From Acanthococcus lagerstroemiae (lineage: Eukaryota > Arthropoda > Insecta > Hemiptera > Eriococcidae): 64,000 nt of DNA. This document shows positions 1 through 64,000 of this stretch, piece by piece (within the stretch, counting starts at the first letter, position 1; each line of letters opens with the position of its first letter). The stretch is from assembly GCA_031841125.1 (NCBI GenBank), contig CM063109.1:3324321-3388320 (forward strand), written 5' to 3'. The notes beneath the pieces were generated by a model. That model was not told the origin of the DNA. It worked only from the letters and a program-made list of their open reading frames with translations, and ran no database searches. A program made the position numbers and the translations under genes.

Positions 1-1
1 A

Positions 2-1318
2 TTAGGACAACATTTGCGATTACCTAATGAAATATTACCTAAAAAAGGTGAAGGATTTTATATTGATCGAAAAACCATAACCAATAATCAGAAAAAAGAA
101 GGCAAAGGATTTCATATTGATCGAAAAACTACAACCAATGATCTCCCAGAAATAATGAATTATTTGAATAATTTATATGTTAACAAACAGAAAAAAAAAG
201 GTAAAGGATTTTATATTTATCGGGAAACAGCTATCAATGATCGAAAAAAAAAAGGTGAGGGTATCGAAGTAAGTAGATACATTAAATATCCTATCAATCC
301 AGATAAGGAACAACTTGACAAAATTAATATTGGTGTTGAGAAAGGGGTACCTGTTGTACTAAATTTAGGATACGAAAATTTAATCAGAACTAAAAATAGC
401 ACACAGAACGAAACATATTTACCTCTAACAAAAGCACAAGTGAATCAAATTGAGACAGCAAAAACCAAGGGAAAAGGTTTAAAGCTAAAACTGAACAAAA
501 CACAACTGAAGCAGGTTAAAAATGGTGGATTCTTCCCACCAGCTATCCTAGCAGGATTGGCTGCTATTGCAGCAGCTAAACCTGCTGTAGAAGTAGGTAC
601 TAAAATAGTAGAAACTGTAGGTAATTTAATATCAACCGCCAAGCAAGCAATTGATAATAAGAAAGCCAATGACGAGTTAGTAGAAGAGAGAAAACGTCGT
701 AATGAAAAGTTGGAGTACAAGTCTGGTGAAGGCATAGGACAATATCTACAAATACCTAACGAAGTTCTAAAGAAAAAGAGCGTTAAAAAAATAAAAAATG
801 GCGTTAAAAAAAAATGCAATGGCGTTAAAAAAAGAAAAAATGGCGTTAAAAAAAAATGCGATGGCGTTAAAAAAAGAAAAATTGGGGGTGACATGATCAC
901 TCAACAAGTAATTAAAAAAATCTTAGATAATGAAAAAAAAAAAAAAATAACCATCAAGAATGACGCATTAACTAATTTTGAAATAGAAGCATATGCTGAA
1001 AAATTGCAAATACCTCATTTCAGAGGAGTTTTTATGCTTGATGAGCTACCACCAAAAATCAAAAAATATGAATGTGGAATTGTAAATTTAGACACTTCAG
1101 ACCACTCTGGAACTCATTGGACTGCTTACTGTAAGAATGATTCACAAGTTGATTTTTATGAACCGTTTGGTAACATTCCACCACCAGAATTAGTGAAATA
1201 TTTTGGACAGTCTAGAATTACTTATAATTATACGCAGGATCAAAAACTTGATGAAACAAATTGTGGTAGACGGTGCATAGAATATTTATTAAAAATTAAA
1301 AAAAAATACTATAAATGA
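2..1318 (+). CDS. Polinton pX-like / basic core / adenain-like protease fusion, 5' partial
   Basis: The frame is open from base 2 through the left edge, so the true start lies outside the window; residue numbers here count from base 14. Residues 10-85 hold four copies of a KKGKGFYIDRKT-like repeat. Residues 136-215 have the LTKAQ...KTQLKQ...GGFFPPAILAGLAAIAAA pattern seen in membrane-active minor capsid (pX-like) proteins of Polintons and adintoviruses. Residues 254-290 are a Lys-rich tract built from 7-residue GVKKxKN units, resembling a DNA-condensing core peptide. The C-terminal third is an adenain-type cysteine protease (C5/C48 fold), with His368 in GTHW, Glu383 in YEPFG, Gln410 and Cys417 in NCGRRC as the probable catalytic set. 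The Gly-Gly at 291-292 could be a self-processing site (inference). The family protease cleaves capsid precursors during virion maturation. The stop overlaps the next ATG (ATGA). Apart from the left cut I see no break. Confidence 0.85.
   Translation, partial: LGQHLRLPNEILPKKGEGFYIDRKTITNNQKKEGKGFHIDRKTTTNDLPEIMNYLNNLYVNKQKKKGKGFYIYRETAINDRKKKGEGIEVSRYIKYPINPDKEQLDKINIGVEKGVPVVLNLGYENLIRTKNSTQNETYLPLTKAQVNQIETAKTKGKGLKLKLNKTQLKQVKNGGFFPPAILAGLAAIAAAKPAVEVGTKIVETVGNLISTAKQAIDNKKANDELVEERKRRNEKLEYKSGEGIGQYLQIPNEVLKKKSVKKIKNGVKKKCNGVKKRKNGVKKKCDGVKKRKIGGDMITQQVIKKILDNEKKKKITIKNDALTNFEIEAYAEKLQIPHFRGVFMLDELPPKIKKYECGIVNLDTSDHSGTHWTAYCKNDSQVDFYEPFGNIPPPELVKYFGQSRITYNYTQDQKLDETNCGRRCIEYLLKIKKKYYK
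1298..1317 (+). promoter_or_regulatory. A-tract plus TACTATAAATG start element
   Basis: Nine A's run into TACTATAAATG, whose ATG starts the penton-like gene. The same block is also coding sequence for the last residues (KKYYK) of the upstream protease. The identical 11-mer stands before the capsid gene at 2052. A late-promoter role is inferred from position and from its likeness to TAAATG-type late promoters of large DNA viruses. Confidence 0.55.
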
Positions 1319-2031
1319 AATATATAAATGGTTCTTACAGTATGCTTATGAGCGGTACAGATTCTGTTCTTTATCATGATTTTAGTGGAGTTGATGACAT
1401 TATTAGACTCAACCCTAATAAAGAATGGGAAATTGGGTTAGAATCTTTCCACACATCTTATCGTTTTTTCAATATAACTGTAACTAAAAACAATTCACTT
1501 ACTTTTTATAAGGAGGTGAACGAATTACCTACAACTATAGTACTTGATCCTGGTATTTATGAAGTAGCTGATATTATTAAATGTATACATGAAAGTAAAC
1601 ATGCTAGGGCTGCTAATATAACCTTGAAAATAAATAAATACGCTCATACCATAATAATGGGGAGTCCATCACATATAATAGATTTAAGAGATGTGACTTC
1701 TGTTGGTAATATATTGGGTTTTACTAAGCAAATTATACCAGCTGGAAAAGAAGTTGAATCTGATAGCCACGTTAAAATTTTTCCTATTGAAAGCATTAAG
1801 GGGATATGTAATGAATGTAATAACGGTAATGAAAAAATACTTTTTTATTTTCCTATATCATCACTACCCGGAGAAAAAATAATCTATACACCAAATGAAA
1901 CTCAATATTATAGAGTGAGAAATAAAGAAATAAGCGAGATTGTATTAAACCTTTATGATCAGAATGGCAATCCACTTGAAAATAATGGTGAAACATATTG
2001 GGCATTTTTAATCATACGTGAAGTACGATAA
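1315..2031 (+). CDS. Penton-like minor capsid protein of the Polinton
   Basis: This 238-residue ORF sits between the adenain-like protease and the major capsid gene, the usual place of the minor capsid (penton) gene in Polintons. It begins MKYINGSYSMLMSGTDS and contains a NPNKEWEIGLESF stretch, recalling the N-terminal motif of arthropod Polinton minor capsid proteins, in which the protein's own ATG follows a protease ORF. It is rich in alternating hydrophobic and polar residues consistent with a single jelly-roll beta fold. No signal peptide or membrane segment is seen. The start is fixed by the TACTATAAATG element and by the ATGA overlap with the upstream stop. Penton assignment rests on gene order and general look, not on a decisive motif. 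The frame is intact. Confidence 0.65.
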   Translation: MKYINGSYSMLMSGTDSVLYHDFSGVDDIIRLNPNKEWEIGLESFHTSYRFFNITVTKNNSLTFYKEVNELPTTIVLDPGIYEVADIIKCIHESKHARAANITLKINKYAHTIIMGSPSHIIDLRDVTSVGNILGFTKQIIPAGKEVESDSHVKIFPIESIKGICNECNNGNEKILFYFPISSLPGEKIIYTPNETQYYRVRNKEISEIVLNLYDQNGNPLENNGETYWAFLIIREVR

Positions 2032-2033
2032 TT

Positions 2034-2062
2034 AAAAAAAAAAAAAAAAAATACTATAAATG
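2034..2062 (+). promoter_or_regulatory. A-tract plus TACTATAAATG start element
   Basis: A run of 18 A's directly after the penton-like gene's stop leads into TACTATAAATG; the ATG at 2060 starts the major capsid gene. The last 11 bases are identical to those at 1307-1317. Role as late promoter and/or A-rich leader is inferred. Confidence 0.6.
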
Positions 2063-3240
2063 AATGGTTACGAAAGTTTTGAATTAATAGAATTCTCCAC
2101 TGCTAATAATATTGATATAAATAAAAAAGATGAGGAAATTATAATTGAAATAAATACTCCTAATATTTGTACTTTACCTTGGAAAAGCGAGGTAGTTATA
2201 GCTGGTCGTCTGATAGTACGTGATAAAGACAAAAAAATTGCGAGTTTCGATCGTAGTACAGTACAAGTAATTAATAATGGGTTTCTCCATATTTTTAGGC
2301 AAATTATTTATAGAATTTCTGATGTTCAGGTAGATATATTGGAGTATCCAGGTGTAGCCAGCACCATTAATGGTCTCGTTTCACTGTCCAAAACCACCAA
2401 GTATTCTAATGCAGGATGGAATCTAAATAATGATTACATGAATGTTGATGCGAATGGTTACTTCAAAGTTGCATTACCTTTCGATATGTTTCTAGGTTTT
2501 GGAACTTATAAAGAAATTCTCTTTAATGTTAGTCAATCCTTGATACTAGCAAGAGAACAACATGGTGTTACAAATATGCTACAAGTTGACCCAAATTTAA
2601 AAGATTATACTGTGGAATTGAATCTGAAGTATATAACTTGGAGAATGCCAGTGGTGAAGCTTTCATTACAACTTGAAAAAGAAGTTTTACCATTGTTAAA
2701 TAAAGACATACCAATTCGTATGAATTTTGAGCATTGGCAATGTTTAAAGAAACCTGCTGGTAGTGTATCAGGAAAAGAATTTAGGTGGTCAATTCCTACA
2801 GATATTACATCACAATATGCTTTTGTAGTTTTCCAAAATAAAAGGAACAATGATCTCTTTGCTGATAAAAGTAAATTTGATCATTGTAATCCTTATGATG
2901 TACGTTTCAATGTCAATGGTTATGAATATCCTCGTCAGCAAATGCGATTAAATTTTAATGAAAAGGATTCAGGAGCTTTATATACATATTTTAAAATTAC
3001 AATGGAAAAGACGATGTTTTAATTGATCTTGTGCAATTTGAAAAAGAATATACTATCTTTTGCTTTGATCTTACAGGACAACCTGACGCTCTACAAACAG
3101 ATGTAGCCAATGTACAAATTATATTCTCATGGCGTGATGATTTTCCTAATACAGCTGAAATATTTGTTCTTTTGAAACAACCTGTTTGTTATGAATACAA
3201 ACCTATATCTAGAGCGGTTAGACCTGCTCCTAAAAACTAA
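2060..3240 (+). CDS. Polinton major capsid protein, frame broken near the 3' end
   Basis: The first 320 residues (2060-3022) form the ORF after the penton-like gene, the standard position of the double-jelly-roll major capsid protein. It opens MNGYESFELIEFSTANN and has the beta-rich composition and hydrophobic-polar alternation of a capsid shell protein. After the stop at 3020-3022 the coding sequence clearly goes on in the -1 frame (open from 2995 to 3240, beginning near the GTG at 3031), ending with an Arg/Pro-rich tail. The two frames overlap for about 25 bases (2995-3019). No canonical X XXY YYZ slippery heptamer in the zero frame is seen there, so a one-base deletion (mutation or assembly error) is the simplest reading. 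If the break is real, the product lacks its last 70-80 residues and is probably non-functional. The total length of about 395 residues is on the short side for the family. Confidence 0.65.
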
Positions 3241-3283
3241 AAAAAAAAAAAAAATAAAAAAAATATTCTTATAAATAGGTATG
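3241..3283 (+). promoter_or_regulatory. A-rich tract with TTATAAATAGGTATG
   Basis: After the capsid frame's last stop comes a 14-base A run, then A-rich sequence, then TATTCTTATAAATAGGTATG. It resembles the elements before the two upstream genes (A-tract, then TATAAAT), but the ATG at 3281 is six bases further on. Probable start element of the 46-residue ORF. Confidence 0.45.
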
Positions 3284-3421
3284 CAATCAGAAAACAATTC
3301 AGAGAACAATTCAGAAAATAAATTCAACTGGATGTGTATTATAATTTTCTGTTGGAATATTATCGAACAGGTGTTTAAAAAAATGAGAAAAAAGAAAAAG
3401 AAAAAAAAGACAGTCAAATAA
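3281..3421 (+). CDS. Small single-pass membrane protein with Lys-rich tail, 46 residues
   Basis: A short ORF following the A-rich start element. Residues 1-14 are polar with three repeats of SENN/SENK. Residues 15-28 are hydrophobic with two Cys and two Trp. Residues 32-46 are almost all Lys and Arg. This gives a polar N-terminus, a short membrane-spanning or membrane-binding helix, and a strongly basic tail. I do not recognise a family. Its place after the capsid gene and behind a start element like those of the capsid genes suggests a small virion or exit protein (inference). It ends just before a hairpin that separates it from the convergent gene. Confidence 0.5.
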   Translation: MQSENNSENNSENKFNWMCIIIFCWNIIEQVFKKMRKKKKKKKTVK

Positions 3422-3427
3422 GTATTA

Positions 3428-3453
3428 TTTTTATATGAAAAATCATATAAAAA
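3428..3453. terminator. 11-bp perfect hairpin between convergent element genes
   Basis: TTTTTATATGA (3428-3438), loop AAAA, TCATATAAAAA (3443-3453). It is the only perfect stem seen in the 36-base gap between the 46-residue ORF (+) and the 261-residue ORF (-), so it could end transcripts in both directions. Hairpins at transcript ends are known in giant viruses and virophages; the role here is inferred. Confidence 0.5.
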
Positions 3454-3457
3454 TACA

Positions 3458-4243
3458 TTATTCATTTTCTTGAACTAATGTGGTTATGAAAGGTTTACTA
3501 TTTTCAGCTTTCCATTTTTCAGAATCATTAAACATAGCTTCAACAATTTTTGAGACTTCTTTATCTCTACCTACACATAAAGAGTTCAAATTAGATTCTG
3601 TTGGAACAATATAATTTTCAATACAACATGCTCTACTCTTTTTTAAAGAACCTACTACGTTTGATACAAAAGTAGGACAGAACACAAGCATAGAATACCA
3701 TAAATCTGACATTACACCTCGTGTTTTACTATAAACTGTTTTAAATTCTTTTCTAAACTTTAATAAATTCTTATCAAATTCTACCTGAAATACACCTCTA
3801 GCTGTAAGTTGGATTGGTTCTTTATGTAGTGGATGATTCTTTTCATCTAGAAACACTAAGAGATACTTACGTGCTGAAATATAGTCTGTATCTCCTTTTA
3901 CCCAATAACCAGCAAAAGAGTAATCATTTCGAGAAAGTCTGATAAGTTTAAGTTGGCGTCTAATGATTAAAATACGATTTTTATCGATAATCCTACCTTG
4001 AATTGATCCATCTCGAGTCTCAATTGTGTGCGGTTTTGTATTTACAAAATGTTCTACACAGCTGGCACCTGAACATGACTCGTTGCAACTTTTTCTCCAC
4101 TCACAAGACATCAAATTTTCATTAGACATCCAGAAGCCTACAGGTTCTTGATTAATCACTTTCACTGATGGTATCTTTTTAGATACACAATGTGTAGAGT
4201 CATCAAAATTAAAGTTATTGCTTTTACTTTCAATCATTTCCAT
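3458..4243 (-). CDS. Polinton-encoded protein of unknown function, 261 residues
   Basis: An intact ORF read opposite to the structural genes and converging on them. Residues 47-66 are Cys-rich (CEWRKSCNESCSGASC), possibly a metal-binding knuckle. A central block around residues 105-165 (GYWVKGDTDYISARKYLLVF, then IQLTARGVFQVEF) looks like a compact alpha/beta domain; the rest is mixed charged. There is no signal peptide or membrane segment. In Polintons, genes read away from the capsid block are usually early or accessory genes; the upstream A-tract (4261-4274) and TATAAAATG resemble the starts of the late genes. I do not recognise the family with confidence and give no function. It could be a nucleic-acid-binding protein. 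Confidence 0.75.
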   Translation of the reverse strand: MEMIESKSNNFNFDDSTHCVSKKIPSVKVINQEPVGFWMSNENLMSCEWRKSCNESCSGASCVEHFVNTKPHTIETRDGSIQGRIIDKNRILIIRRQLKLIRLSRNDYSFAGYWVKGDTDYISARKYLLVFLDEKNHPLHKEPIQLTARGVFQVEFDKNLLKFRKEFKTVYSKTRGVMSDLWYSMLVFCPTFVSNVVGSLKKSRACCIENYIVPTESNLNSLCVGRDKEVSKIVEAMFNDSEKWKAENSKPFITTLVQENE

Positions 4244-4274
4244 TTTATAATATATAATATTTTTTTTTTTTTTT
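4241..4274 (-). promoter_or_regulatory. A-tract plus TATAAAATG start element (minus strand)
   Basis: On the minus strand, about 15 A's are followed by AT-rich sequence and TATAAAATG, whose ATG (4243-4241) starts the 261-residue ORF. It is the same layout as at 1298 and 2034 but with a longer AT spacer, so the whole gene set may share one promoter type. Confidence 0.45.
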
Positions 4275-4312
4275 AAACTAGGTTATCAATTTTCGATTTT
4301 TATTTTTTTATT

Positions 4313-4344
<32 letters not shown>

Positions 4345-4396
4345 TTAGTATTAAGATTTCAAACAAAAATTATTTGAAATCCAAGTTAGAAAAAAA

Positions 4397-4434
4397 AAGT
4401 GGTCTGATAAAAAATGGAAACTCGACCACTTTAT
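4397..4434. repeat. Short inverted repeat AAGTGGTC / GACCACTT
   Basis: AAGTGGTC at about 4398 is matched in reverse by GACCACTT at about 4424, with an A-rich spacer. It lies between the end of the Polinton ORFs and the minisatellite. It could be part of the element's subterminal region or chance. Confidence 0.35.
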
Positions 4435-4459
4435 ATTACAATATCAATTCTTTTAACAC

Positions 4460-4725
4460 CAACACAAAAATGTGAACTTGGTTACAGAGAACAAAACTTA
4501 CACACAAATGTGTTTTCAACAACGAATGTACAAAAATGTGTTTTCAACATCGAATGTACAAAAATATGAACTCGGTCTAGGATTATACAGAACTCACTCA
4601 GAAAAATGTTTTCAACAGTAAATTTACAGAAATGTGAACTTGGTTTAGAGAGAACAGAACTCACTCAGAAAAATGTCACTTCAACAGTAAATTACAGAAA
4701 TGTGAACTCGGTCCAGAATCATACC
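4460..4725. repeat. Minisatellite of degenerate units between Polinton and host gene
   Basis: Units containing ACAGAAATGTGAACTTGG, AACTCACTCAGAAAAATG and TTTTCAACAGTAAATTTACA recur about three to four times with base changes and small indels. It could be the subterminal repeat region of the Polinton or a host minisatellite. From 4725 to 5168 I see no coding sequence. Confidence 0.6.
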
Positions 4726-5168
4726 TTTCTATACTACTGGTATCGATCTTCCTTTATACATTACTAAAACTAAAATTTATCTTTTCTCTCCCCTGTCAGT
4801 AAAAAACAACGTATATTAGGTTTTCTGCCTTGAATGTGAAACTATGCATGAGCTGAAATATTACCCCAAGATCTAGACAGTCAGTTTTTGAGACAGGTAG
4901 TCAGAAATTGTAAGCCTACCAGACCCACTGTCTTGATGCGAAGCCCCGTAATATATACTTACTGAGTTTTAATAGAAGAATCAGATTAGTAAAACAGGAT
5001 CAAAGAGAAGAGCCTCCTGGAGTTCTTTCTCCTGGATCTGCATCAAATAATAAATGAATAGAGGCAACAATAATTATTGCACAGAGTTGTATAGTGTATA
5101 AACGAAAACTATTATAACAGTTTTCCGAATATTACAAGTATATTTTAATGAGCCATTTCTTCACTCAG

Positions 5169-8100
5169 GCATACGCGAGCATCGTAAAGGCATTTGGTTG
5201 GAAAAATTACGCCATTATATACGAGGACATCGATGATTTGGTTCATTTGCAAGGACTGGTGGGAGAGCACCAGCTGAAACCCAGTTTTATAACCAGATTA
5301 AGTAGCGAAATAACAGATTACAGGTGAGTCGAACGATGCTGTAGCAATTGCCATTAGAGTTCAATTCTTGGGCTTTATGGACACGCATGTTACACCTGTA
5401 ACTTTAATGTAGTGAGTAAATATACTTTCAATCGAATTACAGGCCTTTATTGAAAAAAATGAAGAATATGGGGTACTCGCAAATCGTACTCGACTGTTCA
5501 GCAGAGAAGACATTCACTGTCTTGAAACAAGCTCAGCAACTGGGCATGACCGGAACTTACCATAGTTACTTATTGACATCGCTAGTAAGTAATATACCTA
5601 TTATCTACTTATTTTTTATTTTAGGTATCTATATTCTACATCCATAAATGACTGGATTTCTGGGATGAGGAAACTATTTTCTTACAATATAAAAACTTCA
5701 GGTAGATCCTACTTGTATTTTTATGACTGGGGTTTATTTTGTTGCTCAGGACATACATACTCTAGATCTAGATGATTTTAAGTACGGAGGTGCCAACCTC
5801 ACCGCATTCAAACTGATCAATTTCGATCGACCGGAATTCAGAAGAATTCTTCGAGATTGGGTAAATAATTTTACATTTTCCCGTAGAGTAAGGATACAGT
5901 TTTTACCTTAACTGATTTCTGAACTAAAAGAAAATTTTTGTCTCTTCTTGCTTACTTTTGTGCAGGACAATGCAACAGTTATAAAGGTTTGTGATTTATT
6001 TATTATGTGTACCACAGCCTCATTCGTTACTTACCATCATTTGTTTCTCCCTCCCCCCTTCTTATTAAAAATCACGTGTTGTAGACGGAAACCGCACTCA
6101 TGTACGATGCAGTTTATTTGTTTGCCAAAGCGTTACATGATCTGGACACCAGTCAACAGATTGACGTCAATCCGATAAATTGTGACTCGACGGTGGATAC
6201 ATTTTCCCATGGCTTCAGCTTAATTAATTACATGAAAGTGGTTGGTAAAATGATTTTTTACATTTGAATAAATTGTACACATGAAACCTACAGTATTACT
6301 GTAGTCTAATAAAAATTTGACTGTAGATTGAAATCGAAGGTCTGAGTGGGCTAATCAAATTCGATAATCAAGGATTTCGGACCAACGTTCAGTTTGACGT
6401 GATCTCATTGCGAGAAGATGGAATAAAAACGATCGGAACGTGGAACTCGACTGTGGGACTAAATTTTACTCGCACGTATACTGAAACCTATTCGGAGATT
6501 GTTGAAAGTCTGCAGAACAGGCATTTTATCATAACTACTATTTTGGTACGACAATATTAATTTTCTTGATATTATTCTACCAGTTTTTTCTCATAGCATT
6601 GTCATTCACCAATAATGCATGCCGTTGGATTACATTTGCTTGCCATCATACTTCTGAACCATTTTCCTATAAGCTTCCTCACTGTTATCAAGAAGGTTGA
6701 AGCATCATTTAAGTCTTGGCACACCACTATAGTCCTGGAGTGGGTACTCATCAAATTTAGTGTACAAGACTTTCGACAATAGCCTACAGAAGATACTGTG
6801 TATCTCCTTGGAGAACTCTGTTGCATGTTATTTTATGATCACTATTTACGAGCTTGAAACATGAGCAAGCCTTTGCACGTATCAAAGCTCGTGAATTATT
6901 CCTCCAGAATTCTTAGAATTTTGTTCCTTAGCAGCTCAGATTATATTGGGATTATATTTTCACCCTATCATAGATTTGAGCAACACTCTGGGGTTTATTC
7001 CTATGTTCACTAGGAGGATGTGAAACAGTTGCAAAATCTTTGCACGTGTCTACTTACACTCGTGGGGAACCTATAAAAGTCAATAGGTATAGGTATTTTG
7101 AACGCTTAAACTGATTTCAAAGGAATTCTTATTTAGAGTGCGCCATATTTTATGCGGAAAACCTCCAGTGAGAAACTGACCGGTAATGACCAGTTTGAAG
7201 GCTATGTGGTAGACTTGACCAGAGAAATATCTCGAGTGCTGGGATTCAACTACACTTTTAGACTGGTACCGGATGGACATTATGGTTCTCTGAACAGACT
7301 CACGAACGAATGGGATGGGATGATTAGCGAGTTATTGGAACAAGTAAGCGCAATTCTTGATACAACTCGTATAGTTGTATTTGTAGGTATGTTGCCTATA
7401 GACTACTAATTGAATTATACGAAATTTTTTAACGCAGAGATCTGATTTGGTGATAGCCGACTTAACCATTACTTATGAACGAGAGCAGGCAGTCGATTTC
7501 ACCATGCCATTTATGAATTTAGGTGAGATTTCATTTCTTCTTCGTAATAGATCTCACTGAATTTGATTTTCTGTTCTTTAATAAAAATACAGTTCGTCTA
7601 ATAATCGGTTCTTCAATTTAAATTTTACTCGTAGGTACTTAGATTTGTTTAAATAGCTCGTAAATAATTTTAGGGATCAGCGTTTTATACCGGAAGCCGA
7701 TCAAACACCCACCTAACTTGTTCTCATTCCTATCTCCCTTGTCTTTCGATGTTTGGCTCTACATGGCCACGGCTTACCTTGGCGTATCGTTACTTCTTTT
7801 CATTTTAGCCAGGTTAGCTTAACTCTCTTTTCATTTCAACCGTCTCTGTTGATTAATTAGAAGAAAGGGATGCGTCTAAATATTGTTTGTAATTCGAATT
7901 TTGTACCCCCAGATTCAGTCCTTACGAATGGGAAAATCCGCATCCCTGTAAACGAGACTCTGACATTTTAGAAAACCAGTTCTCGTTAATAAATTCACTC
8001 TGGTTCGTTATTGGCACTTTGATGCAGCAAGGCTCCGACATCGTGCCCAAGTACGATTGGAAAACTAATATTAATTTAACCTTAGTTCTATTTTGAAATG

Positions 8101-10716
8101 GCAAAAAACGTAATGTCACGCGCATATGTGTACAAAATATGAACCGAGACGTAATAATTATTCCTGTCCAGAGCTTTATCGACGAGAATAGTCGCCGGCA
8201 CCTGGTGGTTCTTCACGCTAATCATGATATCATCGTACACCGCCAACTTGGCGGCTTTCCTCACCGTCGAGCGCATGGAATCACCGATTACATCTGCTGA
8301 GGACTTGGCTAAACAGTCGACTATTAAATATGGCGTCCTCAGAGGTGGATCAACCGCTGCCTATTTCAGGGTATGTTCAGGAATGATTATACTCTTAAAT
8401 TACTGACACGTTTCATCAGTATCATGCACAAATCCTTAATGTAGGGGGGAAGGGCAAATAGAGACACATCTGAATCCACCGTTGGCCTCTCCTAGCGTTT
8501 TCACCTGTAAGTAACTATAGTGTGGAATACAAAATGCAAAAAGCCGAATGGAAATCCTGTTCGCTGAAATCCTTTCATAAATACTGCTTCACACAACGTT
8601 ATGTGTTTTTTTGTTCTGGAATTGTGAAATATTTGGCTTCACGAGGTTGTCTCTTTTCTCTTAAAAGCGGTCATCTAGTCAAGAAGAGCAGCGTTTCCAA
8701 AAGTTAGGTAAACGTGTTTCATTCATCGGCTGGATGTGGGGAAACTTTTACTTGCAGTCTCTAAAATTGCGTTTTTTTTTCTTCTTTTTGCAACTGTGAG
8801 TCGCAGCGATATTGAAAACACCATGAAGTAGGGGAGATAACATTTTTCAAAATGAGTATTACCCAAGACCGTATTTTCTTCTTCCATATTTTTAAAGTTC
8901 ATTCGTTTTCTGTTAAGGACTACCAGATTAAATTACGACGTCATGATTTATTTCCAATTTCGCTAAAACGCATTAAGATTTTGATAAGATTCATTTTGGC
9001 TCCTTCAAAATCCTTTATGACTCATCGTCAGACTTCTAAACTCATTTAGACTGAGTCAAGACTTGGAAAAACTTATTAAAATATTTGAATTTTTTCTAGA
9101 GACTCTTTCCAGTACTTGTGAAACTCTTCACTCTCATCCAGACGCCTTCAGAGGTTTATATAACGTACAGCTATATGCTTCTTAAGACTTATTTAAGGGA
9201 GTCATCTTTAATGTTATGATGAGAATCATTCTATTCTGGGAAGATTTATGTACACTTTCTTAGCATAACGTTAGACACGACTAACACTTAGAAGGGGCAA
9301 TCGCCATCTCCTTAATTCACTTTGGAGGTGTGATTAGAAAGATTTCACAATTGAACTGTCACCTTAATGCCAGCATTTTGGTGTGAGATCTTAGTTCCTA
9401 AAACTCGAGGTGTTTATTCCTAATTTACCTACTAAATTTTTTTTTTTGTAATTTCAGGATTCTAATATTTCAACCTACCAGCGTATGTGGACTGTCATGG
9501 AAATGACCAAACCGACAGTTTTCACTGAATCGAATCAAGAAGGAGTAGAACGTGTCATAAGGGGACGAGGAAACTACGCTTTCTTAATGGAGTCAACTAG
9601 TATCGAGTACGTCACAGAAAGAAACTGCGAATTAACTCAGATTGGCGGGCTGCTGGATAATAAAGGATATGGCATCGCTACTCCACCAAGTAAGGAAATA
9701 CGAGTACCTATTCTCTCTATTATAGTTTGAATAAACGTGGATGTACCAATGTTAGAAGACAGCATAAATAAATATTTTTGGAAATCTGAGCGAAACAATT
9801 GTATCGAGCTGAATTTGGAAAACTTGAGAAAGATTGTTCACAAGGGTGGAGCAAAACCCAGTTTTCTAGATTTGGAGCTATACATATTATTTCGACAGGC
9901 ATCTTGCAATGATCTAAATGCAATTCGTTCTTATTTCCAGATTCTCCCTTCAGAACCCCGATTAGTAGCGCCATCTTAAAGCTACAGGAGGACGGTACGT
10001 TACACAAACTGAAAACCAGGTGGTGGAAAGAAAAACGGGGAGGAGGTTCGTGTAAAGTAAGTTCAGTTTTCTTATAGATCTATAGATGTAACCATAAGTA
10101 TAAATATAATTTCACCGACTTAACTGCTGGTACACATTGTCAGGACGATGTTCACAAAAGCAGCAATACAGCCAACGAGTTGACCTTAGCCAGTGTTGGT
10201 GGTGTCTTCGTAGTGCTGCTGGCCGGTTTGGGTATCGCGTGCTTGGTCTCGGTGGGCGAGTTCATCTGGAAGCTGAGAATGGAAGCGTTGGAAGGCAGGG
10301 TACGTCACGATTTAATATCGAGTCACGTTCCTAAAACTAAGCCTTACGATATTTTACAAAAAGTGGACCTGCAACCTCCTAGTTATTAATTATTTGTGAT
10401 TTGAACTAGAAAAGAGAGTATGTAAGTAGATAACATAATTCAAGTAATTTTGCGAAAGAAATTTTAAAACAAATGAAATATAGTAAATTGGGGGTTTTAA
10501 ACAAATCGTTTGGCACTGACAACCGTGTGTGTATATGTTTCTCGATCATAGGTGAGAGTATCTTTCTGTAACGAAATGATGTCCGAGTGTGAATTCGCGC
10601 TGAAATGTCGCCGCAATAAAATAACTGTTTTGCAGCCACCAAAAGACGATCTTTTACAGCGGCATTTGTCTCAGGGCTGCAATCAGTCGGTGAATTTAAA
10701 TTACCCCAATTTATAA
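5169..10716 (+). CDS. Kainate-type ionotropic glutamate receptor, gene A (15 exons, 5' exons not in window)
   Basis: Exons: 5169-5323, 5443-5584, 5750-5860, 5966-5986, 6085-6240, 6327-6545, 7137-7343, 7438-7522, 7674-7812, 7913-8050, 8172-8370, 9458-9689, 9941-10056, 10144-10299, 10552-10716. All have GT/AG borders, and the joined frame is open for 746 residues. It is a ligand-gated cation channel subunit of the plasma membrane. The order is: second half of the amino-terminal domain (through [10 protein letters not shown]), S1 ligand lobe ([18 protein letters not shown], then [10 protein letters not shown] with the glutamate-binding Arg), M1, pore loop with LMQQGSD (Gln at the Q/R site), M3 with canonical [10 protein letters not shown]2 lobe (GGST; YAFLMES with the binding Glu), M4 and a short cytoplasmic tail. 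The counterparts of gene B exons 1-3 (signal peptide, first 140 residues) are missing: nothing codes for them between 4300 and 5168. Either they lie left of the Polinton or the gene is 5'-truncated. The 21-nt microexon 5966-5986 is less certain. Confidence 0.93.
10300..10389 (+). CDS. Possible alternative C-terminus of gene A by intron retention
   Basis: If the donor at 10300 is not used, the frame runs on for 29 codons to a stop at 10389. The extension starts [11 protein letters not shown] and ends VDLQPPSY. The spliced last exon (10552) also starts with Val-Arg, so both tails join smoothly. Retained-intron tails are common in glutamate receptors, but this could be chance. Confidence 0.3.
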   Translation, partial: VRHDLISSHVPKTKPYDILQKVDLQPPSY

Positions 10717-10755
10717 CGTGAAATTTTCGTTATTGTAAAATTGCTACCTAATTGT

Positions 10756-10761
10756 AATAAA
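10756..10761 (+). promoter_or_regulatory. Polyadenylation signal AATAAA of gene A
   Basis: AATAAA lies 40 bases after the gene A stop, followed by T- and GT-rich sequence. Confidence 0.6.
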
Positions 10762-10959
10762 TTTTATACTCGTTTGTTTTGCACTTGTTCTGCGATCTTC
10801 ATTTGTACTCTGTACATAATATAGCATGTAATGATTTTGTTAACCGTCTTCTACAATTTTATTGTATTCAATGTTTCACCTGTGTAAAGTTATCGATATG
10901 TACTTAGTCTATACTCAATTGCTTGACACGACACTGTGACTTCAGCAACTCGCGATCTA

Positions 10960-11026
10960 GAGACCTATTATATGAAACTTTTATCACGATTTGTGGTATC
11001 GTGATAAAAGTTTCATAATAGGTCTC
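10960..11026. repeat. Near-perfect 29-bp hairpin downstream of gene A
   Basis: Left arm 10960-10990 (GAGACCTATTATATGAAACT...) pairs with right arm 10998-11026; the only flaw is a 2-base TA bulge, and the loop is 7 bases. It starts about 200 bases after the gene A polyadenylation signal. It could be a cruciform, a small foldback element or a hairpin-RNA locus. Confidence 0.85.
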
Positions 11027-11339
11027 CTGGTCGAAAATTCACTGTGGCGTTTTCCAAGTTTTCGGTTTCATTTTTTTTTTTTTTTTTTTCAATTCTTATT
11101 AAGCATGTCATATAATGTCGATTTGTGAATGTTAAAATTAAGTGTCAAACGCATACATGTATGTAATTCCGAAATATACTACGGATCCCTGGAAGCGCAC
11201 CTATTTATTTTGTATTTCTTATTTTGCACGGGAACAGAAATGTATGGTGAATGTCCTCTGGACATTTTCTTTAGTTGATGAAAGGGAAATTGCATTTAGT
11301 GGAGGGGTGGAAATAAAAAGAGCGGTTGACAAAATTGAA

Positions 11340-11700
11340 AAGAGAAACTTCTTTTTTTATTATTTATTTATTATTACGAGACATTTAATGCCTATATTGG
11401 TTATAATCCCGACAGTGGGTAGAATTTATAAAATTTCATCTACTTTAGAATGTTCGATAAAATGAGCTAGGTCTACAATATATTCGATTTCAAGGCTGGT
11501 GGATAATGATTGGCTCCGATGTGGTTGACAGGTGACGCATTCGTGTATGATATGATGGACCGTAAGAGGGGTGTCACAGGCCGTGCACCGGGGAGGGGGT
11601 TGCCGTGATAGTATGTATTCATGGGTAGCGCGAGTGTGCCCAAGTAAGTATCCTTTGTTCACTAATTTCAAACATTTCAATCAGCTGAAAAGATCGGATT
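11340..11700 (-). pseudogene. Non-LTR retrotransposon 3' fragment (RNase H/zinc-knuckle end)
   Basis: The minus-strand ORF 11426-11680 reads RATHEYILSRQPPPRC, then CDTPLTVHHIIHEC. This is the CxxC...H...C tail typical of Jockey/R1-type ORF2 proteins of insects (R-x-x-H-x-Y-L-L...PP-x-C...L-T-V-x-H-I-L...C). Only the last 85 residues remain, so the copy is 5'-truncated. An A/T-rich stretch at 11345-11370 may be the remains of its 3' tail. Confidence 0.7.
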
Positions 11701-12411
11701 TTCAGGCGAGAGAATTTAAAAGGAGTGGGAGGAGGGTAGACTTATTCATGTTCGTCATTTTCAAGTCAACAAAATTAACATTTTGTACCCTCGAAACATT
11801 GGAATCCCCTTCCCGAAGTACCAATACTAAGCCTATGAGTACAAATTATTTCGTCATAACGTAAACTCTTGACACAATATGTACCTACATATACCTACTA
11901 GAGCAGAAGCTTCGAATAAGGCTTTTATTTATTGCAAAAAGACAGTAAAAATCTTCAAGTCCCAGATGACATATAATAGCGTGGAGCTGCTTTTATCACT
12001 AGTTGAACGTTCGTTCGAAATTTTATTTTCGACATCCTCTGAGACATAATAATCTCATGTTAGCCACTTATGAGTATGAGTCTGAGACCCTTTTTTAATA
12101 GTTAGCAGTCTAAACTCTCGATATATGGTGGCCTTTTAACAAATTAAAGTCAGATTAACCGCGTAGCATATACTAATACCAAGAATGCTCATCATCATTC
12201 CAAACTAAAACTATTGTTCCGATGTTCCGCAGTCATGTCTTTTCAAGGCCATACCTATAGTTTTATATAATCAGAAGTTTATGCAAATTCTTAATAAATA
12301 GGGATTTATTGATAAATATTATGCAAGGGTGGATAAGAAGATTTAGACTAGACTGGAAAATATTTTAAACTGATCTCTCCTTTTAGTTTTTATTATTTCT
12401 GTTTATTCGAG

Positions 12412-13150
12412 TCGGCTCTTTTGACTCATTTTGTCGAGATTTTTTAAGCCATCCATTAGGACTTACCCACTCCTTTTTGTTCATCATATATATTATACTA
12501 GTCCGGGCTGTTCATTCATTTGGGTTGCTTTATAGGTTTGAGCTGTTTAGCAATTCCAGATTGAATTTGTCACTTTTGGGCTGTTCACCAGTTTTAGTAA
12601 TTTTTCTGGTCAGTTTTTGTCGTTTCAAGTTATACCTAGTCAAACGTAAGCTGACAGGGAAATAGAGTAAATCTAGACATTTCAAGTTATTTTGAGTTGT
12701 TTATGGTTGTTTCTGTTTAGATTTAATGTTGAACAATTATATTTTATATAGATTGTTTTTGGTCCTTTTTGTCAGTCACGGTCAGCCTTTGTCGTTTCGG
12801 TCGTTTATGACTAAGTTTACCTTTTCCTTGTCATTTTTGGTTAAGTTTGGTAATCTTCAGTTCTGTTTTTTCTACTTACTTTGTATTTAGTAATCTATGA
12901 TCAGTTTTACTCATATTTGGTGTACGTTGTATTGCGTCATTTTTGGGCGGATTAGTTCGCTTTCAGTTTCGGATTGTTCGACTATAATTGGGCTGTTCGC
13001 CAGTTTTGACCGAGCGGTCTCTGTTGGACTATTTTTCATTTATGCGTCAATCAGCACTTTCGATGAGTTTGCGGGTTTCGTTATTTCTCATATTTTTTGT
13101 CGAGGTAAATTAGATCAATATTTCTAACTGATGAGCCGGCCCTTTTCAGT
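12412..13150. repeat. Degenerate T/G-rich internal repeats
   Basis: Short phrases recur in the same orientation with changes: GGGCTGTTC(A/G)CCAGTTTT (twice), GGGCTGTTCATTCATTTGGG, CAGTTTTTGTCGTTTC and CAGCCTTTGTCGTTTC, GGTCGTTTATGAC. The + strand is strongly T-rich and A-poor. No coding frame is convincing. It looks like an old, decayed tandem array between genes A and B. The stretch 11700-12412 holds nothing I recognise. Confidence 0.5.
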
Positions 13151-13567
13151 CCATATTAGAACCGACCCGGGTGAATTTTTCTTTCGGCCCTATGATCCAC
13201 CCTGATTTTATTTCACATCCAAAAGGCCTCTGCTTCTGAGAAGAAAGAAGGAAACGATAATATAAATTTACAGCGCTGAAAATTATGGGTGAATTACCTT
13301 TCAAACGTAGCTTAATAGTCATAGCGTTTGATGAGCCCAGACTTGTGCATTACAGACAATCAGGTCTAATTTCACCTTACCAGTCCATTCAAAAGTAATT
13401 TATATTATCTACGTCTTATAGATACACGTTGAAATTCTTGACTGCAGTACTCGTTGTTTATGGTGTTAAATTTAGACTAACTTCCGAATGTGCAACTTGG
13501 TAACAAAATTCGTGAACTAAATATACGGGCGTAGAAAAGCATTAACCTTACGCACCGTCAGTTCAGA

Positions 13568-13575
13568 TATAAATA
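13568..13575 (+). promoter_or_regulatory. TATA-like box upstream of gene B
   Basis: TATAAATA about 225 bases before the gene B start codon, next to CAGTTCAG and CACGCACC. Candidate core promoter only. Confidence 0.35.
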
Positions 13576-13800
13576 AACTGCACGCACCCCAGCTTGTCGC
13601 ACCAGCGCTGCTGCCCTGCATCTCGTTATTACGAAGATAACTGCGAATTATGTACATCGTTAGCTATCTTACTCTCAGTTGTTCAAAAGCGTGTAAAATG
13701 CAAATCGATAAATTGTGGTTTTCAAGTTAAACAATCGTGTGATGTTTCAAAATTCGCTTTGATTATCGCATTCGATGTGCATTTCATCTCACTTGCAAAC

Positions 13801-16800
13801 ATGTACACTGCTATTGGCATTTTAATTCTTTTACTGTCGTTTCAAATAGCAGACGCTCTTATCAGAGTAGGTATGTCATTAGTATCAAAGCATTTTTGTA
13901 TAACTTAAGAATTTCTTACAGCCTACCCCATTTGCGGCAAGAGTAACGATCCATATTGCCGGCAGATATTATAGAGGAGCTGGGTAGTACACCCGTACCT
14001 ATATGCTTCATTTACTAACTTTTACTTAACATATAGTCTCGGAATAAAGAGAACAAAACTAGTTTTACCTTTGATTTCAGCTGACCTGCAACTCTGTTAT
14101 CTTTTTGTAGGAAATTAAGTATCTACATAAGTTCTAGAAGTAGAAGAGATTTTTTTTTAATTCTTAGTTACCTGTATATAAACGATTGCTAGTGGAGGCT
14201 ATGCCTACCCTTCCTTGTAACACATTAAGACATGAGCATTGTTCTTCTAGGGGGCAAATATTACTATTTCTGAATGAAATACACGCTTATTTTTATTTAT
14301 TTTTCAAATGAATATTTGTGGAATCTTATAATGATTTTGTAAGCATTTGTTATACGCGTGTACTTTACTGAGAGCACAGCGTGTAGGATGGAACATGTGA
14401 CACTTACAGGCAATATTGGTGTCAATTTTACTTAGGTAAAGATCTATTACAGCTTAGCAACCAAAAAATACCACCTCGCTGTAACACTCAAAATTGGTAT
14501 AATATCAGGTTTATATTTCGCCCAACAAAAGATTGTCGGAGTTTTGATGTTTTGATTAAGAAAAACAGAAACAGGTAGGGTAAATTCGATTATTATCTTC
14601 TTAGTCACAAAATTAATAACATCACGTACATCACACTCTGGGTTCGTTGTCGATGATTATGCTAAGTCAGATAATTGTAGCGCGATAAACTCAGTACGCG
14701 CGCCGAAATGTAGATAGAAAATTGGTGAAAACAATAAGGGAACCAAAAAAATGCATCTAGGCGTTGGTTGCACGGTTCAAATTTCGCATATAAACTCTGT
14801 ATCTTGGGCAAGTAAGGGACTCAGTGGTTCTTCTGCACATCTGGAAGGATAAGGACGTATACAAGTTGTGTGTCCGCACCCCTCGCTCAGGGGGCTCTGT
14901 GTCGTTAAAGTTGATCGTTGTGTTAATTAATGCCAGGAAGCTGCTCTGATATCGAATGGTGACGGTGGCTGAGAGTACAGCGCGACGGCCAGCACAAAAT
15001 CAACCGTTATACTCCGCTTCGAATGTGCTAATACATTTCTAACCACACGGCTCCCTCCCATCTACCACCAAAAAACTATCTGAACTTGATAACAGTAAGT
15101 AAACAGCGACTTCTACTTTAAATGCAATATGTTGCAGGGGGTCTGTTCAACACAGTTCCTGAAAATACAATTAATATTCAAGAATCTGCCTTCAGATATG
15201 CACTGAATATTGCATCAGAAAAGTATAAGGATTATGATTTCACGTTTGAACCTGAAGTGGCAGCATATGAACTGGAAAGGAACTCTTTTAAGGCTGGACA
15301 ATCTGGTAATAGTACTTCATCTATATTGCTTATCAAGTATTTTACTCAAATTGAAATATTGCTACACAGCCTATAATGTTCTCTGTACGGACTATTAGTT
15401 TGAAGAACTGCCCGCAGAGCTCTGTTCATGACTACGATTGAGAAAAGTTGGTCACAGCGCCTCAGTACATAATCTGCCTACAAATTAGACTTGTGGCAAA
15501 AAGGTGTCTACTTTCAAGCAATCAGAAAGTAGAGTTATCTGGAAGTGGGTGAATCCGACCCAGTTTTGCCTAGTCTCACACGAGTCAATTTTGTATCTAA
15601 AAACTGTTGCTTCAAGTGAGGCATTTTGTTAGTGAATTGAGTAACTTTTGTTTTTCCTCTATAATCTCGCGCGTTGATATGGTAAATACATCTGCACAGT
15701 GTGTTCGTTGATGCGAGATGGTATAGCCGGAATAATCGGACCTCAGGCTGGGGATTCGCACTACATGATTCAAGCAATTTGCGACAATAAAGAGATTCCA
15801 CACATCCTCACCAGATGGGAATTGGATCAGCGAAAAGCATCCTGCTCAGTTAATCTGTATCCACAAGCTCAAGTACTAGCAAAGGTATATCAGGGAACAT
15901 GATTGGTTATTCAATTTCAAAACCGAAAGGTGCAATAAGCACGCAGTAGCATAATGAATTGGAAACTAGTGCTGGATAACAAGGTCTTATTTCAATATAC
16001 TTATTCTAGGTGTTTTCAGATGTCGTCGAAAAATGGCAGTGGAGCCAATACATTATTTTGTACGAAGATACGGAAAGTTTGATGCGAATTAGTAATTTGG
16101 TGAAGGCAGAATTCAACAAGAGCACTAAAGTTCAACTAAGAAGAATTATAGCCGACGAGCTTAATTATAGGTATGAAAATTAGTTTTTGTAGTAAAAGAT
16201 ACTCGTTTATAGAGGCTTCAGAAGTCTCTGTACAACTCTTCCAATTACTATACACGAACATTTATTCGCTGTTTTAGACCTTTTCTTCGCGAGGTTAAGG
16301 AATCCGGATATTTTAGTATAATTTTAGACTGCTCTTTGAAAACCCTTCCGGAAATACTGAAACAAGCTCAGCAAGTTGGACTCATGGGTTCAGATCATAG
16401 TTTCATAATCACAAATTTGGTAAGTAAGTATTTTGATTTGACCCAGCTTACAGCTCCCTGTTGTCGTGATATCACGAGAAATTTTGAAGTTCTACATAAG
16501 TTCACTCCTGAAAATCAAGGCTCCACTCGTGTTGTATTCGTAGGATTTCCATACGATAGACCTAGAACCTTACAAATATGGTGGCACGAATATAACCGGT
16601 TTCAGACTGTTCGATCCGAATGACAAGGATGTTATAAAAATGGTCGAAGAATTGAATGTATTTGCCAATGAGTCTGGCAATCTGCGGGATAACATGACTA
16701 CGTTACCGGTAAACATTATTGATCCCTATATGATACCGAATTCAAGACAGATGCAAGGCCGTCTCTCCCTACTGCAAGGCAGTAAATTCTCCGTAGAGGA

Positions 16801-19800
16801 TGTAAATTTGCAAGAACATTCACAATTGAATGCGTCCATTGATAAATGGCCTAAGTACAAAAATGACGTTTTGAGAAACAAGCGTTTGAAAGTTTGAGCT
16901 TATATCGAGTAATCTAATAATGATTATTTGGGTAATAATTAATATTATATTATGAAGTTGGAAGTCCCACTCTGCAATAGAGCTTAGGTCAAATTTAGAC
17001 GGAGATATGAATTGAGAAGTGTGACGGAAAGTTAGGCCCTTTTTCTTTGGATTACTTTTTCTACTTCTTTTTCAATAGAAAACGAACACTGAAAAAGAAT
17101 AAATACACATACATGCTCTGAAGTTAATATATAATTAATGAAAAATGAACAATAAACATTGAAAAGAAGATAAAAAATGGTTTTGCAGTTATTTAAGTAC
17201 TTTGCGAAAACATTTTTTGTCTTCGTTTGGCATGTATTGTAGTAGGGAAAGCACGTCCTTTTCTTCTTCGCGTTCTTTAGTTGTCCAGGGATTACAGGCA
17301 CCGTATCACGTGTCCTAACAAATAGTATCGAAACATTTTTCAATGTTCGCATGTGTAATTGTTCATACTTACGTGTTACGACGTGATTGAAAATATAATC
17401 ACCGATATCACGGAGCTCACTCTACTCGTATTATTTTTCAGAGCAGTTATGAATGTTTTATTCCCTGTTGCGGCCATTCGGCGCTAGATAGCGCTGTAAT
17501 ATGAGGTGTCTACTGTCTAGTGTCTATAGTGTTCTTGACCTGCCGAATCTAACTACATCATTTATTGAAAAAGGGCCTAAGTGAACTTAGGCCCTTTTTC
17601 TATGAACGCATTCAATTGTTATCGCCATTCTCCAATTAGCAAGCAAAACCAAAAAGTCAACGCTTATTATTTTTTATATCAGGGAAGGCAGAAAATATGC
17701 TCAAAGCGGCTGAACATCTACAGACGGTCCTGTGTAGAAATACGGTAATTTTTAATTTTGGACTTGGATTGTGCAAGCAGATAACTTCACCCATTTTTAG
17801 TTAGATGTAGCGCTAATGATCGATGCTGTAGCGTTATACGCGGAGGCGATATTTGCTATTTTGGATACAGAAGAAAAACGAACCATCAACCCTGTTCCTT
17901 GTGACAGTGGCTATGCTTGGCCCCACGGATTCTCAGTCATTAATCACATGAAAGTGGTAAGGTTTTCTTCAATTGACGTGCCCGGTTGGCGAATAATTAG
18001 TCACAGAGCTGTAGCCTAGTACATAAAAACGCCATAAATTATACAACCACCTTAAGTAGATGGAGTCAACCTAGTTCTGCCACAAATCTCGCATACTATT
18101 TGGTGTCTAAAAGTCGTTTCCTCAAGTGAAACAGGGCGTTAATCGGGTACTTAATTTAAGATCAAATGTGTACCACTGTAAGATGTTGCACTCACACCTA
18201 CATTATACTTCCAGAATATAATGGGAGGATTGACTGGAATAATTAAATTCGACCATCAAGGTTTCCGGTCTGAATTTGATGTCCATATTATAGAACTAGA
18301 AGAGGATGGTTTGCATGATGTTGGGAAATGGTTTTCGAACGAAATCGAGTTGTACCCGCGAAAGTCAAATGATCTTACGTTTCGACGAATTAACAGTTTA
18401 AGAAACAAGACATTCACTGTTGTTTTTCCCTTGGTAAGTATCACCTCTTATGTGAGGTAATTATGCATAAACAATTCTGTTCAATAAGCTTGTGTCTGAT
18501 CCACTGTATTTAGTATGACCTGACCAGATATTTTCATTTATGTTGCAGAATCCTCCATACGGAATGCTGATAAAGTCGCATAAAAATCTTTTTGGAAACG
18601 AGCAATATGAAGGTTTCTGTATCGATTTGATAAAGAAACTTAGTGAAATGAACGACAATTTTAGCGTTAACTTCATCAAATCGATAGATAATAAAAGTGG
18701 ATCTCCACATATGTATCCGAATAAGACTGTCTGGTGGGACGGAATGGTTGGCGATATTATAAATGGTGTAAGTAGTTCCACTTTTTTGCACCTATTTTCT
18801 TCTTTTTACTTTTTCAGTATTAATTTTGAACTCCTTTGCTGCAAGTCTAGATTTTGACATTACCTACGCAGACTAACAGGGAAAAGGCATAGCATTTCTT
18901 GGACACAGATTTCGTTCGTAGAATAGAAATCAGTAATAACAATCGAAAAACGAATAATAATAATGTAGAAATACAATCGTGTGCTGATTGGAAGGGTGTA
19001 TTCATTCATCATCACCCTCATTCTTTCTCCCTCCGCCATTAAGAGAAGGACATTTATGGTAACCCTTCCTCAATTAAAACCAAATCCTGACTGCATCACT
19101 GAAACATGTTTTTCCTAAAATATGATTTGATCCTGATTTAAATGATCGGTTACCAGTGGCGTAGCTAGGGGTTTCCTAGGGAGAGGGGGGGCACAATAAG
19201 GTTTTCAAGGGAGAAAAAGTCGAAAATTGCGGTATTTTTAAAAATCGCCAATATTCGAGGACTGCGTAAAAATATTGGGGGGCACGTGTTCCCCGGTACC
19301 CCCAGCGCTACACTACTGTCGGTTACGCAGCCCTAATTACATCCCAATAAGACGCTTATTTTGATTTAAATTTCTCTTAAGCCTCTGTGGGTATAAGTAC
19401 ATTGAAGCTTCTGGATCCCCATTTTCAGCACATGTTAAACACAGAGCAACAACTTTTACGCAGGAGAGACCGAGTTAGAATTTTCCCGGGATACGATGTC
19501 AAAGTGCTCAGATCTCAAAGAGTAATGAGTGCGGTTCTGGTTAAAAATGTAGGCTTCATCCTTAATCTGATACGGTGTATCGAATGATGAGAGATTCTTG
19601 TACTTTTTTCCTGTTAGTGTTCCTCGTCCTCACATTTTGCGTTTTAAAATCGGGTTATGTAATACTCAGCTGTAGTCTTATAAACAAAATGCGCATATAC
19701 ATTTACTCTAAAAAGGTACTGTAATTTGAGAAACAGTTATCAATATAAGTACCTACTTAAGAAGTCGGTGTCATCCAGGCGGAGTTAAAATATCACAATA

Positions 19801-22800
19801 TTTTTGGGACGAATCATCACATTGGACTCTTGGATGTACATGAAGTTAACTCGGTTCTTTTTCAAACTTTTCAACTAAACCCGATTTTCAATCTTTGTAG
19901 AACTTTTAATTCTATTCGGCTGGTTACTGCGAAAAGATTTAATTTTCATTTGATCATTTAACTTGTACGAATAACTCGTGATATTTCATTCCAAACTCTG
20001 TGACTTCCTACCTCGTATTACTGTGAAATGACCCAAAAACGTTGTTCCACTAAAAATGTTAGAATTAATTCTAAAATGCGATTGAGGGTTTGAGAAAAAA
20101 ATTAGGAACGTAGAAGAGGGATGCGTTTATATGCATGCTCGTAGCGTCAGTGCGGGCCCAGACCCCCAATGATTGTTCTGAAATTCGTCCGGTCCTCTGA
20201 GTATTTACAGTTATAAAACTGAACTACCACGCGTAAAACTGCTTCCAGCTTCCACCTTGATAACCTCCTTTCGCACTCAACGAGCCATCAAAAAGTAATG
20301 GTAATGGTGACGGGGGTGGGGGGGGGGTGGTATCAAACTTTTTCCTCTTTCAGCTCAAAACATTGTCGATTGCCCCCCCCCCATTCTTCAGCTTACGCTA
20401 CGCCTATGGGTACGCTTAGAATTTGACCTAAAAATAAAATTCCTATTAATACTTTACTCATAAGAAACTTGTAAAATTAATATCTATTATTATCCCTACA
20501 TTGTTCTTTTTTTGATACATTTTCTTCAAAGTATTAGATTTAATATTCGTCTATGCGTATGTATTCTTCATATTAATATTGAGTACCGGTTTTCAAGACG
20601 CTCTTTTTTTTCCATAACATTCCCATAAGTGATAGAACCTTCTTGGAAGTAGTTACTCAGTTAATACTTTTTCGAATTTGGAATTGCATTAAATGTAGTT
20701 GGAAGAGTAACGTGCACATACTATTTCATCAGCGCGAATAGCATTTTATAACTGGTGGAGGGGCGTTACATTTTTCTCACTCACTTCCCTCGCGAGATTG
20801 TGTAGCATAACTCTACTCCTTCCTTCCTCCGTGTACAATTTTCAAAATTTCTTGGAGGCTTTCAGTAGATTTTGAGGGCTAAGCCTCCCAAGCTCACATC
20901 GTATGATTAATTTACTTTCATTTTCTGTTGGAAAACGTTTTAGGTAGCTGATTTAGCTTGTGGAGACCTTACCGTAACTCGTGAACGAGAAGAAGCAGTT
21001 GATATCACTTCGGTATTCATGAACCTGGGTATGTATAAGAAAAGTTGAATTTCAAATGATGACGTGTGTACATAATTAGGTTCGTAACCAACATCTTGTA
21101 TCAGGAGGTGAGGAGAAAATATTTTGTAGGGCTAAATTTTAGTGTTAATTTAATTTCTTATTGCCGAGAAAGGGAAATACAAATTTATTTTTAACTATGG
21201 TTACGTACACTGAGAGAAATTTTATGATAAGAATTATTAGAATTGGATGCTGTTCAGTAAAAGGGAACCAACTGGCAAAATCCGCTTGAGTTTTTGGTTT
21301 AAATGGTACTGAATACCATTCGGTATCCCTGTTACTTGTCGGAGATATGTAGAAATTTCTATTTTGAAACGTAAATTTTCAAAGTACGTACGTACCATGT
21401 TTCGAAAATGGATCACAAAATCAAAACTCCGTTACATTCTGTAAGTGCTGACAGGCAACGAAGAAGTTTCCAAATCTATAATATTGCTATTCAACACCCA
21501 CCAACACCAACTACGCTGTTTGTATTATGCAGGTATCGCAATTTTGTACAGAAAACCCCAAAGTGAACCGCCTGGATTTTTCTCATTTTTATCGCCGTTC
21601 AAAACGGAAGTGTGGATTTTACTTGTAACCTCATATTGCAGTGTTTCGTTGATGTTTTTCGTGATGGGAAGGTAATGTTAACATCTGTTAGTATATACTC
21701 ATGCAATTGCCTGCAAGTTTATGTGTAATAACTAAATTTTAATACGAAGTACGTAGGTATAAATCCCCTCATATGCTCGTAAATGTGGTTCTATAGAATT
21801 AGCCCCTACGAATGGACGAATCCTTTTCCATGCGTGCAGGAACCCGAAGAACTAGAAAATCAGTTTACTCTCAGCAATTCATTTTGGTTCACAGTGGGCG
21901 CTCTTATGCAGCAAGGTTCTGACATTGCTCCTATGTAAGTTCTGTTATTGATCGCAAAAATTAACACGATTAGATCTCGAAAGTAGTATGGGAATCATTC
22001 ACTGACAGTTGACTTGTTTTTTCACGTTTTCTAGATCAGTTTCTACTCGCATGGCGGCTGGGGTGTGGTGGTTTTTCACGTTGATTATGGTCTCCTGTTA
22101 TACAGCTAATCTCGCCGCCTTTTTAACCACTGAAAATCCAAATGAGGAATTTACCAATATCGAGGAACTGGCGCAACAAACCAAAATTAAATATGGAGCC
22201 AAAAAAGGTGGAACAACGCTCGCATTTTTCAATGTTGGTTAATATTTGTACTTACATCTATAGGAAAATATGGTAGTCTTAAGGGTTCCTGTCCTTATTT
22301 ATAGTTCTTGCGTCCACCTTGGTTACCGTTTCTCCAGCTTATTTCGCATTAATGTTCTGTAGGAATCATCCGAGCCATTACATAAGCAGATGTTCAATTA
22401 CATGGAAGTACACGCTGACGAAGTGCTGGTTGAAAGCACTCCGGATGGTGTCAAGAGGGCGGCTAGGGAGAAATATGCCTTTCTTATGGAATCTTCGCAA
22501 ATTGAATATGAAACCGAGAGAGAATGTTCGTTGACACAGATTGGAAAGCCAATCGATGATAAAGGATACGGAATAGCTATGAAGAAAGGTAGAATATTAT
22601 TGAAGAGCGTTTTCAAGATCATTATTTTTAACGATTGGTCTACCTATTTGATTGTAAATTCCTACATTCGGTATTAGGCTCGGCATGGTGTCAGACCTGA
22701 CGGCTGTAGTCTCAAGAGCTCAAAATGTATGCCTTTTGGAAAATTGTTAGGGGGGGGGGCACACGTGACTCGATGATGACTCAACCTTCGAGAGTTAAAG

Positions 22801-25628
22801 AGTTTGCCCTGTTCGACGATGGTATTTACATTACATTTGTGTGTGAGGTGGCGCTACATGCACCGAGCGCTCAGACTTTGCAGTCCATTGCACTATTTCT
22901 CAAGTTGCTGTAAGGATCAGCTCAGTAGCCTCACTTTTATAGCCAAAGTGAGAATTTTACTTAGCTCTATCCCTTTGACTTTACTGGGTCGACGATGGTA
23001 TACTCTGTATGCTATAATATAAAGAGAGAGGTGAATAAGAATCTTTTTAGCTCTGAAGCTACATATGTGCTTCTTCAGCAAAAACGTAATTTACGGACTG
23101 CACTAATTACGTGTAAATCCGTGATCGTCGAGAAAACATTGGATTCATTTTAAATCCAGTTTATTCGTTAAGTCCATAACTAATAAGCTTTGAGAATGCG
23201 GTAGTCTAAATCTTCCTTGTGTGATTGAAATGTTCGAACAGGGTCTTGGTACCTGGGACTATTTAGCCAAAGTATTTTGAAGATGCAGGAAGAAGGAACT
23301 CTAAATGATCTCAAACGAAAATGGTGGAAAGAGAAATACGCCGGATCTTGCGCGGTATTATTTCATAGCACGTAATTTCTCCAAAATAATTTGTTACCTT
23401 CTGCGACTCTAAACATAAAATTCTTTGCAGAAAGTGGAACAGAACGACGCGGAAACATTGGGTCTGTCGAATTTGGGTGGCGTGTTCATAGTGCTCGGAG
23501 GAGGTGTAGTGGTAGCTATTCTCATCGCGGTGCTGGAACAATTTTTCTACGTGTGGTCGCTTCATAGAGAAGAGGCGGTGAGTATCGTTCGCGCAAAGTT
23601 TAATTGGAAAAACTTTTGGCTTTGTCAGCACGTCATTCATTACGGTTGGCATCGTTAATCTTAATTCCTCCAGCACGAGTGTAATTTTTTAACTTACTCG
23701 AGTACGAACTGATAACACAAGCAAATCTACGTACGCTACGAGTCTTTTTTTTTTGTACCGTTTGATTGCGAGCTATGGCACGATATGAATAGAAACTCCG
23801 CAGCGAATGACAATCTCGTTAGTGCAGGTCAGGGAATAACTAACCAGTGAACTTTATTCTCGAATGCTCATTGGCCAAGTCCAGCAGACGAGTAAGAGTT
23901 TTTGAAAGTTTTAACAGTACGAGTTATAATTTTAGAAGTTTAATTTCAGAAATGACGAACTATGCTTACAAATCTGGCAGATTATTCAAATCAACTTTCA
24001 CCGAATATTTTATCGATATATTGTTGGACGGAAAACTAATGATTTTTTCGAGATCAGAACTGAACTGCAAATGCAGCCAATATCAAATTTTCATATCTCA
24101 ACAATTAGACACTGTTAAGCAAAAACCACCCAAGCGACAAAATCTGTTTTTTGAGAAGACGTAATATTCAAAGCCAATGAACAATGTCGGTTTACGGACG
24201 TAGCGTTTACTGATAAGCTTTTTTCGATGTAGATACACATTTTTGTATCGGGGGCTCAATTTAAAAAAATTCTACACTTTACGCTCTTTCCAACGATACT
24301 AATAACCAGAGCCCGGATTTTTCGGCATTAAAAATGAAATATTTCGGTATTCAAACATTGTAATTTCGGCAATTTTCGGCAAGGAAAAAAAAGTACATCA
24401 AAATAAGGAAAAATGAGACACGATATCATGAAAAAACGATCAGACTACAAAAATTTTTGATTATACATCACAACTAAATGTTTTTCAATATTTTCCTGGA
24501 GAAAACTAGTACAACGATCAGTGAGAAGGAGTTTGTAATCGGACAATGATCTTTCTACGTCCACTGAAGTAAGATGAGCGTAAGTATAGCTACTCAATAT
24601 GGCCGGATTTGCAAGGAGCGAGGCTGGTGTGGCGGAGGCGCCATTAATTAGTGAGTCGTTGAATTGGCGTAACGTCATGTAGCCACGGTTCTTTGTAAAA
24701 ACTTCATCCGCCTTTACTTGTAAGAAGCCCCCTCGAGACCCTGGTATTGCCCGCAGTCTTGTTCGAACGTCTCTGACAATTTCTATCTGTGTGCTCAGAG
24801 AAAGTCCTCTTGTTTGTAATTTATCAATTGCAGCAGGTAAGAAGCCAAGATAAAATATTGATAAATGTTAGGTCAGCTGCGAGCGTGGAAGAGTCTCCGA
24901 GCAATATTTTCATTTTTTGGGTGTGTTTCGAGTCGTCTGGTAAAGCCTCAATGACTTCGCAGTAGTCTTCAAAGGTTCATCTCTAGAAAATTTGTAAAAA
25001 TATGATGTTTCGGCAGTAATTCGGCTTTTTACCCATTTTCGGCAATGAACAAATTTTCGGCAATTTTCGGCAAAATAAATTTTGTTCCCCAGCCTCTACT
25101 ACCCCCAAAACGTACTTCTATATCATTTTCATGCTTCCTGGACGCACTGAAATGATTCGGCAAATGCCGAGAAATCCGGGCTCTGCTAATAACTAATTTC
25201 GTCAACAAATGTCGCTTGGGCGGTAACAGCGTTCAATTGTACACCGGTCTGTCTGCCCAACTGCCTAGCTGAGTGACTGACTTTCTGTCGGTCTTTCTGC
25301 TTGTCTATCTCTCTATCTATCTGTCAAGAAATCGGACTGCGTGTCTATCTGCTTGTCTGTATTTATATCCGCCATTCACGGCTGTCCACATCTCTGTCTG
25401 TCTGCATCCTAATGTAATACAAACCAATTGTTTTGAACAAATTAGTATATTTTCTATATTTTCCTAACGAACTTTTGATCACAAATTTTTACCGCAATTT
25501 TGCAGGTGCCGGTGAAAGAACATTTAAAGAGAGACCTCAAATTTTTCTTACGCTGTCGTGGTACAACTAAGCCAGCAGGGGCTATTGAGAATGGTTCCGA
25601 TGAAGACGGTGCCCTCACTTACGAATAG
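13801..25628 (+). CDS. Kainate-type ionotropic glutamate receptor, gene B (18 exons, 903 residues)
   Basis: Exons: 13801-13870, 15138-15305, 15700-15884, 16010-16170, 16278-16419, 16544-16708, 17688-17744, 17801-17956, 18215-18433, 18549-18767, 20944-21028, 21533-21671, 21797-21934, 22035-22233, 22363-22588, 23242-23354, 23431-23577, 25506-25628. They sum to 2712 nt in one open frame. Residues 1-19 are a signal peptide ([19 protein letters not shown]), followed by IRVGGLF, the usual start of the mature protein. Amino-terminal domain about 20-441; S1 442-545 with binding Arg529 (TRERE); M1 near 560-588; pore loop with LMQQGSD, Gln627 at the Q/R site; M3 with [10 protein letters not shown] (655-664); S2 with GGTT and Glu744 ([10 protein letters not shown]); M4 in exon 17. 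It is a glutamate-gated cation channel subunit, likely neuronal or neuromuscular. Cys656 replaces the near-invariant first Ser of SYTANLAAF. Exon 7's acceptor (17687) and exon 6's donor (16709) are the least certain: without that donor the frame stays open to 16897. Confidence 0.93.
17031..17602. mobile_element. MITE with TTAGGCCCTTTTTC ends plus an extra palindromic end
   Basis: TTAGGCCCTTTTTC at 17032-17045 faces its reverse complement at 17567-17580. Directly beyond, 17585-17600 repeats the left-end sequence, so 17567-17600 is a perfect 16-bp palindrome with a 2-base centre. It lies in gene B intron 6. Probably one non-autonomous element (about 550 bp) with a fragment of a second copy abutting it. 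Confidence 0.55.
19154..19318. mobile_element. hAT-type MITE with perfect 8-bp target duplication
   Basis: Ends CAGTGGCGTAGCTAGGGG and (reverse strand) CAGTAGTGTAGCGCTGGGG; flanked by TCGGTTAC at 19146-19153 and 19319-19326, a perfect 8-bp duplication as hAT elements make. 165 bp, non-coding, poly-G near both ends. Located in gene B intron 10. Confidence 0.85.
21240..21440. mobile_element. Partial MITE related to the 51.7 kb element
   Basis: TTGGATGCTGTTCAGTAAAAGGGAACCAACT resembles the end of the 51694-51944 element (TGGACGCTATTCAGCATAAGGGAACCAACC over the same stretch, with mismatches; both given here in parts). No matching right end is seen. Located in gene B intron 11. Confidence 0.35.
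24307..25185. mobile_element. hAT transposon remnant with perfect 8-bp target duplication
   Basis: Ends CAGAGCCCGGATTTTTCGGC and (reverse) CAGAGCCCGGATTTCTCGGC; the target duplication CTAATAAC is perfect (24299-24306 and 25186-25193). 879 bp, internally deleted, with the C-terminal part of a transposase on the minus strand. It sits inside a family-1 MITE. Confidence 0.9.
24445..24965 (-). pseudogene. hAT transposase C-terminal remnant (dimerisation domain)
   Basis: The intact minus-strand piece 24445-24678 ends with [19 protein letters not shown] and [12 protein letters not shown], the hAT C-terminal dimerisation signature (D-V-E-R-S-F-S...L-T-D-R-R...L-x-x-x-L-V). Upstream, to about 24965, further hAT-like sequence ([40 protein letters not shown]) is readable but crosses a frame break near 24850. 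The catalytic N-terminal part is gone. Confidence 0.8.
25250..25425. repeat. CTGT/TCTG-rich cryptic microsatellite
   Basis: Irregular runs of CTGTCTGT, TCTATCTA and CTGCTTG. The same kind of tract recurs near 49.6, 53.4, 57.5 and 59.7 kb. Confidence 0.6.
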
Positions 25629-28600
25629 TTGATCTCTTCGGCTTAATTCTAAACCAACTCACCATCACATTTAGCGTAGGTAGTTAATTTTGTAAAATTC
25701 ATTCAAATATAAAGCTCAGTGGAATTTCACTCCTTACTTGCCGCTCAGAAATACTTTTTCCGTCTCAGTAGTAGGCTAATGACCGAGCATAATTAAATAT
25801 ACTTTCAGCTTCTTTCATTTCAACTGACGTCACAGTCTTAGTGACTCAGGGTGAAAACACGTCACTCGCTCATTTTTTCTCAACGTAAAATTCTACGTCG
25901 GCTTGTGCGCTTGTGATATTCAATTTCGTTGCTGTAATGATCGCACGTTTCATTTTTGAATAGAAAGCAATTACCTACTCCGAATACATTTATAAATTAC
26001 GGCTACAATTCTTACACTGAATAATAATTGCAAATTTAGTCAACACCGCGGTCTTATTAATTTATTGTAGCCTTACAGTGAACCGACAATGCCTACTATC
26101 GAAAGAAGTTCCTAGCATAGGCAGACTGTCTGCCTTCGGCGAATAGTAATGAAATAATATAGTTCGACGTACGCACTTGGTGCCACCGAGTTCTCTGTAC
26201 ATAGCTGAGCTGCCAAATCGTTGGGTATATAATGACTTCTAAATTGATGGGAAGTAAACGGGGAGGATATAGTTATATAGATATACAAATTGCAGTTAAT
26301 TTATTCGTGCAAAGAATGCTTATTTTGACGCCAGTATTTTAAATTGGAGATTTTTGGCTGTGGAACGAGTTTACAAAATATAAAGACGAAAAGAAAAAGC
26401 AGAGAACTTGTTTGGTTGAATAAACGATGATGACTCGGTGGGCTTGAGGGCAAAGTGAGTGTCAGTGCGAGGGTGGGTCATAAAGTGACTAAGGGACGAA
26501 GCCCCCCAGTTGTACTTATAGTTTTGAATGACGAAGCGGACAACATTCATAAGCATCATCTCGTTTTTCTGAATTGGCGTACTGAAGTTGGTGTTTCTGC
26601 GCATTCTTCAGAATGAAGCGAGCCCACTTCTCAGTACTTGCAGATATTTCAATTTTCAAGGAAACATCTGAGTCGTACCTATTACGCATTATATAGCCTT
26701 CTGAGGTATACTTGTTACGTGTTTGTACGTTTATGTATCCAAATCCAACACATATGTGCAAGTTAACTGTAGTTTGTTTTAGTAAGAGCTCACATATCGT
26801 ATCGTAAAAAGAACGTATACACGCATAACCTTCGCTTCGCAAAAATGTATAAGTAAAGTTAGTGAGAAACTCTTCCCGTAGTTCTCGTCGTTAAATTTAT
26901 TTCAGTTAATATTCGGGAAAATGAAGAGGTAGGTTTTGAGTTTGGTTTACTTTAAATTTCATACAGAGTGGCGGTACATATGCGGCATTCGGAGCGGAAA
27001 ATACGACGAACGTTCTGCTCCAATGAGCCGGCAAACGCCTACAATTTTTGGTAAATTGCGACCGAGAAGTCGTTTCACAGAATAAAATGTACTCGTAATC
27101 CAACAGCAATATCGGTACCGCCACGGCAGCTTGGTGGTTCCTCTGTTTAGGCTGAGTTGGGTCGATTACTGACTCTCGAATCATTCATTTTATTGAGCTC
27201 CGAGTTTTGGCTGTAATTTTGCTAATGCTCTCAAGAGTTACGGCTGTGATCCAATGGGAAATATTGTAAAAAGCTAAAAGTGAAATAGGTTTGTTGATTT
27301 ACTCAGTTCAGCAAAGTATTTTTACTTCATTGGTTGAAGGAATGTCCTCAGGGTCCAGGATATATTTCTTCTTTTAAAGTCGTGTAAAACGATATTAATA
27401 AGCTAAGAGATACCTGTACGTAGTCGAAGTCATTATAGCAGGAATACTTGCCAGCCATTTTCCTGATAAAATGTATTTCCTTCCCTAAGGACAGTTGCAG
27501 ACCTAGTTCTATTTTGCTTGACCGTCACGGGTATTGTGGCAATCACTTACATAGAGAGTGAACTGTTTCCAAGTGAGACTTTAACTGAAAGGCTTCGCCG
27601 CTTCACTATTTCTACACACTTACACTCTATGCTAATACTACCTCAGAATGCGGCGAGGAAAGGGATCCTTGGGGCACCAGCTGCTCCGATTCTGTTGCCA
27701 GGGACACTAGGCGTCGAATAAGTGGCTAAACCCTGCCATGAGTGTCAGCTTGGAAGTCAGGTTTAGAAGCGGCCAAAAAATTTTAATTCAGTAACGTTAA
27801 ATCTTGCCGATGTCAGACATCTAACTGATCTTATAGGTGACACGTGTACAAGGGAAAATTTATTCGATTTAAGCGACCTTTACGATGTCTATCACATGAG
27901 CCAGTAAAATAAGTAAAATTTAGTCTGCAAGATTGTCCTGGGAAAAGGAAATCAGTTTTATTAGAAATGAAACTTGATGATCTGACAAGAAAATCAATGT
28001 TCAATTGGGAACAAGATAAACGCATCTTCTAACAAAACTTCAAAATTACGAAACTAACGTATTTTCTTCCTCGGGCTGTATCAACAAAACTAATATAACG
28101 TCGAGAATCTCTACGTCGCCTAATTACCCCACGTTCTGGTTTTCCCTCTCTTCGATAAATATACATTTTGTGGGAAACAAAGATTTATTTATTTTTTTAG
28201 TTACGATGTTTTTCTAGCCAGCCATTTAGCGCTATTTGCTCGGGGTTTCAATTTCAATTACGTCGTCTTCGAATGCTCGTGCACGATTTAACGATTCCGA
28301 TTCGCTTTTTTTTTCATTTTCACGTGTCCGATTGAATTATAAGTCTGGGCGAAAAACTAATAAATTTAAACGCTCTTTCATCGTGGCTGTATTGTCGGTG
28401 GGACGAGTTCGTTGTCATGAAGTCGCTTACACGTAATTTAAAAACGCCAAAAGATCTTAATAGGCGACTTGAATAAATCATAAAAACGAAGGTGTAATTT
28501 TCGGTTCTTCACTTTTGGTTTCTCTCTGGCTCCTTCTTATTTCATCCCGTCGATGACGGGGGAAAGTATCGGCGAAATACCGGACGCCAAAAAACTCACA

Positions 28601-31510
28601 TCTCAGTCGTACGACGATGAGCTCTCCCGTTTACGATCAAATGTTACACTTCGGAGCGATGGCTTGAAGATAAATTTGTGCTTACGGAATCATTCACCGT
28701 TTAGTGATCTCATATTTATACAGAAAAGTTCTGCTTGTATAGGTACCGTTCAAATAATATCTAATATAAACCGCGTGTATAGTATACCTAGCTTTAGTGT
28801 ACGACGACTTTGGCAACTTAGCATTTCGAATTCGCTGTCTCTTATGAATAGAATTTTTGGATTCCTTCCCAGATACTTACCTACTGGAAATATACTCAGT
28901 AAGTTATAACTGTTGAGTTGCTTCGAAATCTTTCATTATGCTCGGGTAAATCAAATCAATCATCCTCTATAATCCAAAAACTTAAAATTCGACTCGAAAT
29001 TCAGATAGTAGGGCAGATGTGTCAAGCTAGTTGCAATCTATAATGAACAGAGCCCACTAGAGTTCTACTCTGAAATTATTTCTTGTTCTTCCTTCAAATG
29101 TTGAGGTATGCAAGCATATATATTTATTTCGTTGTTTGGAGGCGCTATCACGTACACCATTTGGAAAATTTAAGTAGTCGGTGACCTGTTATTTTCCAGG
29201 GTTAAGTATTATTTCCATTTTTTTTTTTTGAAATTCTATATTTACACTTCTTCGTTTGTTTATCAACGATAGGCCAATAGATGATCACTCCAACATGGGA
29301 TCCTTTATATTGTGTACAATTCCGTGAAACGCAGTCGATTCCAAAGTCGACATTTGTCGATATTCAAAATCAGTCACTTTTCCAACACGACAAATTTGTC
29401 AGTCGAGTTTAAACCGATATCGTTGTCGACATCGACCGTGTTTTCGTATTTCGCTAGTCAGAACTTACGAAAAAATCGATATTGAATTATGTACAATGAA
29501 TCAAACAGAGCACCTCGACTTTTTTGTCAAATTCGGCTACTCAAGAGTCGATGAGAAATTTGATATGGAATTATTTACAGCAGAAAGGTCTTGGTAACCA
29601 CAGATTTTTTGTTAACATTGGCTACTCAAATGCGAATGGAAAAATTGACATAGATTTTGATAGGCACTTTGATCTCGTTATTGAGTCATCTAATTTTACT
29701 ATTTCTCATTCGGCTTGACGCTAATTAGTTCCTCCGCTAAATGACAATCTGTAAGTTTTTCTAGAAGTAGCATAATATCGGCTGTCCAACAGTTTTTTTT
29801 ATACAGAATTCGACATATCGATTACCTCTACTGAATTGTCGATCCAAACTTCAACAATGATAGAAGTGTCGATTCGACTATTAAGTATTACCGTTCCAAC
29901 TATCTGTAATTCATTCAAAATGAGATAGTTCCAGACTGTATTCCGTCAAATAATGATGTCCAAGCAACAGCGTAAGAACTGTAACAGAAATATTTATTAA
30001 AATAAAATGTCAAGCTCAGTGTCGATATCGGTACTTGTTTCACAAGATGAAAAGTAAAAGTAAATGGATCTTTGAGTAGTGCAGTCATGTTTTTGGAGGA
30101 CCATTTTTCATTTTTGCCTTATTTTTTTCTTGATTCTTCCAATTTCCTGATGACGATGACGTGAGGGGATTGATGAAAGCGTTGTTAAATTGTTAAGTTG
30201 GGTGCTGTTGACACATTATTTGATGTTGAAGCTTTTCGATTGCTCTTTTTTTCATTTCTATGCAACACAAGGAGTACACAATAAGGGCAGGTATAAGACA
30301 AACGTTGTAACTTTTTCGATATAACATTTTTTCATTTTTTTCCGAGTTGTTTTCAGTTGAATCTAAAAGGTGGCCTTTTAAAAACTGTTGTAACCTTTTC
30401 GACAAAACATTTTTATGAATTAAGAAATTGAATTGCGAAAATTTTTAAATTGAAAAAATAAATTTTACAATCGAAGTGCAAAAAATTCAACGTAACATTT
30501 TTGTACATTCTGAAAAGTGTTGTAACTTTTTCGACATAACCATTGGGCTCTATACGCTACGTATATGAACCTATGACACACCCAATTTATGAGGGCTATC
30601 GATTCTTCATTCCCCTTAAGTTATGACGAAGTTTTCAAGACACGCTTTAATAATAACATCTAACAGTTGAGTGATTAAATTTTCTATATTATAAATAGAT
30701 TCTTCTTGTTATTTCAGTCAGTTTAATATTATCCTCTTGATTATCCTCTGTCCTCTTGTGTTCATTTACAATCATAATCATTTTTCACGTTTACGTATGA
30801 AAATAAACATATTTTGAGAAGTCATCAGGCTTACCAAGACAGAAGTGTAAAGATGGAAAAATACGATGGACCTATTCCGCTAATAAATGACCCGCGCCTT
30901 GTGACGCTATTTTCATTTCATTCCAATATGGCGCACAATGGAATAAATTTGAAATTAGACGGACAAAATTAATCTTAGTAAAATTACCTTTATTAAAAAT
31001 TTTTAGAATAATTTACCTAAACTAGAAAATTTTTTAATTTTGTCCTTTTAAAATCCAGAAATATCCCACTGTGTGGCGTCCGAATTCGCTAATTTAAAGA
31101 AATTATCGTTGTAGAACTCGCATCGAAATATATTCGAAGACATTAGTTTGTATGCACAGGAAATAGTACCGTTAGTTCAATCGTTTTCATACATGCTTAA
31201 TTCGGATTCTGAGAAAACCGTGAAAGCGCGAGTCGAAATATATGACGTAAGTGGCATGGAAACACGCGAATACGCTTCAAAATTCAACGTCACGGAGTTT
31301 CGTAGGCATTAGTACGTCCTCACCTCTCTCCTCTCCCACAAACCGCTTTTCCACCTTTCCTCTCTGTCCATCTAGCGATTCTCTGTGCTCCATGTACAAA
31401 AAATGTTTATCTTCCTGCAGGAAAACTCTTGAAGTTTTCTTCCCTCTACCCCTCCCGCACTGCTGGTATCGGCTGCTAATTGCAACCGAGGCCCCTGTCT
31501 CTCCTACAAG
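25629..31510. other. Gene-poor stretch downstream of gene B
   Basis: No convincing gene. Seen within it: TCGA-rich sequence at 29330-29900; three copies of GTTGTAACTTTTTCGACATAAC-like sequence at 30304, 30387 and 30519; a short stretch at 28045-28190 that can be read as GCINKTNITSRISTSPNYP, faintly CUB-like. Otherwise AT-rich, unremarkable DNA. Confidence 0.5.
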
Positions 31511-32013
31511 ATGAAACCTGCACCTACCCGATTATGGAGAAAATACTTATGTTGGATGCGGCAAGTTGAATGGAATGAAAGCTCTTATTACTGGAGGAAA
31601 TTCTGGTATAGGTAGAGCAGTTGCGTTAGCTTATTGCAGAGAAGGAGCTCGTGTAGCTATTAATAATTATTTACCAGAAGAACAGAGAGACGCTGATGAT
31701 CTTTTACAATTATTATTAAAACAAGAAGGAAAAGACATCTTACTACTTCCAGGGGACATAAGAGACGAGTCACTCTGTATCAAATTAATAGAGTATGTTG
31801 TTCAGTATTTTGGAGAATTAAATATTTTAGTAAATAATGCTGCAAGACAACACGCTGTAAAAAGTATATTGAATACATAGTATGTATATCTACAAAATAA
31901 TTCGATGACACTTTCAAAACAAATGTATAATATGCTATGTTTTGGTTGTGCAGAGAAGCTGTTAAATATTTAACACCTGGATCAGTAATCATTAATACTG
32001 CTTCTGAAGCCGC
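31511..32013 (+). pseudogene. Bacterial-type short-chain dehydrogenase (YghA-like), degenerate
   Basis: The clean piece (31566-31880) reads GMKALITGGNSGIGRAVALA, then LPEEQRDADDLL, LLLPGDIRDESLC and LNILVNNAARQ: the NAD(P)-binding half of a classical SDR, with TGGNSGIG and NNAA motifs. The closest type is the bacterial YghA/general-stress SDR group, whose N-terminus M-K-P-x-P...DYGE...Y-x-G-x-G-K-L is also found upstream from 31511, but a frame change lies between about 31530 and 31540. After 31866 there is a stop and further breaks; FWLCREAVKYL...GSVIINTASE (31937-32010) is the next conserved block in another frame. Homology ends there, before the catalytic Tyr-x-x-x-Lys, so no active enzyme can be made. 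It has no recognisable introns. Likely origin: lateral transfer from a bacterium, possibly an AT-rich symbiont, then decay. Confidence 0.7.
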
Positions 32014-32363
32014 GGAAAAACTTGCTGAAAATGCAATTTGTTACTTAATTAAGTATTTCAAGCTACTTGATGACGAGAAACAGGCCCCAATTAATCAGGA
32101 AGCTGCCCATTGGAGCTTTTTGGCGGCAGTGGATGTGCCGAAGGTATTGTATGATACGTGGGAAATGTACTAAAATTGAATAAACTTTTCTATCCGACGA
32201 ATTTGGAATTTTTGTAGAAAATCGACTGACAGTCTAGGTACGTCACAGTATGATAGAAAGATTGCTATTTCCGATTGCATGGTTACGCGACCTGTCTGTT
32301 TTTCATTTTTGCTTTTCTGTATGTTGAATTTCAGAGATTAAGTGTAAAAACATGTGACGTGAG

Positions 32364-32650
32364 TATAGGTGCCGACTTATGGAAAATATTGGGGGGGGGG
32401 GCAGAATCGGTCGGAGCGCGGTTTTTTCTTTGATTATTTTATTGAGATGCGTTTGATATTTCGGTATTATCGATTTTATTCTTATTCGTTTTTTCTTTTT
32501 TTTTTCTTTTTTGTTAAATTTAAACACTGCTGATGAAATTTGTTGTACTTTTTCCATTTTTAAGTTGAAAATATTGAGGGGGCGTCGCCCCTCCAAAGTT
32601 TTTATTGAGGGGACGAAGCTCCCCCAAAAAGTGCCGAGTCGGCGCCTATG
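32364..32650. mobile_element. hAT-type MITE, poly-G rich
   Basis: Ends TATAGGTGCCGACT and (reverse) CATAGGCGCCGACTC; flanks GACGTGAG and AATGTGAG match at 6 of 8 bases. 287 bp, contains GGGGG-rich sequence near both ends and no ORF of interest. Confidence 0.6.
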
Positions 32651-33458
32651 AATGTGAGATATGACTGAAAACGCTACTCAAGAAATTTCAACTTTGTGTT
32701 CGTTATTTACTTTTCTTGCGAGCTTTTCAACAATTTTGGACTTGCCAATGAACAGATCTGTGTTACATGAAGTCGGAAAGCGATATTTTTCCATATTCAG
32801 TTTAGTATGGTCGAAACAGCATGTCACAATACAAGTAATAATGGAAAGCTTCAACAGGCGTGTGACGGCAGGCACGGTGCGGCAATATTTGCAGAGAAAA
32901 GATTGAGACGAATTTTCTGATATTCATCTACACGTTATACTACAATTCAACACTTGGTTGTTAATTTTCTAAGTCAAACAAACGAGATATCTAAATATAT
33001 TAATCAAAAATCATCGTTACAATTCGCGGATGGATCAGTTCTAGATCTCGAGAATAATATCTCTCCCTTTCTGAGCTGTCTGATTTTCCTTTCGAGGTTA
33101 ACTTCTATTCCAAGGGGGTGGTCCAGTTTATAAGTGGGAAATTGTACATTATTGGGTATTTATTTTAAGAGATGGAAAAGAGAGGATGAATTACATCTTA
33201 TAATTGGCGATTATACAATTACATGTTGTAGTAAAAGGAGTTATACGTGTGGTCTAATTCTTTTGGATTGCTCCGATCTACTGGGAAATTTCCCGGGAAT
33301 TTGCATAGTTAATCCGCTCCAGCTTTAGTGAGCGTAACAAGTTAATTTCGAACGGAACCAGCCCCGTGCCATTAGTTGCTCCAATTTCGAGAAGAACAAC
33401 GTCCGCAGCCCAGTTGATTGCTGTTTTGTTTCACATTCATTCATCGACCTCTCATAGA

Positions 33459-33721
33459 CAGAGCCGGATTTAACTTATTTACCGCCATGGGCAGTTGTTC
33501 TATCCCGCCTTTTATCTTGTGAGTTTGAAGCCATTGACCCCCTTTCCCCGGTTTGATTTGTAGTTGATTTTTTCAAAAACCTACCTACCTTTTTAAATTT
33601 TTTCGCCTTTCTCTTCATTTTCGTGCTTCCATTTCTCCCGTTTTGCCTCAAAATTTGCCATTCCCAAATTTTTGCCGCTGTGGGCGTCCGCCCACTTCGC
33701 CTATTGGTAAGTCCACCACTG
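33459..33721. mobile_element. hAT-type MITE, CAGAGCCGGATT end
   Basis: Left end CAGAGCCGGATTTAAC, right end (reverse) CAGTGGTGGACTTACC; flanks CTCATAGA and CTCGTAAA agree at 6 of 8 bases. The left end is like those of the elements at 24307 and 51228. Confidence 0.6.
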
Positions 33722-36700
33722 CTCGTAAAGAGTAAATATTTAAAATTTACCCATCGATTTGCATTTAGTATATTATACGTAGGTATGTATTCTATGTACA
33801 CTGTACACTTTCTCCGAACAGAAATTCTCGTCATCTTCAGCTGGCGTACGTTCGACAATAATGAAAACGTTCATGGGGGAATTTTTCTTCCAGCGACTGT
33901 TGTGACGAGCGTTACTTACTTCTGTATTCTACGCAGGCTCTGTTATCACGAAATTTAGTCATTCTCATTTCTTAACCTGTTAAAGTGTTCTCTCTGATAA
34001 GAACCACGTACACACCTACGCTTCAGTTTGTTACTTTCCATTTCGTCGCTCGGTCTGTATTTCGCGGCTCTTGTAACGATGAAAACACGTGTTATATTTC
34101 GAGTTCGAGGGCGCGAACGGATGCATGCGGCCGCACCGTACACGTGATCTCGGTTCTCAATTTTTTAAATCGAGGATTCCTCGTCCAAACTAATTTTCCC
34201 CTCGTTTTCAATGTGCTCCATGATCGTAATACGTACACTGTTTATAACTCGTTGACACGATTATGCATTTTTCGAGCATGGGCGGTACATTCTATCAGCA
34301 GCATAAATGAGAGGATCTTATGGTAATTTTTATTTTTCAAAAATATAAGCTCGATTTAGAATAACGGCCTCCGAGAGTGTTTTTGTATCTGGCCAAGCTT
34401 AAGACCGCATTGGAATACTGATAGTGACACAGTCCGACAATTTAACGTCTCAAATTTACGTTTATCCTTTTTCCAAACGCAACGTTCAAAATGCGATGTT
34501 GTTATCTACCTCTCTCGCACATTGGTCTGTTGATGAGAAACTCACCATGTTAATGGACAGAAGTATGGAATACAATTTAGCCCAGCAACGAATTTCCGTA
34601 CCCGAGACTGCACACAAAAAGTTATTATGTACATTATTCGGGACGCGATGATTAAAACGCAAAATGATGGCTCGATGGCAGGTCATCGATTATTCTTTTT
34701 TATTCTAATAAAACGAAAACCAGTCGAATGAAAAATTCTTTCGTAACTAGGAAATATTCTAATAACGCGATACAGTGGTTTTTGTGGGTTAGCCCTGTCA
34801 TTTTTATTTTTTCTAATCATTAATAAAATAACGGAGGGCGACAGAATTGGTGCTTTCACTTACAGAGTCAACCTTGTTTGGCTTTTCAGACTGTAATTTC
34901 CGATTTTAACGTTATTACAATTAATACACGCGCAGTTTTATTTTGAATTTTCCCAAAGTGATGCTCAAAATAATATACGGCGTATACATTTTTTATATCA
35001 TTATTATTACTATTATTATTCCAGGTTAGGGTATCTGAGATTAGACCGTGTTGACTACATGATAGGTACATGATATTAAATTCAAAAACCAGACGTAAGG
35101 GTACTTGCTCATCAAGTTACAGAGTTACTTACCTGATATTTTGACAGCTGCCACGAAGAATGCGGTACATATTAATATTCTCACAGATTATTTGATCAGA
35201 ATGAAAAGAAGAAAAATATCATTTTGCAAAAATTGGGGCTTCACCCCTCCCCCAAAAACAAAGTTTCATTTGGTGAAAAAATAGAGTGGCTAAAAAGTTT
35301 TTGCCTTTTTGACCAATAATTTCAGTTTGCTATTAGGGGTTAAATTTTGAACCAATGATACAGAATTATTCGATAATGTGACTAAATTCAAATTTTGACT
35401 TATTTAGCACCTGAAATCAGTTCGCCTTGACCCCCCCCCTCCCCGTGCAATAATGGATAGACTCAATTTTGGTCCCTGGGGCACAATATTCAAGAGAAGT
35501 TCGCTGAGAACAGAAAATCATGTAAGCCTGATTTTCCATGTATAGCTAACAACTAAATAACAATCGTACGATATAAATACATGCCTAGATAAAGTCGAAT
35601 CGTATTCACAACTGACGGATTACGATGAATCGACTGGTGTATAATAGTAACAATCTGATTCAAAAAAAATTTTACCATTTTATCTTCTCCCCTGGAATTT
35701 TTCGTCTAGGAAGGCCACAGCTTTCAAAAAAGGAGCCTTTTTTTTGTTTCACTTCATTAATTAAGATATCACTTGAGCAGTTATACTTCAATAGTAGGTT
35801 TATGTTGCGCCCACTAAGCTACGTATACCTATCTTGATACCCGCTATACAGTACACCTTAAAAATAGATACATAAAAATTAACATGATGATGAAATAACT
35901 TGACAATGTAAGTCTGAAATGGCCCTTTTCTCTATGTTTTTGTGAATAGTGAAATGACCCCAATATTTTTTGTCCTGTTGAAAAATATAGCAATTGGCAT
36001 AATGATGAACAAAAAGCAGGTTCACGACGATAGGATAAATTTCATAAAATTGAAATTCTCGATCGTTATTGGATTCTACATTGGTACTGCATACTTCAGT
36101 ATGATGAGATGTATTACCAGAATCAGGGATTAGCTCATGATGACGGGCGCGGGTTTAGAAAAAAGAAATGGGGGGGGGGTACAGTAGTGGCGGTGCGTAT
36201 TGATTAGTTCTTACTTTTATGTTGGCAGGGGTGTGGGGGCTAGGGTGTTTCCGAAAAATATTCTGTCCAATGTGGGATATGTAGTGACGATACAATTCAT
36301 AATTTTTTATTCCTTTTTTCCTATTATTGAATTTAAAAATATTCAACTAAGGGTGGTGACATGTACCCCATACCCCTTGGATCCGCCGCTACATGTTGAA
36401 CGTGCCACACGCCGCAGTCTGGAAAAAGAAATTAAATGCTTCGACGATGAACCTCGTTGACAATTGGATTTTAAGCCGAATTCTCTAAATGTGCCTGAGT
36501 TTTTGAAGAGAAGGCTGAATTTTTAGCGGAATCGAATTGAATTAGTGGAATTCATAAAATACCTACTGGCTTTTTATATTTTATCGATTTCAGAAATTTG
36601 CAGTAAGTTTGTATTCTGACTGGTCAGAAACTGACACAACGAAGGATTAGGTAACCGGAAACTGATTTACTAAATTGGCTACACTGCATGACAATGAGTA

Positions 36701-37390
36701 GGTATCAAATGAAAAAATTCGTCATCAGTTTTGTTAACTTATTCAATCCTTTATGACCATGTTCCCTGATTAGTTTGCCTAGAACATGGAGTTAAAAAAT
36801 ATAAAAAATGGTAATGTTCGCAGAAACACTACAGAGGGGGAAATCAACAATTTTTTGCAACAGCATTTAACCAACCAGTTCGAGAATCATGAAAGGTTGT
36901 ACTGAAAACCTATATTATTCAAATCAATTGTCAGCAATTTGAAGCAACGCTTGGAGCGCTGGTAGCGTTCACATGAACACAGTATTACTGATGCCACGTA
37001 AGATACTGTTACGGGCTATAGTAGGATCTGAGTAGGATACTGGGCTGTTATCAGGTTGTTATTCCACAAGAAAACATTGATATTTTCAGATTTTTGAAAA
37101 TTAGAAAATAATCGAGAATTTTATATTTGTGAAAATGCATTTTTAATATCATAAACTACAAATATAGAAGCAGGTACTTACTAAAAAAAAAAGTAGAAGT
37201 TTCAGTAAATTGAAAAATTTATGACATCTCATCTCCACGCTGTTATTACACTTCATCCTGAAATAGGTACTTTTTTATTCACCAATCGATTCGGTTTCAG
37301 GCTTTATTTTTCTACATTTGATATTCGATTGGCTTACCAGTAAATTGGTTCCGAATATTATAAAAAAACAAAAAAGCAACAAGTCTATCA
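33722..37390. other. Intergenic stretch with scattered transposon scraps
   Basis: No gene recognised. Poly-G or poly-C tracts beside CAGTAGTGGCGG (36182) and GGATCCGCCGCTAC (36371) suggest one more eroded hAT-type MITE, without a clear target duplication. A similar C-rich scrap is at 35430. Confidence 0.45.
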
Positions 37391-38226
37391 AGTTTGAACA
37401 CAATCGGTGAAGAGTAACGCGTGCCTGAAGGGATTGGCATTCTTATAGAGGAATTAACATTGATGTTTGGAATGTGAGCTTCAGTTGTGGTAGAGGTGAG
37501 CCCCTCGTATGAGCCTAATAATTATGTCCATCCTCAGGTTGATGTATTCAGAATTGTAAAATTTATTCTTAGAGTTTTTCACCCCCCCCCCTTGGGATTC
37601 CAAAAGAGGCTGATTTTTCAATTATATCGATTTTGTTTCAGTTTTCAAATTATTATTTATATGAATCTGAATAAGGTTTTTTTTGAGACGGTGAGTTCTT
37701 TTTTGGAATTTTCTTCCATACTTTGTACCCTTTGGACTCCACAGGGGGCTAATTTTCAATTATTTCAAATTTCACGTTCTGTATACGTATCCAAATAAGT
37801 GTTTTTTTGCTTGCTATTTGCTCTCTCCATTATTCTTCAGCAGGGTGTCTAACAAATTTTGGAAAGCGAAATGCAGGAGTTTTGCAGGAGATTTTGCAGG
37901 AGATTTTGCAGGAGGTTTTTCAGCAGTTCAAACAACTAGAAACCCCCCCCCCCCCAAAAAAAAAAAAAAAAATCTGTATTAAAATGGTTTCAAAATTGAA
38001 AAGGACTAAAAAAATGATACTTTTTAAATTTTGAGAATAAAATTAATGAAGTACAAATGAAAATAATTTTGCAGACTTCCTCAAAAGTTTATCGTACAAT
38101 GCTTTAAGAAAAGCGCGACATTCATCAAGAAATTTCATTTTCTTCAACGGAGAAAATTTGGATACAATTGTTTTGTCTCCAAATCCGACGTTAACCTTCT
38201 CTGGTGGTAAAAGGTTCTTTTTAGTA

Positions 38227-38975
38227 CAGTAAAAGTCGCTTATTATAATGTCTGATAGTGGCATAAGTCGCTTAATGTCATAAAAATGAGCAAGTCCCGT
38301 CCTCCCGTATACAAATACATTGTAAATCTGCCGGTTATTGGAATGGGCAAGTCGCTTATTGTAATGAAGTACGACTATAATTTTCATGAAAAAACATGAG
38401 TTACTTGGCACTTTTTCTTTCACATGTTATCATTTCTTTGCTTCTCGCTGGTCAGTCTGTGTCTTGTTACAAAACTGTGAGCAACCGTGTAACTATGTCG
38501 ACTAAATCTACAAGCAATAAATGTCGTCGTGATCTTAGTGTCGCCGAGAAAGCTGAAATTTTACGCGAATATGATGCATTGCCTAAAACAGTGACGCAGA
38601 GTGAAGCGGCCATCAAGCTCCGTATTTCACAACCCTTTTTGTCGAAGTTGCTGAAGAAACGAGATAGCATCCAGGAAGCAATTGCCAAGAATGAAAACAG
38701 CAGCCGAAAAAGAAAAAGAACAGGAAAAGATGGGGATGTCGAAGAGGCTTTGTTACAGTGGTTCAATCATGTTCGTGAAGCTGATGGGCGGGTTAATGGT
38801 CCTTTAATGCGCGAAAAAGCCGAGGAGTTAGCAAAAAAAATGGGAAAATCAGATATAAGAATTTTTGACATCATAAAATCATGTTCAGAATTTTTCCTGT
38901 CGTTTTGTGGAATACGCCGCTTTATGTCATAAAATCCTCTTTGCCCAACGTCATTATAATAAGCGACTTTTACTG
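38227..38975. mobile_element. Tigger/pogo-like element with 24-bp perfect terminal repeats and TA duplication
   Basis: The ends are perfect 24-bp inverted repeats starting CAGTAAAAGTCGCTTATTAT, flanked by TA on both sides (38225-38226, 38976-38977), as Tc1/mariner-superfamily elements insert. Variants of the end (AAGTCGCTTAATGTCAT at 38266, AAGTCGCTTATTGTAATG at 38349) recur inside as subterminal repeats. 749 bp; the DDE catalytic region is absent. Confidence 0.92.
38495..38932 (+). CDS. CENP-B/Tigger-type DNA-binding protein, 145 residues, no catalytic domain
   Basis: An intact ORF filling most of the Tigger-like element. Residues 13-60 form a psq/CENP-B N-terminal helix-turn-helix (LSVAEKAEILREYDAL, then SEAAIKLRISQPFLSKLLKK). 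Residues 88-120 begin the second CENP-B helix domain (VEEALLQWFNHVREADGRVN, then PLMREKAEELAKKMG). A basic RKRKR stretch (about 75-80) could be a nuclear signal. The protein then stops after about 20 unrelated residues near the right terminal repeat; the DDE domain was deleted. ATG at 38495 is chosen because it precedes the domain; the frame is open further upstream to 38396. It could still bind the element's ends and act as a repressor, or be an incidental relic. Confidence 0.7.
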   Translation: MSTKSTSNKCRRDLSVAEKAEILREYDALPKTVTQSEAAIKLRISQPFLSKLLKKRDSIQEAIAKNENSSRKRKRTGKDGDVEEALLQWFNHVREADGRVNGPLMREKAEELAKKMGKSDIRIFDIIKSCSEFFLSFCGIRRFMS

Positions 38976-41150
38976 TATCTTCAAAACTATATGTGATTTT
39001 GGAGAGAAATCTGGTACCGATGTTTCGAAGAACAGTTCTAAGATCTTCATAAAGAAAGGGTATCAATTGGCTCATCGCTCTGGTATTATATCAAAAAATG
39101 GTACAAGTCATCATACACTGAAGACATAAAATGTAATTTTGCTTCCAAAAACTCCTTTTTCAAAGCTTCAGTCACATAAGTGTAATTGTGTGTTTTAGGA
39201 GGTTTATTTTTGACGCCCTCAACATACTTCTTGACATGAGGTAGTATATTCAATGCTCTCTGTAATACCTTTCCATTTTCCAGCTATCGAACAGAGAAAC
39301 ATTTTAATGTAAATAACGAAGATTTGGAATAATATTTAAAATCCGCGCGTCTAGTAGGGAAGTCTTTGAAGAGGTAATACAGACTTCGTAACAACCGATG
39401 AATATTCCAGTTGCTGCTATCGTGAGCAGTTTTATACTCGTTATGGACGATATGCAAGGTACAGGTACCCAAATTCAACATTTTGTTCATACCATTCTCT
39501 TCCATGTATTTCAACAGATCTGAATGTGATAATTTCAAATTAACGTTGGGGCCATCCATCGCCACTTGCAAAACGTTAGATAAATTCAACTTCAAATCTT
39601 TTGATGCATTTGTAATTGCTTTGAACAGTCCATCAGAAGTACATCGTTCTGGGAAAATGGAAGCTAAATAACGAGTTGATACCTCCTGTTTACTAGAATC
39701 CCAATAATGTACGATCATATCCATTTGGGCGCTTTGGCAAACTTTATTGAGATAGTGTCTGCGTTTTGAACTTCGTCTAGTAAGATCTGTCTGAAGTAAG
39801 GCCCAAGACCATATGTAATACAGTAGGCAATCTTATCTTTTTTTAAACTCATTTGCTAAAAAGTGCGTCAATTTTTCCACTTACGTTAGATACAGAATTG
39901 ACATAGACGCAATATTTGCACCAGTACCAGTCAACGTATCAGCACTCCTACAAACGATACGCGTTAGGCAGCGCAACATACCTGCCACCTAGTTCAAAAA
40001 CATGTTAATGCTAGCGCTAGTAATGGCACATTGCGGATTGATCAGTTTATGCAAACAACTGGTGGCGCAAACAACCATTTTTTTCATGAGAAAAGAAAAA
40101 TTTTAATTCACTTTTTTTTCATTTCTCTGTGAAAATTGCAAGTTTGTAATACATATTTCATGGTGCAGTAAAGTACGATTTTTGCAGGAGGTTTGAGTGA
40201 AATGCAGGAGGTTTGCAGGAGATTTTGTGAAATGCAGGAGCATTTGAGCAAATGCAGGAGTTTTGCAGGAGATGCAGGAGATGCAGGAGGTGTTAGACAC
40301 CTTGTTCAGGCTCCCCAAGGGGCTGATCTTGAAACTGGAATGATTGAGGATCAGCCCCTGCGGACCATAAAGAGTACGGGTGAAAAAGAACGCCAAAAAT
40401 AAACTCAGCGACCCAAAAAACCCTTATTCAGATATAAATAATGCGGAAGTGGGAACAAAATTGAAATATGTAATTAAAAATCAGCCTCCTAAAAATCCAA
40501 AAAAAGAGGGGACAAGGGAAAAGAGCCCAGTAAAAGGACGAAAAGAATTTTAAGACTCATAAAATGGAGAGAACTGAAGGTCAAGTTCCAAGAATCAATG
40601 CAAATTCCCATAAGAATTTCAACCTTCTTCAGGCATAGGTTACCCTTTATTAATTAGTGTAATTGAACAATTTTTTCTTCCTACTGCGAGTAACTAAGGT
40701 CCACCCTAGTACCTACAAATACTAACCAACAATAAAAGTTGAAATAAGGTACCTATGTGTTGATGGGAAAACAAACATGGGGAAAAATTAAAATCCACTT
40801 TAAAGATGTTTGAAAGGAAACTAAATCTTATAAATTGATACATTTATAGTTCATGGTGAGTAAAATTGATAATGTTATGAATTTGATTTTCCTCCCTACA
40901 CCCCTTGATAAGGAATCTCTATGTACTTAATCCAAATTGCAAATTCTTATGTAAATCGAGCTCCAGTTGCCTCATTTTATTGTTAAGTATTAAGAAATTC
41001 ATTTTACATCTATCAATCACCTTGCTTGGACAGTTCAATAATTCCATGATTTGATATTCATCTCTACAAAATGAGCCTTCACGTTTCAAGCTTTCAACTT
41101 CAAATATTTGTTTTGGAATGCAGAATTTGGGATGTGTGAGAAGTAAGAAA

Positions 41151-41431
41151 CAGGGCTCAAAGAATCGTGTAAAATAAGCATTTTACATATTTGACACAAA
41201 AATGTAAAATATATGAAAAGTAAGTATGTAAAAAATGTATTATCTTACCTATTTTACTCATTAAATTTTACTGGTCAAATACGTAATATTATACAAAATT
41301 ATCTACACATTTTACGTACGAATACAAAGTACATAAAATATACGGTAAACTATGATAATTTACATATTTTTAATGTGAAAACATAACAATAATAATATGT
41401 ATTTTACACTATATTTTACAGCTGAACCCTG
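41151..41431. mobile_element. AT-rich hAT-type MITE
   Basis: Ends CAGGGCTCA and (reverse) CAGGGTTCA; flanks GTAAGAAA and GTGAGAAC agree at 6 of 8 bases. The inside is dominated by variants of TGTAAAAT and its complement ATTTTACA, giving dispersed inverted repeats. Confidence 0.65.
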
Positions 41432-41882
41432 GTGAGAACCGTTTCTTGATCCTGAATCAAACGCATTGTGTTCTCCAATAAAAATTGGACATTAAACAAA
41501 ATGCTCCCAAGGGATAAAATCTATTTTTTAAAAAGAAAACGTAACATTGAAAGCCAATAGGCGATAAGACCTGCACTAGAGAGCGTTACAAAATCAATGG
41601 CGCGGGTGAAACTGAAAAGGTGATCACAGATAATTTTAAATGGAAATACTGCTATCCTTAGGAAGGCAAAAAACGGCCCAAAATTATTCCACCCACTTGC
41701 GTTGACTGTAATTCTATTGTTTAGTAACAATTCAATAAAATGTAGGACGAGATTTTTCTTAAAATCAATTTCTAATTGATTTAAAGACTTTAAGTTTGCT
41801 GTAATCTTTTGGAATATTGTACATGATCACCTTTTCAGTACGCAGGGCTACCAACTTGGGGAATTCCAAGTATTAGTGCCTA

Positions 41883-42078
41883 TGAATAATGCCAGTTTAC
41901 AGACATAGCGTTTACTGAGAAACTTTTTTCAACGTGGATATAGCTGAATACACATTTCTGTGTCGGGGCCCAATTAAAAAAATTCTACTTTTTACGCTCT
42001 TCCCAAGGATACTAATAACTCATTTTGTAGACAAATGTCGCTTGGGAGCTTTTTATTTAACAGCGTCAATGGCCAATT
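41883..42078. mobile_element. MITE family 1, truncated copy
   Basis: Shares GCGTTTACTGAGAAAC, TACGCTCTT, ATACTAATAACTCATTTTGT and ACAAATGTCGCTTGGG with the copies at 24102 and, on the opposite strand, 50619. One end is missing. Confidence 0.7.
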
Positions 42079-45000
42079 ACACTACCCAACAGCCAAAAAA
42101 CCGCAAGAACGAGAGTAGCCGATTCTAGAAGTATTTTTCACGCTGAATTCAATGCCGCTTTTTGTTTTTCTTAATTAGCTCTCCTTTTCTCGTAAATTCA
42201 TTCTGAATTATTTCCCGTAATTTCCCTCTCGTGTTAGAAATATTAATGAATGTGGCCACACTGCATGTATCACAAAACAAACTCGCCAACACAGTGACGC
42301 GTGTGAACGTGTGTTTTGACGTTTTGATATCAAAACGATCTAACCAGTTCCAAGATTTTATCATTAACGATGAAGTAAGTGATGGAACGACAATTTTGAG
42401 GAAGGCGATCTCTTCAGTGAAAAAATAACGCCTTTTCATTCCGGTATTACAGTTTATTGTTTCTTTTACGAAATGTAAGTGAACTAGATAAATGTGTTCC
42501 GACAATAAATTTGATGAATATGAATGTGTTCAATGCCCGAATATTCACGATAATCACAACGCTCGTTGTTGAAGTGGAATAATACTTACGGAACACAAAG
42601 GAACAGAGAACAACACGGAACGGAAGTCCTCTTATTCAGTACCGTCGAAGACGAAGCTTATTGGTAATATCAGTTTAATACAACATCAGTGTCGCCACAT
42701 AAAATAGAACAATTTCTCATAATACACTATTAAATTTCCCAGCAAACGTAAAAAATGATTAGCTAACTCAGCATTTTTAATATCATATTTGAATTCAGCG
42801 TGAAAAATACATTAAGAATCATCTATTTTCCTTCATGCGGTTTCCAAAAAATCTCAGTTTGTTGTGTAGTGTTATCACTCCTTATCAATAAACAGGTAAA
42901 CATATATTTCCGTAGCGAAACCTTCTTGATCTGGCGTGTAGTGCCTTGAGTGGTGCAGTGCCCCTCCCATTTTTACCACCTTGTAGATCAGTTGCGCAAA
43001 CAGGTTATCGTTATCAATCACTTCATTACGTTTTACGTCGTGAGTTCGTCATCGGGCATGCTTCATCCTGAAGTTTACAGATGTACTGAGAATTAACAAT
43101 GCGTTTCACCACCGCAGTAAAGTTTCTGCGAATAGTTATGTGTATTATTCGCGGTTGTTGATTGTTCCAATTCAATGTTGACTTTTATCTACATAGTTAT
43201 TCAAACGAAATCGAATGCTTATATGTGTATAAAACAGTGGTAACTTACTATATGTATAACGTAGTTAAACAGTGTCCAGTGTGCATAATTCTACATCGTT
43301 GTTTGCTTGTCGCCTCCTTCTGATCTTCCAACTGACTTCAAACTGTGGAGGTATTTACTTTGTCTACATTACAGTTTTGCTATTCAATCGAGTATGAGTT
43401 TCAGGAATATTGGATTGCAATACCTAAATATCTAAGCGAATTCGGGGATTTAGAAATCGGAATGAACTGCTGCAGGATTCTAATTCTAAAATTCATGGCC
43501 GAATACATTCAGTGCGTGTGTAGAACATTGGTTTAGCTATTATATTTTATGTATTAGTAGTATGTATATATGTTGCGAGAGCGATTCTTAGCAAAATCCG
43601 TATTTGAAGCGAACATTTTATGCCAAGTTGGAATATATTGTGCAAAATAGAACTGCGTGCGTATATACGGCATGATATCGAATTGTAGTAGGTATTTTGA
43701 ATTCCATTATGAATCCCTTGGTTAGAGCAGGTTATTATGGCTGGGCAGAGTTGGGCAGTAATCGAATACAGAAAATGTAGTATGAATACAGTATTCACGT
43801 GAATTGATGATTACTCGAACATCTGTCATTTGTCATCCGCGAATATTCCAATATTCATCATTTGTGATTCATGAATATTCGAGTATTAATTTGTACCTAA
43901 TCGTCATTTGGAAGTGGACGAATACAGGGAGTAGGTAAACGAAACGCAAACAATATAAAATGTACTTACCCTAATTAACGTCATGCTAAGGGAGAGTGAC
44001 GATGGTTGGCAAAGTAATTATACCCTACGAGGGGGTGAAAGAGGAAAGATTCAAGTTTGTATTCTTTGACCTCACTTATGGGATACTTGATTTGGTGTTG
44101 AGCTTTAAGTTCATAAAGTTGGTTGGCAGTATTAGGAGCCCCTCTTGGTGTGTTCCTAACAACGCCAACTCATGTTTTTCGTTTTTTAAAGGATATTTTA
44201 GGAGTGTTTTGCAGCGTTTTTGGGGAGTAAATCAGGGACATTTAAAACAAGGGGCCAGGGAACAATTTACCACCCAATAATGACAAAATTCCAGTTTTAA
44301 TCAGAAGTTTTATAGAGAAAAATAATCTTGTACTGAGCACTCGCAGCATTTGTAGGTAACTTTCCTTCAGGAATTTCTGCTTACCACTCCATAATCGCCA
44401 CTTATTTTCTATTCTTAAACAAAAAATAGTTGGCGTTATTAGGAACAACGAGCATGTACTAATGAACTTTAATGGCATAATTTAGTTCGAAGAAATCATT
44501 ATTTTGAAAATTCTATAAGTGTAGTATGTATAGAAAAAGGGGTAACTTTACAATATACAACAGAACTTATTTGAAACTTTTTCCCCCACTAAAATTTCAC
44601 TTTACCTAACAACTTGTCAAGACTGAAACAACAAATAAAAATTTCAAATCGCTTTTTTTTTTTGGTTTTCAACGTACGAGATTTCTACAACATCGAGCCT
44701 CTCGAAATGATAACGCATTCCGCGTACCTGGATGAAGTTTCGGCCCAGTATCTACATTACTTACTGAGAAATAAGTATGTGGCGAGCTAGAAATGCGCTA
44801 AGCGCCGATTCCGGCATGGGGGCCAAAAATACACTTGATTTGCGCCAGACCTAGAAGGGCCGATTGAGTGCCCGTGTATTTTTCCTATCTAAAGGGAGCT
44901 AGCCTCAAATCGTATCAGGGCACTACATTTGGGTCAGCGTCTTTTGGCATCGAGCCTTCAAAGTTCCAGGCGGGGAAAATGCAACTGTGAAAAAATAACT

Positions 45001-47700
45001 AGCTTATCTTGGATGCAGCTGTCTCAGGTGTTATATGAGATCAATCTTGTTTGTCAGTTTCTAGTAGTGAGTATATTATGACGTCGCGGCTATTTTGTAA
45101 TTTTCCGTCCCACATCCCGGCATCCGTTAATTAACATAATATTTACTCTTTTAGTAACTTACGGACCTTCTTTTATACACGTAAGTTGTTTACCCTTTGT
45201 TAACAATACAGCACATTGATTCGTGCGATAGTGTTTCATAAAACATAATCTTCCAATCATAATAGCCTTACTCACGTTGCTGGTAAATTAATTCCCGTAT
45301 CTTAATACGCATGGTACGGACCTAACTTAAAGCAATGCAGCTCTTTCATAGAAAAAATTCTCATACGGTTACATCAATAAATGATGTGGTTAATTACGCA
45401 TCGAGGTTCCTGCATACAGGGATTATTGTGTTACCAAACTAGCAGATAAATGTCATCTACTTTAACCCGAGTGATTTGGCTCAGTATATTAGGTGCCTGT
45501 GCTACAAAACGAAAGCTTGTAGTTTACTGCGAATACTTGAAACCAAAGTGAACAGGTCTCTACAATCACAGCGTTTTGAAATTTTGTTCGAGTTATCTGT
45601 CGACGGTGCGAAATTGACAAGATGGAATACCCCGGGATACTGAGCACGTGGGCGGAAATCAATGAAAATAGGCTGTGCGTTGTTACCGGGTTAGGTGCAG
45701 CTTTGCGTAGGTGGTAGCTTGATGATCGTTTTATTTGCCGGAATTCTGAGAAGTTCTTTAATATCAAAGAGATATTCCCCTGAACTTGTTCAGCCGAAAA
45801 GGTTAGATGTTTGTAGAACTAACGAAATAAAGGAAAGGTAGACGATTGGTAAACTTTTTCAACGTGAAATATAGTTGTACAGTTTACATTCCAAGTTACT
45901 TTGGTAAAATGGTTTATCTTCCCTTTATTACTCCGCTGTGTAAAATAGCTATAAAATAAAATCAGCCTATTCTTATTCGCTTAAATACATTCATGATAGA
46001 ACCAGAGAGGTTGTTATCCTCGATAAATTCTCAACTTTTTAGTAGTATTATTTGTTATTATATTATGTAGTAACAAATTTGTTGTGTTGAATTTTGCTTT
46101 CTTAATAATCTTTGTGGCGAATAATGACTTTTGACTTACGATTAATGACCTTTTAACTGTCACAATGTCAGAATGATATCATATGGCGTCTGGTCTCCAT
46201 GACCAGTGAAGTGGAAAGATCTTATAGGATACTAAAAATAGAGTAATTATGTACAATGTAAGTACATACTTTTGAATTATGAATGGCGTCAGTTTCAAAA
46301 ATGAATAGAAGAAGGTGTACGCAATTGTTACAGATGAGTGACACGTGTTTATAGAATTGATTAATTAACTTCCACAGCAATATGCTTCAAACTGATGTAA
46401 AATTTTGATCGGTTCAAAAATATCTTGTGCTTGAATGAGGGGATAGTGTCAATGATAGCTAAATTTAAATAACTAAGTGCGCAAAGCGGAATGTGAATAT
46501 CCATTTTAAATTTGATTCCAACCGATTTGGTGTTCCGAATGGTAAGCTGTAGAGTTTTTGTGTCAAAGTCTGTGTAGATGAAGACGAAGAAACTTCAATA
46601 TTGTGTAATAATTTTTGACTGACTACTTACCTAATAGCCTAACTTCTTTACTGAGACTGCATGTCTTCAGATGAACAGCTAGGCTGACAGATTCACAAAG
46701 TGAGTCGAGCAGGACACTTGACTGTCTTCTCTAGTGTTGGCGACGGAGTTAAGTTGCAAAGCGATCAGGAGCTGAAGCCCCGGAGCATTTCCCAGATAAC
46801 CTATTGCACGTTCTACATTACACTAACAAATGTACCTACATAGGACTAATTAAAAAAGAAAACTTTTATAATTTCAACGGTTACGTGGTGAAGATGTGAA
46901 CACGTTTAAAGTAGTTAGTTGAAATATCACTGCAAACTTCGTAAAATTATTACGTTTTAAAATGTCATTAGTGTACTTTAAAGAAGCGAAGAGCCAGAAG
47001 AAACCCGAGTAGATATTCATTAAGAGAGCGAACGGTGACCGAGGAATGAAAAAAACAACAAAAAAACTAATGAACAATACAAGAATACTCCTGGTGCTTA
47101 TCCTTTAGCTACACGTACAGTCTACATAATTTAAACTGCGGACTAAACTTTGAAACTTCCTCTTGGAAACTTATTTCTTTATTAACTGAAACGATTATGT
47201 TTCCTGTGAACGCGGGAAAAAACAGGAACTATGAGGCATGGGCCGCTATTGCTGTTTGCAGTATCATGGAAATGCTGTTCGGCCTGAGGTTAAAACATCT
47301 GTAGCGTAATTTTCGAACTTTCAGTGCTCAAGTGGAGTCCTCGGTCTCACGCAAGATGCAGTTTCGGAGTAGATTGTATGAGTTCGATTAATGTTGTCCA
47401 CGACTTGATAACACCTGATAATTAATCTCGACGACTTTGTATTCCTATATACCAGGGCAAATATCCCATTATTTTCATTGTGGAAGTTACCAGTAGCTGG
47501 TCCGTAACTATTGCGTTTCGTGGCCAGTTAGTGGAAATGTGCGGATAAAAAATGGTTAAAAGACACGTTTCGTTCAGCATAGCCGATCACTCTTGCCTTA
47601 TATGAAATATCTGTACGTTCTGTCTAATAAATACTATGGTATAAAATGCCGGATGTATTTTCGTTATTTTTTGTATTATTTACTCCACGTTATTGTTTAT
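42079..47700. other. Intergenic stretch upstream of the transporter exon
   Basis: No gene recognised. Small items: an 18-bp palindrome CGTTTTGAT/ATCAAAACG at 42320; a possible hAT end CAGAGTTGGGCAGTAATCG at 43746; a more GC-rich patch at 44780-44970. 5' exons of the transporter gene could lie here but I cannot place them. Confidence 0.4.
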
Positions 47701-47707
47701 TCCATAG

Positions 47708-48028
47708 GTCGTAGTAATACTTGGCCAGTGGTTGTTGTAAACTTGGGAAGAAATGGATGCACGACAACGACGCAATTGGATGCCAATTTTAACGAACGTA
47801 CCCCTTTGGAATCGACTAATGGGCCAGTGTCGTCGTGTGCGGGAACCATCTTAGATCCGCGGAAAGTAGCCACTTTGTCTAGGCATTACTACCCGGAAGG
47901 AGGATGGGGCTGGGTAATCCTAGGTTGTTGCGTCATCGTGCACGTGCTCAATCACGGACTCCAGTTGTCGTTTGGTATGCTGATCCTGCCTATCAATCTA
48001 CGTTTCAAGAGTTGTAACGAACAGACAG
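47708..48028 (+). CDS. Monocarboxylate-transporter-like (SLC16) exon
   Basis: The conserved part is YYPEGGWGWVILGCCVIVHV followed by LNHGLQLSFGMLILP: the D/E-G-G-W-G-W motif and first transmembrane helix of the SLC16 family of plasma-membrane proton-linked transporters, here of the kind found in insects. The residues before it (about 70) are polar and fit a cytoplasmic N-terminus. The exon ends at a good donor (CAG/GTAAGT, 48029) in phase 1. The start is inferred from the acceptor TTCCATAG at 47700-47707; there is no in-frame ATG after it, so the start codon must be in an upstream exon or upstream in this ORF (for example 47593 or 47647). No other exon is seen to the right, implying a first coding intron longer than 16 kb. 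Confidence 0.8.
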
Positions 48029-49530
48029 GTAAGTCCTCATATTTTTCAAAGTTTTATGAAATCAGCGCAAGAAGAGAAAGTTGAAATATGCGATATAGAT
48101 GTTTCTCTCAGAACAGTCGACTTCGGAAATGGGTTTTATTCGCGATCCTTCTATCCCTCGTTCAATTCACTTAACTATTCATTTTCCAACGATTTATTGA
48201 TTTTGAAGTTGTGGTTAGTGCTGTAGAGAATTTTGGCTGATTTAATTTGCGCGCAGGGGATATTAGTTATGTCGGAATGGGGAGCGGTGTGTCATTTACT
48301 GTGAGGAGCGTACGTAGCGCTCCTCGCACCCTCTGATGAACAAAGCCCTTTTTTTGCTTGTAAACTTAAGTCGGAGTTGCTCCTTCATCTTCACAAGTAA
48401 GGATTTTTGAAATTTTGTTCGATTTTCAGTTGGGTTGTGCATTTAGCTTGACATGAACTTTGTTTTTCTTTTCCTAGCGAAAAGAAAACAGTAGCAGAGC
48501 GTCATTAAAAAAACTTAGCGGACGGGGACGCTGAGTCTCTCATTCACACCACTGTGTACTCTTGTGTGATGGTTGGTTCTTCTGGTAGGATGATAAAAAA
48601 ATAAATAATTCTGCATATTTAAGTACATTCAATGAGCTACCTACCTACTGCCATCACATTTTCTGTTCGTATCGACCTTCATAGAATTACAACGTGCCAT
48701 GTGTTTCATTTACTTCAAATTAATGTTCTATCTACCTATCTACGGGTCTGTATTACAATAACATTATTTGCAATGTGTTACGCTCGTGTTTTCGGGCCTT
48801 CTTTTTTTTTCACTGTTGGACGCTGTATAAGCTTTTTGTATTGATCTTCAGTTCCACCCTGCTGGTAGACATAAAAAACGCACTACCAGATCCGAAATTA
48901 TTTTGTTTATCTTAGCAAATTTGAGTCATTCCCTTTACAGCCTTAGAACCAATAACGTGGGGGCTAATAAATTATTATTATATGTGAAAAATTCAAAGAC
49001 TCGAGAAAAGTGTGCCAAGTTCTGATTTTCGATGTTATGATTTAAAATTTAAGAGTCCGAAGAAACAGAGGACAAATATTGAGAAATGTGAAAATTCAGG
49101 GGAGTGGGTCCACTTGTTCAGTATTTAGCACGAACGCGGAGATGGTGCTTGAGCCAGCTTTAGAATTTTACGTGAAGTCTCTTGTGTTGCGATTAAGATG
49201 AACTAACTTTTGTGATTGGGTCATTTTTTTTTCTTTTTTCTTTCTTCATGAACTATATTTGTAAAATGTTTTGAAGGAAAATTGCAATTTTTCTTGTAAA
49301 GAATCCTATGTTAAACTTCAACCCTATTTCGCATCTTTTCTTTCTTTTTTCCCCTTTCTTTTCAAAAACAATGTTGTATACCTGATTTTTACACCACACT
49401 ACTATTTCTTGTAGGAACGAACATTGAGAAAAAAGTTGAAATAAGTTCCATCCTAATACATGTACAGACAGAGCCAGATTAGCTAATTAAGCAAACATGC
49501 TGAGTACACGAAAGTTAGGGAGTTGGAGAT

Positions 49531-49680
49531 CTTGGATCTCGAATCTATTTTTCTGACGGTGGAGAGCTCCTGCCTGTTTATTTCAGTAAATAGCAGGATA
49601 GCGAACTGGCTGGTATTTGTTTTCGTGTCTGTCTGTTTATCCATCGATCTTTCTGTTTTTCGGTCTAGTCGATCGATTAC
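49531..49680. repeat. CTTGGATCTCGA-associated CTGT repeat, copy 1
   Basis: CTTGGATCTCGAATCTATTTTTCT, quoted in part, is followed within 90 bases by TGTCTGTCTGTTTATCCATC. The same pairing occurs at 57394 and 59631. Confidence 0.55.
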
Positions 49681-50618
49681 CTCTTGAAGTAACAAGATCC
49701 GCAATAATAATTTGAGCTGTTTTCTTCTATACGGTAAACCCTATTTTATTTTTTTCCAAGTTTTTTTGGTGGGGTAAATGGAAGAATGTTATTGAAAGCT
49801 ATCAATTAGTCGTATCATTTGAAAGTGAACCATGTAAGGAAAACATCCATTACAAAAATAATGACCTTGGGCTCGGTGGTCGGTATTTATGACGTCTGAA
49901 AGTCGATTGGTAAAGTTGAACCGCTTTGGGGCAACCTTACATATGCCACAAAATACACGTATAATTGTGGCAGAATGTGTGTATTCTGAACAGAATTGTT
50001 TTGAGAAAAGACGGAAAACTAACTAACACTTAGTATATTTCAGGTAGGTAACAATAGCTCCGAACAAAGTTTGAATAAATTCAAAATTTCTATTTAAAAA
50101 AAGTTTATTTTTTTCTTACATTTTATATACCGAATTCTCTTCTAGACTTATTATTATTATTTTTTATTCACCAACTCTATAACTAGCCTTTCCTTTTTAC
50201 ACCGCTAACTCACTATAACCAGGGATGGGCAACATCCGGGAACTCCAAGATTTAAATCCAAAATCCTAAATCCTCTTAATTTTCAGAAAAATTGGGATTT
50301 TAAATCCAAAATCCAGTAATTTGAATTTTGAATTTCCGTTACTCAGCAGTAAGCACCCACGCAATCTTCAATCTACCATTGGCTGAGGACGTTCTTATAC
50401 AACTTTTGTTGTCTGTAGCCAAGGCTACTTAGCTAAGCCGAAGCTTTTAGCCGTTAGCCGATCAATTTTGGCCCAAAATTACCTGGCCATTCGCTAGCTA
50501 ATGAGACCACGTTAGCTGTTAGCCGAAGCCAATCGTTTGGAAACATTAGCTCGTAGCTAAGTTTTTAGCCCTTCCGATTGGTCAAGCAGCCCTATCTGTA
50601 GCTCGGCGCTATAATGCT

Positions 50619-50875
50619 AATTGGACGCTGTTAAGCAAAAACCGCCCAAGCGACGTTTGTTGACAAAGTGAGATATTATTATCGTCGGAAAGAGCGTAAA
50701 AAGTAGAATTTTCTAAAATTAGGCTCTCGATACAAAAATCTGTATCCACGTTGAAAAAAGCTTATCAATAAGCGTTATGTCCGTAAACCAGCATTATTCA
50801 TTGACTTTTAATGTTACGTTTTCTCAAAAAACATATTTTGTCACTTGGGTAGCTTTTGATTGACAGTGTCCAATT
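50619..50875. mobile_element. MITE family 1, complete copy
   Basis: Ends AATTGGACGCTGTTAAGC and (reverse) AATTGGACACTGTCAATC, continuing with (A)CCCAAG(C/T)GAC. The core is the reverse complement of the copies at 24102 and 41883. 257 bp, non-coding. Confidence 0.8.
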
Positions 50876-51227
50876 GTAAGAAAGACAGAAATTTTCAGGA
50901 CTTTGCGTTTAGTATTCTAACTTTTTACTTTTACTAAAGGTGACCAAATGAGTTTCTTTCGCGTTCGCAGAATACGACAACAAAAAGGATGTAAAAATAT
51001 CACTATGTAAGGTTTGATTTTCAAGATATCAATCAATAAGCTAATCGTAAGTTGTTACAATTGATGAAATGAGGATTTTTTGGGTTTTTGCTACAGCGCA
51101 ACGCTGCAAGCACACTATTTTTGGAATCAGATTTTAATTATTCTCGGAATCATCAAAATGCAAATCCTTTACTAATAATTGAGAGTTGAATCCGAAATCC
51201 TTTTTGGAAAAGGATTTGAAATCCAAA

Positions 51228-51484
51228 CAGGCCCGGATTAATGCACGGGTCCAGAGGGCTCTTGTCCAGGGCGGAACATTTTTGAGGGGTGGAAAAATTT
51301 TCGAGTATAATATGCAAAAATTCATTCCTAACTCGTAGCTCCCTAGTTCAAAGCCAACACAAGCGAAATTTAAAAAAAATCCAAATGGAAGTTTTTTACA
51401 ACTTGAAATTTACTGAATAAGAGGATGGAGGGGAGTGCTTCTAAGCGACTATCTAGGGGCGCTCATGACCTTAATCCGGCTCTG
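51228..51484. mobile_element. hAT-type MITE nested in the 50.2 kb element
   Basis: Ends CAGGCCCGGATTAA and (reverse) CAGAGCCGGATTAAGG; flanks AATCCAAA and GATCCAAA agree at 7 of 8 bases. 257 bp. Confidence 0.8.
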
Positions 51485-51693
51485 GATCCAAAATCAAGAT
51501 TTTTGGAAATTTGGGTTGAAAATTCCTGAGGATTTAAATCTCGCCCACCCCTGATTATAACTAACCATATACTTTTATAAAGTTACTGAATATGAAAAGT
51601 GCAGCGTGCAACAGTCATAACAGGATTTCAAACAAACAATCGCCCTCCAGTCGTCGAGTCATCCGTGCACGCATCTTTCCCCATACTATCATA

Positions 51694-51944
51694 TGGACGC
51701 TATTCAGCATAAGGGAACCAACCAACATTTGTAAACAAAATGAATTATTAGTCTCGTTGGAAAGAGCGTAAAAATTAGAATTTGTCAAATTTGGGCTCCC
51801 AATCCAAAAATGTGTACTCACGTTGAAAAAAGCTTATCAGTAAACGCTATGTCATATAATTTCTACATGGCTCTTGAACTTTGGATCACGTGTTCTCAAA
51901 AAACAGATTTTGTTAGTTGGTTCCCTTACGCCGAATAGCGTCCA
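51694..51944. mobile_element. MITE family 2 with long terminal inverted repeats
   Basis: Ends TGGACGCTATTCAGCATAAG (then GGAACCAAC) and, reversed, TGGACGCTATTCGGCGTAAG (then GGAACCAAC): two mismatches in about 29. TA flanks both sides. Its core (GTTGAAAAAAGCTTATCAGT; GGAAAGAGCGTAAAAA) is shared with family 1, so the two families are related. Confidence 0.85.
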
Positions 51945-51948
51945 TATA

Positions 51949-53500
51949 TTGTTCGAAAGCTGATAATATTCTCCGTCGGTTTACATAACGATAAAAAATG
52001 TTCCATGGTATTGTATACTGTAAATAGAGGGAATTTTGTAACCCAACATTTTCACCTTGCTTGCACTGGTGATATTTTCGCAGTGTTCTCAAACACCGTT
52101 AAATACACTTTTTTCGGCTCGAAAATACCTAACTTGTTCAAGTAAACATCCAGTAACACAATGAGACCACAATCAATGTTCACTCTTTTCTAGATTGTAT
52201 AATTCTCTTCGCTAATGCGGTAAAAACAGGTACTGTGTAAAGTTACTCGGCAAATGTAAAGTAATCCCGCTTTACGGTATTCAGAATGTATTCAACTCAT
52301 TTTCATTGCGATAATGTTATCGGTTCAGCTAATTGGATTTAGTTGGTTTTCGACTGTCGTGAAGATACTGACTCGACTGTACCGTGATAGAGAAAAGATA
52401 CTGGATTTTACTGACTCTCACATGCACCCTGAAGGAAGCAACAGCCAGCATGTATCCAGTGGCGACTAACTGTGAAGTTCAAATAATGATCGCCGGTTGA
52501 AGTTATCAACATGAGGTAGCACTAACGGTGCTTCCTACAATTAGAGCTTCTCATGAAGGACCGTGTGGGAGTTGAAAAAGAATTACCGACACTTGCAGCG
52601 TATAAATCTAGCTCTCATTGTGAACGAAATCACGAACTGGCGTTGCTTTTTTCTTAAACGAAGAATTTATTTTGCGTCTATTGTAACGTGAAAACGAGGA
52701 GCCGGTAAACGTCATAGTGTGCCATTAACCGCGAGGCGTTTATGTCTAGTTAGTAACCTAAATGTGTTGTCGGCTTCAAGAGTGTCACGTTAATTTCAAT
52801 AACTGAATTACGAAACTCTGTACATAATCTTACGTACTCTATTCATCGATGTGCCTTACCGAATTATCGAGTACAAACTGTTCGTAACACGTTCTGCTGC
52901 CAGGAAAGTGGAACAATTTATTTCAACTTGAACACGAACGATTACACGAAAGTATAATAATTTTTCGCGAACGATTTTCGTTTCCTTCCACGCTGGCTCA
53001 GTGGTATTAGAAAAGTGCATTTCCCCGCGGTTTGTTTCTTCCTCGAGAAAAATATCAACGCTATGCCAGCCAGCCATTAATATTTTCGCATCGGTTTACC
53101 CTCGTTATTACTATATTATTTTCATTTTTTACTCGTAATACGATTTCAAGATTTTACGCTCAATAAAATTCTTAAAAATTCGTAGTATCCGGAGAGTCTT
53201 TGGTAACGAAATTAATTCACCTATTTCGTTTTCCCGCATTACGGTGCAACCAGCACAGCATATCATCGTATATTCTGCAGTAATTTAGTTCTTACGTAAA
53301 TCTGGTTTATAAATACTGGGAAACTTTACCCCCTGTCCAGTGGTCTCTTCGCCGCCCGGTTTCCTCATGTCTCGACGCTCTGTGTCTCACCTTTTGTCAG
53401 TCAGTCAAATTAATCTAACTATCTTTCTGTATGCCTGTTGGTTCTTTGGTATCCTTTTCCTATCGAGTCAGTACTAAATGTCCATCTTGGATTCCACCCA
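51949..53500. other. Intergenic stretch
   Basis: No gene, RNA or clear element seen. AT-rich with ordinary composition. Confidence 0.4.
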
Positions 53501-53502
53501 GT

Positions 53503-53649
53503 AACACAGAGAGGCCGACAACATCATTCGACTCGATATTTGTCTCGAATTTGAGTGATATTTCGATGCGATGTTGATTATAAAGTTGAAATATCACTCG
53601 AAAACGGGACACATATCGAGTCGATGATGTCGTCGGTCTCATCTGTGTT
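53503..53649. mobile_element. Foldback MITE of 147 bp
   Basis: The two halves are reverse complements: AACACAGAGAGGCCGAC with GTCGGTCTCATCTGTGTT, CATTCGACTCGATAT with ATATCGAGTCGATG, and TTGAGTGATATTTC with GAAATATCACTC. The centre is AT-rich. Nearly the whole length can fold as one hairpin. Confidence 0.75.
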
Positions 53650-54589
53650 CCTAGGGTCAAGGTTTTGCCCCTCGAACACGAAGGCCAAGTTTATTATGAG
53701 CCTCGCTCCTTGGCTATGAGAAACAAACAGACGCAGGTAGGCAAACGAGAAGATATGTAGATTAAAGACGTACCTCCCAGCCAGTCTGGCTCACCTTATT
53801 TCACGAATTAGCCTTTCCTTCATTATTCATTCATGTTCTGAAATCGTGATCGGGTCGTCGCAACCGGGAACGAAACAGGAGTTTCAAATAGCACGGTATA
53901 AGTAATGAAGTATCGAACGGTTGAAAGAGTGTGAGGGTGTTTTCGGACCGCTGATTTGGAATTACTCCGTTGTCATTACATTCTGTACCCACGCCGTTTG
54001 AAAATTCAAAATACTCCTCATAGCGGAAAAGAGTAGATCGCTCAACTAGAGAAAAACAGTGAGCTACAGTGATTGTGAGTTTACGACACGAGCCGAAGGT
54101 GAAGAATGCAACACAGAAGTCGCATGCCGCTACTTCCTTCCGTGCTGCGCAGATATTTTCTCAACCGCCCATCAAGCTCAAAATTACGGACAAGCTCTGA
54201 GCATTAGGGAGGTAATAAGATACTTTCCGTGTAGGTAGGTGTTATTGAGAAAATGGCAATTTATACTTTCAAATTTAAAGCCATCTTTATACACACGTGG
54301 AAAGCTGTTCTTAGTAGAATGCCAACTCACTAGAAAACATAAGTTTAGTTTGAATATTAAATTTAAAAAGTTTTTTTTTCTTTTTTAAAAATTTGAAAAC
54401 GGCTGTACGGCAAATTTGCCTTCTGGGAATTTGAAAATAAGTACAGCATTAATTTTTGGTGATTCTGAATTTTTTAGTTTACTAAATTACTTTGAAGTTC
54501 AACATAGCTTTTCCCAAGAAGGCAATTCGCATTTGCTTTTGAAAATTCGAAAAATGAGTTCGGTCAGAAAAATTGGTAATGGGGTTCCC

Positions 54590-55420
54590 TACTGACCGAG
54601 GTCCGCGCTCCCTGAGCACTCGCCTGAAATTCAGATCCCCACAGCCGGACGCGCTGCCTCTTCACTCACCCCTCACTTCCTCGTCTTGGTCCGTGTAGCG
54701 ACGCAGGCAGGAGCCCTGCCAGGGGGTCCGCAGCACAGCTGCAGCAGCTCTCCTAGTATGGTACAGAGTTGTCCTGTTCGATGGTGTGGGTCGAGCTTGG
54801 GAAATCGCCGGCCCTCTGTCTCGACCACTATGTCTGCATCTTCTTCTGCATGATAGCCGAGACAAAGGCCGACACCCGATTCCAACTGCTTCAGCTCTTC
54901 ATCATCTCCGGAACCAGGGTGTCCGGCGCGAGACAGCTGATCACGCTGTCGTTGTCGTTGATGCTTCCTCTTCTTCCGCCGGGATTGATCGCTGTTGTGG
55001 CCGTCCCGCGCCTCTCCTGCTCCCAGATCTCACGCTCGAACAGGGTGTGCCAAGGTGTGTCCTACGTCCCTCGATCACAGTGCGCGCTCACGGGGCTCGG
55101 CGCTATCGACATTCGATATAAGTACGTGCCGAAGCACCCGTAGCCGCTCAGGACTTGGGTCAGGTGGAAGTTCAGCTCTCCGTGAGTTCTTTCTGCCCAT
55201 CCATCGAGGCCGCGTATCAGCGCTTGGGTCCACTCGCCTTTGGTCGAATGGGTGAGCGCATCCTTCCACTTCCGAAGCGTGTCCTGCTGGATGGCTCGCT
55301 TGATTCGAAGTGCTTCCTGTTTCGTCTTCGCTCTCTTCTTCGCATCATATACCTCCGCTATCTCGCCGATCTTGAGTTCGATCGGTGGTATACATGCTAA
55401 CATGCCTGCTGCCAACGAAG
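54590..55420 (-). pseudogene. Non-LTR retrotransposon (R1/Jockey-like) 3' end, 5'-truncated
   Basis: The minus-strand ORF 55062-55415 reads WTQALIRGLDGWAERTHGEL, then NFHLTQVLSGYGCFGTYLYR: the post-RT region of R1-like ORF2 proteins (L-I...W...H-G...F-x-L-T-Q-x-L-S-G-H/Y-G-x-F...Y-L). A short continuation down to about 54660 has changed frame at least once. The fragment is clearly more GC- and CpG-rich than its surroundings, pointing to a fairly recent insertion. The N-terminal endonuclease and RT catalytic parts are absent. Confidence 0.75.
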
Positions 55421-55429
55421 AAGATGATA

Positions 55430-56555
55430 ATGATACCTATTACCTAATAATAATTCAATTCGATTTATATTTCTTTGCTGGGTATAAAAAAAGTAACAAA
55501 GTAGCAATGAGTAAATAAGTATAGGGAAGGAAATACAGGGGTACGCTCTATGTGCCTACTGGCGCTATCGGACAGATTATTATTATTATTCCCTTTATAA
55601 AATTTGATTTTGAAAATAATATAAGTGTAACGATAAAAAATGAACAACAAACCAAACACTTGAAAATATAAAAATTCAAAAACAAAATAACAACGATAAC
55701 AAGTAAGCGCCTAAGAGTGAGACAATACTGAAAAGAATGAGGAGTTGAAGGGAAAAAGGGGTTTAGTGATGCTTTTTGGTTAAAAATAATGATAGTAATA
55801 ATAATACGACAAATTAGTCGAGGTCAAAAAACTTTGTTAGGTTCTTTAACCTCTCAACATTTTGTACCTTAAAATTCTGTGGAGATATTGGACTGTAGTT
55901 AATCGATGGAAATCAAGTTTCTTATTCAAATCAGTTTTTTTTTGGATTTTTGAAGGCACGACGGCAAATAAAAATTTGAAATCTACGAAAATTATAGAAA
56001 TGTACGTATTTTTAGTTTTCTAGAGGGCAGCTCTTTCTCCCTAGCCATGTTCGGATTTATATTAAAAAAAAAAGAAAAATCGATTTTATTATGCTTCTAA
56101 TGTACGCTGCTACAAAATTCTCTTATTGATCATCCACCAGCGGTTAATCAAATTTGGTATATAGCTCAACAGGTTGATAAACTGCAATTACAAAATATTG
56201 ATCGATAATATAGAAGTGCATTTTCAATTTTGTATTTGGCGTTTGAATTTTAATGTTGATTTCTTATTTCAAATTTGAACATCAGATACATCGAAAATAA
56301 GTTCTGTATTATCCGAGTAATATTTATAAATTAAAGTTTAGTGATCTCTAAACTTATATGCCGAATTTCATTCGCCGGCGTCCGACTGATAATTAATTAG
56401 AAAATTTGAAGTTACTGATTTTTAATGGGAAAAACTATCTACGTTCCCTTTTCACCTTGTTCTTCCCTCATCCGCTGGATGAAGTCTCTTTAGTTGGACA
56501 GAACAATGGTCTAAATTAGCAACTTAGAAATTCTGCCTTATTTCTGTAGTTTTTT
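55430..56555. other. AT-rich intergenic stretch
   Basis: Nothing recognised; poly-A/T runs only. Confidence 0.4.
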
Positions 56556-56567
56556 CTGTTTTGTAGG

Positions 56568-56921
56568 CAGACCCGGCGCTAGCAGAGGCAAAGCGGGCCC
56601 TTGCCTGGGACGCCCAATTTTTAGGGGCGAAATTCGTCAATCATCATGGTATTATAGCCCATTAAAAGTAATAATAAATGTACAAATAAATAGTCTTGTA
56701 TCTTTTGTAGTGTTCAACAAACACGAAAAATTTTACCTGCGAACATTAGATAAGAAAGAAACTACTGTACTAGAAAAATTGTTGTAACTTGATGTGTCAC
56801 ACTTGGCCACAATGGCCATTGGGCTTATCGCGAAGGTGTGATTGGTACTTCGTTTCTTTTGCCTGGGGCGGCAAGTGTTCCTCCATTGCCCGGAGCGATA
56901 AAATCTCTAGCGCCTGGCCCG
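56568..56921. mobile_element. hAT-type MITE with perfect 8-bp target duplication
   Basis: Left end CAGACCCGGCGCTAGC, right end (reverse) CGGGCCAGGCGCTAGA; TTTGTAGG is present on both sides (56560-56567 and 56922-56929). 354 bp, non-coding. Confidence 0.85.
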
Positions 56922-57393
56922 TTTGTAGGTCACGTCAATTTTGTCAATTCAAGGTCTTTGTTCGATGAAAATAACTTCGTATGTTGAAGTAAAAATTATC
57001 TGTTGTTATTGCGACATTCGGATTTGTGATCCCTATTGGAGCCGTATATAAAATGTAAACAAAAAACATACTTGAAATCAACGATCCAAAAACATCTATT
57101 TTGCAGCCTGATTCGATTTTCTAGGTCAAGTTGATTAAACTTCCCCTCAAATGTGAAATTTTGATTGAGAGTGAGAGTGAAATTGAGGCGAATCAAGAAT
57201 CTGAGGCATTGTTCGAAATCAGTAATGTCATTGGTGTGTTCGAGTCCTACCCTCCCATTTAAGAGAGAGAAAATGTTCTCACCGAGAAAAAAATTATATT
57301 TTGGTATTTGAAAGTCTTTTCCATTCCAAGTAAATTTGATCACCCATCAATAAAATAAGAGAGGAATGCTAATTTGTGAGAAACCTTAGAGAA

Positions 57394-57680
57394 GCTTGGA
57401 TCTCGACTTCGTTCTTCTGTATGAGGGGATGGGGAGGGAGTCTCGTCTTTGTAACCTACTTATTTACCTACCTACCTGTTTGTTCATCTGTCCATCTGCC
57501 TGTCTGTCTAGTTATCTTCTGGCTGGTTGGCTTTCTGTTTGTCTTTTTGTATTTCTGTATTTCTCTGTCTTTCTTTTTTGTTTTTTGTTTGTTTGTTTCT
57601 TTTCTTTCCTTTTGTTATCCTTGACTGTCTGCTCGATTGTCTGCTTATTTGCCTGCCTGACTGACGGGTTTGCTAACTGA
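57394..57680. repeat. CTTGGATCTCGA-associated CTGT repeat, copy 2
   Basis: CTTGGATCTCGACTTCGTTC is followed by TACCTACCTACC, CTGTCTGTCT and a T-rich CTGTTTGT tract. Open frames here are low complexity (Leu/Phe/Cys) and not genes. Confidence 0.6.
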
Positions 57681-58063
57681 CTTTTTCTCTGCATTATTAG
57701 CTGTTTCTTGGCGTAGTTGAATATTGAAGTAGTAGATGTACGCCGCCAATTTTCAGGTCTTCTGTTCATAGGGAGAAAGACGTCCTATCAGGGTTATACT
57801 GTGTGCAGCAGTCATCTAGGAATACCGTACGTGTAAAAACTATATCGTAGGGAAAAATTCGGATTATTTATTTCATTACGAAGCTATAGGTCTCCGGGGC
57901 ATGGCTGTGACAGAAATTTATCTTCTCGAACGCGACCAGTGAACTATGATGTCTTCTTGTAGCTTTTCGAACGCGTAGTTCGCGCAATCACTAATCCGAG
58001 ATAACTTTTTTTTTTTTTTCAATTTTCGATTTCTTGTATATGTAAACGAGTGTAGTACGTTCA

Positions 58064-58090
58064 TAGTAGCAGTAGTAGTAGTAGTAGTGG
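58064..58090. repeat. (AGT)n trinucleotide microsatellite
   Basis: AGTAGCAGTAGTAGTAGTAG followed by TGGTTGGTGTTGTTGTT. Confidence 0.8.
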
Positions 58091-58326
58091 TTGGTGTTGT
58101 TGTTACTGTAGAGAACACATGACAAGAATCGAGAAGACGAGCGGAGAGAAAAACCACCGAAAATGTGAATTCGTAATTTCAGATATCGCCATGTAAAACA
58201 CAAATTTTTACGATCAAATACCGAATTTTGTTTCGGAAGATTAAAAAAGTTCTGCTTTTCGATATCGAATCGAAATTTTCGCACAATGTTTCGTGAATTC
58301 GTCGGCAAACGCGACTCGCCTGCTTG

Positions 58327-58357
58327 TATGTGTGGTTGTGTGTGTGTGTGTGTATGC
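58327..58357. repeat. (TG)n dinucleotide microsatellite
   Basis: TGTGTGGTTGTGTGTGTGTG and onward, about 30 bases. Confidence 0.8.
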
Positions 58358-59630
58358 GAACACATGTCTGCTTTGTTAAAATATAAAATAAAAAATGAAG
58401 TGCTTCTGGAATCGCAATTTTCACTTAAGTCTATATCAATGGCAAACTGTGACATCGCACTTCGCAGAAATGCGATGGGTCGTGTAACTGATTGTGGAAG
58501 AACAGTCGGCGAACTGTACATTAATAATTGGCTTTTCACACCAGTCCTCATCGTTATGGCTAATATTCGCATTCTTGAAATCTCTCGTAGCTTGCTCCAT
58601 CTATGTACATGTACACTATGCAATGAATTAGTCGAGGAAGTGGCATTCGGCGTCGTGTTATTGGTTAAGTTTCGGGAATCGAAAATGAAATATCAAAAAT
58701 TTACAAATAAATTTGAGTGGTATTATCCAACAGGGAAACTAATTTTATCTTAGTTTCCGCGTCTCACTCATAAGGAAAAACTTACGTTTGTTTTCGAGTT
58801 TCTAAAGTATTTGCTGTTTGACGAGTTAGCGAATACAGTCGTCTAGACGTCATTTGTAATGGCGGCGATCTGTAGATATTTTTCTCCCCTCCCATTCGAC
58901 ACCAGTGGTATTCAGTATATTGACGAATGAAGGAAATTATACTTAGTAGTAATTTTCTCGGCCTTTACATTTCCCAGAAGGTCCTTTGCCCCCTATGTCT
59001 CCTAGGATCATCTCCATTGATCAACTTGGCTGTTACTAGGAAGACTCGTACGGTGACTGCTTTGCGGCCCAACGTCTTGCCAAAATTCGCATCCCTCATG
59101 TTGGGCTTCGTGCTCGATTTTGCTCATTTTCTGTCTATTTGACTGTGTCTACAATCGTTTGTCTTGGCTGTTTCTTTAGTTGTATCGTTTGTCTCGAATT
59201 CTAGAGTTTATTTTTCCTGGTGAAAGCAGTGGCTGTAGTTGTGTTAGGAAGATAGGTTTCTAAAATAATGGAAAGGAAGGGGGTGAAATGAAAGGTGATG
59301 ATTTTAGTTCATTTCTTTCTGAGTGAGGGAGACTAGTTTTTGGAGATCGTGGCTTTTGTATCTTGGATCATGATTCACAATTTCGTTTGTTTTCCGGAAA
59401 GAGAGAGAAAGAGAAAGAGCGGGAAATCAGACGGTGAAAAAAACAGACAGCGTATGAAGAGCTAGAGTACTGACAGACAAAAAAGATGAATGGATACATT
59501 TATTCAGTCAAGTAGTCAAATGGAGACATAGGTAATAGATTGAATACAGGGTTTAAAAAGCTGGGATTATCCCGGTTCTTAAGACACTGGTATGTTGAGT
59601 ATAGAAGACGAAAAGCTAAAGATTCTGACT

Positions 59631-59815
59631 TTGGATCTCGATTTTCTCTTCAGGAGAACTGTCTGTTTGTTAGTCGGCCCTTCAACTTGCTTATTTGTCG
59701 TTGATTTACGTGTCTATGTACCTGTTTCTTGTGTCTGTTTGACGAGACAATTGACTTATTGACTGATTCTGTCTGTTTATTGGTTCCGTGGGCTGTATTT
59801 CTGTCTAAATCCCAT
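59631..59815. repeat. CTTGGATCTCGA-associated CTGT repeat, copy 3
   Basis: TTGGATCTCGATTTTCTCTT is followed by AACTGTCTGTTTGTTAGTCG and further CTGT/TTGACT runs. Confidence 0.55.
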
Positions 59816-60702
59816 TCAGTGAATCGGGTTTAGGATGAAAAAGTGCCCGGGGTATCTCACATAGATCGGCTAGTAAAGCTTTTCACGTCCTTAATACCTC
59901 TAAAAAATTGATTTTTTGGCCTCCTTGGAAATTACGCCCATGCGGATGTTGATTTGTAAAGGCAAACAAAATGATTTTTGCGAAAAATTTATCGTTCGCA
60001 CTCACGCTAGATCATTAGTAAGCCCAAATTCGATAATAATATTGTCAATATATTGTACACATAATAGAGTGGCAAGTATCTTCTACCACAGGAATTTCGT
60101 ATGGAATGCCCTCTAAATTGATTAAAAAAGTTCCTCTTAAGTTTCAGGTCGATCGGATAAGAAAAACTCGTACCTCAAGCTCACTCTCCTCCCTACGAGA
60201 AAAAACACGGAAATTGAACGTTTTAAGCTAAATTCTTATTTTACAGCCTCTAACCGAGGCAGAAATGCATTCTTATAGATTTCAAAAGTTCAGTCAGTAT
60301 TGCTATGCTGTAGAATAGTTTCATGCCTCGATGTGAAGTAGAGGCCATAAGGAATGACCCCAAAAGACGGGGACGAATGAGTAAAAATTAGAATTCGAGG
60401 TCGGAATGATTTTTAGGTTTTTGTGAACCCTGAATTCATTTCTCGAATTAATTTCTACGTCTGACTACCTCAGTGGCGTGCGTGGATTTTTCCTAGAAGG
60501 TAAGCGATAAGCTTAGAGGTGAAGTAAAAATCAGAATAAAAGTATGAAACATGCTACTACTAAACAGCATTGATGAAATTACTCAAATTGTCCTATCCTT
60601 GTGTAGGCTGATTCCATATGCATTTATTCTTTTCTGTAACGAATAATAGACACAGGGACGTACCACCAAATACTTCTTCCTGGGGGGGGGGGGCAAAAAT
60701 TG

Positions 60703-60960
60703 GGAAAGTCCCAACCGACTCAACTCAAAATTACCAAGTATCAAAGCAAAAAACCTTTTGACTTGTTGGATTTTTCCAACTGACTCAACTCAAAATTCCC
60801 AAAGATCACAAAAAAAAAAGAACAAAAAAAACCTTTGACTTATTGGATTTTCCAACTTCGCAAACGCAATTCCCAAGTATCAAAGAACAAAAAAAAAAAA
60901 AAACATTTGACTTGTTCGATTTTCCCAACCCCGTCTGATTGAAATTCCCTGAATAGACAT
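60703..60960. repeat. Minisatellite, about 75-bp units
   Basis: About three and a half units containing TTTGACTTGTTGGATTTT, CCAACTGACTCAACTCAAAA, TTCCCAAAGATCA and a long A-run. The A-runs differ in length between units. Confidence 0.7.
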
Positions 60961-61406
60961 GGCCAAAAAACCGTTTTACACCATCTTCACAACCAGTTAA
61001 CCACAAAATGTTTTCATATTGCGATTTGTGGCAATGTCTAGTAAGACTCGAACCACCTCTCTAATGCTCAGTTTTTAAAAATGGTAATTCTGGTTTAGGC
61101 TTCCCACCATTAGTAATGTCTAACTGTTCATTAAGAGTCAAGTCGCGAAAACGATTTTTCAATAAGATCTCGAATACGCATTTTGTTGGCAAAAGAAAAA
61201 CAAACAAAAACATGGAGCATTCAAACATAACGCGTTGACTAGTAGAAGAACATAATCACGCTTCATTGTCAACTTTGACGGTCGCCAGGCCGAGTAGGAA
61301 GCGCTTTAAGAAGTGCTTCCAGAACGCAACCAAACGCACAGGTTTCGTCGCGTTGAATATGCTAGTGTGTTTTTGTGTTGGTAATTAACACGGAGGCGGA
61401 GCGTAA

Positions 61407-61647
61407 AGCTGGCTGCACATTACGTTGAGTTTTTGTGTTTACACGTCATACGACGAAAACAAAATCATCTAGTTCAATTGGACTGTTCACATTACAGTGA
61501 TGCGTTGTCATAATGTGTCATCTGACGACACATCAGTGTAGTGTGAACTGTCCAATTGAACTAGATGATTTTGTTTCCGTTATATGTCGTGTTAACACGT
61601 CATATGACGTGTTACCACGAAAACGTCAGCGTAATATGCATCTAGCT
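61407..61647. mobile_element. Harbinger-like palindromic MITE with TAA duplication
   Basis: Ends AGCTGGCTGCACATTACG and (reverse) AGCTAGATGCATATTACG, flanked by TAA on both sides (61404-61406, 61648-61650), the 3-bp pattern of PIF/Harbinger elements. The whole 241 bp folds back: AAACAAAATCATCTAGTTCA and its complement are perfect inner arms. Confidence 0.85.
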
Positions 61648-62334
61648 TAAGCCAAACGCCGAACAGTACACATCTCCCGTGAATTTATTATAAAATATAC
61701 TTAAGCATAAGCGTCGTAAGCGTCAATACCGTCGCTGTTTTGCCCAATGTTTCATTATCTTTTATTTGTTAGAAGTTGAAGTTGATATTGTATTACGAAG
61801 ACTTATTTTCTTGGGATTTTTCAAAGTAAGTGACACTTACGTTGCTTTCCTGGAATGCACGCCACTGAACTACTTGGTGGGTTGCCACTAAAGAAAATCG
61901 TGGGTGAAGTGTCAGTCGTGTTTTAAAATTCTATTTGATTTATTGGTTTTCGAGGTCGCTGAAATCCAATTCTGGGGTAGTTTTTACGTACAACCCCGTG
62001 AGGTGTCAGTAAAAGGGAGGAAGATATCAAGTATTAGTCAATTATTCCTAAAACTAAGTTCACGAACCTCGAAAACTCGAAAACCCACAAATTGACTCCT
62101 ACCTCGAATTTAGATTTTTCGTTATTCCTCATACTATTTTAAGGCTTTTCCTCTGAGTAATTAAGCCATACCTTACATTTGATCAATATTGAATCTACCT
62201 TCGAATTCTATGAAAAAGCTTTTTCGAATTCTATGAGAATGCAATTCTAATCCTTAGTTGAAAACTCATCTCCGAAGGGGTTACGAAGCACGTGTTCTTC
62301 TTATCCAATCTACTTGAAACTTAATTGAAATTTT

Positions 62335-62690
62335 TTATCTCTCTATATACTAAAAAAGTAAAATCCGCCGCCGCCTCCGGAAAAAAAAACGCACTGCGGG
62401 TTGCCTATCTAAAAATCCGAAAAATTGCAGGGGCAGATCAGCTACTTTCAAGGACATAATCTGTTCTAATATAAAAGATCTCTAAGTTTTAAGACATAAC
62501 CGACATATTAAGACATAAAAAAAGACATCTCTCTATCTCAAGAACCAGAAAAATTGCAGGGGCAGATCAGCTACTTTTAAGGACATAATTTGTTCTAACA
62601 TAAAAGATACGAAAAAAGTAAAATCCGCCACCGCCACTGCCCTCGGGAGAAAATAAAACGCACTGCGGGTTGCCTACCTATTTCATTGAA
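62335..62690. repeat. Tandem repeat with Helitron-like start
   Basis: TCTCTATATACTAAAAAAGT at 62341 resembles Helitron 5' ends. GAAAAATTGCAGGGGCAGAT is repeated at about 62418 and 62548. AAAAAAGTAAAATCCGCC occurs at 62352 and 62612, and CGCACTGCGGGTTGCCTA at 62390 and 62659, so an approximately 260-bp unit is repeated and itself contains a 130-bp repeat. Confidence 0.55.
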
Positions 62691-62699
62691 ATCAATTTA

Positions 62700-64000
62700 G
62701 AGAACATCCTCGAAAGAATTCGAAAAAGAAATCTACTAGGAATAAATAAGGCCGACCCATCCTAATGCACAATATGCCTGAATTATGTAAATGCATCGTA
62801 TATTTTTGCTTTGCATCACTAGATGGAGTAAAAATTTAGCAACTAGAGCGTGGGTTAACCAGCTACAAACCAATGCCAGTTGAGGAGGCATTTGCTGCTC
62901 CCTTGTCTCGGATCTAGTCTGCATAATGCGTAAGAAACTGTAGGGTCGATTCAGATATGCTGCTGTTTCTCCCTCAAAATGAAGATTTATTACGGTTTAG
63001 TAGTCTTTCTAAAATCCAAGCATGCACCAGGTGACATACCTATGTGTAAGTTGCATTGGAGAAGTTTGGCGTTTATCCGAACAGCGGACCATTGAAATCA
63101 AAACCCTTTTTCAATTTACGAAGTTTCCGTCAAAAGCTAGACCGTTTCGAGTCTGTATTTCCGTACGATGTAGCAAAGGAAGCTAAGCTACAATTTTTCA
63201 GGAATCTGAGTGCCTGTCTGTGAGGCGTCCTTCTTTAACCTTCAACCAGTATTTGCTTTCGTTAACGGTCCTACTCGTGTTTGTATAAATCGGTCGCGCC
63301 AAATTTAGCGGGATTCATTTTTCAAAATCATGAATGGAATTTGCCGCGCGCTGAAATCGAAAGTTCGAATCGAGTTCTTTGACATGAAACGCGAACGCTC
63401 ACTGGGCGCTCAACAAGTGGCAACCTCTCAATTTGAATACTCACGAAATGGTGGCAGCGGGCTCGAAAGGCGAAGAAGGGCGAAGAAAGACACCCACGAT
63501 TCGACGCGCAATTCCCGGTTCATCGTTTTCGAAATCCTAACAACGGCATCGACAAACAGATATCGGCGCAACTTCGTCAGCCGTTTTTTCCTTTTCCTTC
63601 TTCTTTTCCATGTTCTAAAAATCCAGCTCGTCGCTAAATCTAAGTTTACGTCGCAGCATTTGACGCAGCTCGATGATGCGATGTAAAAAGGCGCGCAAAC
63701 TGCCTTGTAGACCGATTATACATATTCGCAAAATTGGTCCATCGGCGTTAAATAAATGGAAAAGTTTCATCAATCAGGTTAAAGCCGATTGTGTCGCGAA
63801 AAATTCACCGGAGTGCGACCAACAAAAAAAAAAAAATTTCGGAGAAAAAATGCACGAGAGCTCGATCAAGCCACGTTTCTCCGTCTCGTCGACGTGAATT
63901 TTTCGAAAGGTATACCGATAAAAATTCTCGTGAGGATAATATCGTAGCTCTAACGACCTTTCTATTCTGTTTTTTTTTTCTTTTCTTTTTAGACCCGTTG
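62700..64000. other. Right edge, CpG-richer patch at 63.3-63.9 kb
   Basis: No gene recognised. From 63330 to 63900 CpG is noticeably more frequent than in the rest of the window, and two short frames are open, but neither has a domain I recognise. It could be a promoter or first exon of a gene beyond the edge. Confidence 0.35.

What the first reader, a model, noticed from the sequence alone, without database searches (positions are those of the whole stretch)
1298..4274. A shared start element (A-tract + TATAAATG-like) before the Polinton genes
The 11-mer TACTATAAATG, preceded by 9 and 18 A's, sits exactly on the start codons at 1315 and 2060. A looser form is at 3241-3283, and a minus-strand version (A-tract, TATAAAATG) is at 4274-4241. 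Two identical copies plus two variants at four gene starts suggest a promoter system carried by the element itself. The likeness to TAAATG-type late promoters and A-rich leaders of poxvirus-type viruses is an inference.
Basis: partly seen in the sequence, partly recalled or inferred. Interest (0 to 1): 0.75.

Follow-up and report, generated by a model that had tools for sequence, protein, structure and literature searches.

The report
Virus-style gene starts in a Polinton
A virus-like jumping element, found at more than a hundred places in this genome (probably an insect's), starts its genes with a sequence resembling the late promoters of large DNA viruses, which hints, without proof, that it may be switched on by such a virus.

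Summary
In the 64 kb, A7 + 0-14 nt + TATAAA occurs only at the four named gene starts. Genome-wide, A8-TACTATAAATG has 263 exact matches; its reversed and scrambled controls have none. Of the 100 matches listed, 99 have the spacing or neighbourhood of this element's copies.

The element is a 15.0-kb Polinton with 1.3-kb inverted repeats and a GGTATC target duplication. Its capsid protein matches 125 scored places at 95-100% identity. All 11 gene starts called here carry TATAA or TAATAA at the ATG, against 44 of 509 other ATGs. A-tracts sit at only 5.

A second AT-rich family (F5/F5b) has T-tract + TAAAT(G/A) at or near its starts. Core tally: 15/16 starts in these families, 1/8 in five others. 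Tract, short spacer and TAAATG is the published poxvirus late layout.

The inverted-repeat gene (DUF5895) has its named relatives in two toursviruses. Contig C19 of the same assembly holds a large-DNA-virus capsid gene twice, 165.7 kb apart.

Best reading: promoters for a large-DNA-virus-type RNA polymerase, hence a virophage-like life. No RNA data; promoter function and helper are not shown.

The parts
1298..1317 (+). A9-TACTATAAATG; ATG at 1315 starts the putative penton gene; lies inside the 3' end of the preceding frame
   Evidence: core kept in 29 of 30 fetched copies
2034..2062 (+). A18-TACTATAAATG; ATG at 2060 starts the major capsid protein gene
   Evidence: core in 30 of 30 fetched copies, A-run 10-23 long
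3239..3283 (+). A16-T-A8-TATTCTTATAAATAGGT-ATG at the start of a 46-aa frame
4241..4274 (-). A15-TATTATATATTATAAAATG at the start of the DUF5895 gene
2..1318 (+). 3' part of the PLA2-like + pX-like + putative protease frame (begins at L064:8600, left of the window)
   Evidence: open frame; Pfam Phospholip_A2_4 on its first part; pX and protease labels are recalled resemblances, no Pfam match
1315..2031 (+). putative penton / minor capsid protein, 238 aa
   Evidence: frame; name by position and recalled resemblance; no Pfam match over cut-off
2060..3022 (+). major capsid protein, double jelly-roll (PF21738); the frame of this copy ends early, most listed copies have 393 aa
3281..3421 (+). small frame, 46 aa
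3458..4243 (-). DUF5895 gene, 261 aa, inside the terminal inverted repeat
   Evidence: Pfam PF19247, 57.1 bits; relatives in two toursviruses
3426..3455 (.). perfect hairpin, arms 13, loop 4, just behind the DUF5895 stop and the small-frame stop; repeated in the left inverted repeat
3423..4742 (.). right terminal inverted repeat as aligned (1320 bp, 99.8% identical to L065:8050-9369); element ends at 4738
4739..4744 (.). 6-bp target-site duplication GGTATC, same 6 bases left of the other end

Best explanation
The motif is the element's own promoter, of the type used by the RNA polymerase of large nucleocytoplasmic DNA viruses (poxvirus-late-like). At some genes a dA:dT tract serves as the upstream element; after a short spacer comes a TATAA/TAAAT initiator placed on the start codon, so that transcription would begin within a few bases of the ATG. 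Polintons encode no known RNA polymerase (established knowledge), so such promoters would work only when a large DNA virus infects the same cell: a virophage-like life. Shown here: the motif, its places, its specificity to the element, its recurrence with T-tracts in a second Polinton family, the DUF5895 gene shared with toursviruses, and a large-DNA-virus capsid gene on a contig of the same assembly. Inferred: promoter function, the polymerase, the helper, and dependence on it.
For: TATAA/TAATAA core at 11 of 11 gene starts against 44 of 509 other ATGs and 23 of 77 AT-matched ATGs in the element, and strict TATAA at 0 of 2 presumed false starts inside the putative PolB. Genome-wide specificity: 263 matches against 0 and 0 in controls. 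Second family F5/F5b: homopolymer tract at 5 of 5 starts and core at 4 of 5, while F1-F4 and F6 have the core at 1 of 8. Tract-to-TAAAT spacing, tabulated by hand for 9 of the 10 tract-bearing starts, is 5-6 nt at five, 3 and 4 at two, 8 and 12 at two (ORF191, left out, has about 16). For poxvirus late promoters 5-7 bp and TAAAT(G/A) are given (PMC5294985 passages), and an insect poxvirus gene has TAAATG behind an 87% A/T leader (PMC3061580 passages). A TATA box at its usual -25 to -30 would put the RNA start inside the coding sequence. DUF5895 is closest to Dasineura jujubifolia toursvirus 2a (48%), with a relative in Diadromus pulchellus ascovirus 4a. Contig C19 (256,961 bp) holds NCLDV capsid genes 165,721 bp apart; its capsid gene and a divergent 21-codon open stretch also have TATAA at the ATG, 2 of 2. 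Virophages share promoter motifs with their helpers (PMC8547959 and PMC10945749 passages).
Against: No RNA data. The cores were defined after the starts had been seen. A-tracts are at 5 of 11 starts; TAAAT is at 7 of 11. At three starts (two here, one in F5) the TAA is also the stop codon of the frame before. AT-matched ATGs have the core at 30%. F1, counted among the families without the system, has the core at one of three starts and A7-TTATAAAT 16 nt before its MCP ATG. F5b MCP has its TATAAATA about 18 nt before the ATG, outside the counted window. At C19 composition TATAA is 12% likely per start, so two C19 starts prove little. C19 is not identified: the first 57 aa of its capsid frame matched nothing in the PDB or Pfam, and no C19 row appeared among the 138 scored DUF5895 places. 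In IMG/VR, A10-N2-10-TATAAATG was found once each in 31 contigs; in 16 of these the ATG opens a frame of 80 aa or more, so single starts of this look exist in other viruses. Gene starts are open-frame calls.
Confidence: 0.47

Rival explanations
1. Host RNA polymerase II reads the genes. The poly(dA:dT) tracts keep nucleosomes off and the TATAA works as a loosely placed core promoter or initiator, giving very short leaders; no helper virus is needed.
For: Tracts and TATA-like sequences are ordinary Pol II features (established knowledge). Family F6 has TATAAATAG 38 nt before its MCP ATG, close to a normal TATA position. The element spread to more than a hundred places, so its transposition genes are or were expressed.
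Against: In the window's family the core begins 5-11 nt before the ATG at every start called, too close for a TATA box. Four of the five other Polinton families lack it at the 5 starts examined, and the fifth has it at 1 of 3, so host transcription of Polintons does not seem to require it.
Confidence: 0.31
2. Translation-start context plus AT bias and gene packing. A-rich bases before ATG and stop codons TAA abutting the next ATG create the look, and the two identical copies come from a copied leader.
For: The ten starts counted have 12-14 A/T in the 14 bases before ATG. At 6300 and 7149, and at the F5 penton, the TAA is a stop codon (coordinates). AT-matched ATGs carry TATAA at 18 of 77. DUF5895, ORF138 and PolB share ATGGAAA behind the core.
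Against: 11 of 11 against 30% in AT-matched ATGs; scrambled motif absent genome-wide. F5 uses T-tracts, which make no A-rich leader, yet keeps TAAATG.
Confidence: 0.17
3. The motif is a relic of the element's viral ancestry with no present function.
For: Polintons and large DNA viruses are held to share ancestry (established view, recalled; overlap of Mavericks and virophages in PMC10945749 passages).
Against: The MCP core is intact in 30 of 30 copies while the A-run beside it varies 10-23. The copies are near-identical and most listed capsid frames are open.
Confidence: 0.05

Closest known systems
Poxvirus late promoters (vaccinia; insect poxvirus DlEPV)
   Same: Upstream AT-rich element with a homopolymer tract, spacer of about 5 nt, TAAAT(G/A) overlapping the translation start
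   Different: Here A-tracts prevail (T-tracts in F5); several genes have TATAATAAA or TATAAAA and no TAAAT; six of eleven starts have no tract of 7; putative replication genes carry the core too; the replicon encodes no known RNA polymerase
Mavirus/EMALE virophages (TCTA motif shared with giant virus CroV)
   Same: Integrated Polinton-related elements with one motif at their genes; different element types in one host carry different motifs
   Different: Probably an animal host, different motif, helper unknown; no reactivation shown
Polinton/Maverick elements and adintoviruses of animals
   Same: Integrase, A32-like ATPase, double jelly-roll capsid, inverted repeats, 6-bp target duplication
   Different: The paper searches listed no start-codon promoter system for them; here a DUF5895 gene lies inside the inverted repeats
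Toursviruses (Ascoviridae): DjTV-2a, DpAV-4a
   Same: Share the DUF5895 gene with this element (48% to DjTV-2a)
   Different: Large viruses; their DNA and promoters were not available here
Yeast cytoplasmic linear elements pGKL1/2
   Same: Small linear DNA elements with poxvirus-like promoters shortly before start codons
   Different: They encode their own RNA polymerase and capping enzyme, and the likeness is to early promoters (PMC6831550 passages)

Membership tests
Polinton/Maverick | Retroviral-type integrase (rve) | tested here: met
   PF00665, 48.5 bits, L064:7767-8582
Polinton/Maverick | FtsK/A32-type packaging ATPase | tested here: met
   PF04665 Pox_A32, 30.2 bits over cut-off 22.8
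Polinton/Maverick | Double jelly-roll major capsid protein | tested here: met
   PF21738, 113.8 bits
Polinton/Maverick | Protein-primed DNA polymerase B | tested here: inconclusive
   Pfam scan of three frames gave Endonuclease_7 as the only match over cut-off; PolB is a recalled resemblance
Polinton/Maverick | Terminal inverted repeats and 6-bp target-site duplication | tested here: met
   1320-bp repeats, GGTATC on both sides
Polinton/Maverick | Adenovirus-type protease | tested here: inconclusive
   No Pfam match over cut-off and no convincing PDB match; recalled resemblance
Poxvirus-type late promoter | TAAAT(G/A) at the start codon | tested here: inconclusive
   TAAAT within 14 nt at 7 of 11 starts in the window's family, 3 of 3 in F5, 1 of 2 in F5b
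Poxvirus-type late promoter | Upstream tract with 5-7 bp spacer | tested here: inconclusive
   Tract of 7 or more at 5 of 11 (F0) and 5 of 5 (F5/F5b) starts; spacers 3-12 for 9 of these, five of them 5-6
Poxvirus-type late promoter | RNA starts within TAAAT; poly(A) leader; virus polymerase needed | not testable with these tools
   No RNA data
Virophage | Promoter motif shared with a helper virus | tested here: inconclusive
   C19: 2 of 2 starts with TATAA, chance 12% each; no more sequence could be fetched
Virophage | Replication depends on a large DNA virus | not testable with these tools
   No infection data

The most novel reading that the evidence does not exclude
The element is a virophage of an animal: a Polinton whose genes are switched on only by a large DNA virus of insects (ascovirus/toursvirus- or poxvirus-like), with whose kind it has exchanged a gene, and whose helper (contig C19) was present in the very specimen that was sequenced. 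Its more than a hundred copies would then be an inducible reservoir that may curb the large virus, as mavirus does in a protist.
Probability: 0.27. Interest if true: 0.93.

Novelty: new variant of a known kind. Interest (0 to 1): 0.76.

Why it matters
How animal Polintons express their capsid genes is, as far as I know, open, and no virophage of an animal is known to me (recalled; the paper searches listed none, judged by titles and abstract starts). A start-codon promoter system in two AT-rich Polinton groups, absent from most starts examined in five other families of the same genome, gives a direct and cheap test of helper dependence, and it points to the virus group to look at.

Tried and rejected
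Relatives elsewhere: scans of IMG/VR for the capsid protein and for DUF5895, of GTDB contigs and of phages found none. The strict motif in IMG/VR gave 2 contigs, which by their frames look like bacteriophages (my judgement). A looser form gave 31 contigs with one match each; no window protein had a convincing match in any of the 33 loci (best E 0.15). In 16 of the 31 the matched ATG opens a frame of 80 aa or more (some contigs are near-duplicates), so such starts occur singly elsewhere; I did not identify these contigs. AlphaFold of DUF5895 on two sequences gave pLDDT 29.5 and was discarded. An A-rich mRNA leader as the shared function was set aside because F5 has T-tracts. A 'hairpin rule' for gene ends as in mimivirus (recalled) was considered; one perfect hairpin of arm 11 or more was found in each of the two element pieces scanned and none in the F5 piece. 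One search placed the small-frame ATG at 3283; searches use 3281.

The host species was not identified.
Full report
What was checked. The four sites exist as described. A7 + 0-14 nt + TATAAA occurs at four places in the 64-kb window on both strands, and these are the four gene starts, while TATAAA alone occurs 104 times. In 1000 first-order Markov simulations of the element part the mean was 0.22 and the maximum 3.

What carries it. The left part of the element lies outside the window and was read in separate stretches. The element runs from C4:3314053 to window position 4738, 15,006 bp, between inverted repeats of 1320 bp that are 99.8% identical, with the 6-bp duplication GGTATC on both sides. 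Its genes include a frame with Endonuclease_7 (putative PolB, in pieces in this copy), an A32-type ATPase, an rve integrase, a PLA2-like frame running into the putative protease, a putative penton and a double jelly-roll capsid protein. It is a Polinton. The DUF5895 gene lies in both inverted repeats, and in the genome it is often found as + and - pairs about 13.4 kb apart. The host was not identified; an insect is likely from a recalled resemblance of a neighbouring gene.

Copies. The capsid protein gave 125 scored matches of 95-100% identity among 359 candidates in the 658-Mb genome; most rows show an open 393-aa frame. I read this as a recent, large burst. The frame of the window copy ends early. 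In 30 fetched copies the MCP core AAATACTATAAATG is unchanged in 30 and the penton core in 29. The adjoining A-runs vary: 10-23 (MCP, 30 copies), 8-10 (penton, 30), 9-43 (small frame, 28), 10-19 (DUF5895, 27). Ten starts were then looked for in five more copies, four of them diverged (95-97%) and one of 100%. In three copies the pieces did not hold some starts (4, 1 and 1 missing). Of the starts found, the DUF5895 leader is replaced in two copies (in one with TATAA/TAATAA still at the ATG, in the other with TATAA farther off), and the small-frame core is changed in one. The rest keep their core.

All genes, not four. Every start called in the element has TATAA or TAATAA between -14 and the ATG: 11 of 11. 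Other ATGs of the element have it at 44 of 509, AT-matched ones at 23 of 77. With strict TATAA the count is 10 of 11, against 32 of 509 and 18 of 77. Two ATGs inside the putative PolB, presumed not to be gene starts, lack TATAA. Host ATGs in the window have TATAA at 3.0% of 1893. The core was chosen after seeing the starts, so these figures overstate the case somewhat. Two of the starts (6300, 7149) owe their TAA to the stop codon of the frame before, as does the F5 penton.

Genome-wide. A8-TACTATAAATG has 263 exact matches and its reversed control 0; a scrambled version has 0. Only 100 matches are listed: 90 are in pairs 730-770 bp apart, as penton and MCP starts are; 9 lie beside a capsid gene; 1 (C2:32021509) is unassigned.

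Other Polintons of the same genome. PF21738 found further families (126 scored of 356 candidates), here called F1-F6 by frame length and score, the window's being F0. F5 and F5b (GC 0.24-0.28) have T-tracts of 7-8 and then ATAATAAATGG, ATTAATAAATGG, ATATAAATAGAAATGG, ATAAATAAATGG and, farther from the ATG, ACTTTATAAATACATCTACAACATGG. Tracts are at 5 of 5 starts and the core at 4 of 5. F1, F2, F3, F4 and F6 have the core at 1 of 8 starts (F1 penton); F1 also has A7-TTATAAAT 16 nt before its MCP ATG, and F6 has TATAAATAG 38 nt before. Together 15 of 16 against 1 of 8, Fisher p = 1.8e-4. One copy per family was used for this tally, with few starts per family, and the F1, F2 and F5 gene names are by position and visible likeness. 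In 103 other ATGs of the F5 piece T7 never lay in the last 14 nt (that window is narrower than the 35 nt used for the starts).

How it most likely works. A TATA box of Pol II stands 25-30 bp before the RNA start (PMC5294985 passage). Here the core begins 5-11 nt before the ATG, so RNA made that way would lose the start codon. An initiator at the ATG is what poxviruses use: an element with T residues, 5-7 bp, TAAAT(G/A) overlapping the RNA start (PMC5294985 passages). An insect poxvirus gene shows the same TAAATG behind an 87% A/T stretch (PMC3061580 passages). Spacers here are 5, 5, 8, 12 (A-tracts) and 4, 5, 3, 5, 6 (T-tracts) (tabulated by hand; ORF191, with about 16, was left out). That a tract of either A or T can serve in vaccinia is recalled, not read. 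Such promoters need a viral polymerase, which Polintons are not known to encode. Hence the virophage reading, by analogy with mavirus and type-4 EMALEs, whose motif matches their helper (PMC8547959 and PMC10945749 passages).

Which helper. The DUF5895 protein matched one protein in a search of 5.8 billion: Dasineura jujubifolia toursvirus 2a, 48% over 94%. The two-sequence profile gave 23 matches: that one, Diadromus pulchellus ascovirus 4a gp035, and 21 unnamed proteins. The gene has thus passed between toursviruses and this Polinton, or both have it from a third source; the direction is not known. The same assembly gave NCLDV capsid matches at two places only, both on contig C19 (256,961 bp), with identical scores, 165,721 bp apart. 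A circular virus genome assembled past its own end is the simplest reading, not a tested one. Its capsid gene begins behind AGTAGTATAATAAACAAA, and a divergent stretch open for 21 codons begins TATAATG. Both have the core, but at 21% GC that is 12% likely per start. The first 57 residues of the capsid frame matched nothing in the PDB or Pfam. DUF5895 was not seen on C19 among 138 scored of 348 places.

Against. No RNA, no promoter assay, few starts for the other families, post hoc motif definition, AT-rich sequence throughout, C19 unidentified, and single starts of similar look in other viral contigs (16 of 31). Host Pol II remains a serious rival.

Novelty. Searches of the open-access library listed no paper on such promoters in animal Polintons, judged by titles and abstract starts. 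I saw listings for all of these, and passages of PMC5294985, PMC8547959, PMC10945749, PMC3061580, PMC6831550 and PMC8879594. Most subscription papers are not in that library.

Noticed in passing
G000 contig C19:54752-55255 and 220473-220976: Large-DNA-virus capsid gene (PF04451) twice, 165.7 kb apart on a 257-kb contig of the host assembly (GC 0.21 in the 301 bases read): probably a circular virus of the sequenced specimen.
   Followed up: partly
window 3458-4243 and L065:8549-9334: A DUF5895 gene in both inverted repeats of a Polinton, shared with toursviruses; Pfam DUF5895 is also mentioned in a cyanophage paper (listing only).
   Followed up: partly
window 3426-3455; L064:16-45: Perfect 13-bp hairpin directly behind the DUF5895 stop codon, on the right at the meeting point of two convergent genes; possible RNA 3'-end signal.
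   Followed up: partly
G000 C6:37039622-37059588: Row of family-F5 capsid matches about 3.7-3.9 kb apart on one strand, apparently a tandem array of a Polinton fragment.
   Followed up: no
L026 (IMG/VR), minus strand: A GC-0.26 viral contig with two A-tract + TATAAA sites, both at starts of long frames (375 and 720 aa); virus not identified.
   Followed up: no
L064:8600 onward into window 1318: PLA2-like domain, pX-like part with short repeats and putative protease lie in one open frame; the repeats at window 780-884 are 21-bp units.
   Followed up: no
window 4440-4738: Outer part of the inverted repeat consists of diverged repeats, some spaced 68 bp.
   Followed up: no
window about 5150-8350: Host gene with exons resembling an insect ionotropic receptor (recalled resemblance, no search made).
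   Followed up: no
L064:52, L064:1349, window 4243: ORF138, PolB and DUF5895 share ATGGAAA and an AT-rich leader behind the core, as if a leader had been copied between genes.
   Followed up: no
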